DNA of 64,000 nt from Bifidobacterium sp. ESL0790. GTDB lineage: Bacteria; Actinomycetota; Actinomycetes; Actinomycetales; Bifidobacteriaceae. The notes beneath the pieces were generated by a model, which saw only the letters and a list, made by a program, of their open reading frames with translations, had not been told where the DNA came from and ran no database searches. Below are positions 1-64,000 of the stretch, piece after piece. The position numbers and the translations under genes are program-made. How positions within the stretch are numbered: position 1 is the first letter of the stretch; each line of letters starts with the position of its first letter. Location: positions 1,178,001-1,242,000 of the forward strand of contig NZ_CP113915.1 of assembly GCF_029395435.1 (NCBI RefSeq). Reading direction: 5' to 3'.

Positions 1-279
1 ATTGGCATCGGCGCCTCGCTTTACGCGATGATGACCTCGTTCGTCACCTCGTACGCCAGGGCACGCGCCGAATCGGTGGGATATGAGGCCAAGAACGGCA
101 TCGCCACCCGCAGCGACCGCCTGGTGATCATCCTCGTCGGCATGCTCTTCGCGGGAATCTTCCACGATTCACGCTGGATGATGGCCTTTGTGGTCATCCT
201 GGCCGTGCTCGGCACCATCACCGTCTTCCAGCGCATCTTCGAGGTGCGCCGCCAGATGAAGGCCGACGGCGCCATCTGA
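1..279 (+). CDS. Phosphatidylinositol phosphate synthase (CDP-alcohol phosphatidyltransferase), C-terminal part
   Basis: The reading frame is open from base 1, so only the C-terminal 92 residues are present. They contain the SYARARAES segment that in CDP-alcohol phosphatidyltransferases follows the catalytic DG-AR-G-D-D motif, then two hydrophobic stretches (about residues 40-75) ending in a basic tail. The family moves a phosphatidyl group from CDP-diacylglycerol to an alcohol in the membrane. The identification as the inositol-phosphate enzyme comes mainly from the neighbours: a PIM acyltransferase and PimA follow on the same strand, the order known from mycobacteria. The catalytic motif lies outside the window. 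Confidence 0.75.
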   Translation: MGIGASLYAMMTSFVTSYARARAESVGYEAKNGIATRSDRLVIILVGMLFAGIFHDSRWMMAFVVILAVLGTITVFQRIFEVRRQMKADGAI

Positions 280-285
280 TTGTCG

Positions 286-334
286 CGAAAGCCTGTCTCG
301 TATTTTCCCATTGAGAAAGCGAGACAGGCTTTCG
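286..334 (+). terminator. Perfect 15-bp inverted repeat after the phosphatidyltransferase gene
   Basis: The arms at 286-300 and 320-334 (CGAAAGCCTGTCTCG and its complement) are perfectly complementary with a 19-nt loop. The hairpin starts 7 bases after the stop codon. No U-run follows the 3' arm, so a terminator role is likely but not certain. Confidence 0.55.
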
Positions 335-435
335 TATATCATGTTGCTGTAACTTGTATATAAAACCTTAAATTTAAAAACCATAAAGCCTTCACTATTT
401 GACGATTCATCGCTCACGAAAGTCCGATTATCTCC

Positions 436-1437
436 ATGTTCGACAATGTCCTGATATTCCTCGCCAAACATCCCCGGATAATCCCCGAACCATTGCTGCG
501 GGGCCTCTTTCTGCTCGCCGCCGACGTCTGCTGGCTCTTCCGTATCGGGGGAGTGAAGCAGCTCGAGCGTAATCTTCACCACGTTCTCGAAGCGAGGGAT
601 GGCGAGGTGGCGCGCAAGACGCTTCGCAAGACGAGCCATCGCGGCATGCGCTCGTATTTCACCTATTTCGCCGAGGCGATGACGGTCGGCGGACAATCAG
701 ACGAACGGCTGCTCGCCCGCGCCAGGCCCATCGGCCCGGGGCTGCCCATCTGCAAGGAACTCGTGCACGACAATCCAGGCAGCGCACCCATGGCCATCAG
801 CCACCAAGGCAACTGGGATTACGAGGGATTCCTGGCGGCCAAGGTCCTCGCGCCGGTGACCGTGACCGCGGAACGGCTGGCCAACAAGAAACTGCTCGAC
901 ACATTCATCGCCATCCGCAAGCGCATGGACATCACCGTTTTCCTGACCGGCCAGCCGAACCTTGTGGAGAAGCTGGAGAAGGTTCTAGAGGAGCCGCACG
1001 TTCTCGTGCCGTTGCTGGCCGACAGGGACCTGAGCCGCCACGGCGAGTTCGTGCATGCGTTCGGCTCCATCATCCGTGTGGCCCGCGGCCCGGCCACGCT
1101 CGCTCTCGACACCGGCAAACCGCTGTTCGTCGTCAATATGTACCGCGAACGTCTGCATGGCGAGGCCCGCCACAGGGCTGGTGTGCCGTACGGCTACGTG
1201 GTCGATATCAGCGCGCCGGTTGACATCGACAGGTTCCGCTCGCTACCCCGCGAGGAGGCGATCCACGAGATCAGCCAGGCCTGGGTCGACGTGTGGAGCC
1301 GCGACATCACTGCGCACCCCGAGGACTGGCACATGCTCCAGCCGATCTTCGCCGAGGACCTCGATCTCAGCCGCCTCAAGGACGTGCCCGACGAGGTGAT
1401 TGACGAATTGCGAAATATACAGTCCATGCGACAATAG
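436..1437 (+). CDS. Phosphatidylinositol mannoside acyltransferase (LpxL/HtrB-like)
   Basis: This 333-residue protein belongs to the lysophospholipid/lipid A acyltransferase superfamily. It has the HX4D catalytic signature at H123-D128 (HQGNWD) after an N-terminal hydrophobic region. In mycobacteria the equivalent gene, between the PI synthase gene and pimA, encodes the enzyme that acylates the mannose of PIM1/PIM2 at the inner face of the membrane. Here it also sits directly before pimA, with 6 bases between them. I see no clear Shine-Dalgarno sequence before the ATG at 436, so the start is the first available one rather than a supported one. The acyl acceptor in this organism is inferred only from context. 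Confidence 0.8.
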   Translation: MFDNVLIFLAKHPRIIPEPLLRGLFLLAADVCWLFRIGGVKQLERNLHHVLEARDGEVARKTLRKTSHRGMRSYFTYFAEAMTVGGQSDERLLARARPIGPGLPICKELVHDNPGSAPMAISHQGNWDYEGFLAAKVLAPVTVTAERLANKKLLDTFIAIRKRMDITVFLTGQPNLVEKLEKVLEEPHVLVPLLADRDLSRHGEFVHAFGSIIRVARGPATLALDTGKPLFVVNMYRERLHGEARHRAGVPYGYVVDISAPVDIDRFRSLPREEAIHEISQAWVDVWSRDITAHPEDWHMLQPIFAEDLDLSRLKDVPDEVIDELRNIQSMRQ

Positions 1438-1443
1438 GTCATC

Positions 1444-2655
1444 ATGTCTGAAATGGAACCCACCAACCCCGCCAACGCAACCACCGAACCTTCCATACGC
1501 AAGGACCCGCTGAACGGCCGCAAGCTCAACGTCGGCATCATCGCGCCCTATTCGTTCGAGACGCCTGGCGGCGTGCAATTCCATATCCGAGATTTCGCCG
1601 AGGAGCTGATGAGGCGCGGCCACCACGTGGCAGTGCTGGCCCCGGGCCGCCGCACGCGCGACATGCCGCTGTGGGTGACCACGAACGACTCCTCGTTCTC
1701 CATTCCCTACAACGGCTCCATTGCCCGGCTGAGCTATTTCGGCTTCGTGGGCCCGCGCACCCGCCGCTGGGTCAAGCAAGGGCATTTCGACATCGTCCAC
1801 CTGCACGAGCCGGAGACGCCGTCGCTGAGCCACAAACCGTTGACGATGCTCCATCATCCGCCCTTCGTCGGCACGTTCCACGCCTCGTTCGACCCGTACC
1901 CGCTGGCGTTGCGCATATTCCAGGATTATCTGCGGCACTACATCTCGCCGCTCAAGGCGATCATCGGCGTCTCGCCGGCCGCCATGGAGACGGTGGACCA
2001 TTACGCCCCGCGCGACATCGAACGCGACATCATCCCCAACGGCATCAACCGTCCGTTCTTCGCCGACGCCAAGCCGAGGCCGGAATGGCAGGGCACGCCG
2101 GATGCGCCGACCATAGGCTATCTGGGCCGCATGGGGGAGAGCCGCAAGGGCTTCGCGGTCTTCGCCAAGGCCGCCTCCCGTGTGCTCTCGAGCTACCCGG
2201 GCGCCCGGTTCCTATGCGCCGGCGATGGCGAGGCCGACGGCAGGAAAATCCTCGAATCGATCGACAGGACCGGCGCCCTGGCCAGCCATTTCGAGTTCCT
2301 CGGGCGCATCAGCGACCGCGAGAAGGCACGGTTCTACCAGTCCCTTGACCTCTATGTCGCCCCGCAGACCGGCGGCGAGAGCTTCGGCATCGTGCTGGTG
2401 GAGGCCATGGCCGCCTCATGCGCCGTCGTCGCCAGTGATCTCAAGGCCTTCCGGGATGTGGCGGAGGACGGCAGGGACGCGGCCCTCTTCGGCAACGAGG
2501 ACGCCGCCGACTGCGCCGCACGCATCGTCGAACTGCTTGGCGACACCGAACGCCTGGAGCGTCTGCGCGTCGCCGGATTCAAGCGTTCCAGCCAGTACGA
2601 TTGGTCCGTCGTGGCCGACCGTGTGCTCGAGGTCTACGCGCGCGTTTTGTCGTGA
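1444..2655 (+). CDS. pimA: Phosphatidyl-myo-inositol alpha-mannosyltransferase, GT4 family
   Basis: The protein has 403 residues. It is a GT-B glycosyltransferase with an N-terminal GGVQFHIRD acceptor-side loop and the EX7E-type donor-binding motif E312...E320 in GGESFGIVLVEAMA. PimA moves mannose from GDP-mannose to phosphatidylinositol on the cytoplasmic face of the membrane, the first step of PIM synthesis. The N-terminal 25 residues before the first beta strand (LNVGIIAPYS) are polar and family-atypical, so a later start is conceivable. It is the third gene of the PI synthase-acyltransferase-mannosyltransferase cassette. Other GT4 mannosyltransferase activities cannot be excluded from sequence alone. 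Confidence 0.85.
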   Translation: MSEMEPTNPANATTEPSIRKDPLNGRKLNVGIIAPYSFETPGGVQFHIRDFAEELMRRGHHVAVLAPGRRTRDMPLWVTTNDSSFSIPYNGSIARLSYFGFVGPRTRRWVKQGHFDIVHLHEPETPSLSHKPLTMLHHPPFVGTFHASFDPYPLALRIFQDYLRHYISPLKAIIGVSPAAMETVDHYAPRDIERDIIPNGINRPFFADAKPRPEWQGTPDAPTIGYLGRMGESRKGFAVFAKAASRVLSSYPGARFLCAGDGEADGRKILESIDRTGALASHFEFLGRISDREKARFYQSLDLYVAPQTGGESFGIVLVEAMAASCAVVASDLKAFRDVAEDGRDAALFGNEDAADCAARIVELLGDTERLERLRVAGFKRSSQYDWSVVADRVLEVYARVLS

Positions 2656-2708
2656 AAGTGCTTTAGAATTGCTTCGTTTAACGTATTCGTATACCTACTA
2701 GGAGCATT

Positions 2709-3467
2709 ATGTCAGGGCATTCCAAGTGGGCGACCACCAAAAACAAGAAGGCCGCCATCGACGCGAAGCGCGGCAAGCTGTTCGCCAAACTCATCAAGAA
2801 CATCGAGATCGCGGCCCGTCTGGGCGGCGGTGATCCAGACGGCAATCCGACGCTGTATGACGCCATCGTCAAGGCCAAGAAGGCCTCCATGCCGGCCGAC
2901 AACATCAAGCGCGCGGTCAAGCGTGGCAGCGGAGCCGAGGCCGGCGCCGCCGACTACGAGACCATCAACTACGAGGGCTACGCCCCCGCGGGCGTGGGCC
3001 TGATCATCGAGTGCCTCACCGACAACCGCAACCGCGCGGCCGCCGAGGTACGTTCGGCGCTGACCAAGGGCAACGGCTCGCTGGCCACTTCCGGCGCCGT
3101 GAGCTTCAACTTCGAGCGCAAGGGCCAGATCGAGGTTCCCTCCGAGGGCCTTGACTACGACAAGCTCTTCGAGATCGCCGCTGAAGCTGGCGCCGAGGAC
3201 GTCTCGGACGATGGCGATGTCTACACCGTCATCACCGCGCCGACCGACCTGGTCACTGTGCGTGAGGCGCTGCAGAAGGCCAACATCGACTACAATTCGG
3301 CCGATCTGGTCATGAATCCGAAGAACGAGATCGACCTGAGCCTCGAGGACGCGCAGAAGGTCACCAAGCTCATCGACAACCTCGACGACCTGGACGATGT
3401 GCAGAACATCTACAGCAATTGGACCGCCTCGGACGAGGTGATGGCCCAGCTCGCCGAACAGGAGTGA
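2709..3467 (+). CDS. yebC: YebC/PmpR family regulatory protein
   Basis: The 252-residue protein opens with the family hallmark [21 protein letters not shown] and has the usual length. YebC proteins are described as DNA-binding regulators, and more recently as translation factors that ease ribosome stalling on proline-rich stretches. An AGGAG ribosome site sits just before the ATG. It is followed by ruvC after 4 bases, and the yebC-ruvC-ruvA-ruvB order is the usual one in actinobacteria and many other bacteria. Confidence 0.95.
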
Positions 3468-3471
3468 CCAA

Positions 3472-4053
3472 GTGATCATCCTTGGAGTCGACCCCGGGCT
3501 CACCCGCTGCGGGGTCGGCGTCATAGAAGCCGACGCATCCCGTCGGCTTTCTTTTGTTCATGTGGACGTGATCCGCTCGGACCCGCACACCTCGCAGGAC
3601 TTGCGTTTGCTCACCATCTACAACGGTCTGGCCGAGAAGATCGACAGGTTCGCCCCCGACACCGTCTCCATCGAGCGGGTCTTCGCCCAGGAGAACCGCA
3701 ACACCGTGCTGGGCACCGCGCAGGCGGCGGGACTGGCCATGCTGGCCGCCGCGCAACGCAACATCCCCGTGGCGCTGCACACCCCGACCGAGGCGAAGAT
3801 GGCGGTCACCGGCAACGGACGCGCCGAGAAGATCCAAGTGGAGCGCATGGTCGCCCACATTCTCAACCTCAACAAGCTGCCCCAACCCGCCGACGCGGCC
3901 GACGCGCTGGCGCAGGCCATCTGCCACGCGCTGAGGCCCTCCGGGGCGCTGCAGGGCGGGGAACGCGAGCAGCATCTCACCACGGCGCAACGCCAATGGG
4001 CGCAGGCAGCCCAACGCGCGAAGAGGCACGGCGGCGTCGATAGGGGCATGTAG
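3472..4053 (+). CDS. ruvC: Holliday junction endodeoxyribonuclease RuvC
   Basis: RuvC cuts Holliday junctions as a dimer working with RuvAB. The four acidic metal-binding residues expected in the family are visible as D7 (GVDPG), E68 (SIERVF), D141 and D144 (PADAADAL). The protein has 193 residues, slightly longer than E. coli RuvC because of a basic, Gln/Arg-rich tail. The start is GTG at 3472, with AGGAG inside the end of yebC. The gene probably shares transcription with yebC, while ruvA downstream has its own SOS control. Confidence 0.96.
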
Positions 4054-4058
4054 GCTAT

Positions 4059-4072
4059 CGAACAGATGTTCG
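4059..4072 (+). promoter_or_regulatory. LexA (SOS) box upstream of ruvAB
   Basis: The sequence CGAACAGATGTTCG matches the Gram-positive/actinobacterial LexA consensus CGAACRNRYGTTCG at every position and is a near-perfect palindrome. It begins 6 bases after the ruvC stop codon and 120 bases before the ruvA start. This indicates a separate LexA-repressed, DNA-damage-induced promoter for ruvA-ruvB in the 138-bp gap. Confidence 0.85.
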
Positions 4073-4191
4073 AATATTGTCACGAGGCCGGATTCACTCG
4101 AATTCGTTGGAATTTGCTGGATTCCGCACTTGTGACGACATTCGTTTTTATCGTTAGCATGTAAGGGCCGCACGAGAGTGGAGGAGAGACA

Positions 4192-4809
4192 ATGATCGGA
4201 ATGCTCCAGGGCCAGGTGGAGTCGATCGAGCAAAGCTCGGCGCTCATCATGGTCTCAGGCGTCGGCTACGAGGTGCGCATGCCCTCCGCCGAACTGTCCT
4301 CCATGCACGCCGGTCAAGACGCCAAAATATACACGTATCTCAACGTCTCGCAAGACGCGATCACCTTGTACGGATTCCTTTCGCAGGCCTCGAGGCGCAT
4401 GTTCCTGCAGTTGCAGAAGGTCAGCGGCATCGGCCCCAAGGTCGCCCTCTCGCTGCTTTCCACCTTGCCGCCCGACAGGCTGGCCAAGACGGTGATGGAC
4501 GGCGACGCGGCCGCGCTGGCCAAGGCTCCCGGACTCGGCAAGAAGGGCGCGCAGAAGATCATCCTCGAGCTGCGCGGATCGATCAACCTCGACGAGATCG
4601 AGGGCCGGCAGACCTCCGACGAGCCACGTTACGACCAAGGCACCACGCAGGTCATCGAAGGCCTGGTCTCGCTGGGCTGGCGCGAGAACGACGCCGCCCA
4701 TGCCGTCACCAAGGTGTGCAAGGCCAACGACATCGCCACGCCGTTGAGCGACACCGACATCCCCAAGGTGCTCAGGCTCGCCCTGACCTCGCTGGATCGG
4801 GGGCGCTGA
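4192..4809 (+). CDS. ruvA: Holliday junction branch migration protein RuvA
   Basis: The 205-residue protein has the RuvA order: an N-terminal OB fold ([10 protein letters not shown] start), a helix-hairpin-helix DNA-binding region ([10 protein letters not shown] and [12 protein letters not shown], about residues 75-125), and a C-terminal domain that contacts RuvB. RuvA tetramers bind Holliday junctions and load RuvB. A strong GGAGGAG ribosome site precedes the ATG. The LexA box upstream predicts SOS induction, and ruvB starts one base after the ruvA stop. Confidence 0.97.
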
Positions 4810-4810
4810 G

Positions 4811-5875
4811 ATGGCACAGGAAACCCCGGACTTCCAAGCCAACCAAGGAGCCAACGAGGAGTCGCTGCGCATGGTCTCCTCCGAACCGATCGGCAACGAG
4901 CCGGTCAGCGACGAGGAGCTGCGCCCGCAGACGCTCGCCAACTTCATCGGTCAACCACGCCTCAAGGCCCAGCTGCAACTCTTCCTCGACGCCGCCAAGA
5001 AGCGTGCCGTTCCTCCAGACCACATCCTGTTGGCCGGCCCTCCTGGACTGGGCAAGACCACGCTGGCGATGATCGTGGCCAACGAGCTGCAGGTGCCGAT
5101 CCGCGTGACTTCCGGCCCCGCCATCCAGCACGCCGGAGACCTGGCCTCGATCCTGAGCTCGCTTGATTCCGGCGAGGTGCTCTTCATCGACGAGATTCAT
5201 CGCCTGCCCCGGGCCGCGGAGGAGCTGCTCTACATCGCCATGGAGGATTTCCGCGTGGACGTGATGGTGGGCAAGGGTCCGGGAGCCACCTCGATTCCGC
5301 TGACCCTTCCGCGCTTCACCGTCATCGGCGCGACCACCCGTGAGGGTATGCTGCCCTCGCCATTGCGCGCGAGGTTCGGCTTCACCGCACATCTCGACTT
5401 CTACCCGCATGAGGAGCTTGAGCGGCTCATCGAGCGCAGCGCCGTGGTGCTCGACATCAAACTCGCCGAGGGGAGTGCCAAGCAGCTCTCCCTGCGCAGC
5501 CGCGGCACACCGCGTATCGCCAACCGTCTACTGCGCCGTGTGCGCGACTGGGCCATCGTCCACGAGCTCGACCAGGTCGAACCCAACGACGTGGAGCAGG
5601 CGCTGGCGCTCTACCAGGTCGATTCCGAGGGCTTGGACAGGCTTGACCTGGCCGTGCTCGACGCCATCGTCAAACGCTTTGACGGCGGCCCGGTCGGCCT
5701 CAACAACCTTTCGGCGATGATCGGCGAGGAAGCGGAGACCGTGGAGACGGTCTGCGAGCCGTATCTGGTGCGCGAGGGCTTCCTCGTGCGCACCCCGCGC
5801 GGCCGCGTCGCCACCGAAAAGGCATGGCGTCACTTGGGGCTTGAACCCAAGGATGATGTCAACAAGTTATTCTAA
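4811..5875 (+). CDS. ruvB: Holliday junction ATP-dependent helicase RuvB
   Basis: RuvB is the AAA+ motor that drives branch migration on RuvA-bound junctions. The protein has 354 residues. Its Walker A is GPPGLGKTT at 76-84, its Walker B is LFIDEIHRL, and the sensor stretch GATTREGML and a C-terminal winged-helix domain (about 270-340) are present. The N-terminal 30 or so residues are polar and poorly conserved, as usual in the family. One base separates it from ruvA, so the two are almost certainly cotranscribed and translationally coupled. Confidence 0.97.
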
Positions 5876-5938
5876 AATCCCATACGTTGGGCATTATCAT
5901 GGTCCACCGTAAAACATACGTCCGTTAGGAGTTTCAAA

Positions 5939-6475
5939 GTGGGCAATAATGGCAATCTGATTTTCATCGTCATCCTCGTGCTGATGGTCGCATTGATGTG
6001 GTGGCAGTCCCGCAAGAGCAAGCAACAGCAGCAGAAGGTCAAGGATTTCCGCCAGTCCCTGCAGCCCGGTGAGTTGGTGCAGACCATCGGCGGTGTCATC
6101 GGCAAGGTCGTCTCCGTCGATACCAAGTATGAGGAGATCGTCATCGATTCCGACGGCTCCCTGATGCGTTTCTCCTTCCCCGCGATCAGCAAGAAGTACG
6201 AGCGTCCGGCCTTCATCGACGATGAGGACGTGGACGAGGACGGCAACCCCATCAAGAAGGACGACGAGGACTCGCAGCAGCCCACCGATGCCGATGACCA
6301 GGCCCAGAAGCCGTTCGATAACGCCGATGACGCCGCTCAGAGCACGGAAGATGACGAGAGCACGGAAGATGACGAGAACGCGGAAGATGACGCGCAGGAG
6401 GATGCCAAGCAGACCTCTGAAGCCGAGGACGAGGCGAAGTCTGATTCGGATACCAAGGAGAAGGCGGACAAGTAA
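5939..6475 (+). CDS. yajC: Preprotein translocase subunit YajC
   Basis: The start is GTG at 5939 behind a TTAGGAG ribosome site. The 178-residue protein has one N-terminal membrane helix (about residues 5-22), a conserved cytoplasmic segment with GELVQTIGGVIGKVVSV, and a long acidic tail (about 95-178) in which the unit STEDDE/NAEDDA recurs. YajC binds the SecDF complex of the Sec translocase. The core matches YajC well, but the acidic tail makes the protein longer than the usual 110-residue form. It follows ruvB, and apt comes next. This order is common in bacteria, although secD and secF are absent here. Confidence 0.9.
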   Translation: MGNNGNLIFIVILVLMVALMWWQSRKSKQQQQKVKDFRQSLQPGELVQTIGGVIGKVVSVDTKYEEIVIDSDGSLMRFSFPAISKKYERPAFIDDEDVDEDGNPIKKDDEDSQQPTDADDQAQKPFDNADDAAQSTEDDESTEDDENAEDDAQEDAKQTSEAEDEAKSDSDTKEKADK

Positions 6476-6529
6476 TCCGCTCCAATCTTCAGCACCGGCA
6501 ATTGTAGTTATATAGACAGAGGTAAAGCT

Positions 6530-7117
6530 TTGCACATGGAAGATTCCGATATCACGATCGATCAGCTTGAAAAAGTAGGCGGGGAGGACGCGGATTATCT
6601 GGTATCGCTCATCCGCACCATCCCGGATTTTCCCAAGAAGGGCGTGCTCTTCAGGGATTTCATTCCCGCCGTCGCCGATCATCGGGGATTCTCGATCATG
6701 ATCAAGGCCCTGCAGCTGGCTTTGCCGGTGCCCGCGGATTCCTTCGACTATGTCGCGGGCCTCGAGGCGCGTGGCTTCCTCATCGGCCCGCCCCTTGCCC
6801 AGCAGCTCGGCAAGGGCTTCATCGCCGTGCGCAAGGCGGGCAAGCTGCCGCCGGAGACGCTCAAGGAGACCTATTCGCTCGAATACGGCGAGGCCTGCGT
6901 CGAGATTGAGAAAAACTCCATCAAGCCTGGTGGGCGCGTGCTCATCGTCGACGACCTGATGGCCACGGGAGGCACCGCCAAGGCGGCCGCCGACCTCATC
7001 ACCAAGGCCGGCGGCATGGTCGCTGGCTTCAGCTTCGTCATGGAGCTCAACGGCCTGAGCGGCAGGGATGACCTCAAGGATTACCCCATCAGCTCGCTGA
7101 CGAGGATGCCCGCCTGA
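6530..7117 (+). CDS. apt: Adenine phosphoribosyltransferase
   Basis: Apt salvages adenine to AMP using PRPP. The 195-residue protein has the PRPP-binding loop VLIVDDLMATGGT at about 137-149, and SLIRTIPDFPKKGVLFRDF near the N-terminus is typical of the enzyme. Two starts are possible: TTG at 6530, placed 7 bases after AGAGG, and ATG at 6536, 13 bases after it. The spacing favours TTG. It lies between yajC and sucC and appears to be transcribed with yajC. Confidence 0.93.
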   Translation: MHMEDSDITIDQLEKVGGEDADYLVSLIRTIPDFPKKGVLFRDFIPAVADHRGFSIMIKALQLALPVPADSFDYVAGLEARGFLIGPPLAQQLGKGFIAVRKAGKLPPETLKETYSLEYGEACVEIEKNSIKPGGRVLIVDDLMATGGTAKAAADLITKAGGMVAGFSFVMELNGLSGRDDLKDYPISSLTRMPA

Positions 7118-7173
7118 ATCAAGCGGTTTCCCCAACAGACCAACGTTTCCAAACATCGATATAGAGGACTTCA

Positions 7174-8370
7174 ATGGATCTGTATGAATACCAGGCAAGA
7201 GAACTGCTGAGCGACCAGGGCATCGATACCCCTGACGCCATTTTCGCTCAGAACTCGCATGAGGTCGCCGAGGCTGCCGACAAGATCGGCTACCCCTGCG
7301 TCGTCAAGGCGCAGGTGCGCACCGGGCACCGTGGTCAGGCCGGCGGCGTGAAGATCGCCCACGACCAGGACCAAGCCATTCTCGATTCGGAACAGATCCT
7401 GCCCATGACCATCAGCGGCCACAAGGTCAACGGCGTGCTGGTGGCCCAGGCCAAGAACGTCCTGCACGAGTATTACGTCTCCATCTCCCTTGACCGTTCG
7501 TCGAGGGACTTCGACGTGCTGGCCACCGCCAACGGCGGCACCGAGGTCGAGGAGATCGCCAGGGAGCATCCCGAGTCCGTCAAACGCCTGCATATCAGCG
7601 CTCTTGAGGATTTCGACGAGGCCGCGGCCCGCAAGATGGCCGAGTCCATCGGCTTCTACCACGCCGACGTGGACCAGGCGGCCCAGGTGCTGCTGAAGAT
7701 GTGGAAATGCTTCAAGGAGAACGACGCCACGCTGGTCGAGATCAACCCTCTGGCCAAGATCGGCGACCCTGACGACGAGGCGTCCAAATCACTGTGCGCC
7801 CTGGACGCCAAGATCTCGCTGGACGACAACGCCGCCTTCCGCCACGACGATTGGAAGGCGTTCTCGCAGAACTCCCATCCCGACCCCTTCGAGGCCCGTG
7901 CCCGGGAGCATGGCCTGCACTATGTGCATCTGAAGGGCGAGGTCGGCGTGATCGGCAACGGCGCGGGACTCGTGATGAGCTCACTCGACGCGGTTTCCGG
8001 CGCGGGGGAGAGCTTGGGCACAGGCGTCAAACCGGCGAACTTCCTCGATATCGGCGGTGGAGCTTCGGCCAAGGTGATGAGCGCCAGCCTCTCCATCGTT
8101 CTTTCCGACCCACAGGTCGAGTCGGTGTTCATCAACGTCTATGGCGGCATCACCGCGTGTGATCAGGTCGCCCAAGGCATCATCGATTCCCTCAACGAGC
8201 TCAACGTCTCGAAGCCGATCGTGGTCCGTTTCGACGGCAACGCCGCCAACGAGGGGCTGCAGATCCTCAAGTCCGCGAACAACCCGAACCTCCACGTCTA
8301 CGACACGATGGAGGATGCGGCGCAGGCCGCCGCGAAATACGCCTCGAGCAAGAAGGAGGCCACGAAATGA
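7174..8370 (+). CDS. sucC: ADP-forming succinate-CoA ligase, beta subunit
   Basis: This 398-residue subunit starts with [12 protein letters not shown], the family hallmark, followed by an ATP-grasp domain (about 1-230) and a CoA-ligase-type C-terminal domain with VNVYGGI and [10 protein letters not shown]. With SucD it interconverts succinyl-CoA and succinate with nucleotide phosphorylation. The stop overlaps the sucD start by 4 bases (ATGA). Bifidobacteria are known to have an incomplete citrate cycle, so the enzyme more likely supplies succinyl-CoA or succinate for synthesis than runs a cycle. That role is inference. Confidence 0.96.
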
Positions 8371-9290
8371 CGCTGTTCATCAGGCATTCCGCACAGGTCA
8401 TCGTCCAAGGCATGACCGGCCATCAGGGCATGACCCACACGCGACGCATGCTCAACGCGGGCACCAACGTGGTCGGCGGGGTCAACCCCCGCAAGGCCGG
8501 CACCACCGTCGCCTTCCATATTGACGAGGCCGACACCGATGTGAACCTTCCCGTCTATGCGACCTGCTCCGAGGCCAAAAAGGCCACCGGAGCCGAGGCA
8601 AGTGTCATCTTCGTGCCGCCACGCTTCGCCAAAAGCGCGATGCTCGAGGCCATCGAAGCCGACATCAAGCTCATCGTCGTGATCACCGAGGGCATCCCCG
8701 TGGCCGACACGGCCTATTGCGTCGAGCTCGCCCTGCGGCGCGGCATCCGCATCATCGGGCCGAACTGCCCGGGTCTGCTCGTGCCTTCGGCCACCGACGG
8801 CCATAACGACAACCTCGGCATCATTCCCAACGGCATCGTCGGTCCCGGCCCCGTGGGCCTGGTCTCCAAGTCGGGCACGCTGACCTACCAGCTGATGGGC
8901 GAGCTCTCCGACCTCGGCTTCACCGCCTGCATCGGCGTGGGCGGCGACCCCATCGTCGGCACCACGCTGCTCGAGGCGCTCCAGCAGTTCGAGGCCGATG
9001 ACGCCACGAAGGCCGTCATGATGATTGGCGAGATCGGCGGCAACGCCGAGCAGGACGCGGCGAAGTGGGCCCAGGAGCACATGAGCAAGCCCGTCGTCGC
9101 CTACATCGCCGGCTTCACCGCCCCTGAAGGCAAGCAGATGGGCCATGCCGGCGCCATCGTCTCGGGCGGCAAAGGCACCGCGCAAGACAAGAAGGAGGCC
9201 CTCGAGGCCGCCGGAATTCCAGTGGGGAAGACTCCCGCGCAAGCGGCGACCCTGCTCAGGAACGCGTTGAACGGCACCAGCCAGGCATGA
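8367..9290 (+). CDS. sucD: Succinate-CoA ligase, alpha subunit
   Basis: The 307-residue subunit has an N-terminal CoA-binding Rossmann domain (VQGMTGHQG near residues 13-21, [10 protein letters not shown]) and the C-terminal ligase domain. The phosphohistidine site is [10 protein letters not shown] with H260. It forms the catalytic heterodimer with SucC. The start codon overlaps the end of sucC and its own stop overlaps the next gene (9287) by 4 bases, so three genes are arranged for coupled translation. Confidence 0.96.
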
Positions 9291-10609
9291 GCAAAAAAGG
9301 ACGGCCCTGGCTCAAAGGCGCGGAGATCGCGGGGCTCTCCCTTGCCATCTACACACTGCTGCTTTGGCTGTTCCTTCTGATCGTCTTCTTCGTCGTCTCG
9401 ATGGAGGAGGGCGGCTCCGGCATCATGGATGCCACCATTCCCATGACCCTCTCGGTCGTGCTGCTGAGCCAAGGAGTGGGCTTCCACGCCGGGTCGATCA
9501 CCCTGACCATCACGCCGTTGCTGCTCACGATCCTTTTCGTGTGGCTGGTCGCGTGGCTCACCAAACGCTTCGCACAGAACTTCAAATCCTACGTCATGGC
9601 GGTGCTGCTCTGGGTGGCGGCCATGTTCCTCTACAGCGTCAACGTCACCGTGGTGCTGGCCGACGCCCTGCCCATCGTCATCGGCAAGACGGCCATCGTC
9701 TTCACCATCGGTTATCTGCTCGGCGCGCTGCCCGGCTCCAAAGCCCTCAAAAACGCGATGGGCAAGGTCCAGTCCACCATCTCCGAACGTGTCTACAAGA
9801 CGTTGTCGCTTGGCATCAAGAACGCCTTGTGGCTGCTGGTGGCCTATCTTGGCGTGGGCCTGGTGACGGTGCTGGTCTGGATCATCCAGAACCACGCCGC
9901 GATGTTCAAGGTCTTCCACCTGGCCGGCATGCAGGTCGGCTCGCGCATCGTCACCACGATCTGCACGCTGGCCTGGCTGCCCAACCTGTGCCTGTGGGCC
10001 GTCTCGTGGCTGTTCGGCGCTGGCTTCTCCATCGGCGACCTCGCGAGCTTCACCCTCTGGTCCGACCACGCCTCGGGCCTTCCCGCGGTGCCCGTCTTCG
10101 GCCTCTTCCCACAGTCGCTCTCCAGCGATGGCGCGCGTGACATCCTCCTGAGCATTCCACTATTGTGCGGGCTGTGCGTGGGCCTCGTCGAGCTCTTCCA
10201 TCCCCAAGGCTTCGCGCTCAACGCCGGCAAGCCGGGCCAGCGCGTCAAAGTCGGCAAACTGATCGTCAACCTGCTGTATCCGTTGGTCACGTTCGTCATC
10301 TCGAGCGTGCTGATGTCGCTGGTCGCCAACCTCGCGTTCGTCTTCTCGTCGGGCGCGTTGGGCCGGTACCGCCTGAGGCATGTGGGCGTGGACGCCGCCG
10401 CGGCCACGCAGGCGGCCGTCAAACCGACCACTATCGGCTTGGGCGCGGCCTGGACCGTAGCCGTCGTCCTCATCGCCGCCATCATCGGCGTGCGCATGCT
10501 CTCCAAGCACCAGAGAAACATCGCGGCGGCGTCCTCCAGCGAAAGCAAATCCGAAGTAGCCAAGACCAAAACAGGCACCCAAGGCGGCGCCGCCCCCGAA
10601 GAACCCTAA
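9287..10609 (+). CDS. DUF6350 family (PerM-like) integral membrane protein
   Basis: The 440-residue protein is very hydrophobic, with roughly eight to ten predicted membrane helices between residues 12 and 405 and a charged, Lys/Thr-rich cytoplasmic tail. Proteins of this kind occur in actinobacteria between sucD and purH and are annotated DUF6350 or cell division protein PerM; the mycobacterial member is linked to division under stress. Here it also lies exactly between sucD (4-base overlap) and purH (39-base gap). I see no catalytic motif, and the family call rests on position and topology. Confidence 0.7.
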
Positions 10610-10648
10610 GTCAAGATTGTTGTCATATCCCCACAACGGAGGAGGAAC

Positions 10649-12310
10649 ATGAACACGAATCGTCCGATACGCCGCGCGTTGGTGTCGGTCTACGACAAAG
10701 ACGGCATCGAGGTGCTCGCGGAGGCCTTCAAGCGCCAGGGCACGGAGGTCGTGTCAACGGGTTCCACGGCCCGGAGGCTGGGGGAGTTGGGTGTCAAGGT
10801 CACGGAAGTCGAGAAGGTGACCGGATTCCCGGAGAGCCTCGGTGGCAGGGTCAAGACGCTCGACCCGCATATCCACGCCGGCATCCTGGCCGATATGACC
10901 AATCCCGACCAGGCCAAGGAACTTAAGAGGCTTGGCATCAAGCCGTTCGACATGGTCGTCGTCAATCTCTATCCCTTCGCCGACACCGTACGTTCCGGAG
11001 CTGGCGAGTCCGACGTCATCGAGAAGATCGACATCGGCGGGCCTTCCATGATCCGCGCAGCGGCGAAGAACAGCGCGAGTGTCGCCGTGATCACCGACCC
11101 GGAGGATTACCAGCTCGCGGCCCAACGCGTCGACTCCGGTGAGGGATTCACGCTTGATGAACGCCGTTGTCTGGCCGCCAAGGCCTTCGCCAGGACGGCC
11201 TCGTATGACGCCACAATCACCGAATGGACCAGCAAGCATTGGGCCAAGCCCGGCACCATCAACGTTCCGCCGGTGAATGCCGATGAGAGCAATGACGCGA
11301 CTAACGCCGCCAAAACAACGGCCCCGGCCGACAATCCTCAATTCCCGCCGACCTTCACGCGCACCTGGGAACGGGCCCACACGCTGCGCTACGGCGAGAA
11401 CCCGCACCAGCAGGCCTGCCTCTACGCCGACGGTCTTGACCGCGACGGCTTCGCCCATGCCGAGCAGCTCAACGGCAAGCCGATGAGCTACAACAACTAT
11501 GTGGACGCCGACGCCGCCTGGCGCGCCGTCTGGGATTTCGCGCCACAGATCGCCGTGGCCGTCTGCAAGCACAACAACCCCTGCGGCCTGGCCATCGGCG
11601 AGACCGTGGCCGAGGCGCATCTCAAGGCCCACGCCTGCGACCCGATGAGCGCCTACGGCGGCGTCATCGCCGCGAACAGCACGGTCACCCTGGAGATGGC
11701 GCAGAACGTGCGCCCGATTTTCACCGAGGTCATCGTCGCCCCCGACTATGAGCCCGAGGCGCTGGAGCTGCTGAAGACCAAGAAGAAGAACCTGAGGATC
11801 TTGCGCGTGGCGAACCGACCTCACACCCGGACACAGTTCCGCCAGATCGACGGCGGCGTGCTCGTCCAATCCATCGACCGCATCGACGCCGAGGGCGACG
11901 ACTCCGCCAACTGGCAGCTGGTCTCCGGCGATCCTGCGGACAGGGCCACGCTCAAGGATCTGGCCTTCGCATGGCGGGCCATTCGCTGCGTCAAGTCGAA
12001 CGCGATCCTGCTGGCCCACGACCAAGCCACGGTCGGCATCGGCATGGGTCAGGTCAACCGCGTGGATTCCTGCCACTTGGCCGTGGAGCGCGCCAACACA
12101 CTGGCCGACGGCGAAAACCGGGCCAAGGGTTCGGTGGCGGCCTCGGACGCGTTCTTCCCGTTCGCCGATGGCGCCGAAGCACTGATCGACGCGGGTGTGA
12201 AGGCCATCGTGCAACCTGGCGGCTCGATCCGCGACCAGGAGGTCATCGACGCGGCGCAGACGCATGGCACCACCATGTATCTGACGCACACCCGCCATTT
12301 CTTCCACTGA
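10649..12310 (+). CDS. purH: Bifunctional AICAR formyltransferase / IMP cyclohydrolase
   Basis: PurH performs the last two steps of de novo IMP synthesis. The 553-residue protein has an N-terminal MGS-like cyclohydrolase domain ([19 protein letters not shown], about 8-150) and a C-terminal transformylase domain ([24 protein letters not shown], and [15 protein letters not shown] near the end). A polar Asn/Thr/Ala-rich insert at about 207-232 lies between the domains and makes it a little longer than E. coli PurH. GGAGGAGG precedes the ATG. There is no obvious purine-responsive leader in the 39-bp gap. Confidence 0.96.
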
Positions 12311-12666
12311 TAGTCGTCGCGCCACTAGCTCCGTGAGGAGGGCGGCAAAATAAGCCCAAAAAAATAAGTCAACGCCGAAACGAACCAAATACTCAGGCAA
12401 GCGGGATACATCCGCCATATTCACGGATATATTCGCAATCCAGATGTGCTCAAACACACGTGTGAAATCCGCCGCCAAGGTTCGTTTCGGTGTTGTTGTA
12501 TATCCGAATCAATGAGATGAATATCAACTGCGATATTCTCTTCTAGACCGCACGCAACCATCGACCAACCGCGCAAATGGCATGAGTCGAATTAGAATGG
12601 GCCGCAGTTCGCAAAACGCGGCCCGGCAACGGGCGGCGCACGAAACATCCGGCGAAAGGCGACGAC
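12311..12666. other. Intergenic region after purH
   Basis: These 356 bases contain no convincing coding frame. The visible structure is a long, widely spaced inverted repeat (12370-12386 with 12479-12495) described separately, a CACACGTGTG palindrome near 12455, and the ribosome site of the DUF3017 gene (GAAAGG just before 12667). I see no clear terminator for purH. Confidence 0.6.
12370..12495. repeat. 126-bp element bounded by 17-bp inverted repeats
   Basis: CAACGCCGAAACGAACC at 12370-12386 is complementary to 12479-12495 except for one position that can form a G-U pair. The 92-bp interior holds the CACACGTGTG palindrome. No flanking target duplication is evident. The arrangement could be a miniature mobile element, a structured RNA downstream of purH, or a paired regulator site. 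Confidence 0.45.
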
Positions 12667-12954
12667 ATGTCAGCACACCATCCCTTTGTCTCCGAGGACA
12701 ACGAGGGAAAGCCCGCATTCGAGTGGGCCGTGGCCCTCATCGTCGTCGCCTGCGCCGTCATCGCCGCCATGGGACACACGATGGCCGCCACAGTGGTGTT
12801 CGCTGTGACGGCCATCGCGACCGGGCTGATCCGCTTGATTCTGCGGAACCGGAGCCCTTGGAAGATTCGTTCCATCGGCTTCGACGCCTTTATCGGCATC
12901 GCGCTCGGCATCGGATTGCTTGTTGTTTATTTCAGCATCAGGTTGATGCTCTGA
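12667..12954 (+). CDS. DUF3017 family small membrane protein
   Basis: The 95-residue protein has a short charged N-terminus and three hydrophobic helices (about 18-37, 40-57 and 72-92) with a basic RLILRNRSPWKIRS loop. Actinobacterial proteins of this size and topology near purine or folate genes are assigned to DUF3017; their function is unknown. It has its own GAAAGG ribosome site and lies convergent to the aquaporin gene, 31 bases away. Confidence 0.65.
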   Translation: MSAHHPFVSEDNEGKPAFEWAVALIVVACAVIAAMGHTMAATVVFAVTAIATGLIRLILRNRSPWKIRSIGFDAFIGIALGIGLLVVYFSIRLML

Positions 12955-12985
12955 GCGTTACCGCCCAAAACCATTACTGAGGCCA

Positions 12986-14002
12986 TTACTTAGCCTCGGA
13001 ATCCTCATCGGATTCAGAACCTGACTCGGGAGCGGAAGGCGAGTCGAGCGAAGGCATCTCGAAGTTGCCCTGCGCATCGTCGTTTCCGGGCGCCTCATTG
13101 TTCTCCGCGACGTTGATGGCCTCGTCGAACTGGGCCTGCGCCTCGGCGGGAACCTCTTCAGCACCGAAATCGGCGACATCCGCGACCTGCATGTTGGCCT
13201 TGTCGGCGAGCTTGTCGGAGATGAGCTGACCCAGAATCAGCACCAGCGCGACCACGGCGGCCGCGAGAATCGGGCAGATCCAGAAGAGCCAGAGCTGGCT
13301 GACAGGGTTGACGGCCAGGCCAGATTTCATGGTGAAGAGGGCGATGCCGGTGGAACGCGCCGGGTTGAGCGACGCGCCGGTGATCGGATAGGTGAAGGTG
13401 ACGCCGAGCGCATAGGCCGCGCCCATGGCGAGAGCCGAGGCGGAAGTGGCCTTGCCGTCCTCATCGAGCGTACGCATGGCGACCGCGACGATGATGGCCA
13501 CGGCGATCACCTCGACGGCAATGGCGAGCCAGACGCCGAAGGTCACCTTGGCGTTGGCCAGCTGCGTGTCGGAAATCGAGCCCTTAGCGAAGCCGTTGAC
13601 GGCGTTGGCGAACCACATCTTCGCCGTGGCGGTCTGGGAGGTGGGGATGATGAGCTTGACGACGCCACCGGCGGCGATGCCACCGAGGATCTGGGCGACG
13701 ATGTAGAGGACGCCATCAAGGAACTTGGTCTTGTAGGTCAGCATCGCGGCCAGCGTGACGGCCGGGTTGAACTGGCCGCCCGAAAGCTTGCCGAAGACCA
13801 CGGTCATGACCGCGTAGGCCAGGCCTGTGGCGATGGCGATCAGGAAGATGCTCGGGCCATAGAGCGCCGGGCTCAACGCCGAGACCATGTAGATGGCCAC
13901 GAAGATGAAGAAGCTGCCGACGAACTCACCGCCCGCTGCGGAAAACATCTTGGGCACATTCCTGCCCTTGCCACCATTATGCTGTGATTGCGCTTGTGTC
14001 AT
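12986..14002 (-). CDS. MIP-family aquaporin, AqpZ-like
   Basis: The 338-residue protein has six predicted membrane helices and both NPA boxes: GGQFNPAVTL near residue 80 and ASLNPARSTG near residue 210. The second box is followed by Ser rather than the Asp of glycerol facilitators, which favours a water channel of the AqpZ type. It is much longer than AqpZ owing to a roughly 80-residue acidic, Ser/Glu/Asn-rich C-terminal tail. A good ribosome site (AAAAGGAATGC) precedes the ATG. Transport of glycerol or small solutes remains possible. Confidence 0.85.
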   Translation of the reverse strand: MTQAQSQHNGGKGRNVPKMFSAAGGEFVGSFFIFVAIYMVSALSPALYGPSIFLIAIATGLAYAVMTVVFGKLSGGQFNPAVTLAAMLTYKTKFLDGVLYIVAQILGGIAAGGVVKLIIPTSQTATAKMWFANAVNGFAKGSISDTQLANAKVTFGVWLAIAVEVIAVAIIVAVAMRTLDEDGKATSASALAMGAAYALGVTFTYPITGASLNPARSTGIALFTMKSGLAVNPVSQLWLFWICPILAAAVVALVLILGQLISDKLADKANMQVADVADFGAEEVPAEAQAQFDEAINVAENNEAPGNDDAQGNFEMPSLDSPSAPESGSESDEDSEAK

Positions 14003-14083
14003 ATTGCATTCCTTTTCACATTATGTTCCCGGCGTCAGGACGCCGCGCAAATACCAATGCTAGCAGGAGGCGCGTAAGTCCTG

Positions 14084-14089
14084 TATAAT
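14084..14089 (+). promoter_or_regulatory. Possible -10 element of the pseudouridine synthase gene
   Basis: TATAAT lies 134 bases before the 14223 start in the gap between the divergent aquaporin and pseudouridine synthase genes. No good -35 hexamer is visible 16-18 bases upstream. The predicted leader contains a small hairpin, CGGCC/GGCCG at 14177-14192. Confidence 0.3.
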
Positions 14090-14222
14090 AGTTTCGTTAT
14101 CGTGTTCAACACCGCGACGCGTGTCTTATGCCGCCCGGCTGATATCATGATTTTTCATTTCTGTACGCGACGGAACCGGCCATATAAGGCCGATAATTCC
14201 GCATGGCCACGTTGGGAGAACG

Positions 14223-14996
14223 ATGCCACACGCATATTCCCGCGCCGAGAAGGCGCATCAAGATAATAACGAGGGCGTCCGCCTTCAAAAGGTGCTGGCG
14301 CAAGCCGGTTTCGGCTCGCGGCGCAAGTGCGAGCAGATCATCACCGACGGCCGCGTTGAGGTCGACGGCGAGCTGACCACCGAGCTGGGCACCCGCGTCG
14401 ACCCGCACAAGCAGCAGATCCGTGTGGACGGCTCTCGCATCCGGCTTGACACCCGCCACATCACCCTGGCGCTCAACAAGCCCAAGAAGGTGCTTTCGAC
14501 CATGGACGACCCCAAGGGCCGCTTCACGTTGCGCGACATCGTCGGCGACAGGTACGAGCGCATCTTCCACATGGGCCGCCTCGATTACGATTCCGAGGGT
14601 CTGATCCTGATGACCAACGACGGCGAGCTGAGCCAGCACGTGATGCACCCGCGTTACGAGGTCAAGAAGACCTATATCGCCACGCTTGAGGGGCGTATCA
14701 GCGGCAACGTGTGCCGTCGCCTGGTCACCCAGGGCGTGAACCTTGACGACGGGCTCATTCGCCTCGACCACTGCGCCATCATCGACTCCAAGCGCGACGA
14801 GACGATGGTCAAGGTCGTGCTGCATTCGGGCAAGAACCGCATCGTCCGCCGCATCTTCGGCGCCATCGGCTTCCCGGTGCGCCGCCTGGTGCGCACGCAG
14901 ATCGGACCCATCAAGCTCGGCGAGATCAAGCCGGGCTCCTACCGTGTGCTTTCGCAGACCGAGGTGCGCACGCTTTCCAAGGAGGTCGGACTGTGA
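14223..14996 (+). CDS. Pseudouridine synthase, RsuA/RluB family
   Basis: The 257-residue protein has an N-terminal S4 RNA-binding domain ([22 protein letters not shown], about 18-40) and an RsuA/RluB catalytic domain. The conserved motif is [21 protein letters not shown], with the catalytic Asp of GRLDYDSEG, followed by [16 protein letters not shown]. It isomerises a uridine in ribosomal RNA. RluB (23S) and RsuA (16S) cannot be told apart safely here. Its stop overlaps the cmk-der start by 4 bases, the usual actinobacterial order with scpB missing from view. Confidence 0.9.
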
Positions 14997-17128
14997 TACG
15001 AGTAGCCATCGACGGGCCCGCGGGCGTGGGCAAATCCTCGACCTCCAAGGCGCTGGCCAAATACTTCGACTACGCCTATCTCGACACCGGCGCGATGTAC
15101 CGGGCCGCGGCCTGGTGGTGCATGAGCCAGGGCGCCGATCTGGACGCCGAACAAGTGGACGAGCAGACCATCACCGAAATGGTGGGGGAGCTCTTCACCG
15201 GCGATCACTTCGATATCGGCGTCGACCCGGACGACCCGTTCGTCTCGGTGGACGGCGAGGACATCAGCGAGGCGATCCGCGATTCGGCCGTCTCCACGCA
15301 TGTCTCGAAGGTCTCCAACATCATCCCCGTACGCCATCTGCTTATCGCGGCGCAGCAGGCCTATATCAACCGCGAGGCCGACGCCGACTCCTTCTCCAAG
15401 GGGGCGGGCGTGGTGGCCGAGGGGCGTGACATCACCACCGTGGTGGCTCCCGACGCCGAGGTGCGCGTGCTGTTGACCGCGCGTCCGGAAGTGCGCCAGG
15501 CACGACGCACCGGGCAGGCTCAGGAAGGGGTGGGCGCCGAGAACGTCGCCGCTCGCGACAAGGCCGACGCCAAGACCACGAGCTTCCTCAAGGCCGCCGA
15601 CGGCGTGACCACCGTCGACAACTCCGACCTCACCTTCGAGCAGACGCTTGACCAACTGGTGCAGCTGGTCGACGATGCCGTGGAGGAACAGGAATACGCG
15701 CGTTACGCCGCCAACCTCGAGGGCTATGACCTCGACGAGGAGGACCAGGCGCTGCTCGCGGGAACCGGCGACGAAGGCCGCTCGGCCGCCCGTGAGAAGG
15801 CCGTGGGCGTGCTCGCGGTGGTCGGACGGCCGAACGTCGGCAAGTCGACGCTGGTCAACCGTATCCTCGGCCGTCGCGCCGCCGTCGTGGAGGACACTCC
15901 CGGCGTCACCCGCGACCGCGTGAGCTATGACGCGGAATGGGCCGGCACCGAGTTCAAGCTGGTCGACACGGGCGGCTGGGAGAGCGACGTGGAGGGCATC
16001 GAATCCGCCATCGCCTCGCAGGCCCAGGTGGCCGTGGGGCTTTCGGACGCGGTGATCTTCGTGGTCGACGGGCAGGTGGGCATCACCTCCACCGACCAGC
16101 GCATCGTCCAGATGCTGCGCGAATCCGGCAAGCCCGTGATACTCGCGGTCAACAAGGTCGACGACGGTTCCAACGAATACCTGACCGCCGAATTCTGGAA
16201 GCTCGGCATGGGGGAGCCCTACGGCATCTCGGCCATGCACGGCAGGGGAGTCGGCGATTTGCTCGACGTGGCGGTCGACACCCTGGCGAAGGCCAAGAAG
16301 ACCTCCGGATTCCTCACGCCCACCGACCTGCGTCGCGTGGCGCTGATCGGACGGCCGAACGTCGGCAAGTCCTCGCTGCTCAACGAGCTGGCCCACGAGG
16401 AACGCGCCGTGGTCAACGATCTGGCCGGAACGACGCGCGACCCGGTGGACGAGGTCATCACCATCGACGGGCAGAAATGGCTCTTCATCGACACCGCCGG
16501 CATCAAGCGCAGGCTGCACAAGCTCTCCGGAGCCGAGTACTACTCGTCGCTGCGCACCCAGGCCGCCATCGAGCGCTCCGAGCTCGCCCTGGTGCTCTTC
16601 GACGCCTCGCAACCCATCGCCGACCAGGACCTCAAGGTGATGAGCCAGGCCGTGGACGCCGGACGCGCCATCGTGCTGGTCTTCAACAAGTGGGACCTGA
16701 TGGACGACTTCGACCGCCAGCGCCTCGAGCGGCTGTGGCAGACCGAATTTGACCGCGTCACCTGGGCGCAGCGAGTGAACCTCTCGGCGAAGACCGGCTG
16801 GCACACCAACCGCCTGCTTTCCGCGATGAACGGCGCGCTCGAGTCGTGGGACCAGCGCATACCCACCGGCAAGCTCAACTCATTCCTCGGACGCATCCAG
16901 TCGGCGCACCCGCATCCGCTGCGTGGTGGCAAGCAGCCGCGCATCCTCTTCGCCACCCAGGCGTCGACCAGGCCACCGCGCTTCGTCATCTTCGCCACCG
17001 GGTTCTTGGAGCACGGCTACCGCCGTTACATCGAGCGCCAGCTGCGCGAGGAGTATGGCTTCGAAGGCACCCCGATCCAGATCTCGGTGCACATCCGCGA
17101 GCGCAAGGCCAATAAAAAGAAGAAGTAG
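14993..17128 (+). CDS. cmk-der: Fused cytidylate kinase and ribosome-assembly GTPase Der
   Basis: One 711-residue frame carries two enzymes. Residues 1 to about 225 are (d)CMP kinase, with P-loop GPAGVGKSS near the N-terminus and [10 protein letters not shown]. Residues about 260-711 are Der (EngA), with two G domains ([12 protein letters not shown] and [12 protein letters not shown]), matching NKVD and NKWD motifs, and a KH-like C-terminal domain. Cmk phosphorylates CMP/dCMP and Der assists 50S assembly. In many actinobacteria the two genes are adjacent; the frame here has no stop between them. The start is GTG behind AAGGAGG, inside the preceding gene. Confidence 0.95.
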
Positions 17129-17151
17129 GGCCGTCTGTCCGAGGCGTTGGT

Positions 17152-17196
17152 GAAGTGGGTTGATTGGTTTGCTGATCGGCCCACTTCTCTTATTTT
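17152..17196 (+). terminator. Terminator of cmk-der
   Basis: GAAGTGGG (17152-17159) pairs with CCCACTTC (17180-17187), extended inward by a six-pair, partly G-U stem. The U-rich tail TCTTATTTT follows. Confidence 0.75.
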
Positions 17197-17249
17197 CCTT
17201 GACACCCCCTCTGACACCTCTGAAAAAGAATCATCCGCGCCACGCCGTC

Positions 17250-17278
17250 TAGACGGTCGGGGCGAACAGTGCTAAACT
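17250..17278 (+). promoter_or_regulatory. Possible promoter of tRNA-Pro
   Basis: A -10-like TAAACT (17273-17278) lies 17 bases after a weak -35-like TAGACG (17250-17255), which would start transcription about 20 bases before the tRNA. A CCGTCTAGACGG palindrome (17245-17256) overlaps the -35 region. Confidence 0.35.
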
Positions 17279-17304
17279 AACAACTCGGTGCTTTTAGCAC
17301 TGTT

Positions 17305-17306
<2 letters not shown>
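17263..17306 (+). repeat. Perfect 14-bp inverted repeat overlapping the tRNA-Pro 5' end
   Basis: CGAACAGTGCTAAA (17263-17276) is exactly complementary to 17293-17306. The second arm includes the first two bases of the mature tRNA, and the first arm covers the -10-like TAAACT. It could be an operator, a leader hairpin competing with the acceptor stem, or an old recombination site. Confidence 0.6.
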
Positions 17307-17378
<72 letters not shown>

Positions 17379-17385
17379 CGAATAG

Positions 17386-17429
17386 AGCCTGGAATTCTCA
17401 TGTTTTTGCTAACGTAAGAATTCCAGGCT
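17386..17429 (+). terminator. Terminator after tRNA-Pro
   Basis: The arms AGCCTGGAATTCT (17386-17398) and AGAATTCCAGGCT (17417-17429) are perfectly complementary over 13 bp. They follow the tRNA by 7 bases, with a short TTT after the 3' arm. Confidence 0.65.
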
Positions 17430-17492
17430 TTGCTGAATCCGGACGGGAAGCCTACGAACCTTGAACGAACAAGAGCGCGGCAGGTGGCTACG

Positions 17493-19058
17493 ATGAAGTA
17501 TTACAAAAATTGGCGAGAAGCGGAAGCCATCGAGCCGTTGCTGCGAGAATATGGCTGGCATGCCTCATCCAGTGAGGATAATCTGCTGAACTTGGAGACA
17601 TGGCATGATGCGCAACTGCCTTCTTCGCTCAAAAAGCCTTCTTGCACCGTGACGATACTGGACGACGGTTCTTTCAAGGTGCAAATGCTTAATGAGTCAT
17701 ATCGTCGCATGGCGGGCAGGAGAATGACGTCCCTGGTGCGTTCCCTGCCGGCTTTGCAAGTCGACTTGGCACTGCGTTTGACGTCTTTTTACGGTCCGGG
17801 CGAGGACGCCTCGGATTGGGTGCGTGATGAGTGTTTGAAAAACCTGCGTTGGAAATCCGACTTGCAGGGGCTCTTGGACTATTGGGACGGCAGGCCTGGA
17901 GAGTTGCCGGACGTGCAGGGAATGGTCGATCCTCGATGGTTTTCGGTTGGCCGCTGGGAAACGGGCAAAATATGCCTGGTCGACACAGGAAGCGACGAGC
18001 TGTATCGGCTCGCTTATGTCGCCAATGAAGGAATGAAACGCCGGTTTTCACAAGGTGAGTTTCTCGATGAGGATCTATGCTCGTGCCTGCCGTATGCGGA
18101 GGCCACGCGCAGGATGTTCGAGGCCGCGAGGAACCTGCAATGGGTGTGGTCCGTCGTTGATGGCCTCGATGTGGAAGTGGACGACGCCGTGCGTGAGGTG
18201 GTGACGTGGTGGTCGCAGGTGGACGAATTGACGGCGCGCCCATTCGAGCAGAAGGACAGAAGCCCGAAGAGGCTTTTCACGAAGACATCCAAGCCATCGA
18301 CCCCACCTCACCAAGCGAACGTGCGAATAGAGTCAGAGGCCGACCAGAATGTCGAAAGAATCCTGAACCCCCAGCTATATCGATATGGATGGCACACGCA
18401 ATGGAAAGGCAGCGGCGTCATAGATCTGAATCCAACCCATTATCACGGGCACGCCTTGTCAGTGCGAGCGCGTGAGGACGGGTCGTTCGAAATTCATAGC
18501 AAGGATGAGGATCATGGGCATATCGACAGGCAGATTGCCGTGGTGCATTCTCTGCCGGCCTTGCAATTGAGAATAGAGCTGTTGATGGCCTATGACGAAG
18601 ATGGCACGGGCCGGGCTGTCACCGACGCCATTCGAAAGGAACGCAGAAAACAGTATGTGACGGGACGTTGGCTGCATGAATTGCTGTATGACTGGGAGGG
18701 CCTGCCGTGGAACATACCAGACACCTATGGCCTGGTCGGGTCCTGCTGGTTTTCGGCCGGCAAGTGGGTGACAGGCGCGGTATGCCTGGTGGAGACCACA
18801 CAGCGAGCGCCAAATGGTTTCCGGCTATATCGCTTGGGATACGTGCCCGATGACGCAACGAGGGACCGATATCTGACGAACGGGTTCCAAAAGGACGATG
18901 AGTGCAAGGACCTTACCTACATCGATGGCGTGCGCGCGATGCTCAACCTTGCGTCGGATCTGCAACGGGTATGGTCGATTGTCGATGACCTGGGCATTGA
19001 GCTGAACGATGAGGCGCGTGCGCTCGTGACCGCACACGTACGTAGAGAACTGCATTGA
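17493..19058 (+). CDS. Unrecognised protein made of two homologous halves
   Basis: I chose ATG 17493 (521 residues) because AGGTGG lies 5 bases upstream; a TTG at 17430 sits inside the tRNA terminator. No known family was recognised. The two halves, roughly 10-235 and 280-520, share blocks in the same order: YGWHAS/YGWHTQ, SLPALQVDL/SLPALQLRI, PDVQGMVDPRWFSVGRWETG against PDTYGLVGSCWFSAGKWVTG, CLVDT/CLVET, and NLQWVWSVVDGL against DLQRVWSIVDDL. This shows internal duplication and divergence. The protein is rich in Trp, Asp and Glu, and I see no signal peptide, membrane helix or nuclease-type motif. It is the first gene after tRNA-Pro. Confidence 0.8.
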   Translation: MKYYKNWREAEAIEPLLREYGWHASSSEDNLLNLETWHDAQLPSSLKKPSCTVTILDDGSFKVQMLNESYRRMAGRRMTSLVRSLPALQVDLALRLTSFYGPGEDASDWVRDECLKNLRWKSDLQGLLDYWDGRPGELPDVQGMVDPRWFSVGRWETGKICLVDTGSDELYRLAYVANEGMKRRFSQGEFLDEDLCSCLPYAEATRRMFEAARNLQWVWSVVDGLDVEVDDAVREVVTWWSQVDELTARPFEQKDRSPKRLFTKTSKPSTPPHQANVRIESEADQNVERILNPQLYRYGWHTQWKGSGVIDLNPTHYHGHALSVRAREDGSFEIHSKDEDHGHIDRQIAVVHSLPALQLRIELLMAYDEDGTGRAVTDAIRKERRKQYVTGRWLHELLYDWEGLPWNIPDTYGLVGSCWFSAGKWVTGAVCLVETTQRAPNGFRLYRLGYVPDDATRDRYLTNGFQKDDECKDLTYIDGVRAMLNLASDLQRVWSIVDDLGIELNDEARALVTAHVRRELH

Positions 19059-19200
19059 CGTAGCCATATTCGGGTTCCGGCACACCGTCATCCGCTAACA
19101 CGATTCATATCGTCTCTAAAAGATAGAAAGGTGCAAGGCAAAGTTCCGATTGAAACGAGGCGAAACAGCATTCCGATCTGATCAGGCCAACGATTTTGGG

Positions 19201-19719
19201 TCATTTACTTTGTGCGTAGTTGAGAAGGATGACTTGGACCTTAGGCATGAGTTTGTGGATGAGCATAAGATTCGCGGCAAACACCAAGAGCGCGGCGACC
19301 TGCCAGAGCAAATAAACTGGCATTCCCGACCGATCGATGCGCCAGTAGCTGATGATGAGCCAGATCATGAACGGCATCTCAATCAGCGAGGTGATGGCGC
19401 CGGGGATATAGCCGAACACTAGTGGGCAGGTGAAGATGTGTACGGAAAGATGGAAGGTATAGGCCACGCAGCTTGCCAGATACAGAGTCGTGTTGCCGGC
19501 GAGTTCACAAACAATAGAGACAACGACAAGCACCACCATCTCCTCAGCCACACCGGAGCAAAGCGCCGGACCGTCCGTGGTGACGCCGAAAGCCCGTCGC
19601 TCGATAAGGCTCGCGCTGCCCGACTCCCGCCGTTTCCACGCGGGCACCAAGATCATCTCCTCGAAGTCGTGAAGAATGAAGACAATGGGCAGGATCCAAT
19701 AGCTTAAGAATATCGACAC
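19201..19719 (-). CDS. HXXEE-domain membrane protein
   Basis: The 172-residue protein shows the eponymous motif HDFEE at residues 17-21 in the first hydrophobic segment, with four or five further predicted helices. HXXEE proteins are small, uncharacterised membrane proteins whose clustered His and Glu residues suggest metal binding or a membrane-bound enzyme. The start is GTG with GGAAAGG upstream. It is transcribed away from a TetR regulator, with a palindrome 20 bases before its start, so repression by that TetR protein is a reasonable inference. Confidence 0.75.
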   Translation of the reverse strand: MSIFLSYWILPIVFILHDFEEMILVPAWKRRESGSASLIERRAFGVTTDGPALCSGVAEEMVVLVVVSIVCELAGNTTLYLASCVAYTFHLSVHIFTCPLVFGYIPGAITSLIEMPFMIWLIISYWRIDRSGMPVYLLWQVAALLVFAANLMLIHKLMPKVQVILLNYAQSK

Positions 19720-19738
19720 GATATCGGCCTTTCCGTCA

Positions 19739-19758
19739 AGGGTGACATTTGTTACCCT
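19739..19758. promoter_or_regulatory. Candidate TetR operator between divergent genes
   Basis: AGGGTGACATTTGTTACCCT is a 20-bp palindrome in which 8 of 10 pairs match. It lies 20 bases before the HXXEE gene start and about 90 bases before the TetR start, the classical position for a TetR-type operator controlling both. Confidence 0.5.
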
Positions 19759-19850
19759 AAGAAGGTAGGTCTCTCGTGAAGCGAACGTCCAACGGATGAC
19801 ACAGATTCATGCGAATTGTCACCTTGGCGTGGAGGAATATTGAGGTTGAT

Positions 19851-20396
19851 ATGACTGGTAATGGAACCGGAGCCGAGGATCGTGTCATTGATGCGCTGTT
19901 TGCCAAGTTGGAGACGAACACCTTCGCGTCCCTGACCGTCTCTGAAATCGCCGCCGCAGCTGGAATCTCACGCAAGACGTTCTATCGGCATTTCAGCGAC
20001 AAGACAAATGTGGTACGTCGATATCTTGAGGGACTGATGTCGGAGTTGGTCGATGAGGACGAACAAATGGACGACATGTCGTTCGCCCAAGGAATCCGGC
20101 ATTATTTCATGTATTTCCAGGATCAGGCGCCGCGTCTCCGACTGTTACGGAACAATGGGCTGTTGGACTTGGCCCTGCCGATTCAAAACGAGGTGTTCGC
20201 CCGACGCTTCCCACAGTTGAACCTGCCCTGGCACGAGCCCGAATTGGGCGAGGAGCGCCTGGCGGACCTCTTCGTCGTAGGCGGCCTATGGAACGTCCTC
20301 ACCGACAGTCTAGATGCCAATCCACCAATCGCCCCAACCCATTTAGCCGCCACGCTCATGTCACAGGTCTCCAAGCGCGCAGCCAAACTGAGCTAA
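19851..20396 (+). CDS. TetR/AcrR family transcriptional regulator
   Basis: The N-terminal helix-turn-helix is typical of TetR: FASLTVSEIAAAAGISRKTFYRHFSDKTNVVRR spans about residues 22-55. The C-terminal ligand-binding part is not specific enough to name a ligand. I prefer ATG 19851 (181 residues, GAGG 5 bases upstream) over ATG 19809, which would add 14 residues. The gene is divergent from the HXXEE membrane protein gene, which is its likely target. The family usually represses its neighbour until a small molecule binds. Confidence 0.88.
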   Translation: MTGNGTGAEDRVIDALFAKLETNTFASLTVSEIAAAAGISRKTFYRHFSDKTNVVRRYLEGLMSELVDEDEQMDDMSFAQGIRHYFMYFQDQAPRLRLLRNNGLLDLALPIQNEVFARRFPQLNLPWHEPELGEERLADLFVVGGLWNVLTDSLDANPPIAPTHLAATLMSQVSKRAAKLS

Positions 20397-20553
20397 AATG
20401 CGGTTGACGATGACAAATAAAGCTGAAGCAACTGCCAAGAAATAATTATTTAGGTGATTACACTTTTCGCACAGAACAATTTGTCAATACAATCAAGACT
20501 CAAAACCAAAGTTCGCAACAAACTGAAAGTTATCAAAAACGAAATGTATGACT

Positions 20554-20584
20554 TTGCCGTTACTGATTTCAGAAGTATACTTCT
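20554..20584 (+). promoter_or_regulatory. Promoter with a palindromic -10 region before the AT-rich ATPase gene
   Basis: TTGCCG (20554-20559) and TATACT (20576-20581) are separated by 16 bases. The -10 lies inside the perfect 14-bp palindrome AGAAGTATACTTCT (20571-20584), 36 bases before the start codon. A repressor bound there would block the promoter. The AAATAATTATTT palindrome at 20440-20451 is a further feature of this AT-rich 224-bp gap. Confidence 0.5.
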
Positions 20585-20620
20585 ATTTAATAATATATTT
20601 TATTGAATGGAGAATTAAAT

Positions 20621-22828
20621 ATGCGTCATTTACAAGTAGAATTCCAGAATTGTCATGGCATCGGAAAGCTGAACGCGACTTTTAATTTTAGGCGATATTC
20701 TTCTTACGCAATTTACGCTCCAAATGGCACAATGAAAACTTCTTTCGCGCAAACCTTTGAGGATTTGAAAAATAATCAAGATACACAAGATGTTGTTTTT
20801 CCTTTAAGACAAAGTGTTCGCCGAATAGAAGATGAGTCCGGAAGCCCGATTGAAAGTTCTTCTGTGGTAGTTATTAATTCCTATGATGAAACTTTGGGCT
20901 TAACCGATGATGTATCAACTTTGCTAGTAGACGCAAATTTAAGAACTGAATACGGAAAAATCGAGTCCATACTTAACGAGAAACAAAATGAGTTACTTAA
21001 GAGTATTAAAGATACAGCTCATACCAATCTGCATCTAGATCAGATTTCTGAAGAAATTACTAATCTCTTTTCTTGTGAAAGTTTTATCGAAGCATGTACC
21101 ATAATTGAGAGCCAACTGAATAATTCTGATTCATCTTTCTCTGATATACAATTTGACGTAATTTTCAATGCGAAAGTTAAAAAATTGTTCGAAGCGGAAG
21201 ATTTTCAAAGATTGTTGGATGAATATATAACTAAGTTAAATTCTTTGTTAGTTGACTCTGATTTTTTCGGTCAAAACCATTTTAATTATTATAATGCGGA
21301 AAAAATTACCGAGTCACTATCTGCAAATCGTTTTTTTGATGCTCAACATGCTCTTTTATTGAGAAATAAAAATTCTGACGAAGAAAAAAGAGTGACGAGC
21401 AGTCAAAGCTTTCAAGAATTGATTGACTCTGAGAAGGAAAGAATTTCCTCAGATAAAGAATTGAAAAAAAGATTGAATAAAATGGGGAAAATTATTAATA
21501 AAAATATCGATACGAGAGATTTTTATGATTTTATTTCTTCACATGTGGAGTATATGCCAGAATTAGCAGATATTAAACAATTTGAAAAGAAAGTTTGGAT
21601 ATCTTACTTCCAGAAAAATGAAGAGCTTCTAAATGAATTGATGTGTTCGGTCGCTAATTCAAATGATGAAAAGGCTAGAATTGAAGAGACTGCGCGTCAA
21701 CAAAAAACTACTTGGGAAAATATAATCAATCTTTTTAATGCACGATTTTATGTGCCTTTTAAAGTTTCGATAAAAAATAGAACAGAAATGATAGTCGGAA
21801 AGGAAACAATTCCGCAGTTGTCCTTTGATTTCGTTGACAATGAACAACTTGAACCCATCCAAAGAGACTCCCTACTTAGAGTACTTAGTAACGGAGAGAA
21901 GAAGGCTCTCTATATCCTAGATATTCTTTTTGAAGTAGAAGAACGGAAGAAACTTGGAAAAGAAACTCTGTTCATCATTGATGATATTGCAGATTCCTTT
22001 GATTATAAGAACAAATATGCAATTATTCAATATTTAAAAGAGATGTCGGAAGAGAGTATATTTCATCTTATTATATTGACTCATAATTTTGATTTCTTTA
22101 GAACGATCGAATTAAGGCATGTAGTTAGTTATGGGTCTTGCCTTATTGCTTATAAGAATGATACCGGAATAGAACTTAAACAGGCTACTGGCATTAAAAA
22201 TCCTTTTGTTGCTGATTTTAAATTGCATCTGTATGATGACGCCACAAAACGAATTGCATCAATTCCTTTTGTCAGAAACCTTATTGAATACACTCGCGGC
22301 ACAGATGATAAGGATTACATGACACTTACGTCTCTTTTACATTGGAAAGGTGATACCCAAAAAATTAACCAAACTGATTTAGATAACATCTTCAATAGCT
22401 TTTTTATGGAAGAAGGTTCGTTTAACGTCAGTGGGCAGCCAGAATCTGTTGTTGCACTAATTTTCAAACAGGCTAATCGACTCTTGGAATCTCCAGAAAG
22501 CCCTAATCTTGAGAATAAGCTTGTTCTTACAATAGCGGTTCGTCTCGAAGCCGAAAGATATATGATCTCGAAAATCGACGATGATGATTTTGTGTCCAAT
22601 ATTTCCTCTGATCAAACTGGGGTTTTGTATGGACGATTTAAGACTCTCAATAATGGAAATCCTGAAAATAGAGAAATAGTAGACGAAGCTGTATTAATGA
22701 CTCCCGAAAGTATTCACGTAAACGCATTTATGTATGAACCTATTATCGATTTATCTGATTCGCATCTTAAAGAGTCTTACAGGAGGCTAACGGAACTTCT
22801 TGATGAAGAGAACAGTCATGAAGAATAG
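20621..22828 (+). CDS. AT-rich ABC-type/AAA ATPase, candidate anti-phage protein
   Basis: The start is ATG 20621 with GGAGA 7 bases upstream. The 735-residue protein has a split ABC-ATPase head: Walker A variant APNGTMKTS (33-41), an ABC-like signature LSNGEKK (422-428), Walker B FIIDDIADSFD (451-461) and the switch histidine in THNFDFF (H488). Between the halves lies a charged, helical stretch (about 90-400) that is probably a coiled coil, as in RecN/SMC-like and PrrC/RloC-type proteins. The remaining C-terminal 240 residues match nothing I recognise. By eye the gene is about one-third GC, far below its neighbours, and its codon usage is foreign, which indicates recent transfer. A defence role is inferred from this class of lone ATPases; no effector domain could be named. 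Confidence 0.85.
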   Translation: MRHLQVEFQNCHGIGKLNATFNFRRYSSYAIYAPNGTMKTSFAQTFEDLKNNQDTQDVVFPLRQSVRRIEDESGSPIESSSVVVINSYDETLGLTDDVSTLLVDANLRTEYGKIESILNEKQNELLKSIKDTAHTNLHLDQISEEITNLFSCESFIEACTIIESQLNNSDSSFSDIQFDVIFNAKVKKLFEAEDFQRLLDEYITKLNSLLVDSDFFGQNHFNYYNAEKITESLSANRFFDAQHALLLRNKNSDEEKRVTSSQSFQELIDSEKERISSDKELKKRLNKMGKIINKNIDTRDFYDFISSHVEYMPELADIKQFEKKVWISYFQKNEELLNELMCSVANSNDEKARIEETARQQKTTWENIINLFNARFYVPFKVSIKNRTEMIVGKETIPQLSFDFVDNEQLEPIQRDSLLRVLSNGEKKALYILDILFEVEERKKLGKETLFIIDDIADSFDYKNKYAIIQYLKEMSEESIFHLIILTHNFDFFRTIELRHVVSYGSCLIAYKNDTGIELKQATGIKNPFVADFKLHLYDDATKRIASIPFVRNLIEYTRGTDDKDYMTLTSLLHWKGDTQKINQTDLDNIFNSFFMEEGSFNVSGQPESVVALIFKQANRLLESPESPNLENKLVLTIAVRLEAERYMISKIDDDDFVSNISSDQTGVLYGRFKTLNNGNPENREIVDEAVLMTPESIHVNAFMYEPIIDLSDSHLKESYRRLTELLDEENSHEE

Positions 22829-22951
22829 CGTTTAAACTTGTAAAATTTAAGAAAAATATTGGACTTGTTCTACTGAGTGTTTATTTTGTAATGCAAGTTT
22901 TTTAATTGCTAATACGCTACTAACTTTTTAGAATTCATCAAGGAGAATTCG

Positions 22952-24475
22952 ATGGCGGAGATTAAATGCCCGAATTGTGGGAAAGTGTTCACGGTTGACG
23001 AGGCCGGGTATGCGGATATCGTCAAGCAGGTGCGGGACAAGGAGTTCGACAAGCAGCTTGGCGAGCGGCTTGAGGCGGCTGGGCGCGAGCAGGAGAAGGC
23101 TCTTGAGCTCGAGCGCAGCAGGGCCAAAGCGGAGTTGCAGAAGGCTGAGTCGAGCAAGGATGCGCAGATTCAGGACTTGCAGGCAAAGCTGGACGCCAGC
23201 GGCTCGGCCAAGGATATGGCGGTCAACGAGGCGGTGCGCCCCATCGAGAAGCAACGTGACGAGCTAAAGGCCCAGTTGGACCAGGCCAAGCTGGAGCAGG
23301 AGAAGGCGTTGGAGGTGGCTAAGGCCCAGTCTCAGACGGAGTTGCAGAAGAGCGTCTCCGAAAAGGAGGCCGAGGCAGCGAAGCTCAGAAACGAGCTTGA
23401 CGCTTTGAAGGCCTCGCGCAAACATGATCTGGAGTCCGCCATCGCCAAGGTGGAGAAAGAGCGCGACGGGCTGAAAAGCGACCTGGACAAGGCCTGTCTT
23501 GAGAGAGAGTCGGCCGACAGGCTCGCCAAGTCCACGTTGGAGTCGGAACGTCAGAAAATCACCGCCGAGAAGGACAAGGAGATCGCCGAGCTTCAGAGCA
23601 GCCTCAAACAGACAAGCCTCAAGCGGGAATTGGATCAGAAGTCGATGAAGGATCGTTACGAGGTGCAGCTCAAGGACCGGGATGACGAGATCGAGCGTCT
23701 GCGGGACTTCCAGACGAGGCAGTCGACGAAGATGGTCGGGGAGTCGTTGGAGCGTTTTTGCCAGGACGAGTTCAACAAGATCCGTCCGACCGCGTTCCCG
23801 ACGGCGTATTTCGAGAAGGACAACGACGCGCGAACAGGTAGCAAGGGCGATTTCATCTTCCGTGAGACGGACTCGGACGGCACCGAACTGGTGTCGATCA
23901 TGTTCGAGATGAAGAACGAGACCGACAGCGCATCCAGGAAGCGCAGGAACGAGGACTTCTTCAAGGAGCTGGACAAGGACCGCAGGGAGAAGAACTGCGA
24001 GTACGCGGTCCTGGTGACGATGCTGGAGCCGGACAGCGACCTGTACAACACCGGCATCGTGGATGTCTCCTACCGGTATCCGAAGATGTACGTGATCCGC
24101 CCGCAGTTCTTCATCCCCATGATCACGCTGCTGCGCAACGCCGCCCAGGACGCGTTGAAGTACAAGGTAGAGCTGAACGAGGTCAAGGCCCAGAACCTCG
24201 ACATCACGCATTTCGAGGAGCAGCTCGATGACTTCAAGGGCGCGTTCGGCCGCAACTACGAGCTCGCCTCGAAGAAATTCACGACCGCGATATCCGAGAT
24301 CGACAAGTCCATCGACCACCTCAAGAAGATCAAGGAGAACCTGCTCGGATCGGAACGCAATCTGCGCCTCGCCAACGACAAGGCGCAGAAAGTGACCATA
24401 CGCAGACTCACCCGGGGCAACGAGACCATGAAAAACAAATTCGCAGAAATCGAGGCGAATGGCAATGGTGACTGA
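22952..24475 (+). CDS. DUF2130 protein: zinc-ribbon-like start, coiled coil, PD-(D/E)XK-like domain
   Basis: The 507-residue protein opens with a single CPNC knuckle (residues 6-9), continues with an almost uninterrupted Glu/Lys/Ala coiled coil (about 25-255), and ends in the DUF2130 domain (about 257-440). Within that domain, E264, then KGD with D300, then FEMK with E319 and K321, are spaced like the acid-(n)-D-(15-20)-EXK signature of PD-(D/E)XK nucleases. The function of the family is unknown to me. It has AAGGAG before the ATG and normal high-GC codon usage, unlike the ATPase gene 123 bases upstream, so the two probably arrived separately. Confidence 0.85.
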
Positions 24476-24661
24476 ACACGATTCAAAAGCCGTCACGCTT
24501 TCCTTTGACTTGAGAATTCAAGCAACGTAAGGAATTAAGCATTCTAGATCCGAAACTCAGTACTCACCACGAAAGGGACAATGGCGGCAGGAATCTCAAC
24601 CTATCAATCACAAGAAACCACATGAATGTTTAACGTGACAAGACTTCTGTTTTATTCTTTA

Positions 24662-25498
24662 TTAGGAGAGAAGCGAAACATCTTCGTAGATGGTGTAGCG
24701 GAGGTCGATTTCAGTACTGTCCATAGCCCGCAGCTTACGCTGGTGAGTTAGGTAGGTGGGGAGGAGGGCGATTCCTTTGCGCTGCTCGACCATGGTGATG
24801 ATGGTTTCCAGCGAGTCGACCTCCATCGTCTTTCGGGGCGCGTCTTTGGAGTCTATTCCCGCCGAGGTTCTGAGGTCCTGCAGCGTTTGCTTGCGGAACG
24901 CGCATTCGCGGTCGCTGTTGATCAGTATGGGAAGCGTCTCATTCTCGCCAACATTGTTTTCGCCAGTTCGGTTAGCACCAGCCGTCGTTTCGCTTGTCGC
25001 ACTTTCGTCATCCAATCCAACAAGATATGCGGCTTTGAGCGTCAACGTTCCGGCTTTGCGATAGTTGGTCAAGGTGGAGAGGTCCATAAACGAGATGACC
25101 GCGGCGTATTGGTGGCGCCGCGCCTCGGGGATGATTTCGCTCTGGCGGCGCACGGCCACAGTGTCGAACCGGCCGGGAGAGAAGGTGGGGTCGTTGGTCA
25201 TCAGATGGTGCAGCAGGGTTTCGGTGACAAGCAGGTCGCCGGGCGTGCCGGCCGCCACACGACGCACCTCGCCGAGCTCCGCGTTGATGCGCACGGACGC
25301 GTCGTAGAGACGCCTGCCCACGGCGGTCGGCGTGACACCCCGCGTTTGGCGGACCAGCAGGGTGGTTTGGAATTCGTGTTCGAGGGTCTTGAGGCGCGCG
25401 CTGACGTTGGATTGCGCGTAACCGAGCGCCTTCGCGGCCTTGTTGAGCGAGCCTTCGTCGATGATGGCGCAGAAAATGTCCAGATCGTTGAGATTCAT
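24662..25498 (-). CDS. LysR family transcriptional regulator
   Basis: The N-terminal winged helix-turn-helix is characteristic: MNLNDLDIFCAIIDEGSLNKAAKALGYAQSNVSARLKTLE covers residues 1-40. The remaining effector domain is poorly conserved and, at 278 residues, slightly short for the family. AAGGAG precedes the ATG. The gene is divergent from gap across a 286-bp AT-rich region with two inverted repeats, so it may regulate itself and gap. The inducer cannot be told from the sequence. Confidence 0.88.
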   Translation of the reverse strand: MNLNDLDIFCAIIDEGSLNKAAKALGYAQSNVSARLKTLEHEFQTTLLVRQTRGVTPTAVGRRLYDASVRINAELGEVRRVAAGTPGDLLVTETLLHHLMTNDPTFSPGRFDTVAVRRQSEIIPEARRHQYAAVISFMDLSTLTNYRKAGTLTLKAAYLVGLDDESATSETTAGANRTGENNVGENETLPILINSDRECAFRKQTLQDLRTSAGIDSKDAPRKTMEVDSLETIITMVEQRKGIALLPTYLTHQRKLRAMDSTEIDLRYTIYEDVSLLS

Positions 25499-25633
25499 AG
25501 CGGCCGCTCCTTGTGATTATCTAATTGCCGGATTACCTGATTGCTAAATTGCTTGAATGTTCAATATATCATTAATCACGATGTATCTGAAAAGAAATCA
25601 ACGCTAGAATAACTTAAGCAATAAGCATTTTAC

Positions 25634-25673
25634 TAGAACCTCGAAGTTCTATATATCATCAAAACTGATATAT
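25634..25673. promoter_or_regulatory. Two adjacent inverted repeats in the lysR-gap intergenic region
   Basis: TAGAACCTCGAAGTTCTA (25634-25651, 8 of 9 pairs) runs into ATATATCA/TGATATAT (25651-25658 with 25666-25673). A further copy of ATATATCA is at 25564-25571. Paired dyads between a LysR gene and its divergent partner are typical of LysR binding sites. Confidence 0.45.
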
Positions 25674-25784
25674 CTGTCATTTTCAGGTACTATGCACGCA
25701 CCCCATTTCTCGTTATCTTCGTAACCATAACCAAGAAGCGTTCGAAGCATTCCAGAAGCGCTCCGGCACGGAAAGGATACCAAG

Positions 25785-26807
25785 ATGACAGTGAAAATCG
25801 GCATCAACGGATTCGGCCGCATCGGCCGGCTGACGTTCCGCAGGCTCTTCGAGCTGGGCGGCGACGAGGTGGAGGTAGCGGCCATCAACGACCTCACCGA
25901 CCCGGCCATGCTCGCCTACCTCCTGCAGCACGACACCGTGCAGGGCAGGTTCCCAACGGAGGTCTCCAGCGACGAGACCGGCATCATCGTGGGCGGCAAA
26001 CACTACGACGTCTACGCCGAGCGCGACGCCTCAAAGATTCCTTGGGCGCGCAACAACGGCGTCGAGCTCGTGGTCGAATCGACAGGCTTCTACACCAGCG
26101 ACGCCAAGTCACAGGCGCATCTGGACGCCGGCGTGGCAAAGGTGCTTATCTCCGCGCCAGCCGGCGACGTGCCTACCGTGGTCTACGGCGTCAACCAAGA
26201 CATCCTCGCAGCCAACGACACAATCATTTCGCCCGGCTCGTGCACCACGCAGTCCGTGGCGCTGCTGGCCAAACCGATGAACGACCGGTACGGCATCCGC
26301 GCCGGCTCCCTGACCACGACTCACGCCTACACCGCCTCGCAAAGCCTGACCGATGGTCCCAAAAGCGGCAAGCCACGTGTCAACCGAGCCGCCGGGGAAA
26401 ACATCATCCCGCATTCCAGCGGCGCGGCCAAGGCCATTGGCTTGGTCATCCCCGAGCTCGACGGCAAGATGAAAGGCAAGGCGCAGCGCGTCCCGGTCCG
26501 CTCCGGCTCGCTCACCGAGCTGGCGCTGGTGTTGGAGCAGTCGCCAAGCGCCGAGGAGATCAACGATATGTTCCGTTCGATTACCGCAGGCAACGAGTCG
26601 TTCGGCTACGACGACAGCGGCCTGGTCTCCTCGGACGTAATCGGCGACACCCACGGCGCGATCTTCGACCCGACGATGACCGAGGTGATCGGCCTCGGCA
26701 AGGGCGAGGGCGAGGGCGAGCTCGCCAAAGTGCACGCCTGGTACGACAACGAATACGGCTTCACCTGCAACATGGTCCGCACCCTCCTGCACTACGCGAA
26801 GCTCTGA
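25785..26807 (+). CDS. gap: Glyceraldehyde-3-phosphate dehydrogenase, type I
   Basis: GAPDH oxidises glyceraldehyde-3-phosphate to 1,3-bisphosphoglycerate with NAD and phosphate. In bifidobacteria it forms the lower part of the fructose-6-phosphate shunt. The 340-residue protein has the Rossmann motif KIGINGFGRIGRL near the N-terminus, the active-site loop SPGSCTTQ with catalytic C153, and THAYTASQSLTDGP. The C-terminal VHAWYDNEYGF is the family hallmark. A LysR gene lies upstream in the opposite direction. Confidence 0.96.
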   Translation: MTVKIGINGFGRIGRLTFRRLFELGGDEVEVAAINDLTDPAMLAYLLQHDTVQGRFPTEVSSDETGIIVGGKHYDVYAERDASKIPWARNNGVELVVESTGFYTSDAKSQAHLDAGVAKVLISAPAGDVPTVVYGVNQDILAANDTIISPGSCTTQSVALLAKPMNDRYGIRAGSLTTTHAYTASQSLTDGPKSGKPRVNRAAGENIIPHSSGAAKAIGLVIPELDGKMKGKAQRVPVRSGSLTELALVLEQSPSAEEINDMFRSITAGNESFGYDDSGLVSSDVIGDTHGAIFDPTMTEVIGLGKGEGEGELAKVHAWYDNEYGFTCNMVRTLLHYAKL

Positions 26808-26842
26808 GAAGCCATTGCACAAACACTCGTATACCGACTCGG

Positions 26843-26890
26843 CGCCGAATCACCACCCTCACATAAAGGTCTTGTTTCGGCGGTGTTTTA
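26843..26890 (+). terminator. Probable terminator of gap
   Basis: CGCCGAA (26843-26849) pairs with TTCGGCG (26876-26882), followed by GTGTTTTA. The loop is long (26 bases), so confidence is modest. Confidence 0.4.
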
Positions 26891-27068
26891 TGCTCGGTAT
26901 CCTGCTCACTCCCGCGTGATTCTGTGAACTGAGTACATGTCGTCCGTGAAGAAATTCAAGTCGTCAGGACTCGACGTGGCATAAATAGCCACAAGACATA
27001 TCGCCGTAGCATGCATTATGCTGGATATAGCTGAAATATCTGTCGTCTTCCTTGGAGGGATGCCACTC

Positions 27069-27254
27069 ATGACCATTGTGGAGAAACGCGCGCAGGATGT
27101 GTACCAGGCCGTTCATTCCTCTGAAATGGAAGGACAGTATGTCGATGAAGAGTTTATGGTCGACGCCAAGGAATACATCTTTGGCAATATCGATATTGAT
27201 GAATGGGGGCAGCGCGTCAGAGATCGCGTTCGACGAAAGCTAGCACATGCCTGA
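27069..27254 (+). CDS. VbhA-like antitoxin of a class I Fic module
   Basis: I chose ATG 27069 because GGAGGG lies 9 bases upstream; ATGs at 27018 and 27060 are less well placed. The resulting 61-residue protein carries SSEMEG at residues 17-22. This fits the inhibitory (S/T)xxxE(G/N) helix whose Glu blocks the ATP-binding arginine of Fic enzymes. Its length and overlap of 8 bases with the fic gene downstream match VbhA-type antitoxins, which keep the AMP-transferring toxin silent. Confidence 0.85.
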   Translation: MTIVEKRAQDVYQAVHSSEMEGQYVDEEFMVDAKEYIFGNIDIDEWGQRVRDRVRRKLAHA

Positions 27255-27984
27255 CGAGAACGGATTCATCGACCCATATCTCATCAGAGGCAACAACGTC
27301 CTGGTAAACCTCGTGAACGCGCAAACGCAGGAAGAGTTGCTGTATGCCGAATGCCTGCTTGTCACTTACTCGAGCGCGCAGTTACGTGGCGAACATCTGG
27401 AAGCTGATGGAACAATCAGCCAATTATGCTCGATTCATCATGCTTTATTTCAAGAAGTCTATCCGTGGGCTGGCAAATTCCGAACCGTCGATATCTCAAA
27501 AGGCGGTCAGACATTCCTGCCAGTCGCGTTCCTGGAGACCGGATCGCGATATGTCGAGTCTATTCTGCGGCAAGACAACATGCTCAAAGATATGGACCGA
27601 GAGACTTTCATCAAACGACTGAGCGTCAACTACGACAACCTTAACAACCTACATCCGTTTCGCGAGGACAATGGCCGCGCCCAACGAATCTTTTGGGAGC
27701 TCATCGCACACGATGCCGGTTGGCATTTCGATTGGGGATTGGTGACGAAGAGTTTCAACGATCAAGCTTCAATCACCGCTATGCGTGACGACAATCTGAC
27801 ATTGCTGATCCAAATGTTCGACACCATCGTCAAACCGTTGGACGAACCGCTCGTCGCAGGTCCTAATCCCAAGGCACTAAGCAATGGCGAATATGTACCA
27901 ACCCAAACCATCGGTATCATGCTCGACCCAGCGGAGTATCCCTCGCTCTTCGAACGTTATGCGGGTAAAAACGCGAAGTCCTAA
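27247..27984 (+). CDS. Fic-domain adenylyltransferase toxin
   Basis: The 245-residue protein has the Fic fold, with the core loop HPFREDNGRAQR at residues 136-147, a helical region before it, and a flap-like strand near KGGQTFLP. Fic enzymes move AMP (or another nucleotide) from ATP to a target Tyr/Thr; class I toxins of the VbhT/FicT kind inactivate topoisomerases. The usual loop is HxFx(D/E)(G/A)N(G/K)R. Here the Gly/Ala is replaced by D141, in the part that holds the phosphates, so activity may be changed. H136, E140, N142 and R144 are intact. It overlaps its antitoxin gene by 8 bases. Confidence 0.9.
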   Translation: MPDENGFIDPYLIRGNNVLVNLVNAQTQEELLYAECLLVTYSSAQLRGEHLEADGTISQLCSIHHALFQEVYPWAGKFRTVDISKGGQTFLPVAFLETGSRYVESILRQDNMLKDMDRETFIKRLSVNYDNLNNLHPFREDNGRAQRIFWELIAHDAGWHFDWGLVTKSFNDQASITAMRDDNLTLLIQMFDTIVKPLDEPLVAGPNPKALSNGEYVPTQTIGIMLDPAEYPSLFERYAGKNAKS

Positions 27985-28246
27985 CGAAAAAGAACCGCTG
28001 CAATTGACCATATTTCTCGAGCAGGGACTGAACGCAGCTGGAAAGTAAAAGGTAAGGTTCAAAATAAAGTGGAGGCAGAGCTCGCCCCAACCTGCGACCT
28101 GTGAGAATCACCACCTGGGCACGCCGCATCCCGCAAACATTCAGCAAGCTTTGAGATAAGCGGCTACACTTGTATGGAGTTATCGCCGTTGGCCGAGTGC
28201 CGATGGCATGTGAACAGGCAAGCGACAACGACGAAAGGGGTGCGGC

Positions 28247-29674
28247 GTGGAAGACGCATTCGAGGCTTCGGAACGAAAGATGCGCGAGCACGGCATGAGC
28301 GAGATGGCCGTCTCGCAGTTCAAGCGTCTCTATGAGGACTGGATTGGCAACGACGAGGCCGGCTGGATCCGCGAGGACGACATCGAGCCGGTGCACGACG
28401 TCCCGAGCTTCCACGACGTCTACAAGACCATCGACCACGACAAGGCCGTCCACGCCTTCGCCAAGACCGCCTTCCTCAAGCTCAACGGCGGCCTGGGCAC
28501 CTCGATGGGCCTCGACCAGGCCAAGTCCCTGCTGCCCGTGCGCCGCCACAAGGCCCGCCGCATGCGCTTCATCGACATCATCCTGGGCCAGGTGGTCACG
28601 GCCCGCGAGCGCCTGAACGTCCCGCTGCCGCTAACCCTGATGAACTCGTTCCGCACCTCGGCCGACACGATGCGCGTGCTCAAGCACAGCAAGAAGTTCA
28701 AGCAGACCGACGTGCCCATGGAGATTGTGCAGCACCAGGAGCCGAAGATCGACCTCGAGACCGGCGAGCCCGTGAGTTTCCCCGACGATCCGAATATGGA
28801 ATGGTGCCCGCCGGGGCACGGCGACCTCTTCTCGACGATCTGGGAGTCCGGCCTGCTCGACACGCTGGAGGAGCAGGGCTTCAAGTATCTGTTCATCTCG
28901 AATTCCGACAACCTCGGCGCACGCCCCTCGCGCACGCTGGCGCAGTATTTCGAGAACACCGGCGCGCCCTTCATGATGGAGGTCGCCAACCGCACCTACG
29001 CGGACCGCAAAGGCGGCCATTTCGTGCGTGACAGGAAGACCGGCCAGCTCATGCTGCGCGAGATGACGCAGGTGCATCCCGACGACGAGGAGATGGCCCA
29101 GGACATCGAACGCCATCCCTACTTCAACACCAACAGCATCTGGGTGCGCATCGACGCCTTGCGCGACAAGCTCGCCGAATACGACGGCGTGCTGCCCCTG
29201 CCGGTCATCCGCAACTACAAGACCGTCGACCCCACCGACCCGAGCACCACCAAGGTCGTGCAGCTCGAGACGGCCATGGGCGCGGCTGTCGGCCTGTTCG
29301 AGGGCGCGATCTGCGTGCAGGTGGACCGCATGCGCTTCCTGCCGGTGAAGACCACCGACGACCTGTTCATCATGCGCTCCGACCGCTTCCATCTCACGGA
29401 CTCCTACGAGATGGAGGATGGCAACTACATCTTCCCCGACATCAAGCTCAACCCCGAGTACTACAAGAACATCGAGGACTTCAACGAGCGCTTCCCGTAT
29501 TCGGTGCCGTCGCTGGCGGCCGCCAACTCGGTGACGATCGAGGGGGACTGGACCTTCGGGCAGAACGTCGTCTTCTATGGCGACGCGCTGCTGAAGGACG
29601 AGGGCAAGCCAAGCTACGTGCCCAACGGCGAGTTCGTGGGACCGCAGGGCGTCGAGCCCGACGAGTGGAGATAG
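28247..29674 (+). CDS. UTP-glucose-1-phosphate uridylyltransferase, eukaryotic-type UDPGP family
   Basis: The 475-residue protein is the UGP1-like type, not the GalU type. FLKLNGGLGTSMGLDQAKS (about residues 83-101) is the nucleotide-binding loop, and HGDLFSTIWESG and FISNSDNLGA also match. It makes UDP-glucose from UTP and glucose-1-phosphate, needed for galactose use through the Leloir-type steps and for polysaccharides. Bifidobacteria are known to use this enzyme type. The start is GTG with AAAGGGG 6 bases upstream. The gene stands alone. Confidence 0.93.
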   Translation: MEDAFEASERKMREHGMSEMAVSQFKRLYEDWIGNDEAGWIREDDIEPVHDVPSFHDVYKTIDHDKAVHAFAKTAFLKLNGGLGTSMGLDQAKSLLPVRRHKARRMRFIDIILGQVVTARERLNVPLPLTLMNSFRTSADTMRVLKHSKKFKQTDVPMEIVQHQEPKIDLETGEPVSFPDDPNMEWCPPGHGDLFSTIWESGLLDTLEEQGFKYLFISNSDNLGARPSRTLAQYFENTGAPFMMEVANRTYADRKGGHFVRDRKTGQLMLREMTQVHPDDEEMAQDIERHPYFNTNSIWVRIDALRDKLAEYDGVLPLPVIRNYKTVDPTDPSTTKVVQLETAMGAAVGLFEGAICVQVDRMRFLPVKTTDDLFIMRSDRFHLTDSYEMEDGNYIFPDIKLNPEYYKNIEDFNERFPYSVPSLAAANSVTIEGDWTFGQNVVFYGDALLKDEGKPSYVPNGEFVGPQGVEPDEWR

Positions 29675-29923
29675 CCCTGCCTCAAGGCGTCGCCGGCAGC
29701 GCTATCAAATTCGATGTCACGGTCGGCGACGGCAATCGTTACCACAAACGAACCAAGCGTCGAAAAGGCCGGGATTATACCACAGTCAGGTGAAGAGGCA
29801 AAAAGTGAGAGGAATACGTCAAATTTGAAAAATCGCGCAATTCTCCCAGAAAAACATCTAATATAGTAACGGTGCGTTAAAAGACGCACGACATACTTGC
29901 ACACTAACGATACGTGAGGACTA

Positions 29924-31834
29924 ATGGCAGAAGGAAGCAACGGGAGACGACGTTTTTCCGACAAGTGGGGCAAACATGAGCTGGACGTGTTGGCTGTATT
30001 GTCATCCGCGTTTCCACAATGGCTCACCTCACGCCAGATAGCGCAACGCGTCAAGGCCTACGCCGATTCCTACGGGGAGCTGGCCGACCAGGCCGCCAAG
30101 GCCGCGTTCGCCAAACAGTTCCAGCGCGACCGCGCCAAGCTCGCGGCGATGGGCATCGCCATCGAATCACGCCAGCCAGAATACTCATCGAAATCCGAAG
30201 GCCAGGATTTCGCATCGTACCGTCTGCAGCTCGGCGACGAGCCTCGCGTGCGCCTGCGCTTTCGCCAGGAGGACCTGCCGGTTCTGGCCGCCGCGAATTA
30301 TCTGGCCCGTTCCATGTCGATTTCTTCGCTCTCAGCCAAGCATGAGGAGGAGCAGCAACAGCACACCTCCCGCACCGCGCCGCGCGTCCCGCAGACCCCG
30401 ACGCCGGGACTCGGTCTTGATTCCATCGCCCCGGGCCTGGGCACGCAGCCGATTCCCGACACGCTGGTGAAGGTCATCGATTCACGTCGCTTCGCGGCCA
30501 CCGTGGATGTGGACGGCGAGCAGATGAACGTCGCCTACAGCGATTCCGACGATCTGGCCATGTTCGTCCTCGAGCATCCCGGCGCGTGCGTGCTCTCCCC
30601 ACAGGAGGCCGTGGACGCCCTGAACCGCAGGCTCAACGCCGCCTCGAACTTCACGCTGGCCGACGAGTCGCAGAACGAGGTGAAGGAGACCATCGTCTCC
30701 AACTCGATCAGCAAGGCGAGCGCCGACAGCGACATGGAGGAATCCAAGAACCACCAGAAGCACGGCAACTCCTTCCAAACCGGCAGCGAGGTGGACCGCA
30801 GGCTGCGCCTCATGCTCTTCCTCTCCGCCCACCTGGGCGAGGAGTATTCGCTCGAGGAGCTGGCCGACCGTTTCATCGGAGAGCCCAAGAACGACGACGA
30901 GAAGCGCAAGTCGATCGCGGTGATCCGCAAGGACATCAACACGCTGACCACCGTCTCGGACGACGGGGAGATGGCCGGCAGCCAGTTCTTCGACATCGAT
31001 TGGTCACTGCTCGACGAAGAGGGCATCGTCTCGGCCACCAACTCGCTGGGCCTCGAGCGCCTAGCCGGCATCTCGCAGCAATACCTGAGCATGCTGACCG
31101 CCTCGGTGAGCTATCTCGCCCATTCCTCCCTGCTGCCAGACCAGCAGCGTGAGCAGGCCGAGCAACTTTACGAGCGCCTGCAGCAGCATGTCAAGCCGGG
31201 GGAGACCCCATGGCTGAGCCTCACCGGCTACGAGGTGGAGCCGCGCAGCTTCGGCATCATCAAGCGCGCCATCTCCACCGACTCCCTGCTCGACATGGAA
31301 TACACCGACGGCACCGGCCGCACGCGCCGCAAGCTGGTGGCACCCTCCAAGATTTTCGTGGACGAAGGCGTGTACTACGTCGCCGTCTGGACGGATGTGG
31401 CCAAGGCCGCGCCGAAGGACGAGAAGCAGTTCGTCGCCAAAGACACGACCATCAACAAGGCCAACGGCCTGCCGCGCATCTGGCAGGTGCTGCGCCTCTC
31501 GCGCATCGAGAAGGCCACGCTGGTCGAGCCGACCGCCAAGCTCGACATCCCCAACGTTCCGGTCGCCGAGCTGCGCAAGTGGAGCTTCGACAACGGCACG
31601 CCGGCCGTCTTCATCACCGACAAGCCTGGCCTCTCCTTCATCAAGACCCTGCCCGGCGCCACATTGGAGCCTTGCGGCGAGGGTGAAAAGGTGCACCTTA
31701 CGGTCTCCTCGGATTCCTGGTTCGTGGCCTTCTGCATCGCGCACGCCCGCCATATCGTCGCCGTGGCCCCCGAGACGCTTCGCCTGATGATCGTGGCCAG
31801 GGCCCACCGCGAGCTCAGCCTCGAGCAGAAGTAA
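29924..31834 (+). CDS. Fused PafB-PafC-type WYL-domain transcriptional regulator
   Basis: The 636-residue protein looks like two WYL regulators joined. The first half has an N-terminal helix-turn-helix (WLTSRQIAQRVKAY) and a WYL-like region to about 270; the second has another DNA-binding-like part (RLRLMLFLSAHLGEEYSLEELADRF) and a WYL region with YYVAVW. In actinobacteria PafB and PafC form a heterodimer that activates LexA-independent DNA-damage genes, and fused PafBC forms are known. The promoter region contains a GTGCGT/ACGCAC hairpin at 29872-29889. The proposal rests on domain order; no pupylation genes are nearby. Confidence 0.75.
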   Translation: MAEGSNGRRRFSDKWGKHELDVLAVLSSAFPQWLTSRQIAQRVKAYADSYGELADQAAKAAFAKQFQRDRAKLAAMGIAIESRQPEYSSKSEGQDFASYRLQLGDEPRVRLRFRQEDLPVLAAANYLARSMSISSLSAKHEEEQQQHTSRTAPRVPQTPTPGLGLDSIAPGLGTQPIPDTLVKVIDSRRFAATVDVDGEQMNVAYSDSDDLAMFVLEHPGACVLSPQEAVDALNRRLNAASNFTLADESQNEVKETIVSNSISKASADSDMEESKNHQKHGNSFQTGSEVDRRLRLMLFLSAHLGEEYSLEELADRFIGEPKNDDEKRKSIAVIRKDINTLTTVSDDGEMAGSQFFDIDWSLLDEEGIVSATNSLGLERLAGISQQYLSMLTASVSYLAHSSLLPDQQREQAEQLYERLQQHVKPGETPWLSLTGYEVEPRSFGIIKRAISTDSLLDMEYTDGTGRTRRKLVAPSKIFVDEGVYYVAVWTDVAKAAPKDEKQFVAKDTTINKANGLPRIWQVLRLSRIEKATLVEPTAKLDIPNVPVAELRKWSFDNGTPAVFITDKPGLSFIKTLPGATLEPCGEGEKVHLTVSSDSWFVAFCIAHARHIVAVAPETLRLMIVARAHRELSLEQK

Positions 31835-31849
31835 AGTAAGGAATCGTCT

Positions 31850-32359
31850 ATGCCTTGGTGGGGTTGGATCATAGTGGCGGTCGTCGTGCTCGCCGTCTTC
31901 GCGTGCGGCGTGGCCTACGCTGGGATTCATGCGGTGCGCGCCGCGAAAAGCGCCTCCGGCACGGTCAACAACATCCAACATTATCTTGGCGCCATGCAAG
32001 GCGACGACAATCACCACGGTTCGAAGGTTCCGCGCCCGTCGTTCACGGAACCATTGGAGACGGCCTCACGCCGGTATAGCAAGGCGCATGAGGGCGTCGT
32101 GACGCGTGACGCGAGGAAACGTCAGCGCCATGAGGGCAAGTGGGCGCTGTGGCGCGACAACCCCGTGCCCGGAAGCGTGGCGGCAGACAAGACTGGGGCG
32201 AGTTCGTCGAACGGGACCACCCAATCCTCGAACGCCGGTAGCGACGCCAGCCAAGCGAACGGTGTTGTCAATAGCAACAGCAATAGCGGAGCCGGGACCG
32301 GCGCTGGTAGCAATGGCAACAGCGGCCAACCGACGAACAGCCTCGCCGATACCATCTAA
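31850..32359 (+). CDS. Small single-pass membrane protein of unknown function
   Basis: The 169-residue protein begins with a membrane helix (WIIVAVVVLAVFACGVAYAG, about 6-25). A conserved-looking segment follows (RPSFTEPLETASRRYSKAHEGVVTRDARKRQRHEGKWALWRDNP, about 63-105). It ends in a low-complexity Asn/Ser/Gly/Thr tail. I do not recognise it. It starts 15 bases after the PafBC-like gene and precedes the helicase, so cotranscription with the regulator is likely. The topology suggests a membrane anchor with a cytoplasmic or wall-side flexible tail. Confidence 0.75.
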   Translation: MPWWGWIIVAVVVLAVFACGVAYAGIHAVRAAKSASGTVNNIQHYLGAMQGDDNHHGSKVPRPSFTEPLETASRRYSKAHEGVVTRDARKRQRHEGKWALWRDNPVPGSVAADKTGASSSNGTTQSSNAGSDASQANGVVNSNSNSGAGTGAGSNGNSGQPTNSLADTI

Positions 32360-32404
32360 GAACCATAGAGACATTATTTTTTGGAGCGACAAACCAATAC
32401 AGTC

Positions 32405-35113
32405 ATGACCCATTCGCATCATTCCCACCGTTCACATCGCATTCCCGGCACCTCCATCGAACGCATCATCAATGACGGGCAGGAGGAGAGCGCCGAGGAG
32501 TCCTCTCCCTCGCCGGCCGAACGCTACGCCTCGTTCAAGCGCCAGCAGACCTACAATGCCTCCCAGGCCGCGCGTTTCGCCTCCACACTGCCCTTCGAAC
32601 TTGACCGGTTCCAGATCGAGGCCAACGAGGCGCTCGAGGCGGGCGACAACGTGTTGGTGGCGGCACCCACGGGCGCGGGCAAGACGGTGGCCGCCGATTT
32701 CGCGATCTACCTGGCCCAGCAGCACAACGTCAAGGCCTTCTACACCACGCCGATCAAGGCGCTGAGCAACCAGAAATACCATGACCTCGTCGCGCTCTAC
32801 GGCGAGAAGAACGTGGGCCTTTTGACTGGCGACACCTCCATCAACTCCGAGGCCAACATCGTGGTGATGACCACCGAGGTGCTGCGCAACATGCTCTACG
32901 AGCGTTCCGAGACCCTGCGCGCGCTGCGCTACGTGGTGCTCGACGAGGTGCATTACCTGGCCGACAAGTTCCGCGGGCCCGTGTGGGAGGAGGTCATCAT
33001 CCACCTGCCGAAATCGGTGAAGGTGATCGGCCTTTCCGCCACCGTCTCGAACGTGGAAGATTTCTGCGCGTGGATGGAGTCGGTGCGCGGCACCACCAAG
33101 CTCGTGGTCTCCGAAAAGCGGCCGGTGCCGTTGGAGCAGCAGGTGATGGTGCAGTCCGACGAACGCCACGAGCCGCAGCTGATCGACCTGTATCGTCACA
33201 ACAAGGAGGGGGAACAGACCACCAAGCTCAACGCCAAGTTGATCGAGCGTATCGACCAGCTCGACCGGCAGGCAGCGCGACGCCAAGCCGCCGAGCACCG
33301 CGACGATCGGCGACGCCGTCATGGCAAGCGCAACCACCGCTCGTCCTACCAGATCCAGCGTTATGCGCCGCGCCGCTGGGCCGTGGTCGACGAGCTCAAC
33401 TACCTTGGCCTCTTGCCGGGCATCTATTTCATCTTCTCGCGCAATGGCTGCGACCAGGCCGTCGAGCAGTGCCTCAACGCCGGACTTGAACTCACCACCG
33501 AGGACGAGGTGGCGCGCATTCGCAAGATCGTCGACGAGATGGTCGAGGGGCAATTAAGCCACACCGATCTCAAGGCGCTGGACTTCGCGCGTTTCCGTTA
33601 CGCGCTTGAGGAGGGATTCGCGCCGCACCACGCCGGCATGGTGGCGCTGTTCCGCCAAATCGTCGAACGGCTCTTTGAGGAGGGGCTGGTCAAGATGGTC
33701 TTCGCCACGGAGACGCTGGCGCTGGGCATCAACATGCCCGCACGCTGCGTGGTGGTGGAGAAGCTGCAGAAATTCAACGGCACCGACCATGTCACGTTGA
33801 CGCCGGGAGAGTTCACCCAGCTCACCGGACGCGCCGGCCGCCGTGGCATCGACACCGTGGGGCACGCCGTGGTGGTGGACCATCGCGGCTTCGAGCCGGC
33901 CACGCTCGCCTCCCTTTCCAGCAAACGCGTTTATCCCTTGCACTCGAGCTTCAAACCGACCTTCAACATGGCCGTCAACCTGCTCAATTCCAGCGATTAC
34001 GACGTGGCCCGCGACACGCTCGACCATTCCTTCGCGCAGTGGGAGGCCAACGAGTCCGCCGGCGACCTGGAATCACGCATCGTCACCTTGCGTGGCGCCG
34101 TCGAGGGTTATGAGAAGGCCTTCGCCTGCTCGCACGGCGATTTCAAATCGTTGATGGAGATCCGCCGCAAGCTCTCATACCTGCAGAAGGATGAGCGTCG
34201 CCATCTCAAGCGCCGGCAGTACCACAACCAGAAGGAGCGCACCGCGGCCTTCCGTGACCTTGACCAGCGCATCGCGCAGCTCAAAAACGAGGAATCTGAC
34301 CACCCGTGCAAGTCCTGCCCGGACTTCCAGAAGCACCTCAAGTGGGGCAACCGCTGGCTGCGCGAGTCCAAGGAGCTGCGCCGCGCCCAAAGCCGCTATG
34401 ACTCCAGGACGGGCTCGGTGGCCCGTCAGTTCGACCGTATATGCTCCATCCTCGAGTCGCTGGGGTATCTGAGCACGCAACAGCGTGGTGCAACTGCGGA
34501 TAGCGATAATGTCAATCACCTCGAAACGATTGACGACGATACCATCAAACGGCAAGACGCGAATAACAAGAAGGCCTATCACCTGACCGAAAGCGGCCAG
34601 CTGCTGCGTCATCTCTACAGCGAGTACGACCTGGTGCTCGCCGAGGCGATCGGTTCTCAGATCTTCGACGACCTCGAGCCCGAGGAGCTGGCGGCCGTGC
34701 TCTCCTCGCTGGTCTATCAGGCCCGCAGGGGAGGGGACAACGAGCCCAAGCGCTACCCTGGAGGCCCGGACGGCCAGGTGGCCCAGGTGTGCGGCGACCT
34801 GCGCGAGATCTTCGCCGACGTCGAGGGCATGAAGGACGACGCCGACCTGGAGGAATCCGAGCCGCTGGACTTCGGCATCGTCGACGTGATGTACGACTGG
34901 TCCAGGGGAGAGGACCTGGCGCAGATTCTGCACGGCACCGAGATGACCGGCGGCGACTTCGTACGCAACGCCAAGCGCGTGGCCGACATCCTGCAGCAGA
35001 TAGCCATGGCCTACCCTTATTACGAGAAGGGCAACCCGAACCTCGCCGAATCGGCGCGGGCGGCGGTCAAGATGGTCAACCGCGGCATCGTCGCCTATTC
35101 GGGCGTCGACTAG
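32405..35113 (+). CDS. helY: DEAD/DEAH-box helicase, HelY/Ski2-Mtr4-like
   Basis: Beginning at ATG 32405 gives 902 residues; a TTG at 32381 would add 8, and neither has a convincing ribosome site. The motifs run APTGAGKTVAADFAI (Walker A), VLDEVHYLADK (DEVH), FIFSRNGCDQAV and TGRAGRRGID. A C-terminal Ski2/Mtr4-like region extends to the end. The His-rich N-terminus (HSHHSHRSHR) is unusual and a short basic insert (about 290-320) precedes YAPRRWAVVDEL. Such helicases are linked to RNA turnover in actinobacteria. Confidence 0.9.
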   Translation: MTHSHHSHRSHRIPGTSIERIINDGQEESAEESSPSPAERYASFKRQQTYNASQAARFASTLPFELDRFQIEANEALEAGDNVLVAAPTGAGKTVAADFAIYLAQQHNVKAFYTTPIKALSNQKYHDLVALYGEKNVGLLTGDTSINSEANIVVMTTEVLRNMLYERSETLRALRYVVLDEVHYLADKFRGPVWEEVIIHLPKSVKVIGLSATVSNVEDFCAWMESVRGTTKLVVSEKRPVPLEQQVMVQSDERHEPQLIDLYRHNKEGEQTTKLNAKLIERIDQLDRQAARRQAAEHRDDRRRRHGKRNHRSSYQIQRYAPRRWAVVDELNYLGLLPGIYFIFSRNGCDQAVEQCLNAGLELTTEDEVARIRKIVDEMVEGQLSHTDLKALDFARFRYALEEGFAPHHAGMVALFRQIVERLFEEGLVKMVFATETLALGINMPARCVVVEKLQKFNGTDHVTLTPGEFTQLTGRAGRRGIDTVGHAVVVDHRGFEPATLASLSSKRVYPLHSSFKPTFNMAVNLLNSSDYDVARDTLDHSFAQWEANESAGDLESRIVTLRGAVEGYEKAFACSHGDFKSLMEIRRKLSYLQKDERRHLKRRQYHNQKERTAAFRDLDQRIAQLKNEESDHPCKSCPDFQKHLKWGNRWLRESKELRRAQSRYDSRTGSVARQFDRICSILESLGYLSTQQRGATADSDNVNHLETIDDDTIKRQDANNKKAYHLTESGQLLRHLYSEYDLVLAEAIGSQIFDDLEPEELAAVLSSLVYQARRGGDNEPKRYPGGPDGQVAQVCGDLREIFADVEGMKDDADLEESEPLDFGIVDVMYDWSRGEDLAQILHGTEMTGGDFVRNAKRVADILQQIAMAYPYYEKGNPNLAESARAAVKMVNRGIVAYSGVD

Positions 35114-35260
35114 GCATGGCGTTCGCCGCTATATGCGCCCTGCGCTTCACGGCGCTTCGGATGCGGCGAATTCATTGGCTTTTCGTGGATTGATGGAATA
35201 AGATGCTCGTCCAAACTGTTTTGTAGCTTGGATGAAGCAATGTTTTAAGGAGGCATATCT

Positions 35261-35608
35261 ATGGCCGAACGTAGCCTGCGCGGCATGAGCATCGGGGCGA
35301 AATCGCTGGAATCGGACGACAACGTGGATTTCGCGGCACGAAGCGATGTGGCGTACGTCTGCCCGAAAGGGCACCGCACGATCCTGCCATTCGCCGAGGG
35401 CGCTGAGCCTCCCGCCGAATGGGAATGCCGTTGCGGCGAGGTCGCCAAGCGCGAGAACGCCGACGACGCCGAGGTGGACGAAATCAAGAAGCCGACCCGC
35501 ACGCACTGGGACATGCTCATGGAGCGCCGCACCGAGGACGAGCTCAAGGAGCTGCTCGCCAAGCGCCTGAAGATGCACAACGAGGGCTGGTTCCCGGATT
35601 ACGAGTGA
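35261..35608 (+). CDS. rbpA: RNA polymerase-binding protein RbpA
   Basis: RbpA stabilises the open promoter complex with group I/II sigma factors in actinobacteria. The 115-residue protein shows the N-terminal tail MAERSLRGMSIGAKSLESD, a zinc-like core with CPKGH and ECRCG, and the C-terminal sigma-interacting region RTHWDMLMERRTEDELKELL. A good AAGGAGG ribosome site precedes it. It is followed by a terminator and stands as a single gene behind the helicase. Confidence 0.95.
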   Translation: MAERSLRGMSIGAKSLESDDNVDFAARSDVAYVCPKGHRTILPFAEGAEPPAEWECRCGEVAKRENADDAEVDEIKKPTRTHWDMLMERRTEDELKELLAKRLKMHNEGWFPDYE

Positions 35609-35681
35609 GGCCAGGGGAGTAGGCCGCAGGCCATTCTTTGGGTTCGCCACGAACGTCATCAGGGGAAAGTCATGAAAACGA

Positions 35682-35717
35682 ACGACGGGAAGCAATCAAC
35701 GCTTGCCCGTCGTTTTG
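35682..35717 (+). terminator. Terminator of rbpA
   Basis: ACGACGGG-AAGC (35682-35693) pairs with GCTTGCCCGTCGT (35701-35713), with one bulged base and a 7-base loop. TTTTGCAT continues the 3' arm. Confidence 0.7.
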
Positions 35718-35801
35718 CATATAAGCTCCAACGTCAATCGTTATACTAAATATACGAATCATATATATTCCAATCAACACCAGAGGAAGCATCGGCACAG
35801 C

Positions 35802-36506
35802 ATGAACGTCGTCCTACTTGACCTTGACGGTACACTCACACGCTCGGAGCAAGGCATCATCGCGGCCTTGAAGAAGTCCTACGAGGCCATGGAACTACCG
35901 GTACCGGATCAGACCGAGCTGCGTCGGTTCATCGGCCCGCCGATCTCCGAATCGTTCAGGCGCAACGACGTGCCCGAGGAACTGGTCGCCGTCGGCGTGA
36001 AGGCGTTCAGGGATTATTATGGCGATCTGGCGGTTTTCGATGACCCGAATAACCCTGGACACAAAGTGCCCGGAAAATACTGCAGCACGCTGTATCCGGG
36101 CATCATGGACGAGCTCCAGAAGCTACACGACGCCGGCTACAGGCTCTCCGTGGCCAGCTGCAAGCCCGAATATCAGGCCATTCCGGTCTGCGAGCATTTC
36201 GGCCTCAGCCCGGTCTTGGACGACGTTTTTGGCGCCAGCCGCGACGGCAAGGTCAAAAGCAAGGAACAGGTCATCCTGCACGGCTTCGACGAGCTTGGAT
36301 TCAGCAAGGCGCATGGCGACCAGGCTTTGATGGTCGGTGACCGCTGGACCGACGCCGATGGCGCCAAAGCCGCCGGACTCGATTGCCTGGGCTGCGGCTG
36401 GGGCTACGCAGAGCCTGGCGAGCTGCAGGAACACGGTGTGTACCGGGTTATCGATCACGTCGATGAGCTGGCTGATGCTGTTGAGGAGTATTTTTTGCGG
36501 CGGTAA
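35802..36506 (+). CDS. HAD-family phosphatase (Gph-like)
   Basis: The 234-residue protein has the HAD motifs: DLDGT with D7/D9 near the start, the Ser/Thr motif region around SVASCKPEY, the lysine before QVILHGFDELG, and the acidic pair in VGDRWTDADGAKAAG. It has a C1 cap, as in phosphoglycolate phosphatase and beta-phosphoglucomutase-like enzymes, so the substrate is probably a small phosphorylated metabolite. I chose ATG 35802 because the catalytic motif follows at once; the frame is open further upstream but the added residues do not look like HAD. AGAGGA lies 14 bases upstream, rather far. Confidence 0.85.
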   Translation: MNVVLLDLDGTLTRSEQGIIAALKKSYEAMELPVPDQTELRRFIGPPISESFRRNDVPEELVAVGVKAFRDYYGDLAVFDDPNNPGHKVPGKYCSTLYPGIMDELQKLHDAGYRLSVASCKPEYQAIPVCEHFGLSPVLDDVFGASRDGKVKSKEQVILHGFDELGFSKAHGDQALMVGDRWTDADGAKAAGLDCLGCGWGYAEPGELQEHGVYRVIDHVDELADAVEEYFLRR

Positions 36507-37001
36507 GTGACGGAAATGCGGGCTGATGTTAACTGGCGAGCGCTGGAATGTTCAGTGACACTTTGTCGACGATGACAGACAATGCGAATAAGTCAACAGT
36601 CAACAACAGAAAAACTATAAACGTGACTGTAAAATAGCTGAGGCAACCCAGCAGTAAGCGCAGCTGCAGGAAATAACTAATATCAGCGGCACCAAACTCC
36701 TGACCTAACTGGCCAAATCCCGATAATGTACGTTATGTCAGATTTCGAAGAAATCTCGACATAACGTCGCTACGTTATATACCCAAGCTGCGCTTGGCTT
36801 ACATAACGTAGCGACGCCCCTACTGATGTTAATGCATAGGAATCTGTACATAACGTCTCCACGTTATGTACCAAACAAGCTTGCTTACATAACGTGGAGA
36901 CGCCCCTACTGATGATAATGTTCAGGAATCTTGGCATAACGTTTCGTAGACTACCTGCATAAACGCATTCGTCCACGGAGCTGCTTACAGCGCCGCTAAT
37001 T
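36507..37001. other. Convergent intergenic region
   Basis: This 495-bp gap lies between the 3' ends of the HAD gene (+) and a small membrane-protein gene (-). I see no credible coding frame. The first 220 bases show nothing distinctive. The second half (36730-36942) is the hairpin array described separately. Confidence 0.7.
36730..36942. repeat. Hairpin array built from ACATAACGT/ACGTTATGT repeats, 86-bp period
   Basis: Eight copies of ATAACGT or its complement occur. They form three adjoining hairpins. H1 pairs 36730-36739 with 36758-36767 and contains the inner AGATTTC/GAAATCT stem. H2 pairs 36765-36778 with 36803-36816 and encloses CCAAGC/GCTTGG. H3 pairs 36854-36870 with 36886-36902 perfectly over 17 bp. 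H2 and H3 are equivalent parts of two units 86 bp apart, joined by the shared linker CCCCTACTGATG-TAATG-AGGAATCT. Their outer stems differ by two paired substitutions (GTCGCTACG against GTCTCCACG) that keep both stems intact. A partial third unit follows at 36935. There is no U-run. Confidence 0.85.
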
Positions 37002-37376
37002 CTATTTTGCGTGGTGACGCTTGGTGAGGACGTCGTCGATGATGTCGCGCTGGGCACGATTGGCCTGCAGATACATCAGGACCAGCTCGGCCACGAAAAA
37101 GACGCCTAGAACGACGGCGGACGGGATGCCCAACATGGCGTAGACGTGACGGGCCGCGCCTTGGATTTGGTCGTATAGCAGCTTGTAGATGCCGTAGGGC
37201 GCACAGCACATGAACATCGAGACGATCTGCATGGCGATGACCGACCATTGCACCGTCTCGACCTGGCGATGGTCGTCCTTCTTGCGCAAGGCTCCATTCA
37301 CCAGGCAGATCGCGCAGATTCCCAGCGCCCACAACAAGGCGAACACCCAGAGGAATCCGGGAAGTATAGCGGCCAT
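37002..37376 (-). CDS. Small membrane protein of unknown function
   Basis: The 124-residue protein has an N-terminal helix (about 5-27), a charged loop (RKKDDHRQVETVQ), a second helix (43-65), and a third (80-105), ending in a basic tail. I do not recognise the family. AAAGGAA lies before the ATG. It is a single gene upstream of the MerR gene on the same strand, and its 3' end faces the hairpin array. Nothing in the sequence shows its role. Confidence 0.7.
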   Translation of the reverse strand: MAAILPGFLWVFALLWALGICAICLVNGALRKKDDHRQVETVQWSVIAMQIVSMFMCCAPYGIYKLLYDQIQGAARHVYAMLGIPSAVVLGVFFVAELVLMYLQANRAQRDIIDDVLTKRHHAK

Positions 37377-37497
37377 GTGTTCGATTCCTTTGCGTTGTGT
37401 CGATGTCGGTTGATGTCTCTAAATCCTAGAATCTAGCCAATAAATAAACTAATAACAAGAACTATAATTTGCTGCAAACAAATGTTCGAAACCATCA

Positions 37498-38226
37498 TCA
37501 ATGCTGCAAGGCGCGCTCACGATGCTGGGTCTCGAGCTTCTGGCGCATGCGCTCGGCGGCGATGTCATCGATGGGCGGCAAGGGCGACGCCATGGCGGAG
37601 GAATCGGCGGGCGTGAGGTCCACGTGCTTTTCCTGCTCAAGCTGGGACTCGACGCGATGCCACAACTTCCCCACCGAGACCGCGAACACCGCCGTGCCCT
37701 GGTCGATCAGCCTCAGCACCTCATCGCCGTTCTCGCATTCCCTGACATCCTGGCCGTCGCAGATGATGGTCATATGCTCGAGCTCGCTGGTGCGGTGGCG
37801 CGAGAGGAAGCCGATGGCGGCGGTGACGTTCTGCAGATTGACGCCCGTGTCCAGCAGCTTCTTCGAGACGGCCAAGATCAGCACGTCCTTGAACGAATAC
37901 AGACGGCGCGAGCCAGAGCCATGCGACGGCGTGATGGACGGGACGACGATCTGCTTGCGGGCCCAGTAATCGAGCTGGCGGTAGGTGATGCCGGCCACCT
38001 TGGAGGCGACGGTGCCGCGATAGCCGCGTGTGGCGTCGTCATCCGAGGATTCGGTGAACAACTCCCCCTGCACCAGGTCCCCGCCGCTTGTCGCGCCGCG
38101 TTGAGGTTTCGATGCCGACGCTGAAGAAACAGAGGAAACGGAAGAAACGGAAGCGACAGTAGAACCAGCAGAAGGAGGGACAGATGTTGGCCTAGACACC
38201 GATGGTTGACGAGTGTCCATGCTCAT
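37498..38226 (-). CDS. MerR-family regulator, FtsR-like
   Basis: The 242-residue protein has a central MerR helix-turn-helix (ITYRQLDYWARKQIVVPSITPSHGSGSRRLYSFKDVLILAV, about 80-120), a low-complexity Ser/Val N-terminus, and a C-terminal helical part. It follows an FHA-domain gene. In Corynebacterium and Mycobacterium the homologous pair is odhI/garA with a MerR gene; the corynebacterial protein FtsR activates ftsZ. The context suggests the same role, but this is inference. There is no metal-binding Cys cluster of classical MerR sensors. Confidence 0.78.
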   Translation of the reverse strand: MSMDTRQPSVSRPTSVPPSAGSTVASVSSVSSVSSASASKPQRGATSGGDLVQGELFTESSDDDATRGYRGTVASKVAGITYRQLDYWARKQIVVPSITPSHGSGSRRLYSFKDVLILAVSKKLLDTGVNLQNVTAAIGFLSRHRTSELEHMTIICDGQDVRECENGDEVLRLIDQGTAVFAVSVGKLWHRVESQLEQEKHVDLTPADSSAMASPLPPIDDIAAERMRQKLETQHRERALQH

Positions 38227-38277
38227 ATGTCGCCTCCCTCTCCTAGCGAATCCAGAATCAGAGCAAATGTATTACAT

Positions 38278-38715
38278 TCACGCGGTGGCGCCAGTCGGCG
38301 AGAAGAACACCAGACGGAACTTGCCGATCATGATCTCGTCACCGTTCTTGAGCACGGCGCTGTCGACGCGCTGCCGGTTGACGTACGTGCCGTTGAGGCT
38401 ACCGGCGTCCTCCACCTGGAAAAGCGTGCCGATACGCTTGAAGATCGCATGGTTCCTGGAGACGGTGGAATCATCGAGCAGGATGTCGGCGTGCGGGTCG
38501 CGCCCGACGGTCACCTCGTCCTCATCCAGCAAATACCTTGAGCCCGAAACCGCTCCCCTGGTCGAAATGAGCAAGGCGGAGCCCGGACTCAGCTTGGTGA
38601 TGGTGTCGAGGTCGTCCTGCGTGAGCGGACGGTCGCCGGTGGCGGTCACGGGAATATTGACGGCGGGCAGACCGATGATCGTGGTCTCCCCCGCGCTTGG
38701 AATCGGATTAGTCAT
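38278..38715 (-). CDS. FHA-domain protein, GarA/OdhI-like
   Basis: The 145-residue protein has an FHA domain (about 50-140) with the phosphothreonine-binding residues in VGRDPHADILLDDSTVSRNHA and the GSLNGTYVN loop. The short N-terminus contains E10-T11-T12, resembling the ETT site that PknB/PknG phosphorylate in GarA to switch it off. GarA/OdhI controls 2-oxoglutarate use. Bifidobacteria are thought to lack the oxoglutarate dehydrogenase target, so the partner here may be another enzyme. It ends 51 bases before the FtsR-like MerR gene. Confidence 0.85.
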   Translation of the reverse strand: MTNPIPSAGETTIIGLPAVNIPVTATGDRPLTQDDLDTITKLSPGSALLISTRGAVSGSRYLLDEDEVTVGRDPHADILLDDSTVSRNHAIFKRIGTLFQVEDAGSLNGTYVNRQRVDSAVLKNGDEIMIGKFRLVFFSPTGATA

Positions 38716-38719
38716 AGCT

Positions 38720-39535
38720 CTATTCTACCGTCTTCGCGTACTTATATTGGCCGACATCCCGGGTCTGACTGATATCCACACTATCCGACGGGGTCACGTT
38801 GACCTGCGCGCCGAACTTGACCTTGAGGCGCGAGCCCACGCCGCCGGCGATGTTGACGGCGTTCTGCAGGTTTTGCGGGTCGCCGATCGCCTTCAACGTG
38901 TAGGGCGCGTGAATCTTCGTGCCGTCGCAATCGAGGCCGGTCTTCGTGTCGAAGACGTAGGACGAGGTGATGATGCGCACGTCGTTGAGCTCCATGACCT
39001 CCACGCCGGCATTGCGCAGCTCCTCAAGCAGCTGGAACATCGTGGAGGCGTCGATGCGGTCCTTCGAGCCCTCGGAGATGGTGATGACCACGCCCTTGCC
39101 GGTGGCCGGCAGACGCCCGGAGAGGATGCCGCTGGTCTCCTCGTTCTCCTTGGCGATGCGCTCGGCCTCCTGCTGCTTGTTGGCCGCGGCCTTCAGGGAG
39201 TTGAGCTGGCCGGTGAGCTCGGCCTTGCGCTGCTGGAGGTTCTGCACCTGGGTGCTGGTCTCGCTGATCAGACGGGTGAGCTCCTCCTCGCTCATCGTCT
39301 CGTAGGTGGAGGATTTGTTGTTGAGCTGGATGGCGTAGCCGAAGCCGAGCAGCGCGCACAGCACGACGATCAGAATGCTCGTCATGAGCCTGGTCAGCTT
39401 GCCGTTGGCGCGCAGGTTGGGCTTGCGCCGCACCACCGGGAACGAGCCCGTGTCGGTGCTGTCGTTGCGCTCGTCCTGCGCGTGCTGGACGTGCAGTTTG
39501 CTGACCAGATCCCTTGTCGTCTTGTTTTTCGCCAT
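38720..39535 (-). CDS. DUF881 protein
   Basis: The 271-residue protein has one N-terminal membrane helix (ILIVVLCALLGFGYAI, about 53-68), a coiled-coil stretch (TSTQVQNLQQRKAEL), and the C-terminal DUF881 domain with GKGVVITISEGSKDR and IRIITSSYVFD. DUF881 proteins are single-pass and face the outside; their role is unknown. It is the second DUF881 gene of a three-gene block with the small basic family gene, transcribed from pgsA towards the FHA gene. This grouping recurs in actinobacteria and suggests a shared cell-envelope or division role. Confidence 0.85.
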   Translation of the reverse strand: MAKNKTTRDLVSKLHVQHAQDERNDSTDTGSFPVVRRKPNLRANGKLTRLMTSILIVVLCALLGFGYAIQLNNKSSTYETMSEEELTRLISETSTQVQNLQQRKAELTGQLNSLKAAANKQQEAERIAKENEETSGILSGRLPATGKGVVITISEGSKDRIDASTMFQLLEELRNAGVEVMELNDVRIITSSYVFDTKTGLDCDGTKIHAPYTLKAIGDPQNLQNAVNIAGGVGSRLKVKFGAQVNVTPSDSVDISQTRDVGQYKYAKTVE

Positions 39536-39541
39536 CAGCGA

Positions 39542-39877
39542 TCAGCCCTTGAAGATGAAGCGACGAATCGCCGAAACGTTGGAGAAGATGCGGATGCCGA
39601 GCACGACGATGACGGCGGTCTGCAGCTGGGAGCCGACGCCGAGCTGGTTGCCGAGCAGCACCAGGAGCGTGGCGGTGAGCACGTTGGAGATGAAGGAGAT
39701 GACGAAGACCTTGTCGGAGAACGAGCGTTCGAAGTACGAGCGCGCGGCCCCGAGCAGGGCATCGAGCGCGGCCACCACCATGATCGGCAGGTAAGGCTGC
39801 AGCATGATCGGGATGTCCGGTTTGACGAAGATGCCGATGATCACGCCTATGATGAGGCCCAAAACAGCTGCCATCAC
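39542..39877 (-). CDS. Small basic family (DUF1290) membrane protein
   Basis: The 111-residue protein consists of three membrane helices with the family pattern AVLGLIIGVIIGIFVKPDIPIMLQPYLPIMVVAALDALLG. It is the usual partner of DUF881 genes in Gram-positive bacteria and forms overlapping pairs with them: its start overlaps the preceding DUF881 gene by 4 bases. Function unknown; a scaffold role in the membrane with DUF881 proteins is plausible. Confidence 0.88.
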   Translation of the reverse strand: MMAAVLGLIIGVIIGIFVKPDIPIMLQPYLPIMVVAALDALLGAARSYFERSFSDKVFVISFISNVLTATLLVLLGNQLGVGSQLQTAVIVVLGIRIFSNVSAIRRFIFKG

Positions 39878-40863
39878 TTGCTCCTTTTCGCTTGCGTGAG
39901 ATTCGTGGTCTCGGCGGCGTCCAATGTCAACGAGGAGGACGTCGAGACCTGCGGATGGATGCCCATCTGCTCGAACTGGCTGTATAGCTCCGGTTGCGCG
40001 CGTTTGCTCAGCCCGTTCGACAATGCCCTACGATCCCCTATCGCCTCTATCTTATACGGGCTTGACACCTGGTTGACGCCGATGAGGATGGTCTGCCCCG
40101 CGGTGCGCACCGAGGTTGAGGCGCCGATGCGGTATCCGTTGACCGAGATCGCCTCGGCCTTGAGGCTCCATAACAGGGAGACCATGGTCTGGATGTCGGC
40201 GTCGGTGACCACGCGGATGTGCTCGCCGTTGGTCTCCCGCGGGGTGGCGCCCGAGTTCTTCTGGCCGTTGGTGGCGATGGGGTCGGCCATGGTGATGACC
40301 ACGCCGGGGCCCTTGACCTTGAGCACGCCGTTGACCATCTCGTCGTTGGCCAGCGTGGGGTCGAGCGCCGTGGAGGGCATGGAGTCGGAGCGTTTGGTGA
40401 CCTGGGAGTGCAGGTCGGTGACTTGGGAGCTCAGCTTGTTGAGCTCGGTGTTCTGCTGCTGGAGCTCGGCGATGAGGCTTTTGCGCACCTGCTTGCGCGG
40501 GTCGGTGTTGAGCTGGCGCACGAAGACGCTGCCGGAAAGGCCCACGGCCACGCAGATCAGGAATACGACCACACGCGTGGCCCAGATGGTGAAGGCGGAG
40601 CGGGGTTTGCGCTGGGTGAGCCTCGCATCGGAGAAAAGCGGGTCGAGCGGCCTGTTGGTGAGGTCGTCGATGAGGCGCAGGCTGTCGTCGTCAACTTTGC
40701 GGCGGTGCCGGTTCTCGAGCGTGTTGGTCTCGTCCTCGGTCAGGGCGTGGCGGGTGCCGAGCTGGCGGGCGAGCTTGGAGAAGGCCGCCCTGCGTCTGAT
40801 GGGCGTCTCGTCCGGGCTGACCGGGAAGGAGGTGGGGGTTGGTGTGTCGGAAAGGCTTGCCAT
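39874..40863 (-). CDS. DUF881 protein, first copy
   Basis: This 329-residue paralogue of the 38720 gene has a longer, basic cytoplasmic N-terminus (about 1-90), a membrane helix (IWATRVVVFLICVAVGLSG, about 89-107), a coiled coil (LQQQNTELNKLSSQVTDLHSQV), and the DUF881 core (KGPGVVITMADP, VNGYRIGAST). It is followed by the small basic gene with a 4-base overlap. Its two copies may form one complex. Confidence 0.85.
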   Translation of the reverse strand: MASLSDTPTPTSFPVSPDETPIRRRAAFSKLARQLGTRHALTEDETNTLENRHRRKVDDDSLRLIDDLTNRPLDPLFSDARLTQRKPRSAFTIWATRVVVFLICVAVGLSGSVFVRQLNTDPRKQVRKSLIAELQQQNTELNKLSSQVTDLHSQVTKRSDSMPSTALDPTLANDEMVNGVLKVKGPGVVITMADPIATNGQKNSGATPRETNGEHIRVVTDADIQTMVSLLWSLKAEAISVNGYRIGASTSVRTAGQTILIGVNQVSSPYKIEAIGDRRALSNGLSKRAQPELYSQFEQMGIHPQVSTSSSLTLDAAETTNLTQAKRSK

Positions 40864-40869
40864 AGGCCG

Positions 40870-41502
40870 CTACCCGCGCTCGACGTCGTGGGTGGTGTCG
40901 CCGTCATGGTCGTGGCGGATCAGGGTGACGCCCTGGCGGATGTAGATGTAGCCGGCGAGCCAATAGAGCACGATGCCCCAGATGCCGGCGGCCAACGCCG
41001 CGAGATGCAGGATCTGGGTGAAGAGGTTCTGCCACAGGTCCGCGAAGATAAGCGCGGTGATGGCGATCATGAGCAGCGCCGTGCCGGCCTTGCCGACGAA
41101 GTGGACGGGCAGCGGGCCGTAGTCGTGCTGGGCGAGCACGACGATGAGCACCAGCAGTATCAGGTCTCGGATGCCCACGATGATGAGCATCCACCATGGG
41201 ATGATGCCCGCCAGCCCCAGGGCGAGGATACTGCAGAAGATAAGGAGCCTGTCGGCCACCGGGTCGAGGATCTGGCCGATCTTGCTGACCTGGTTGAACT
41301 TCCTGGCGATGATGCCGTCAAGCCCGTCGCTGGCCGCCGAAAGGGCGAGGACGATAAGCGCCGGGATCATCTTGCGCTCGGCGGTGAACATCGCGATGAA
41401 GGGTATGGAAACGATGCGCAGCAGGCTGATGAGGTTGGGGACGGTGAAGTAGATGTCCCTGGCGTCGGGGCTGTATCGGCTTGGTATTCTGGGGATTCTC
41501 AT
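40870..41502 (-). CDS. CDP-alcohol phosphatidyltransferase, probably phosphatidylglycerophosphate synthase
   Basis: The full catalytic signature is present in this 210-residue protein: D62-G63, A66-R67, G76, D80 and D84 (the DGx2ARx8Gx3Dx3D motif). Four to six membrane helices follow. The reaction adds an alcohol to CDP-diacylglycerol in the membrane. Phosphatidylglycerol phosphate synthesis (PgsA) is the most likely activity, but cardiolipin synthase of the Cls2 type is possible. It lies between hisG and the DUF881 block on the minus strand. Confidence 0.85.
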   Translation of the reverse strand: MRIPRIPSRYSPDARDIYFTVPNLISLLRIVSIPFIAMFTAERKMIPALIVLALSAASDGLDGIIARKFNQVSKIGQILDPVADRLLIFCSILALGLAGIIPWWMLIIVGIRDLILLVLIVVLAQHDYGPLPVHFVGKAGTALLMIAITALIFADLWQNLFTQILHLAALAAGIWGIVLYWLAGYIYIRQGVTLIRHDHDGDTTHDVERG

Positions 41503-41517
41503 TGGTGTACGGCTGCC

Positions 41518-42369
41518 TCAGATTCTCGAGGCCTGCAGGGCGGTGACGATGATGGCCCGGGCTCCGACGTCGTAGAGACGATCCATGATCTGGTTGACCT
41601 CGCTGCGGGGCACCATCACGCGCACGGCGCACCACTCGTGGTCATGCAGCGGCGAGATGGTCGGGCTTTCGAGCCCTCCGGCGATGTTGACGGCGGCGGA
41701 GACCTTGGCGATGGGCACGTCGTAGTCCATCATCACGTAGCGGCGGGCGGTGAGCACGCCTTCGAGCCTTCGTCGGAAGGTGATGAGCCGCTTGTCGTCC
41801 TCGGCGATGTGGGGCGAACGGATGAGCACAGCCTCGGAGTGCAGCAGCGGCTCGCCGAAAGTCCGCAGGCCCGCGTTGCGCAGCGTGGTGCCGGTGGAGA
41901 CGACGTCGGCGATGAGATCGGCCACCCCGAGCTGCACCGACGATTCGACGGCGCCGTCCAGGTGGGTGATGTCGGCCTTGAGGCCGTGGGCGGCCAGGTA
42001 GTCGGCCACGAGCTTGTCGAAGGAGCTGGCGATGCGCTTGCCGTCGACGTCCTCGAGCTTGGTGATTGGCGAGTCTTTGGGCGCGGCGAAGCGGAAGGTG
42101 GAGGCGCCGAAACCAAGCGGGATGTCCTCGCTGGCCTCGGTGGTGGTGTTGAGCAGCATGTCACGGCCGGTGATGCCGACGTCGATGGCGCCCTGGCCCA
42201 CGTAAATCGCGATGTCGAGCGGACGCAGGTAGAAGAGCTCCACGTCGTTGTCGTGGTCCTCGACGACCAGCTGGCGCGGTTGGGTGCGCAGCTGGTAGCC
42301 CGACTCGCCGAGCAGGTTCCACGCCGGTTCTGAAAGCATGCCTTTGTTGGGCACCGCGATTCGTAACAT
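41518..42369 (-). CDS. hisG: ATP phosphoribosyltransferase, long form
   Basis: HisG makes phosphoribosyl-ATP, the first and feedback-controlled step of histidine synthesis. With ATG 42369 (AAAGGAGG just upstream) it has 283 residues, the long form that includes a C-terminal histidine-sensing domain and needs no His[11 protein letters not shown] and [10 protein letters not shown] are typical. The frame is open upstream, but the added 50 residues are Arg/His-rich noise. It follows hisE with a 23-bp gap; other his genes lie further right, interleaved with trp genes. Confidence 0.94.
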
Positions 42370-42392
42370 GGGCCGTTGCCTCCTTTGCTGCC

Positions 42393-42656
42393 CTAAAGGT
42401 TCTTGTAGATGTCGTCGAGGGTGATGCCGCGGTCGATCATCATGACCTGGAGATGGTAGATGAGCTGGCTCATCTCCTCGGCCGTGCGGTCGGCGCCCTC
42501 GTATTCGGCGGCGATCCACGTCTCGCCGGCCTCCTCGGTGATCTTCTTGCCGATGAAATGGGTACCTCGGTCGAGCTCGTCGACGGTCTTTGAGCCCGCC
42601 GGTCTGGTCTTGGCCTTCTCCTCAAGCTCCTTGAAGAGCGATTCGAATGTCTTCAT
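42393..42656 (-). CDS. hisE: Phosphoribosyl-ATP diphosphatase
   Basis: HisE hydrolyses phosphoribosyl-ATP to phosphoribosyl-AMP, the second step of histidine synthesis. The 87-residue protein is the separate, MazG-like actinobacterial type. Its helices carry the metal-binding residues E35 and E39 ([17 protein letters not shown]) and further acidic residues. It is translated together with hisG and lies 129 bp downstream of rpe. Confidence 0.93.
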
Positions 42657-42785
42657 CTGTCTTCCGTCTTCCTTGTCTTCTTTTTTTACGCGTTACTCAT
42701 CGTCCGTCACGCATACGCCACAGCGCAGGCTCACCGACGACACCACATGGCTCTCCGTGTTTCGAGCCCCGCCATTCCCAGCCGT

Positions 42786-43451
42786 TCAGGCGCGGTAGGC
42801 GGCCTCGGCCTTGGAGCGGATGTCGTCGATCGCCTGGGCACGGTCCTCGGCGCCATAGACGGCGGAACCGGCCACGAGCACGTCGGCGCCGGCCTCGGCG
42901 ACGATATGCGCGGTCTTGGAGCTCACGCCGCCATCGACCTGGATGTGGGTGCCGAGCCCGCGGCGGGTGATCTCGTCACGCAGGCGGCGCACCTTGGCCA
43001 TCTGGTTGTCGAGGAACTTCTGGCCGCCAAATCCGGGCTCGACGGTCATGACGAGAATCATGTCGAACTCGTCGAGGATGTCGAAAATCGGCTCGACCGG
43101 CTCGGCGGGGCGCACGGCGAAGCAGGCCTTGCAGCCCATCTCGTGCAGCTGGCGCGCCAGACGCACCGGGGCGTGCGCGGCACCCATATGGAAAGTCACC
43201 GAGGCGGCGCCCAGCTTGGCGTACTCCGGGGCCCAACGGTCCGGATCCTCGATCATCAGATGTACGTCGACCGGCAGGTCGGTCACCTCGCAGATGCGCT
43301 TGACCACAGGCTCGCCCAAGGTGAGGTTGGGCACGAAATGGTGGTCCATCACGTCGACGTGGACGAGGTCGGCATGGCTGATGGCCTCGAGGTCACGTTG
43401 GAGATTGCAGAAATCGGCTGAAAGAATGCTTGGTGCGATTTGAATGGTCAT
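42786..43451 (-). CDS. rpe: Ribulose-phosphate 3-epimerase
   Basis: The 221-residue TIM-barrel protein has IAPSILSADF at the start, the active-site HVDVMDHHFVPNLTLG and HLMIEDPD, and the C-terminal GSAVYGAED. It interconverts ribulose-5-phosphate and xylulose-5-phosphate, which in bifidobacteria feeds the phosphoketolase shunt. The gene sits between lgt and hisE, on the same strand. Confidence 0.95.
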   Translation of the reverse strand: MTIQIAPSILSADFCNLQRDLEAISHADLVHVDVMDHHFVPNLTLGEPVVKRICEVTDLPVDVHLMIEDPDRWAPEYAKLGAASVTFHMGAAHAPVRLARQLHEMGCKACFAVRPAEPVEPIFDILDEFDMILVMTVEPGFGGQKFLDNQMAKVRRLRDEITRRGLGTHIQVDGGVSSKTAHIVAEAGADVLVAGSAVYGAEDRAQAIDDIRSKAEAAYRA

Positions 43452-43559
43452 AGCCTTCTATCTTATGCGATATGAACGACTTGAAGGGCCCTGCGCCGCC
43501 GTTGTGAGCGTCGCCTCACCAGGTCAGGCGAATAGATGGACACTTGCGATACCATGTGT

Positions 43560-44549
43560 CTATTTTTGCCCGTGTTTCTTGTCGTTCGAGCCTCCCACAG
43601 ACCGTGATTCGGCCTTCGATTCAGCCTTGCGCCTGGACTGCTCGCGCTCCTGCTCGGCTTCGGCGCGCTCCTCCACCTCGGTCAGGGTGCGCAGCCGTTC
43701 GGCCAGCTCCGGGGTGTGGCCGCCGACGCGTTGCAGCACGACGAAGGTGATGACTCCGAGAATGAAGACGACCATCGAGACCCACACGTTGATGCGCACG
43801 CCGAGGAACTCGTGGGCGAAGTCGATGCGCAGCGCCTCGATCCAGGTGCGGCCGGCCGTGTACCACATGATGTAGATGGCGAAGAGGCTGCCGGCCTTGA
43901 GCCAGTGCGCGAGCTTGGCGCCGATCCAGACGATGAGCGCGGCGCCGATGAGGTTCCAGATCATCTCGTAGAGGAACGTGGGTTGGAAGAGGGTGCCTGT
44001 GGGGCAGCTGGCGCCGTCGTAGCATTGCTCGCCGTGGCCGATGGCCGTGCCCACCGTGTTGAGCTTGAGGCCCCAGGGAAGTTTCGTCGGGGCGCCGTAG
44101 AGCTCCTGGTTGAACCAGTTGCCGAGCCTGCCGACCGCCTGGGCCACCAGGAGCGCCGGGGCCACTGCGTCGGCCAATAGGGCCATCGGGTAATGCTTGT
44201 GGCGGCACCACACCCAGGCCGCCAGCGCACCGAGGAGCACGCCGCCCCAGATGCCGAGCCCGCCGTGCCAGATACGCACGATCTCCATCGGGTCGCCGTT
44301 CGGGCCGAAGAAGCGCTCGGGGGTGGTCACCACGTGGTAGAGGCGCGCGCCGATGATGCCGGCGGGCACGGCGCACAGGGTGATGTCGAGGATCTGGTCG
44401 AAGTCGCCGCCGTAGCGCTTCCAGCGACGGTTGGTGATCCAGACGGCCAGGATGATGCCCACGAGGATGCACAGCGCGTAGAAGCGTATGGTCACCGGGC
44501 CTATGGAGAACTGCGAGATCGTCGGCGACGGGATATAGCTCAGTAACAT
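43560..44549 (-). CDS. lgt: Phosphatidylglycerol-prolipoprotein diacylglyceryl transferase
   Basis: Lgt adds diacylglycerol from phosphatidylglycerol to the lipobox cysteine of prolipoproteins at the membrane. The 329-residue protein has seven predicted membrane helices and the family signature GRLGNWFNQELYG (about 136-148), with HGGLGIWGG earlier. It carries a Glu/Arg-rich C-terminal tail (about 285-329) that makes it longer than the E. coli enzyme. It lies downstream of trpA, separated by a strong terminator. Confidence 0.95.
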   Translation of the reverse strand: MLLSYIPSPTISQFSIGPVTIRFYALCILVGIILAVWITNRRWKRYGGDFDQILDITLCAVPAGIIGARLYHVVTTPERFFGPNGDPMEIVRIWHGGLGIWGGVLLGALAAWVWCRHKHYPMALLADAVAPALLVAQAVGRLGNWFNQELYGAPTKLPWGLKLNTVGTAIGHGEQCYDGASCPTGTLFQPTFLYEMIWNLIGAALIVWIGAKLAHWLKAGSLFAIYIMWYTAGRTWIEALRIDFAHEFLGVRINVWVSMVVFILGVITFVVLQRVGGHTPELAERLRTLTEVEERAEAEQEREQSRRKAESKAESRSVGGSNDKKHGQK

Positions 44550-44618
44550 GGCACCTCATTGATGGGAAATATGCAACTGCAAGCCATCATACGCCATCGC
44601 CTTGCAAATGGCTTGTAT

Positions 44619-44672
44619 AAAGGAATCCGCGATGGTCCACTTTCTGAAATACAGAAGCGGACCACCGCGGAT
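44619..44672 (-). terminator. Terminator of the trp operon (after trpA)
   Basis: On the minus strand a long stem (ATCCGCGGTGGTCCGCTT with its near-complement, plus 44625-44672) carries a short inner hairpin. TCCTTT follows on the transcript. It lies 37 bases after the trpA stop codon. Confidence 0.7.
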
Positions 44673-44708
44673 GTCTATTTTGGATTTGACGATTTCGGCG
44701 ATTGCCGG

Positions 44709-45587
44709 CTACTTGCGGGCGGTGCGCACGCCTTCGGTCAGTTCCTCGGTCTTGGCGGCCAGCGCCTTGAGGCCTTGTTCGGGGTCGCAGATGGCCTCGC
44801 CGCTTTCGTCGAGCAGCGTGTGGACGAGGGCCGAGCCGACGATGACGCCGTCCGCGTAGGAGCCGACCTCGCGGGCCTGCTCGGGCGTGGAGACGCCGAT
44901 GCCGACGCACACGTGCTCGGCTCCGGCCTTGCGCACGCGCTCGACCAGGTGTTCGGGTGTGGCCGAGATGGACTCGCGCTCGCCGGTGACGCCCATGCGG
45001 CTAGCCGCGTAGACGAAGCCACGGTAGTTCCGGGCGACCGCCTTCAGACGCTCGTCGGTGGAGTCGGGGGCGACCAGGTAGACGCGGTCGAGGCCGTGGC
45101 GGTCGGAGGATTCGATCCATTCGCCGGATTCGTCGGGGATGAGGTCGGGGGTGATGATGCCCGCGCCGCCGGCATTGGCCAGGTCGGTGGCGAAGCGCTC
45201 GACGCCATAATGGAAGATGAGGTTCCAATAGCCCATCAACAGCGGCACGCCGCCGGCGTTGGCCACCGCCTCGACGGCCTCGAAGGTGTCGGCGATACGC
45301 TCGCCGGCCTCAAGCGCCAGACGGGACGCGGCCTGGATGACCGGGCCATCCATCACCGGGTCGGTGTAGGGCAGACCGACCTCGACGATGTCGACGCCGT
45401 GCTTAACCAGCGTCTCGAAGGCGCGTGGCGAGTATTCCGGGTTCGGGAAGCCGAGCGGCAGATAGCCGATGAAGGCCGGACGGCCCTCGGCCTTGCACTT
45501 GTCGAGGCGTTGCGCGGTCTTGCTGGGCGTGTGGCTGATGCCGAGGGGCTGGCCTGAAGGCGTGTTCACTGTGGTTGTGTTGCTCAT
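44709..45587 (-). CDS. trpA: Tryptophan synthase alpha subunit
   Basis: TrpA splits indole-3-glycerol phosphate into indole and glyceraldehyde-3-phosphate. The 292-residue barrel has GYLPLGFPNPEYSPRAFETL near the start and DIVEVGLPYTDPVMDGP, the catalytic loop with the essential Glu and Asp, then GVIVGSALV. I chose ATG 45587 because GGAGAG lies upstream. It starts one base after the trpCB stop, so the products are made in step to form the synthase complex. Confidence 0.96.
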   Translation of the reverse strand: MSNTTTVNTPSGQPLGISHTPSKTAQRLDKCKAEGRPAFIGYLPLGFPNPEYSPRAFETLVKHGVDIVEVGLPYTDPVMDGPVIQAASRLALEAGERIADTFEAVEAVANAGGVPLLMGYWNLIFHYGVERFATDLANAGGAGIITPDLIPDESGEWIESSDRHGLDRVYLVAPDSTDERLKAVARNYRGFVYAASRMGVTGERESISATPEHLVERVRKAGAEHVCVGIGVSTPEQAREVGSYADGVIVGSALVHTLLDESGEAICDPEQGLKALAAKTEELTEGVRTARK

Positions 45588-45588
45588 T

Positions 45589-47697
45589 TCACTCTCCGTC
45601 CTTCTTGGCGTCATCCAGGGTCATGCCGGGCGCGCCGTTGGCGTCGAGCGCGCGGCTCTGCTCGTCGGTCAGGAAGCCGAACCACTTGCCGGCGGTGGCC
45701 ACATCCTTGTCTCCTCGACCGGAGATGTTGACCACGATGACAGGGTTCTTGTAACCCTTGGCCTTGAGGTCGGCGGCGGCCTTGTAGGCACCGGCGACGG
45801 CGTGGGAGCTTTCGAGCGCGGGAATGATGCCCTCGGTCTCGCACAGGTCCTTGAAGGCGTCCATGGCCTCGTCGTCGGTCGCATACGAGTAGTTGACGCG
45901 GCCGATCTCCTGGAGCCAGGCGTGTTCGGGGCCCACCGAGGCGTAGTCGAGGCCGGCGGAGATGGAGTAGGTGTCGAGGGTCTGGCCCTCGTCGTTCTCC
46001 AGCAGGTAGGACTTGGCGCCTTGGAACATGCCGAGCTGGCCGGTTCCGGGGGTCAGGCGGATGGCGTGGTGGCCGGACTTGGGCCCGTGGCCGCCCGCCT
46101 CGTAAGCATAGAGGTTCACGCGGTCGTCGTCGAGGAACGCGTTCATCGCGCCGATGGCGTTGGATCCGCCGCCGACACACGCGCACACGGCGTCGGGATG
46201 GTCGATGCCGTAGTCCTCGTTCAGCTGGCGGGCGATCTCCTCGCCGATGATCTTCTGGAAATCACGGACCATCGAGGGGAAGGGATGCGGGCCGGCGACC
46301 GTGCCCAGCATATAGTGCGTGTCCTCCACATTGGTGACCCAGTCGCGCAGCGCCTCGTTGATGGCGTCCTTCAGAATCCTGGTGCCTTGCGTGATCTCCA
46401 CGACCTCGGCGCCGAGCATCCTCATGCGGGCGACGTTCAGCGCCTGGCGACGCGCGTCGATCTGGCCCATGTAGACCCGGCATTTGAGGCCGAACTTGGC
46501 GCAGACGGTGGCGCAGGCCACGCCGTGCTGCCCGGCTCCGGTCTCGGCGATGACGCGCTTCTTGCCCATGCGCTTGACCAGTAGTGCCTGGCCCAGCGCG
46601 TTGTTGATCTTGTGGGCGCCGGTGTGGTTCAGGTCCTCACGTTTGAGGAACACACGGGCATTGAGGCCGGTGCGCTCGTTCAACCGTTGGGCGAAGCGCG
46701 GCGCTTCGGTGAGCGGCGAGGGACGACCGACATATTCACGGCTCAACGTGGCGAACTCGTTTTGGAATTCCGGATCGGCCTTGGCCTTGGTGTAGATGTC
46801 GTTCAGCTCGTCCAACGCGCCGATCAGCGCCTCGGGCACATAGCGGCCACCGAAACGGCCGAAATACGGCCCTTGGTGCTCACTCAACGGCAGGGTGCTG
46901 GAGGCCTTGAAGCGCTCACCCTCCACGACCAGACGGTGCACGACCTGTGCGTGGTCGCTCGCGGTGGCGACGCCCTCACCGACCAGCACGGCATCCGCGC
47001 CGGCCTCGGCGTAATCGTTCAATTCGACGGAACCGAAGACTCCGGACTCGGCCACCTTGATGACGTCGTCGGGCAGATCCTTCGCCAATTCGGCGTACCT
47101 GCTCACGTCGACCTTGAGGTCCTTCAGGTTCCGGGCGTTGATGCCGATGACCTTCGCTCCGGCCTTCACGGCGCGGTCGATCTCCTCGCGGCTGTGGGTC
47201 TCGACCAAAGTGGTCATGCCAAGATGGGTCGCCAGATTCAACAACGAGGCCAGCTTGTCGTCGTCAAGCGCGGCGACGATCAGCAGGATGATGTCGGCGC
47301 CGTGGACCCGGGACTCCCAGACCTGGTATTCGTCGACCACGAAATCCTTGCGCAACAGCGGGATGTGGACCGCGGCACGCACCTTGTCGAAGTCATCGAG
47401 CGAGCCCAGGAAGCAACGTCCCTCCGTCAGCACGGAGATGGCGTTGGCTCCCCCACGCTCGTATTCGCGGGCGAGGGCGGCCGGGTCGTCGATGTCGGCC
47501 AGATGACCCTTGGAGGGCGAGGCGCGCTTGATCTCGGCGATGACGGGTATGCCGTCCGACGAACGGAGCCATCGCGTGGCGTCGATGGCCTGGGGCGCGT
47601 CCTGCGCCATCCGCTGCAGTTGCTTGAGCGACACCAATCGCTCGCGTTGTTGCATGTCTTCGGTGGCTCCCGCCACCAGTTCGTCGAGTACCGACAT
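45589..47697 (-). CDS. trpCB: Fused indole-3-glycerol phosphate synthase and tryptophan synthase beta chain
   Basis: A single 702-residue frame joins two tryptophan enzymes. Residues 1 to about 265 are TrpC, with [13 protein letters not shown] and [12 protein letters not shown]. After a short linker, residues about 274-702 are TrpB, with [12 protein letters not shown], the PLP lysine K363 in [13 protein letters not shown], and [10 protein letters not shown]. The fusion may channel indole glycerol phosphate to TrpA-TrpB. Its start lies behind a 258-bp leader. Both catalytic sets of residues appear intact, so the fusion should be bifunctional. Confidence 0.96.
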
Positions 47698-47725
47698 TTT
47701 TGCCTCCGTTATCCGCCGCTATACG

Positions 47726-47771
47726 CCGGAATCCCCTCGGGTCACGCCACTGCTTTGACCCCGGAATCCCC
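47726..47771 (-). promoter_or_regulatory. Repeat and hairpin in the trpCB leader
   Basis: The 11-bp direct repeat CCGGAATCCCC (47726-47736 and 47761-47771, plus strand) flanks the inverted repeat GGGTCA/TGACCC (47739-47744 with 47756-47761), 29 bases before the trpCB start. It may be part of leader control. I see no Trp-rich leader peptide and no T-box motif. Confidence 0.35.
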
Positions 47772-47955
47772 GCTTTCGGCAGGTAATCGTCTTGTTGTTT
47801 TCCTGTGGTTGTTGAACTGGTTATCTTGCCTTGCCGTCTTCGGTCGAGTTTGCCTCCTTCACCTGATTTCCGATATAAAAACAATCATCCGTTATGGTCT
47901 ATCCAAGATATGAAAGGATGGGCGAGACGGATACTTCGTAGTGTAGCGAGGAGGC

Positions 47956-49512
47956 TCACACGCCGCGTAGCTGGGCCGCAATCTGGACAGCCTCGACGCT
48001 CGCCGCGGCCTTGTTGCGGGTCTCCTGCCACTCGTTGGCGGGCACGGAATCGAGCACGATGCCCGCGCCGGCCTGCACGTAGGCCTTGTGGTCGCGCAGG
48101 AAGGCGGTGCGGATGGTGATGGCCATGTCCATGTTGCCGGAGAAGTCGAAGTAGCCGACGGTGCCGCCGTAGATGCCGCGGTCGGCCGGCTCCAGCTCGT
48201 CGATGATCTCGATGGCGCGGGGCTTCGGGGCGCCCGACAACGTGCCTGCCGGGAACGCCGAGGTGAAGACGTCGAAGGTGCTGAGCTCCGGGTCGACCTG
48301 GCCGGTGACCGTCGAGCAGATGTGCATGATATGGCTGAAACGCTTGATGTCCATCAGCGAGACCACGGCCACCGTCTCGGGTTTGCAGACACGACTCAGG
48401 TCGTTGCGCGAGAGGTCGACCAGCATGATGTGCTCGCTGCGTTCCTTGGGGTCGGCAAGCAGCTCCTTGGCCAGGCTCTCGTCCTCCTCGGGGGTGGCGC
48501 CGCGCGGGCGTGATCCGGCGATCGGGAAGGTCATCGCGTGGCCGTCCTCCACCTTGATCAGCGTCTCGGGGCTTGAGCCGATGACGTTGAAGAGACGGCC
48601 CTGCGGGTCGGTGAGGGCGAAGAAATACATGTAGGGGCTCGGGTTGAGCGTGCGCAGGACGCGGTAGACGTCGAAGGGGTCGGCCGGCGAATCGACCTCG
48701 AGGCGCTGCGAGACGACGATCTGGAAGGCGTCGCCGTCGACGATATGACGCTTGGCCTCCTCGACCGCATGCTCGTATTCGCCTTTCGGGGTGCGGAAGC
48801 GCAGCTCAGGCTGGGACCGGTTCGAATCGAGGACATTGACGCGCGACTCCCCCGCCACCGGCGTGGCCGCGGCACGCTGCATCTTCTCAAGCCTTGATAT
48901 CGCGGCGTCGTAGGCCTCGCTCTCGCGGGTCGGCTTGTCGTCGACGTTCACGGCGTTGGCGATGAGCCATACTGATCCGTTGACGTGGTCGACCACGGCG
49001 ATGTCGGTGGCCAGGGCCAGCACCATCTCGGGCTGCCCCGTCTCATCAGGCGCGTTGCCGCGAAGCTTCGGCTCCCAATGGCGCAGGGAGTCCCAGCCCA
49101 CGGAGCCGACGAGACCGCTGGTGAGGCTCGGCAGGCCTTCGACCTTGGGCGCCTTGAGCACCTCAAGGGCACGGCGGGCAACTTCAATCGCGTCGCCCTC
49201 GCGCGGCACGCCCGCGGGCACCTGGCCGAGCCAATCCGCCTGGCCACCGTTGGAGCGTAACTGCGCCATGGCATTGACGCCGATGAAGCTGTAACGGCTC
49301 CACTGGCCGCCATATTCCGCCGATTCGAGGATGAAGGTACCGCTCCGACCCTGGGCCAGGCGTTCGTAAAGGCCTACCGGAGTGAGCGAATCCGCCAGAA
49401 GGCGACGCACGACGGGCACCACGCGATAGCCCTCTTCGGCGAGATGATGGAATTGCTCGCGGCTCGGCCAGGTGCCGCCCCACTCGAGGTGCTCAACGCT
49501 TGCTGTTTCCAT
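47956..49512 (-). CDS. trpE: Anthranilate synthase component I
   Basis: TrpE with TrpG converts chorismate to anthranilate, the entry to tryptophan synthesis. The 518-residue protein has the chorismate-binding C-terminal domain, including [25 protein letters not shown] and [20 protein letters not shown] chose ATG 49512 because AGGAGG lies 6 bases upstream; ATG 49515 has only 3. The gene overlaps the end of hisI by 20 bases. No trpG or trpD is in the window. Confidence 0.95.
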
Positions 49513-49918
49513 CATCAACCTCCTCTGGTTTTCTGTGGCCCACGACCACCGGAATCTGGCCGCCGGCCTCGAAGCATGAACGGGCACCGGTGTGGCACGC
49601 GGCCCCCACCTGGTCCACCTCGACGAGCAGCGCGTCGCCGTCGCAATCGATCGAAAGCGCCTTCACATATTGCACGTGGCCGGAGGTGTCGCCTTTGCGC
49701 CAATACTCCTGCCGGGAACGCGACCAGAATGTGACGCGGCCGGTGCTCAGGGTGCGCCGCAACGCCTCGTCGTTCATGTAGCCGACCATCAGCACCTGGC
49801 CGGAATCATATTGCTGGATGACGGCGGCCACGAGGCCTTTGGCGTCGCGCTTGAGCCGTGCGGCAATGCGGGGATCGAGGGAGACCGTGTTGTCGTATTG
49901 CGTCTCGTCTTGTGCCAT
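49493..49918 (-). CDS. hisI: Phosphoribosyl-AMP cyclohydrolase
   Basis: HisI opens the purine ring of phosphoribosyl-AMP in histidine synthesis. The 141-residue protein is the monofunctional type, with [41 protein letters not shown], and the metal-binding residues of [21 protein letters not shown]. It overlaps trpE by 20 bases, so the trpE ribosome site is inside hisI. The HisE activity is encoded separately further left. Confidence 0.95.
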
Positions 49919-50029
49919 GCCTTGTCTATCCCCTTGTGATTAAAAGTCTTTGCAGGCCAGCCTAGCCGAGAAACGGCTTTAAAACAGGCATCATTCCGCA
50001 TGCCGAAACGCGGCGGGGGGACGCCAGGA

Positions 50030-50800
50030 CTATCGAACCGTTATGCCGTGGGCGCGCATGGTCTCTTTGACCTGGCTGATCGTGAGCTTGCCGAAATGAA
50101 AGACCGAGGCGGCGAGCACCGCGTCGGCACCGGCCTCGATGGCCGGCGGGAAATCCTCAAGCTTCCCGGCCCCGCCACTGGCGATCAACGGCAAATCGAC
50201 GATGCCACGCACCGCGCGAATCATCTCAAGATCAAAGCCGTCGCCGGTGCCATCGGCGTCCATGGAGTTGAGCAGGATCTCGCCGACGCCCAGCTGCTCG
50301 GCGCGTTTCACCCACCACAGCGCGTCGATGCCCGTGGAATGACGGCCGCCCATCGTGGTGACCTCGTAGCCGGACTTGGTGTGCTGCTCCCCACGTTCGC
50401 GCCGCGCGTCGACAGAGAGGACGAGCACCTGGTTGCCGAAGCGCTTGGCGACCTTGCTGATCAGCGTGGGGTCGTTGATGGCGGCGGTGTTGACGCTCAC
50501 CTTGTCGGCGCCAGAACGCAGCAACGCGTCCACGTCGTCGGCGGTGCGGACTCCCCCGCCAACGGTCAGCGGGATGAAGAGCTGTCCGGCGGTGCGGGTG
50601 ACGACGTCCATCATGGTGCGGCGGTGGCCGCTTGAGGCGGTGACGTCGAGGAAGGTGAGCTCGTCGGCGCCCTCGGCGTAGTAGCGGGCCGCGAGCTCCA
50701 CGGGGTCGCCGGCGTCCTTGAGGTTCTCGAAATGCACGCCCTTGACCACGCGCCCGTCGTCCACGTCCAGACACGGGATGACCCGAACCGCCAATGCCAT
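50030..50800 (-). CDS. hisF: Imidazole glycerol phosphate synthase cyclase subunit
   Basis: With HisH, HisF forms imidazole glycerol phosphate and AICAR. The 256-residue barrel shows [51 protein letters not shown], with the catalytic Asp near residue 11, and the second catalytic Asp in [13 protein letters not shown]. It is followed by a 111-bp gap and hisI. hisA, hisH, hisB, hisC and hisD are not in this window. Confidence 0.96.
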
Positions 50801-50950
50801 TGCTCGCCTCCAAGCCTTGTGAGGGCAGCCTTTCAGCCGTTGATTATTGTTCCAAGACTAACCGGAATGAGGATTGGCGTGGCTTCCCGTCTCATTTGGC
50901 AAGCGCGATAGGCGGTGAATATCGATATACGAAACTGGGCAAACATAGCG

Positions 50951-50982
50951 AAAGAGGTATCTGGGACTCCCTCAGATACCTC
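50951..50982 (-). terminator. Terminator of rlmN
   Basis: GAGGTATCTG/CAGATACCTC (50954-50963 with 50973-50982) is a perfect 10-bp hairpin with a 9-base loop. On the minus strand it is followed by TTTCG, 38 bases after the rlmN stop. Confidence 0.6.
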
Positions 50983-51019
50983 GAGTACGACATTACGCTA
51001 AACTCGCGCGAGAAGCGTT

Positions 51020-52231
51020 TCAGCCTTTGATGGCCTTGGCCGCGAGCTGGCCGCAGGCGCCGTCGATGTCGGAGCCGCGGGTGTCGCGAAGGGTGGCGGT
51101 GATGCCGGCGCTGTGCAGGATCTCCAGGAAACGCCGCTCGTCCTCGGGCTCGGAGGCGGTCCATTTCGAGCCCTCGATGGGGTTCAACGGGATGGGGTTG
51201 ACGTGCACCCAGTCGCTGCCGTAGCGGTTGAGGCGGTGGGCCAGCTGGCGGGCATGCTCGGCCTGGTCGTTGATGCCGCGCATGAGGGCGTATTCGATGC
51301 TCACGCGGCGGTGCGAGGCCAGATAATAGTCGTGGGCGGCGTCAAGGACCTGCTCGGAATTGAAGCGTTTGTTCATCGGCACCAGCTCGTCGCGCAGCTC
51401 GTCGTTGGGCGCGTGCAGCGAGACGGCCAGGCGCACCGGGATGCCCTCGGCGGTCAGTTTCTTGATGCCCGGCACCACGCCGACGGTGGAGACGGTGATG
51501 TTGCGCGCGGAGATGCCGAAGCCCTCGGGAGGCATGGCACTGATCTGGCGGACGGCGGAGAGCACGGACTTGTAGTTGCCCATCGGCTCGCCCTCGCCCA
51601 TGAACACAACGTTGCTCAGACGGCCCGGCCCTCCGGCCATCCTGCCTTCCTCCATGGCTTTCGCGGCGACGCGCACCTGCTCCAGAATCTCGGCGGTGGA
51701 GAGGTTGCGGGTCAGGCCCAGCTGCCCGGTGGCGCAGAAGGGGCAGCCCATGCCGCAGCCGACCTGGCTGGATATGCAGAGCGTGGCGCGGTTCGGGTAG
51801 CGCATGAGCACGGACTCGATATGCGAGCCGTCAAAAAGCTCCCAGAGGGTCTTGACCGTCATGCCGTCGTCGGCGACCTGATGGGTCACTTCGGTGATGA
51901 GCGTTGGGAAGAACGCTTCCTTGGCCTTGCCGCGCATGGCCTCCGGAAAGTCGGTGAACGATTCGACATCGGTGTCGAAATGCGCGAAATAGTGGTTGGC
52001 GAGCTGCTTGACGCGGAACTTGGGCATGCCGAGCGCCTTGGCGGTCTCGATGCGCTGGTCCTCGCTCATGTCGGCGAAATGCAGCGGCGGCTTGCCGCGA
52101 CGGGCGTGGTTCTTGGCGAGCACGTCGCGGAACGCGCCGGATTTGCCGCCCTGGGTGATGCCCGATTCGGGGGCGTCGTCACGAGTGGTTTGCGTGGGCG
52201 CGGAGGCGGTTTGCGGTTGTGCGTCAGTCAT
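51020..52231 (-). CDS. rlmN: 23S rRNA (adenine2503-C2)-methyltransferase RlmN
   Basis: RlmN is a radical-SAM enzyme that methylates A2503 of 23S rRNA and also modifies some tRNAs. The 403-residue protein has the CX3CX2C iron-sulfur loop (CGMGCPFC), the HKAP-like SAM-binding parts, and a C-terminal conserved Cys (GACGQLAAK). I chose ATG 52231 with GGTGAT upstream over a TTG 15 bases earlier. The gene follows cdsA across a 152-bp gap, as in many actinobacteria. Confidence 0.93.
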   Translation of the reverse strand: MTDAQPQTASAPTQTTRDDAPESGITQGGKSGAFRDVLAKNHARRGKPPLHFADMSEDQRIETAKALGMPKFRVKQLANHYFAHFDTDVESFTDFPEAMRGKAKEAFFPTLITEVTHQVADDGMTVKTLWELFDGSHIESVLMRYPNRATLCISSQVGCGMGCPFCATGQLGLTRNLSTAEILEQVRVAAKAMEEGRMAGGPGRLSNVVFMGEGEPMGNYKSVLSAVRQISAMPPEGFGISARNITVSTVGVVPGIKKLTAEGIPVRLAVSLHAPNDELRDELVPMNKRFNSEQVLDAAHDYYLASHRRVSIEYALMRGINDQAEHARQLAHRLNRYGSDWVHVNPIPLNPIEGSKWTASEPEDERRFLEILHSAGITATLRDTRGSDIDGACGQLAAKAIKG

Positions 52232-52383
52232 TGTGAATATCACCAATCATTATTCAAATAAGCACGTTAACAATCGTCATCAATATCAAAACCAATATTG
52301 GCGATTCACGACCATAATATTCAAGTACGGTCAACGGCCCAAAGCCGAATCGTTACCAACCACGAAGATGTAAAACCTATCGC

Positions 52384-53373
52384 TCACATGCCGGTGGCCC
52401 AGAGCAAGAGCGTGAAGAACGGGGCGCACAGCAGGATCGAATCGACGCGGTCCATCACGCCGCCGTGGCCCTTGAGCAGGTGGCCCATGTCTTTGATGCC
52501 CATGTCACGCTTGAGCATGGAGGCGCACAGGTCGCCGAACGTGCCGACGACGCCGACCATCACGCCCATGACCACCGGCACCCACCAGCGGCTGGCCCAC
52601 AGGCCCGGGTAGGTGATCGCGAAGATGACGAACGCGCCGACCATGGCGAAGAGGATGGAGCCGATCAGGCCCTCGACGGATTTCTTCGGCGAGATGCGCG
52701 GCGAGAGCTTGTGTTTGCCGAGCCATGCGCCCGCGAAGAGGCCGCCCGTGTCGGAGAGCGCCGGCAGGAAGATGACCATGATGGCATGCGCGACGGGATG
52801 GCCGTTGAACGTCTCGGGCAGGATGATGCAGCTGGCGAGCACCAAGATATAGAGGACGATGAACATCGAGACCGCCACGTTGCCGATGCTGGTCTCGGGC
52901 TGCGAGGCCTTGTCGGACTTGGCCCCATCCCCAGCACCGGACTGCACACCGGCGGCGGTTTTCTTACCCTCGACGGCGGTGGCCAGGCGATCGCCGACCT
53001 GATGGCGCAGGCTGCCCATGATGGCCACGGCCACCAGCGAGACGGCCACGCCCACAGCCCCGGCCATGACGTGGTTGGGCGCGTAGTAGACGCCCAGCAG
53101 CGTGCCGGCGCAGCACAGCACGAGCGTGACGGCCGGTATGTGCAGGCCGACCGTGGCGAAGTCGACGCGAAGCTCGATCAGCGCCAGCGTGAGGAAGACG
53201 ACGATGAGCAGGATATAGAGGTCGATCCTCACCAGCAGGCAGGCCACGATGATGGCTATCAGCAGGACCGCGGTCGCCACCGCCTGGGGCATGTTGCGCC
53301 CGGTCTTCTTGTTGATGTCGTCAATCGCGGTCTCGGCCTCGCCGAGCGCCTCACCTTGGTTGTGCTGTGTCAT
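52384..53373 (-). CDS. cdsA: Phosphatidate cytidylyltransferase
   Basis: CdsA makes CDP-diacylglycerol, the precursor for the two phosphatidyltransferases in this window. The 329-residue protein has about eight membrane helices, and the signature region LPALSDTGGLFAGAWLGKHKLSPRISPKKSVEGLIGS (about 203-240) contains the conserved Asp-Lys residues. A polar N-terminus (GEALGEAETAIDD) precedes the first helix. It follows frr by 54 bases in the rpsB-tsf-pyrH-frr-cdsA series. Confidence 0.95.
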   Translation of the reverse strand: MTQHNQGEALGEAETAIDDINKKTGRNMPQAVATAVLLIAIIVACLLVRIDLYILLIVVFLTLALIELRVDFATVGLHIPAVTLVLCCAGTLLGVYYAPNHVMAGAVGVAVSLVAVAIMGSLRHQVGDRLATAVEGKKTAAGVQSGAGDGAKSDKASQPETSIGNVAVSMFIVLYILVLASCIILPETFNGHPVAHAIMVIFLPALSDTGGLFAGAWLGKHKLSPRISPKKSVEGLIGSILFAMVGAFVIFAITYPGLWASRWWVPVVMGVMVGVVGTFGDLCASMLKRDMGIKDMGHLLKGHGGVMDRVDSILLCAPFFTLLLWATGM

Positions 53374-53427
53374 CGTCCCGTCTTTCGCGCTGTTTCCGCT
53401 GCTTTCCGGCTTGTGGCCGCGAAAGGC

Positions 53428-53982
53428 TCAGACCTCCATGATCTCCTGCTGCTTGGCCTCGAGCAGCTTGTCGATCGTCTCGGTGGTCTCGCGGGTGACC
53501 TTGTCGAGGTCCTTGAGCTGACGGTCGCCCTGATCCTCGCCCATGTCGCCGTCCTTGACGGCCTTGTCGATGGTCTCCTTGGCCTTGCGGCGGATGTTGC
53601 GCACCGCGACCTTGCCGTCCTCGGCCTTGGTCTTGGCGAGCTTGACGTATTCCTTGCGGCGGTCCTCGGTGAGCTCGGGCATGGTCAGGTGGATGACGTT
53701 GCCGTCACGTCGGGTGCTGCCACCCAGGTCGGAGTCACGGATGGCCTTCTCGACGGCGTTGGCCTGGGAGCCGTCGAACGGGGTGATCGACAGGGTGCGG
53801 GGCTCCGGCACGCCGATGGAGGCGACGGACTTGATCGGCGTGGGCGCGCCATAATAGTCGACCACGATGCCGTTCAAGAGGGCCGGGTTAGCGCGGCCGG
53901 TGCGGATGCCGGAGAAGTTCTCCTTGGTGGCCTCCACAGACTTGTTCATCTGCGCCTTGGCTTGTTCTACGGCGTTTGCCAT
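53428..53982 (-). CDS. frr: Ribosome recycling factor
   Basis: Frr splits the post-termination ribosome with EF-G. The 184-residue protein has the usual three-helix bundle with VDYYGAPTPIKSVASIGVPEPRTLSI and RKEYVKLAKTKAEDGKVAVRNIRRKAKE. Length and motifs match the family. It lies 88 bp after pyrH in the conserved translation/lipid series. Confidence 0.97.
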   Translation of the reverse strand: MANAVEQAKAQMNKSVEATKENFSGIRTGRANPALLNGIVVDYYGAPTPIKSVASIGVPEPRTLSITPFDGSQANAVEKAIRDSDLGGSTRRDGNVIHLTMPELTEDRRKEYVKLAKTKAEDGKVAVRNIRRKAKETIDKAVKDGDMGEDQGDRQLKDLDKVTRETTETIDKLLEAKQQEIMEV

Positions 53983-54070
53983 GTTGTGCTCCTTTGTATA
54001 CGGTGAAATTGTTGGTTGCCTTGTCGTGTTTTGCTCGTGGACCGTCGCTCGAAAGCTTGGGCCAAGCGGA

Positions 54071-54820
54071 TCAGTCTGCGAGTTGCGAATCGATGTTCGA
54101 CACCAGGGTGCCGATGGGCTCGCCGGTCAGCGCGCGCGTGACGTTGCCGGCCTGCTCGAGGCCGAAGACGCGGATGTGCTTGTTGTTGTCGCGGGCCATC
54201 GAAAGCGCCGCGGAATCCATGACGCCCAGGTCGTCGACCAGCGCGCGACGGTAGCTCAAGGTGTTGAAACGCTTGGCGTTCGGGTCTTTCTCAGGGTCGG
54301 CGGTGTAGACGCCATCGACGCCGTTCTTGCCCATGAGCACCTCGTCGCACTGGATCTCGAGGGAACGCTGGATGGAGACGGTGTCGGTGGAGAAGTACGG
54401 CATGCCCGCGCCCGCGCCGAAGATGACGACGCGCCCCTTTTCGAGGTGGCGGATGGCCTTCAGCGGGATGTAGGGCTCGGCGACCTGGCCCATGGTGATG
54501 GCGGTCTGCACGCGCGTGGCCTGGCCCTCCTGCTCGAGGAAGTCCTGCAGCGCCAGGCAGTTCATGACGGTGCCGAGCATGCCCATGTAATCGCCGCGGC
54601 TGCGCTCGATGCCGGCCTGCTGCAGCTCGGCGCCACGGAAGAAGTTGCCGCCGCCGACCACGATGGCGGTCTGCACGCCCTGCAGCTGCGCCTTGTGGAT
54701 CTCCTGGGCGATGCGACGGATGACGTGGGTGTCGATGCCGACCTTGCCTCCGCCAAACGCCTCGCCGGAGAGTTTCAGAAGCACTCGTCGAACTTTGTTG
54801 CCTTGGTCATCGTCTGTCAT
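54071..54820 (-). CDS. pyrH: UMP kinase
   Basis: PyrH phosphorylates UMP to UDP, a hexameric amino-acid kinase family enzyme. The 249-residue protein has [12 protein letters not shown] near the start, [14 protein letters not shown], and the UMP-binding [16 protein letters not shown] chose ATG 54820 with GGAGAGG upstream; the frame is open further upstream but reads into the intergenic region. It follows tsf after a terminator in a 257-bp gap. Confidence 0.96.
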
Positions 54821-54967
54821 CTGCGGCCTCTCCGTCCTGTTTGGTGGGCATATCACTGGTACTCTAGGGTATCCGTTCACAGCGACAGGCGCGCTGGCCT
54901 TCATGACGTGTCGACCATCAGTCGGCAACGCATGTAATACACCAAAATCCGCCCCATTACACGAAAC

Positions 54968-54996
54968 GGGGACGGCATCGTGATGATGCCATCCCC
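54968..54996 (-). terminator. Terminator of tsf
   Basis: GGGGATGGCATC/GATGCCGTCCCC on the minus strand (plus 54968-54979 with 54985-54996) pairs except for one G-U, with a 5-base loop. GTTTCG follows. It lies 82 bases after the tsf stop. Confidence 0.6.
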
Positions 54997-55077
54997 ATTT
55001 GTATTTAAGAACATATGCCCGTCACCCGGCGCGTTCACCATGAACCGCGCAGGCGAGGGACGAACGTCCGGACGGGA

Positions 55078-55929
55078 CTACTCCTCGTCGCCCTTGCCGA
55101 CCTCGATGCGCGCGAAGGCGAGCAGCTGGCCGCCGACCTCCTTGAAGAGGTCGCCGACGCGCTTGGAGGTGTCCTTGACATACTCCTGCTCGAGCAGCAC
55201 GTTCTCCTTGTAGAAGGCGTTCATGCGGCCCTCGACAATCTTCGGGATGATCTTCTCGGGCTTGCCCTCGGCCTGCGACTTCTCGGTGGCCACGCGGCGC
55301 TCGGACTCGACGACCTCGGCCGGCACGTCCTCGCGGGTGAGCCACTTGGCGCCCATCGCGGAGATCTGCAGCGCGGCCTCATGGGCCACGGAAGCGCCCT
55401 TCTCGTCGGTGGCGACGATGGCGACGATGCTCGGCGGCATCTCGGCGGACTTCTTGTGCGCGTAGATCTCGACCTTGGGGCCCTCGACCTTGGCGACCTG
55501 GCCGACCTTGACGTGCTCGCCGAACAGGGCGGCCGCCTCTTCGACGGACTCCTTGACGGTGCCGTCCTCGGACTTGGCCGCGAGGACCTCGTCGGCGGTG
55601 GAGGCGTCGGCGGCGATGGCGTCGTCGAGCACCTTGTCGACGAAGGCGACGAACTTCGGGGTCTTGGCCACGAAGTCGGTCTCCGAGTTGAGCTCGACGG
55701 CGTATCCGGCCTGGCCGTTGGCGGTGTCGACGACGCGGGAGGCGATGGTGCCCTCCTGGGCGCTGCGGCCCTCGCGCTTGCCTGCGGCCTGGATGCCCTT
55801 GGCGCGGATGATCTCCTTGGCGCGATCGACGTCGCCCTCGGCCTCGGTGAGCGCCTTCTTGACGTCCATCATGCCTGCGCCCGTGTCCTCGCGGACCTTC
55901 TTGATCAAAGCTGCGGTAATTGCTGCCAT
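55078..55929 (-). CDS. tsf: Translation elongation factor Ts
   Basis: EF-Ts reloads EF-Tu with GTP. The 283-residue protein has an N-terminal UBA-like domain and the signature region VREDTGAGMMDVKKALTEAEGD (about 14-35), with the dimerisation part following. The TDFVAK motif is also present. It follows rpsB after a hairpin and has a GGAGAT-type ribosome site. Confidence 0.97.
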   Translation of the reverse strand: MAAITAALIKKVREDTGAGMMDVKKALTEAEGDVDRAKEIIRAKGIQAAGKREGRSAQEGTIASRVVDTANGQAGYAVELNSETDFVAKTPKFVAFVDKVLDDAIAADASTADEVLAAKSEDGTVKESVEEAAALFGEHVKVGQVAKVEGPKVEIYAHKKSAEMPPSIVAIVATDEKGASVAHEAALQISAMGAKWLTREDVPAEVVESERRVATEKSQAEGKPEKIIPKIVEGRMNAFYKENVLLEQEYVKDTSKRVGDLFKEVGGQLLAFARIEVGKGDEE

Positions 55930-55969
55930 GTGTATCTCCTTTAAAATGCTATTTGCGAATCAATGCACC

Positions 55970-56010
55970 AAAGGCGGCGCGGAAGCCAGAAGTTTCCGAC
56001 ACCGCCTTTT
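55970..56010 (-). terminator. Hairpin between rpsB and tsf
   Basis: AAAGGCGG (55970-55977) pairs with CCGCCTTT (56002-56009), extended by GGAA/TTCC inside. U-richness after the 3' arm is limited on the minus strand, so it may act as partial attenuation between the two genes. Confidence 0.5.
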
Positions 56011-56023
56011 GCTGGTGTTGACT

Positions 56024-56881
56024 TCAGGCCTTGGCCTCTTCGACCTTGGTCTCCTCGGCCTTGGCTTCGGCGGGGCTGGTCTCGGCGGTGGCCGTCGCCT
56101 CGTCCGCGGGCTTCTCGTTGTCCTTGAGAAGGTCCTTCTCCCAAGCGGCCATCGGCTGCTCGGCCTTGTCCTCGGTCTTCTCGGCCTTGCCGCTGCGCTC
56201 GAGCAGACCGTCGGCGACGGCGTCGGCCATGAGGCTGGTCAAGAGCTCGATGCCGCGGATGGCGTCATCGTTGGCCGGAATCGGGTAGTCCACGAGGTCG
56301 GGATCGGTGTTGGTGTCGACGATGGCGACGACCGGGATGCTCAGCTTGTGGGCTTCCTGGACGGCCAGCGCCTCCTTGTTGATGTCGACGACGAACATGG
56401 CCGACGGGGTGCGGTTCATGTTGCGGATGCCGCCCAGCTGCTTCTCCAGCTTGTTCTTCTCGCGCTCGAGGAGCAGGAGCTCCTTCTTGGTGAGGCCGGA
56501 GCCGTGCACGTCGCTGAAGTCCATCTCCTCGAGCTCCTTCAGGCGCGCGACGCGCTTGGAGACCGTCTGGAAGTTGGTGAGCATGCCGCCGAGCCAACGC
56601 TCGGAGACATACGGCATGTTGACGCGGGTGGCCTGGGCCTTGATGGCTTCCTGGGCCTGCTTCTTGGTGCCGACGAAGAGCACGGTGCCATTGTGGGCCA
56701 CGGTCTGCTTGATGAAGTCGTAGGCCTTGTCGATCAGGTCAAGGGACTTGAACAGGTCGATGATGTGGATGCCGTTGCGCTCCATCAGGATGTACTGCTT
56801 CATCTTGGGGTTCCAGCGACGGGTCTGATGGCCGAAGTGCAAGCCTGCCTTCAGCATTTCGCTCATAGTGATCTGAGCCAT
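56024..56881 (-). CDS. rpsB: 30S ribosomal protein S2
   Basis: S2 is required for 30S assembly and initiation. The 285-residue protein has [40 protein letters not shown], and [20 protein letters not shown] long Ala/Glu/Thr/Lys-rich tail (about 230-285) is typical of actinobacterial S2. AAAGGTAG lies before the ATG, and the 5' leader contains a possible stem described under the intergenic region. Confidence 0.97.
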
Positions 56882-57325
56882 GATAATGCTACCTTTCAGT
56901 CGGTTATTGCCTGGTCATGCGAAGCTGAGTGCAACGAACCCGCAAGGCGAATCCGCCGACCGACACAGCCCATCACGTGCATGACGCGATTTTCGCGCGC
57001 CTTGGTTGACGATGATTCGTGTGGTTCAGCGACGACGTGACAATCGATGAACCGAATTGGCGCACAGAATTGAGGATAGCATAGGCGAGGTATATGGGTT
57101 TCTCTGGCGGCTTCACCGTAACCGGAGGGATTTCGGGGCAGTTTGGTCGGGAATGAACATATGTGTAGTCTGGTATTCTCTTGAATAAGACCGTTGCATT
57201 CGAGATACCAACGAGGTGCGAAAGTGACCGATATTCGGCCCGCCCCTATTCATTCCGAAAGACGACGAAGGCCCGGAACGGATATGATTCCGATTCCGGG
57301 TCTTCAAACGCTTGTAGCGTCTGGC
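56882..57325. other. Intergenic region between def and rpsB
   Basis: These 444 bases hold the rpsB leader and promoter region (minus strand) and the def terminator. A possible leader stem pairs GTCGGT (56899-56904) with ACCGAC (56959-56964, plus strand), close enough to the rpsB ribosome site for autoregulation by S2, though I cannot match a known leader motif. No clear -35/-10 pair and no credible gene is visible. Confidence 0.5.
57268..57304 (-). terminator. Terminator of def
   Basis: On the minus strand AAGACCCGGAATCGGA pairs with TCCGTTCCGGGCCTT (plus 57268-57304), with small mismatches and a 6-base loop. The tail after it is only weakly U-rich (CTTTC further on). It lies 21 bases after the def stop. 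Confidence 0.55.
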
Positions 57326-57808
57326 TCAGCGGGCCTGGCGCATGCGGCGCATGGCTTCGCGGCGCTCTTCCTTCTCGAGGCGGTCGATATAGATGTGGCC
57401 GTCGAGATGGTCGGTCTCGTGCTGGAGCATGCGGCCCATGATGCCGCGGCCCTCCACGACGATGGTCTTGCCGTCGAGGTCGATGCCGCGCACGCGGGCG
57501 TAGTCGGCGCGGCGGGTCTTGTACCACAGCTGCGGCAGGGAGAGGCAGCCCTCGTCGCCGTACTGCTCGCCGCTGGTCTCCTCGACCACCGGGTTGATGA
57601 CGTAGCCGAGCTTGCCGTCGATGTTGTAGGAGAAGACGCGCAGGCTCACGCCGATCTGGTTGGCGGAAAGGCCGGCGCGGCCCGGGTCGTCGACGGTGTC
57701 GAGCAGGTCCTGCACCAGCTTGCGCACGGCGGGGGTTATCTCCTTGACGGGATCGCACGGGGTGCGGAGCACGGGATCTGGAACGACTCGAATCTCACGA
57801 ATGGACAC
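57326..57808 (-). CDS. def: Peptide deformylase
   Basis: Def removes the formyl group from new proteins. The three motifs are present: GLSANQIG (the G-x-x-A-x-Q type), EGCLSLP with the metal Cys, and HETDHLDG with the two His ligands and catalytic Glu. I chose GTG 57808 with GGAGGAG 7 bases upstream, giving 160 residues; the frame is open into the preceding gene. It starts 4 bases after the acyl-CoA synthetase stop. Confidence 0.94.
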
Positions 57809-57812
57809 TGCT

Positions 57813-59861
57813 TTACTCCTCCGGGGTCTTGTTTCCATCGACCGGCGACTGAGCCGCGGGCCCATCGTTGCCGGGCTTCTCGTTCCACGGATCGCGGGCA
57901 CGCTCGGTCTTGCGGGCGTTGGCGCTCTGCTTGGCCTGCTCATAGGCCTTGCGGACCTTGGGGGTGACCGTGTCGGTGGCCTGGCGGACGCTTTCGGCCG
58001 TCTTGTCGATGAAACCGGCCGTCGCGGACGGGGCGGCCTTGGTCTTCGACTTCGGAGTATAGATGCGGGTGTTGATGAGGTTGGCGTAGTGCTCGAGCAC
58101 CTTGGGGCGCACGACCTTCATGCTCGGGGTGAGCATGTCGTTCTCCTGGGTGAACTCGTCGGGGACGATGACGAACTTGCGCACGGACTCGGCGCGGGAG
58201 ACCGAGCTGTTGGCCTGGTCGATGTATTGCTGGATGCACGAGCGCACGGCGTCGTTGTTGCAAATCTCGTCGATCGGCATGTTGGCGTCCATGCCGTGGT
58301 TGCCCAGCCACGAGCGCGTCATCTCGTGATCAAGCTCGATCAGGGCGGCGATGAAAGGCCTGCCGTCGCCGATCACCACGGCGTGGGAGACGAGCGGGCA
58401 GGTGCCGATCGTGTCCTCCATCGGGGCGGGGCTCACGTTCTTGCCGCCGGCGGTAATGATGATGTCCTTCTTGCGGCCGGTGATGTAGACGAAGCCGTCG
58501 TCGTCGATCTGGGCGATGTCGCCGGAGTGGACCCAGCCGCCGGGCTCGGTGGCCTCGGCAGTGAGCTCGGGCTGCTTGTAGTAGCCGAGGAAGACGTCCT
58601 CGCCGTTGATCAGCAGCTCGTCGTCGTCCGCCAGCTTGATGGCGATGCCGTTGCCGGGGCGGCCCACGGAGCCGACTTTGTTGAAGTCCTGGAAGCTGAC
58701 GATGCAGGGCGCGGCGGTTTCGGTCATGCCATAGCCCTGGATGAAGGTGATGCCGTCCATGCCGTTGAAGAAGTGGGCGAGGTCCGCGTTCATCGGCGCG
58801 CCGCCGCAGGCGACGAACTTGAGGTTCGGGCCCAGGGCGCTGCGCACGGAGGCGCCGACGGTCTTCATGTAGAACTTGTGCATGATCCGCTCGCTGCCGG
58901 TGTGGCCGCGGCCCTCCTGCTCGTCCTTGCTCCACTTGACGAAGTGGTCGAAGGCCTTGTTGAACACGCGGCCCTGCAGGCCTGCGCCGGCCTTCTGCGA
59001 GGCGGCGTTGTAGACCTTCTCGAAGACGCGCGGCACGCCGAGCAGGTAGGTCGGCTTGAAGGTGCGCAGGTCGGTGAGCAGGTGCTTGGCGCTCGAAGTG
59101 TAACCCACGACGCCCTGCGCGCCAATGGCCACGTACTGGATGTAGCGGGCGAAGCAGTGGGCCAGCGGCAGGAAGAGCAGCAATCGGCTGGGCTGGTAGA
59201 GCATCTCGTCGAGCACGGCCCAACCGATGAAGGTCGTGGAGACGAAATTGCGGTGCGAGAGCATCACGCCCTTGGGCTTGCCGGTGGAGCCGGAGGTGTA
59301 GACGATGGTGAGCATGTCGTCGGCCCGCACGCGCGAGATGGCGCGGTCGAGCTCGGCGTCGTCGACGGAGGTGCCGAAATCGGCCACCGCGTCGAGGCCG
59401 CCCTCGGCGAAGTCGAAGACGTATTTGAGGCCCTCGCGCTCCTGACGCAGGCGCTCCAAGGTCTGGGCGTGCTGCTCGTCACCGCCGAAGGCGACGATCG
59501 GGTCGACGTCGGAGACGATGCCCTCGGCCTGCTTGGGCGAGTCGGTCTCGTAGATAGGCACGCTGACGGCGCCGATCGCGGCGCAGGCGAAGTCGACGAC
59601 GCCCCACTGGTAGCTGGTGGCCGCATAGATGACGACCATGCTTCCGGCCTTCACGCCGAGGCCCAGAAGTCCCTTGGCGGTCTTGCGCACGCGGGCGAGC
59701 ATCTGGCCGGCGGTGACCACATGCCATTGTTGTGTCTGTGGGTCCTGCCATTCGGCGATGGCACCGTCGGGATCCTTTTCGGCGCGCTTGGATAGCAATG
59801 AGTAAATCGTGTCCTTGTCCGTGGTGGGATGGACGGGCTCAAGATAGAATTCTCGCAACAT
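57813..59861 (-). CDS. Long-chain acyl-CoA synthetase (AMP-forming)
   Basis: This 682-residue ANL enzyme activates a fatty acid to acyl-CoA through an acyl-adenylate. The P-loop-like [15 protein letters not shown] is near residue 205, with [10 protein letters not shown] in the middle, and the D of the hinge-side [32 protein letters not shown] is present. The size and the VFEKVYN region fit the long-chain FadD15 type. I chose ATG 59861; its GGAG is only 2 bases away, and a TTG 30 bases earlier is the alternative. def follows by 4 bases. Confidence 0.9.
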
Positions 59862-59945
59862 ATCTCCAACTATACGCAACCGTAACCCCAATTCCTACGG
59901 TAACGTAACTTTCTCTGCGCCTATTGACCGTCGCGAATCCGAGAG

Positions 59946-60452
59946 TCAGCCGAGGTCGGCCAGGGTGCAGACCCACCGCGTGCCGACCTGTTTGAGCACG
60001 AGGTTGACCCAGTAGCAGATCTCTCCGATGTTGAGGCTCACCACGATCTCGGTGGTCTCGGGGCTCACCAGCGTGCCATAGACCAGCGAAGGGATCGCGG
60101 GCAGATAGCACAGGCGTTTCTTGAGGTCCTGGTGGGTGCGCATGTGGTTCTCCAGAAGGTAGGACATGGTCTCCAGGCGTTTGAGGCACGGCGGCGTGAC
60201 GGCGCGCTGGAGCACCTGCGGAGGCGTGCGGCCGCGCACCACGTCGAGGCTCATGCAGGCGATGCGGCAGGAGAGCATCGCGAAGCGCCGACATTCGTCC
60301 TCGTCCATCGAGCCTGGAAAACATCGCGATATGTGGTAGGGAATGGGGTTGTTGGAAAGCTCCACGCGTATCGAACCGTCGTATGCGGGCAGTCCCTCGC
60401 GGCGCCCCACCCGCGTGAACGGGTTTTGCTGGGCCAGCTCCATCTGCGGCAT
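59946..60452 (-). CDS. Rv3235-family protein (DUF6459-like)
   Basis: The 168-residue protein has a conserved central part with SMDEDECRRFAMLSCRIACMSLDVVRGRTPPQVLQRAVTP, and the C-terminal part ends in a beta-rich region (SLNIGEICYWVNLVLKQVGTRWVCTLADLG). This pattern is that of actinobacterial Rv3235-family proteins of unknown function, often near secA and prfB. I chose ATG 60452 (AAAGGAG upstream); the open frame upstream is Arg-rich and unlikely to be coding. The upstream DNA holds unusual repeats. Confidence 0.75.
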   Translation of the reverse strand: MPQMELAQQNPFTRVGRREGLPAYDGSIRVELSNNPIPYHISRCFPGSMDEDECRRFAMLSCRIACMSLDVVRGRTPPQVLQRAVTPPCLKRLETMSYLLENHMRTHQDLKKRLCYLPAIPSLVYGTLVSPETTEIVVSLNIGEICYWVNLVLKQVGTRWVCTLADLG

Positions 60453-60565
60453 GCTCTTCTCCTTTCCTCTGGTTCTTCGGCCCCGGCGACCGGGCCGTGA
60501 CCCGCGCGACGCCGAAGCGTCGGCCTGATTCAAGGACAACAGAAAAGGAGGATGAGGTCAAACCC

Positions 60566-60665
60566 TTGTGGACGAATCTTGTGGACATTGGACATTTTTG
60601 GACATTTGTCCACAAGATTTCCGCGATTAGGACTGTGCCTCACTCGGATATTGGACATGTCCACA
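60566..60665. promoter_or_regulatory. Cluster of DnaA-box-like 9-mers
   Basis: Four sites match or nearly match the actinobacterial DnaA box TTGTCCACA. TGTCCACAA (60579-60587, reverse) and TTGTCCACA (60606-60614) are exact or one-off; CGTCCACAA (60566-60574, reverse) and ATGTCCACA (60657-60665) differ by one or two. They form a 10-bp inverted repeat (60578-60587 with 60607-60616). TTGGACAT recurs three times, and the palindrome TGGACATGTCCA is at 60652-60663. Confidence 0.55.
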
Positions 60666-60768
60666 GTCATGACCAATACGGAAATCATGGCATCATAAGC
60701 CATGGCATTCGGTCAATAGATCGCGTCTGACCTGACGGGCGTTAGATGTGTCGTCCTGTTGTTTTTCC

Positions 60769-61012
60769 TCGGGAAAATCTGTAAATCCTGTCGACGGCAC
60801 TGAACGGTTTTCCGCATTCCCGCTTGCTTATGCCGAAAAACAATCACCGAAAGCCTCTGAATGAACGGTCTTCGGCATGCGTAACGTTCTATGCCGAAAA
60901 ACAATCGCCGAAGGCTTTCACATGAACGGTCTTCAGCTTCCAGGAACATCCGTGCCGAAAAACGGTCCCTGACGGCTGCTTATGAACATTCCAGCGAACT
61001 TTTACCGGCAAG
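60769..61012. repeat. Tandem repeat, 61-bp period, about 3.5 copies
   Basis: Units begin at 60830, 60891 and 60952 with (A/G)TGCCGAAAAAC, and each contains TGAAC(G/A) at about +33. The first two units share about 75% of positions by eye and the third is more degenerate; a decayed copy lies before them (from about 60769). Unit 1 can fold (TGCCGAA with TTCGGCA). No open reading frame crosses the block. Confidence 0.7.
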
Positions 61013-61102
61013 GATTCAGGAACAAGCATCCTGACCTACAGTCAGGAACAACCAATATCAGAAAACAATAAAACTGATAAGAGGTACCCGAAAACTTCTC
61101 TG

Positions 61103-61145
61103 AAAAACGTGTGGCCCGCATGCCATGAACAGACATGCGGGCTAC
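61103..61145 (-). terminator. Rho-independent terminator of guaB3
   Basis: On the minus strand GTAGCCCGCATG pairs with CATGCGGGCCAC (plus 61111-61122 with 61134-61145), one G-U pair, 11-base loop, followed by ACGTTTTTC. It lies 24 bases after the guaB3 stop. Confidence 0.85.
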
Positions 61146-61168
61146 ACGGAAGAATGCGAAACTGCGAA

Positions 61169-62293
61169 TCAGCCGCGGTGCAGCGGCGAGACGGCGACGT
61201 CGCAATGCTGGAAGCTCTTGAGGTCGACGTACCCGGCGGTGGCCATGGCGCGACGCAGCGCGCCGATGAAGTTGGCGGTGCCGTCGGCGCGGTGGCTTGG
61301 CCCGAAGAGGATCTGCTCGAGCGGCGCGACGGTGCCCACGTTGGTGCGGGAACCGCGCGGCAGTGAGGGATGGCGCGCCTCGGCACCCCAATGCATGCCC
61401 TCGCCGGGAGCCTCGGTGGCCCGTGCCAGCGGCGCGCCCAGCATGACGGCGTCGGCACCCATGGCCAGCGCCTTGACGAAACTGCCGGAGGTGCCCATGC
61501 CACCGTCGGCGATGATCTGCACATAACGGCCGCCCGACTCGTCCATATAATCGCGACGTGCTTCGGCCACGTCCGAGATCGCGGTGGCCAGCGGGGCCTG
61601 CACACCGATGGTGGCGCGGGTCGCGGAGACCGCTCCCCCGCCGAAGCCGACCAGCACGCCGGCCGCGCCCGTGCGCATCAGGTGCAGGGCCGCGGTGTAG
61701 CTGGCGGCGCCGCCGACGATGACCGGGACGTCGAGGTCGTAGATGAATTTCTTGAGGTTGAGCGGCTCGTGGCCCTGCGAGACGTGCTCGGCCGAGACGG
61801 CGGTGCCGCGGATGACAAACAGGTCGACGCCCGCCTCGACCACGGTGGAATAGAACTCCTGCGTGCGCTGCGGGGAGAGCGAGGCGGCGACGGTGACCCC
61901 GGCGTCGCGAATCTCGTGCAGGCGCTTGGCGATCAGCTCGGGCTTGATGGGCTCGGCGTAGATCTCCTGGAGACGCTGGGTGGCGTGAGCGTCGTCGAGC
62001 GAGGCGATCTCGTCGAACAACGGCTGCGGGTCGTCGTAGCGGGTCCACAGGCCCTCGAGGTCGAGCACCCCGAGCGCGCCGAGCTTGCCCATGGCGATGG
62101 CGGTGGCGGGGCTCGTCACCGAGTCCATCGGCGCGCCGATGACGGGCACATCGAACTGGTAGGCGTCGATCTGCCAAGCGGTGGATACATCCTGCGGATC
62201 CCTGGTGCGGCGTGAGGGCACGATGGCGATGTCGTCAAGTGAATAGGCCAGACGGCCCTTCTTGCCCAAACCGATTTCAATTTCCTGACTCAT
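61169..62293 (-). CDS. guaB3: GuaB3-family IMP dehydrogenase-related protein
   Basis: The 374-residue protein is an IMPDH/GMP-reductase-family barrel without the CBS domains of GuaB. Family residues include YSLDDIAIVPSRRTRDP and the phosphate-binding IADGGMGTSGSFVKALAMGADAVMLG. At the position of the catalytic loop GxSICTTR of IMPDH it reads GGGAVSATR, so the catalytic Cys is replaced by Ser (S223). It therefore cannot use the usual thioimidate chemistry at that site. I chose ATG 62293 with GGAG 2 bases upstream. A strong terminator follows. Confidence 0.85.
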   Translation of the reverse strand: MSQEIEIGLGKKGRLAYSLDDIAIVPSRRTRDPQDVSTAWQIDAYQFDVPVIGAPMDSVTSPATAIAMGKLGALGVLDLEGLWTRYDDPQPLFDEIASLDDAHATQRLQEIYAEPIKPELIAKRLHEIRDAGVTVAASLSPQRTQEFYSTVVEAGVDLFVIRGTAVSAEHVSQGHEPLNLKKFIYDLDVPVIVGGAASYTAALHLMRTGAAGVLVGFGGGAVSATRATIGVQAPLATAISDVAEARRDYMDESGGRYVQIIADGGMGTSGSFVKALAMGADAVMLGAPLARATEAPGEGMHWGAEARHPSLPRGSRTNVGTVAPLEQILFGPSHRADGTANFIGALRRAMATAGYVDLKSFQHCDVAVSPLHRG

Positions 62294-62511
62294 AGCTCCA
62301 AGACTAATGCGGGCATGTGACGAGGGCGACATGGCCGAGGCGGCGCAGGCCGGGCCGTTCCGAAGTGTGAAAAAGCAATGTGCCCGACACAAAAACGAGT
62401 AACAATGGCAGGCGACGAAGCCGAGCGGGCGACCGGGCGGGACGACGGACGAATGACGCCACGCCGCCGCGAACCACGACAGACGCCCCGAAACAAGCCG
62501 AAGGAGAACGC

Positions 62512-63729
62512 ATGAGCAAGATCAAGGTCGAAGGCACCGTGGCCGAACTGGACGGCGACGAGATGACGAGGGTGATTTGGAAGGATATCAAGGACCGTCT
62601 CATCCTGCCTTATCTCGACATCGACCTTGACTATTACGACCTCGGCATCCAGAATCGCGACGCGACCGACGACCAGGTGACCATCGACGCGGCCAACGCC
62701 ATCAAGCGGCACCACGTCGGCGTCAAATGCGCCACCATCACGCCTGATGAGGCGCGCGTCAAGGAATTCGGCCTCAAGAAGATGTGGAAGTCCCCCAATG
62801 GCACCATCCGCAACATCCTGGGCGGCACGATCTTCCGCGAGCCCATCGTCATCTCCAACATCCCGCGCCTCGTGCCCGGCTGGACGAAGCCAATCATCGT
62901 CGCACGCCACGCCTTCGGCGACCAATACAAGGCCACCGATTTCACGGTCGACAGGCCCGGCCGCCTGACCGTCACCTTCACGCCCGAGGACGGCAGTGAG
63001 CCGATCGAGCATGTGGTCTACGACTATCCCGGTGCCGGCGTGGCCCAGGTGCAATATAATCTCGACGAATCCATCCGCGGCTTCGCGCGCGCCTGCTTCA
63101 ACTACGGGCTGCTGCGGCACTATCCGGTGTATCTGTCGACCAAGAACACCATCCTGAAGGCCTACGATGGCCGGTTCAAGGACATCTTCGCCGAGGTCTT
63201 CGAGACCGAATACAAGACGCGTTTCGAGGCCGAGGGGCTCACCTACCAGCACCGGCTCATCGACGACATGGTGGCCAGCTCGATGAAGTGGCACGGCGGC
63301 TACGTATGGGCCTGCAAGAACTACGACGGTGACGTGCAATCCGATTCGGTGGCGCAGGGCTTCGGATCGCTGGGGCTCATGACTTCGGTGCTGATGACGC
63401 CCGATGGCAAGACCGTGGAGGCCGAGGCCGCGCACGGCACCGTGACCCGCCACTACCGCCGCTGGCAGAAGGGGGAGAAGACCTCCACCAACCCCATCGC
63501 CTCGATCTACGCGTGGACCGGCGCCCTCAAGCAGCGCGCCAAGCTCGACGAGACCCCTGAGGTCGCGCGGTTCGCCGAGACACTCGAGCAGGTGGTCATC
63601 CAGACCGTCGAAGGCGGCCAGATGACCAAGGATCTGGCGACCCTCGTGGGGCCCGACCAGCCATGGCTCGACACCGAGGGGTTCATGGACGCCCTCGAGG
63701 ACGGGTTGCGGCGCTCGCTGGCTGAGTAG
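62512..63729 (+). CDS. icd: Isocitrate dehydrogenase, NADP-dependent
   Basis: The enzyme converts isocitrate to 2-oxoglutarate, which supplies glutamate carbon where the citrate cycle is incomplete. The 405-residue protein is the dimeric eukaryotic-like type, with [14 protein letters not shown] near the start, [19 protein letters not shown], and the metal site [30 protein letters not shown] chose ATG 62512 with AAGGAG 5 bases upstream; the frame is open earlier but Arg/Thr-rich. It is divergent from guaB3 across a 218-bp gap. Confidence 0.95.
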
Positions 63730-63750
63730 GACGTCGGAAAGGGCGTTGTA

Positions 63751-63816
63751 GGGCCGAGCCATGCGCCAATCCATGCCAAGCCGGATGGACGTTATGGCGT
63801 TTACTTGGATCGGCCC
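63751..63816 (+). other. Possible structured RNA after icd
   Basis: Three nested pairings fit one folded stem: GGGCCGA with TCGGCCC (63751-63757, 63810-63816), CGCCA with TGGCG (63764-63768, 63795-63799) and TCCAT with ATGGA (63770-63774, 63785-63789). It starts 21 bases after the icd stop, has no U-run, and might be the icd terminator or an RNA element. Confidence 0.4.
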
Positions 63817-63932
63817 GATAACGCGAATCATGTGAGGTTGTTGGCGCTCCAGACGACCTTCGAAAGGTCTCTTAGCGGCCACGGTCTAGTATTGGCAATG
63901 TTGATTTTCCCGGCAGTAAGAAGGATGGGCCT

Positions 63933-64000
63933 ATGGCCGTGCGAGGCATGCACCGATTCACCCGTGTGACAACGTTTCTGACAGCGGCGGCGCTGGTCTT
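63933..64000 (+). CDS. Start of a probable exported protein (cut by the window end)
   Basis: ATG 63933 has AAGGA 7 bases upstream. The 22 full codons read MAVRGMHRFTRVTTFLTAAALV, a basic start followed by a hydrophobic stretch as in a signal peptide or membrane anchor. No stop codon is met before the window ends, and the product cannot be named. Confidence 0.55.
   Translation, partial: MAVRGMHRFTRVTTFLTAAALV

Follow-up and report, generated by a model that had tools for sequence, protein, structure and literature searches.

What is the array of hairpins that lies in a convergent gap of the Bifidobacterium sp. ESL0790 chromosome? The window analyzed here is a stretch of 64,000 nucleotides (contig NZ_CP113915.1, positions 1,178,001 to 1,242,000). 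A sequence-only reading had placed the array at 36730-36942 and offered a structured RNA, a repeated protein-binding array, or a REP-like extragenic element as its identity. Eight exact ATAACGT/ACGTTAT half-sites are present within these limits, and they do form three adjoining hairpins, but the start has to be moved to 36716: the left end of the array lies within the chromosomal dif site (36716-36743, plus strand), which had been missed. Because the locus is identified as dif, the array begins with the XerD arm of that site, which is the first half-site. As judged from sequence, the array consists of dif and, adjoining its XerD side, one to several units of 80 to 90 bp in which XerD-arm half-sites are arranged as hairpins. 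Recombination at dif probably involves the array or left it behind.

The dif site and its setting

The limits of the XerC and XerD boxes were set by analogy with published dif sites, as follows.

36716-36726, plus strand: XerC box of dif, AATCCCGATAA
36727-36732, plus strand: central region of dif, TGTACG
36733-36743, plus strand: XerD box of dif, TTATGTCAGAT

The assignment rests on a 28-bp arrangement of XerC box, 6-bp center, and XerD box, found usually at one place per genome and opposite oriC. The dif proposed for Frankia alni, CACGCCGATAATGCACATTATGTCAAGT (PMC3025954), matches the site. In the source genome of 2,254,804 bases, dnaA lies at 2,253,776 and dif at 1,214,716, 53.9% of the circle from dnaA and hence about opposite it. 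Near 36-40 kb of the window, AT skew, positive before, becomes negative, and GC skew, mostly negative before, becomes positive, the latter in the reverse of the sense expected at a terminus. The source genome is predicted to encode XerD (368.4, above the NCBIfam cut-off of 329.6) and a XerC-like partner for recombination at dif; XerC is the best model for the partner, yet its score is below the cut-off (317.6 versus 335.2). The genome has four tyrosine recombinases, none of them at the dif/array locus.

With the array as the query (E ≤ 0.01), dif was matched in 108 of 112 congeneric genomes, the source genome included; in most of the 108, only the first 23 to 28 bases matched, once per genome. 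No match was found in G035, G056, G079, and G094 (genomes and loci carry our G and L numbers), the last three of which are 74 to 78% complete. Among 110 loci, which were fetched via this match and are therefore chosen for it, CCGATAATGTACGTTATGTCAGA is kept in at least 103 at each position, the next two T in 87 to 88, and the whole dif 25-mer is exact in 67. Two dif places each were seen in G016 and G048, where the second, dif-like site has an altered center and is possibly on a plasmid or an integrated element.

Several other features of the neighborhood were recorded. The word GGGGAG, the most polar of six tried, points toward dif in the window (17 top-strand versus 1 bottom-strand copies to the left, 2 versus 8 to the right), and GGGGAGG has 70 plus-strand copies before dif and 19 after it genome-wide; it is a candidate KOPS-like word that would orient FtsK. 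YTCCCC occurs 24 to 54 bp from the start of the dif core on the XerD side in 13 of 85 non-array loci, in 2 of 85 in the next 30 bp, in 6 of 85 in the following 30 bp, and in none upstream; several array units also precede CCCC. A small protein without a Pfam match is encoded at 37002-37376 on the minus strand. Of the 110 loci, 70 have a homologue of it close to dif, always directed toward the site; 58 of these are on the XerD side and 12 on the XerC side. The window has a GC content of 0.42 at 20001-24000, against about 0.55 to 0.65 around. Zot-bearing filamentous prophages (Zot, Rep_1) are carried by L036, L275 (G100), and G046, those of L036 and G100 sitting at dif between directly repeated XerD arms. 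Tyrosine-integrase-like phage sequence or its homologues adjoin dif at L034, L035, L193 (G044), and L250 (G075), for which dif is apparently the attachment site; excerpts of a report on bifidobacterial prophages (PMC6109161) make no mention of dif.

Units of XerD-arm half-sites

Copies of ACATAACGT with at most one mismatch number 15 in the window versus 5.1 expected, which none of 100 shuffles reached. All eight exact half-sites carry ATAACG, as on the XerD side of dif, and none carries ATAATG, as on the XerC side; by this match, the ACATAACGT copies are XerD-arm half-sites of dif. They make up two full units and the remnant of a third. Directly after dif comes d', an exact or near-exact inverted XerD arm plus the adjacent CGT. 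Then follow a 10-bp spacer and a XerD-like box (x'); beyond a loop, the box recurs in inverted form (x), and the spacer recurs as its reverse complement. The features below have no strand assigned.

36730-36767: hairpin H1, in which the dif XerD arm, with ACG of the central region, pairs with the inverted copy AATCTCGACATAACGT
36752-36767: d' of unit 1, AATCTCGACATAACGT, with one extra C
36765-36816: hairpin H2 (unit 1), comprising spacer, x', loop, x, and spacer reverse complement
36765-36774: variable 10-bp spacer between d' and x' of unit 1
36775-36785: XerD-like box x' of unit 1, TTATATACCCA
36796-36806: inverted box x of unit 1
36807-36816: reverse complement of the unit 1 spacer
36817-36840: linker after unit 1, CCCCTACTGATGTTAATGCATAGG, part of a 63-nt direct repeat (84%)
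36841-36856: inverted XerD arm d' of unit 2, AATCTGTACATAACGT
36854-36902: hairpin H3, the H2 of unit 2, with stem CGTCTCCACG/CGTGGAGACG
36903-36926: linker after unit 2, related to that of unit 1
36927-36942: inverted XerD-arm remnant of a third unit, without a hairpin, AATCTTGGCATAACGT

Units 1 and 2 are 86 to 89 bp apart, start to start. The 17-nt arms of H2 and H3 are 94% and 100% complementary. As had been claimed, the H2 stem CGTCGCTACG and the H3 stem CGTCTCCACG differ at two positions, and the opposite strands of both change to match; the linkers are also conserved, being part of the direct repeat, and similar ones are present in other species. Boxes x' and x only partly resemble the XerD box. 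The units hold no evident gene, and the ORF that crosses them (95 codons, 36770-37057, minus strand) is a mechanical call.

Distribution, spacing, and pairing

A genus-wide search with a model of the stem had been suggested along with the sequence-only reading. The covariance model of H2 matched 19 of 112 genomes, and the 49 places among the matches listed were all at dif, on the XerD side. A laxer scoring of the 25 array genomes gave 58 places in 21 of them, again all at dif and on the XerD side; it added G061 and G019 and missed G080, G038, G041, and G020, whose units were read by hand, for a total of 25 of 108 genomes with an array. Per genome, at most 56 (strict) and 150 (laxer) of about 255 to 655 first-look candidates were scored. 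REP/BIME elements are extragenic palindromes with many dispersed copies, and the array, made of extragenic palindromes in a convergent gap, looks like them in this respect, but it is not dispersed: each match of either search lies at dif, and the REP-like reading is rejected. A strict pattern of dif plus an inverted arm was found in 0 of 394 genomes across the class, a result that is uninformative because the source genome itself is missed (extra C in d').

No recognizable unit was found in 83 of the 108 dif-bearing genomes, so the array is dispensable for dimer resolution. On a midpoint-rooted, one-gene helicase tree of 110 genomes, built before the units of G038, G041, G020, and G019 were recognized, array genomes form a group of 13 around the source genome, in which G025, without a unit, is nested at low support; the others are G080/G098/G102, G028 with G052, a G061 group of five, and the single genomes G076 and G005. 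Such scatter implies that the array was gained several times or lost many times. All 13 species of the large group and all five of the G061 group have kept a proximal unit, suggesting that this unit is used and not merely left behind.

The array has strong folding potential. RNA folding gave z scores of -9.3 (plus strand) and -9.7 (minus strand), reached by 0 of 200 shuffles, and single-stranded DNA folding gave -8.2/-8.4 for H1 plus H2 and -8.8/-8.7 for H3. Spacing is nearly fixed: among 31 exact ATAA/TTAT pairs lying 4 to 16 apart in 21 loci, the spacer is 10 in 28 and 8, 12, or 13 in the rest, while its letters vary, and the 10-bp length recurs in the distant G028 and G061. In the four loci recognized later, it is 10 in G041, G020, and G019 and 9 in G038. 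The inverted arm lies 4 to 9 bases past the dif core in 18 of 110 loci and 17 bases past it in one more (L222); L205 has a partial inverted arm at 54 bases. The 3 nucleotides beside d' mismatch the central region of dif in G041, G020, and G019, ruling out that d' always continues this region.

That base pairing is selected had been proposed from H2 and H3 alone, together with a covariance check on homologues, and compensation exceeded shuffles on most measures. Across the 17 units proximal to dif, pairing at the six outer stem pairs reaches 90.2%; covariation is 0.871 versus 0.191 ± 0.044 in shuffles (0/500) and at most 0.299 when slid, and double-changed cells number 37 versus 11.4 (0/500), although the sequences are related and the shuffle counts are not probabilities. 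Two of five measures, both cruder, do not exceed shuffles: 5 pairs changed on both sides versus 4.2 (145/500), and there were 14 further pair types versus 12.0 (94/500). Among 138 outer-stem pairs from 23 of the 25 array species (left out were G080, which lacks a right arm, and G038, which has an indel), 124 are Watson-Crick, 1 is G-T, 3 are A-C, and 10 are other; whole-arm shuffles averaged 65 Watson-Crick pairs and never exceeded 90 in 10,000, again a count and not a probability. Two double changes are also seen between orthologous single units within the G061 group. Among the 17 proximal units, the inner box varies at one position only, which is a plus-strand A-C mismatch in 11 of 17. We conclude from these comparisons that the pairing is kept through coordinated change; the near absence of wobble pairs makes it DNA-like rather than RNA-like.

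More than one unit was recognized in 11 loci. There, pairing is better in unit 1 than in later ones (mean, 5.36 versus 3.35 of 6; within-locus permutation, p 0.0065), but unit 1 surpasses all later units in only 5 of the 11, and the order is reversed in L012; the proximal units of G089, G085, and G087 have 4 of 6 outer pairs. The distal units look like older, decaying copies.

Possible roles and known relatives

We tentatively favor the reading that the array is a DNA element recognized by XerD, able to fold as a cruciform or a single strand, and retained beside dif. From the features described above, we infer that the array is bound by XerD, folds in the cell, and plays a role in recombination. 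XerD, perhaps with XerC, would recognize the half-sites, and d', the 10-bp spacer, and x' would act as one composite site with a fixed 21-bp pitch. The inverted repeat of the spacer would let a strand fold, as a cruciform or a single strand, presenting a duplex Xer box on a hairpin that, by analogy, would be like CTXφ attP(+) and integron attC. The proximal unit, being kept, is proposed to be an accessory site or a folded attachment site that serves recombination at dif or is still used by it. Among the three identities first offered, the protein-binding array comes nearest, as the XerD arm of dif is what is repeated.

There is a small but real chance that the array is a plain double-stranded XerD-binding array, such as an SMC-unloading platform, in which the palindromes result simply from binding sites being inverted. 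This reading would suit a row of XerD-like boxes that adjoins dif at the terminus with a fixed pitch of 21 bp, and XerD unloads SMC at the terminus (PMC12322038, citing Karaboja 2021); XerD-arm-like words with at most 3 mismatches are also commoner in the source genome than in its reversed control (85 versus 52). Yet binding to duplex DNA requires no spacer complementarity behind box x, and complementarity is what is kept; dif aside, no copy of CGTTATGTCAGATT with fewer than 2 mismatches was found in the source genome. The array may resemble the XerD SMC-unloading site of Bacillus subtilis (PMC12322038) in sequence and in lying in the terminus region, where XerD acts, but its half-sites are clustered, touch dif, and are palindromic, with covarying stems.

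Similarly improbable, though far from negligible, is a relic or active Xer-using mobile element (IMEX-like), repeatedly inserted at dif, whose cargo was lost or never present and whose hairpin is the folded attachment site. Several observations are consistent with this: the distribution is scattered, with G005 and G076 single species among relatives without a recognized unit; units are tandem and distal ones poorer; dif is followed by an inverted dif-like site, as after CTXφ integration (PMC3089051); Zot-bearing filamentous prophages exist at dif; and the dif arm of G005 is TCAGATT versus TCAGAAA in its sisters G010 and G047. On the other hand, no copy was found with cargo or away from dif, single units persist in five related species, unlike a dead relic, and the boxes are XerD-like, whereas CTXφ exchange is by XerC. 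The array is also not part of a filamentous phage or similar element, as no cargo was seen and matches lie only at dif, nor a relic of the Zot-bearing phages, since those of L036 and G100 end in direct XerD arms without such hairpins; a Zot homologue was found in 2 of 112 genomes (G046 and G100), neither with an array.

Elements bearing such a site together with cargo were found neither in viral contigs, phage and plasmid records, nor genus genomes. Hairpin searches of viral contigs gave 10 matches and one match, none with a paired outer stem by eye; among the further viral loci listed, which are not exhaustive, a script kept only L163, which has no stem. Viral contigs gave 0 matches to dif plus an inverted arm, and phage and plasmid records gave only short or partial matches to the array. 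An array that excludes prophages from dif was also rejected, as G020 and G041 carry both a unit and a XerC-side integrase homologue (about 29% identity).

A plausible origin of the array is a single-strand element that exploited Xer and had captured the XerD arm. We think it unlikely that the units are a minimal, gene-less hairpin cassette that inserts beside dif via host XerCD with exchange on the XerD side and so builds short arrays, with fresh proximal and decaying distal units. If true, this cassette would be a system resembling integrons but lacking their integrase, would stand as a living intermediate between dif and attC, and its exchange would be the mirror image of the XerC exchange of CTXφ.

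We give little credence to a mutational by-product, that is, function-free palindromes made and corrected by template switching where forks meet. The palindromes are near dif and wobble intermediates are nearly absent, as such a process might leave them, but 11 of 17 proximal units retain the imperfect pair GTTATATA/TACATAAC, which automatic correction should erase, and the spacing is nearly fixed. Nor is there a general enrichment of palindromes beside dif: in 92 loci then classed as array-free, seven of which were later found to carry a unit, the mean best palindrome score was 6.9 on the XerD side, 7.3 on the XerC side, and 5.9 far away.

A structured RNA or terminating hairpins at the convergent 3' ends of the flanking genes is very unlikely: RNA folding is strong, in 15 of the 21 array loci recognized at that stage the minus-strand neighbor is directed toward dif, the A-C mismatch would be G-U on the minus strand, and T runs follow the hairpin in L222 and L220, but the covarying stem holds a single G-T pair, no Rfam model matched at its gathering score, no T run follows H2 or H3, and the word repeated is tied to the XerD arm of dif. 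Neither hairpin was called as an intrinsic terminator, in keeping with the earlier view that the array is not an obvious one, whereas a weak stem of 5 pairs within H1/H2 was (36757-36769, minus strand). A 3'-untranslated-region element of the minus-strand neighbor was rejected because that gene was not found in the fetched flank of 6 of the 21 loci.

Insertions of the IS1202 family also target the neighborhood of dif or pdif, in one orientation (PMC10132070); these are 1.5-kb insertion sequences lying 5 bp from the XerC site, whereas the array has 80- to 90-bp units on the XerD side. Integron attC sites have boxes and extrahelical bases (PMC4792948), and the array is like them in being a hairpin with inverted boxes and imperfect pairing at a conserved place. 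It differs in having no integron integrase and no cassettes and in being located at dif. An attC identity was rejected, with two tyrosine recombinases tested scoring 157.6 and 108.2 against the integron integrase cut-off of 265. In layout, integrons have a tandem attC array next to a double-stranded primary site, and here too a tandem array adjoins a double-stranded primary site.

The dif site is among the best-studied recombination sites. In the open-access literature, to which our search extended (subscription papers lie outside its coverage), we found no description of a structured array touching dif. CTXφ offers a close comparison: its strand folds to expose a Xer site, and its integration leaves a functional dif and two nonfunctional dif-like sites (PMC3089051). 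Like CTXφ attP(+), the array has opposed dif-like boxes beside dif and a foldable strand whose stem bears Xer boxes, and a functional dif is followed by an inverted dif-like site; the over-long spacer is 12 bp in CTXφ attP1 and 10 in the array (PMC3089051). The distance from dif to the inverted box is a few to about 40 nucleotides in arrays and about 90 in CTXφ. Unlike CTXφ, the array comes without phage genes or cargo and in tandem units, and its boxes are XerD-like only, no XerC-like box having been seen. If Xer enzymes use the array, it would reveal how a site for dimer resolution comes by folded single-strand partners, a step that has been proposed to connect Xer, CTXφ-like phages, and integrons (discussed in PMC4792948). 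The array appears to be a new variation on the folded sites associated with Xer and dif, for which the mechanism given here is a proposal.
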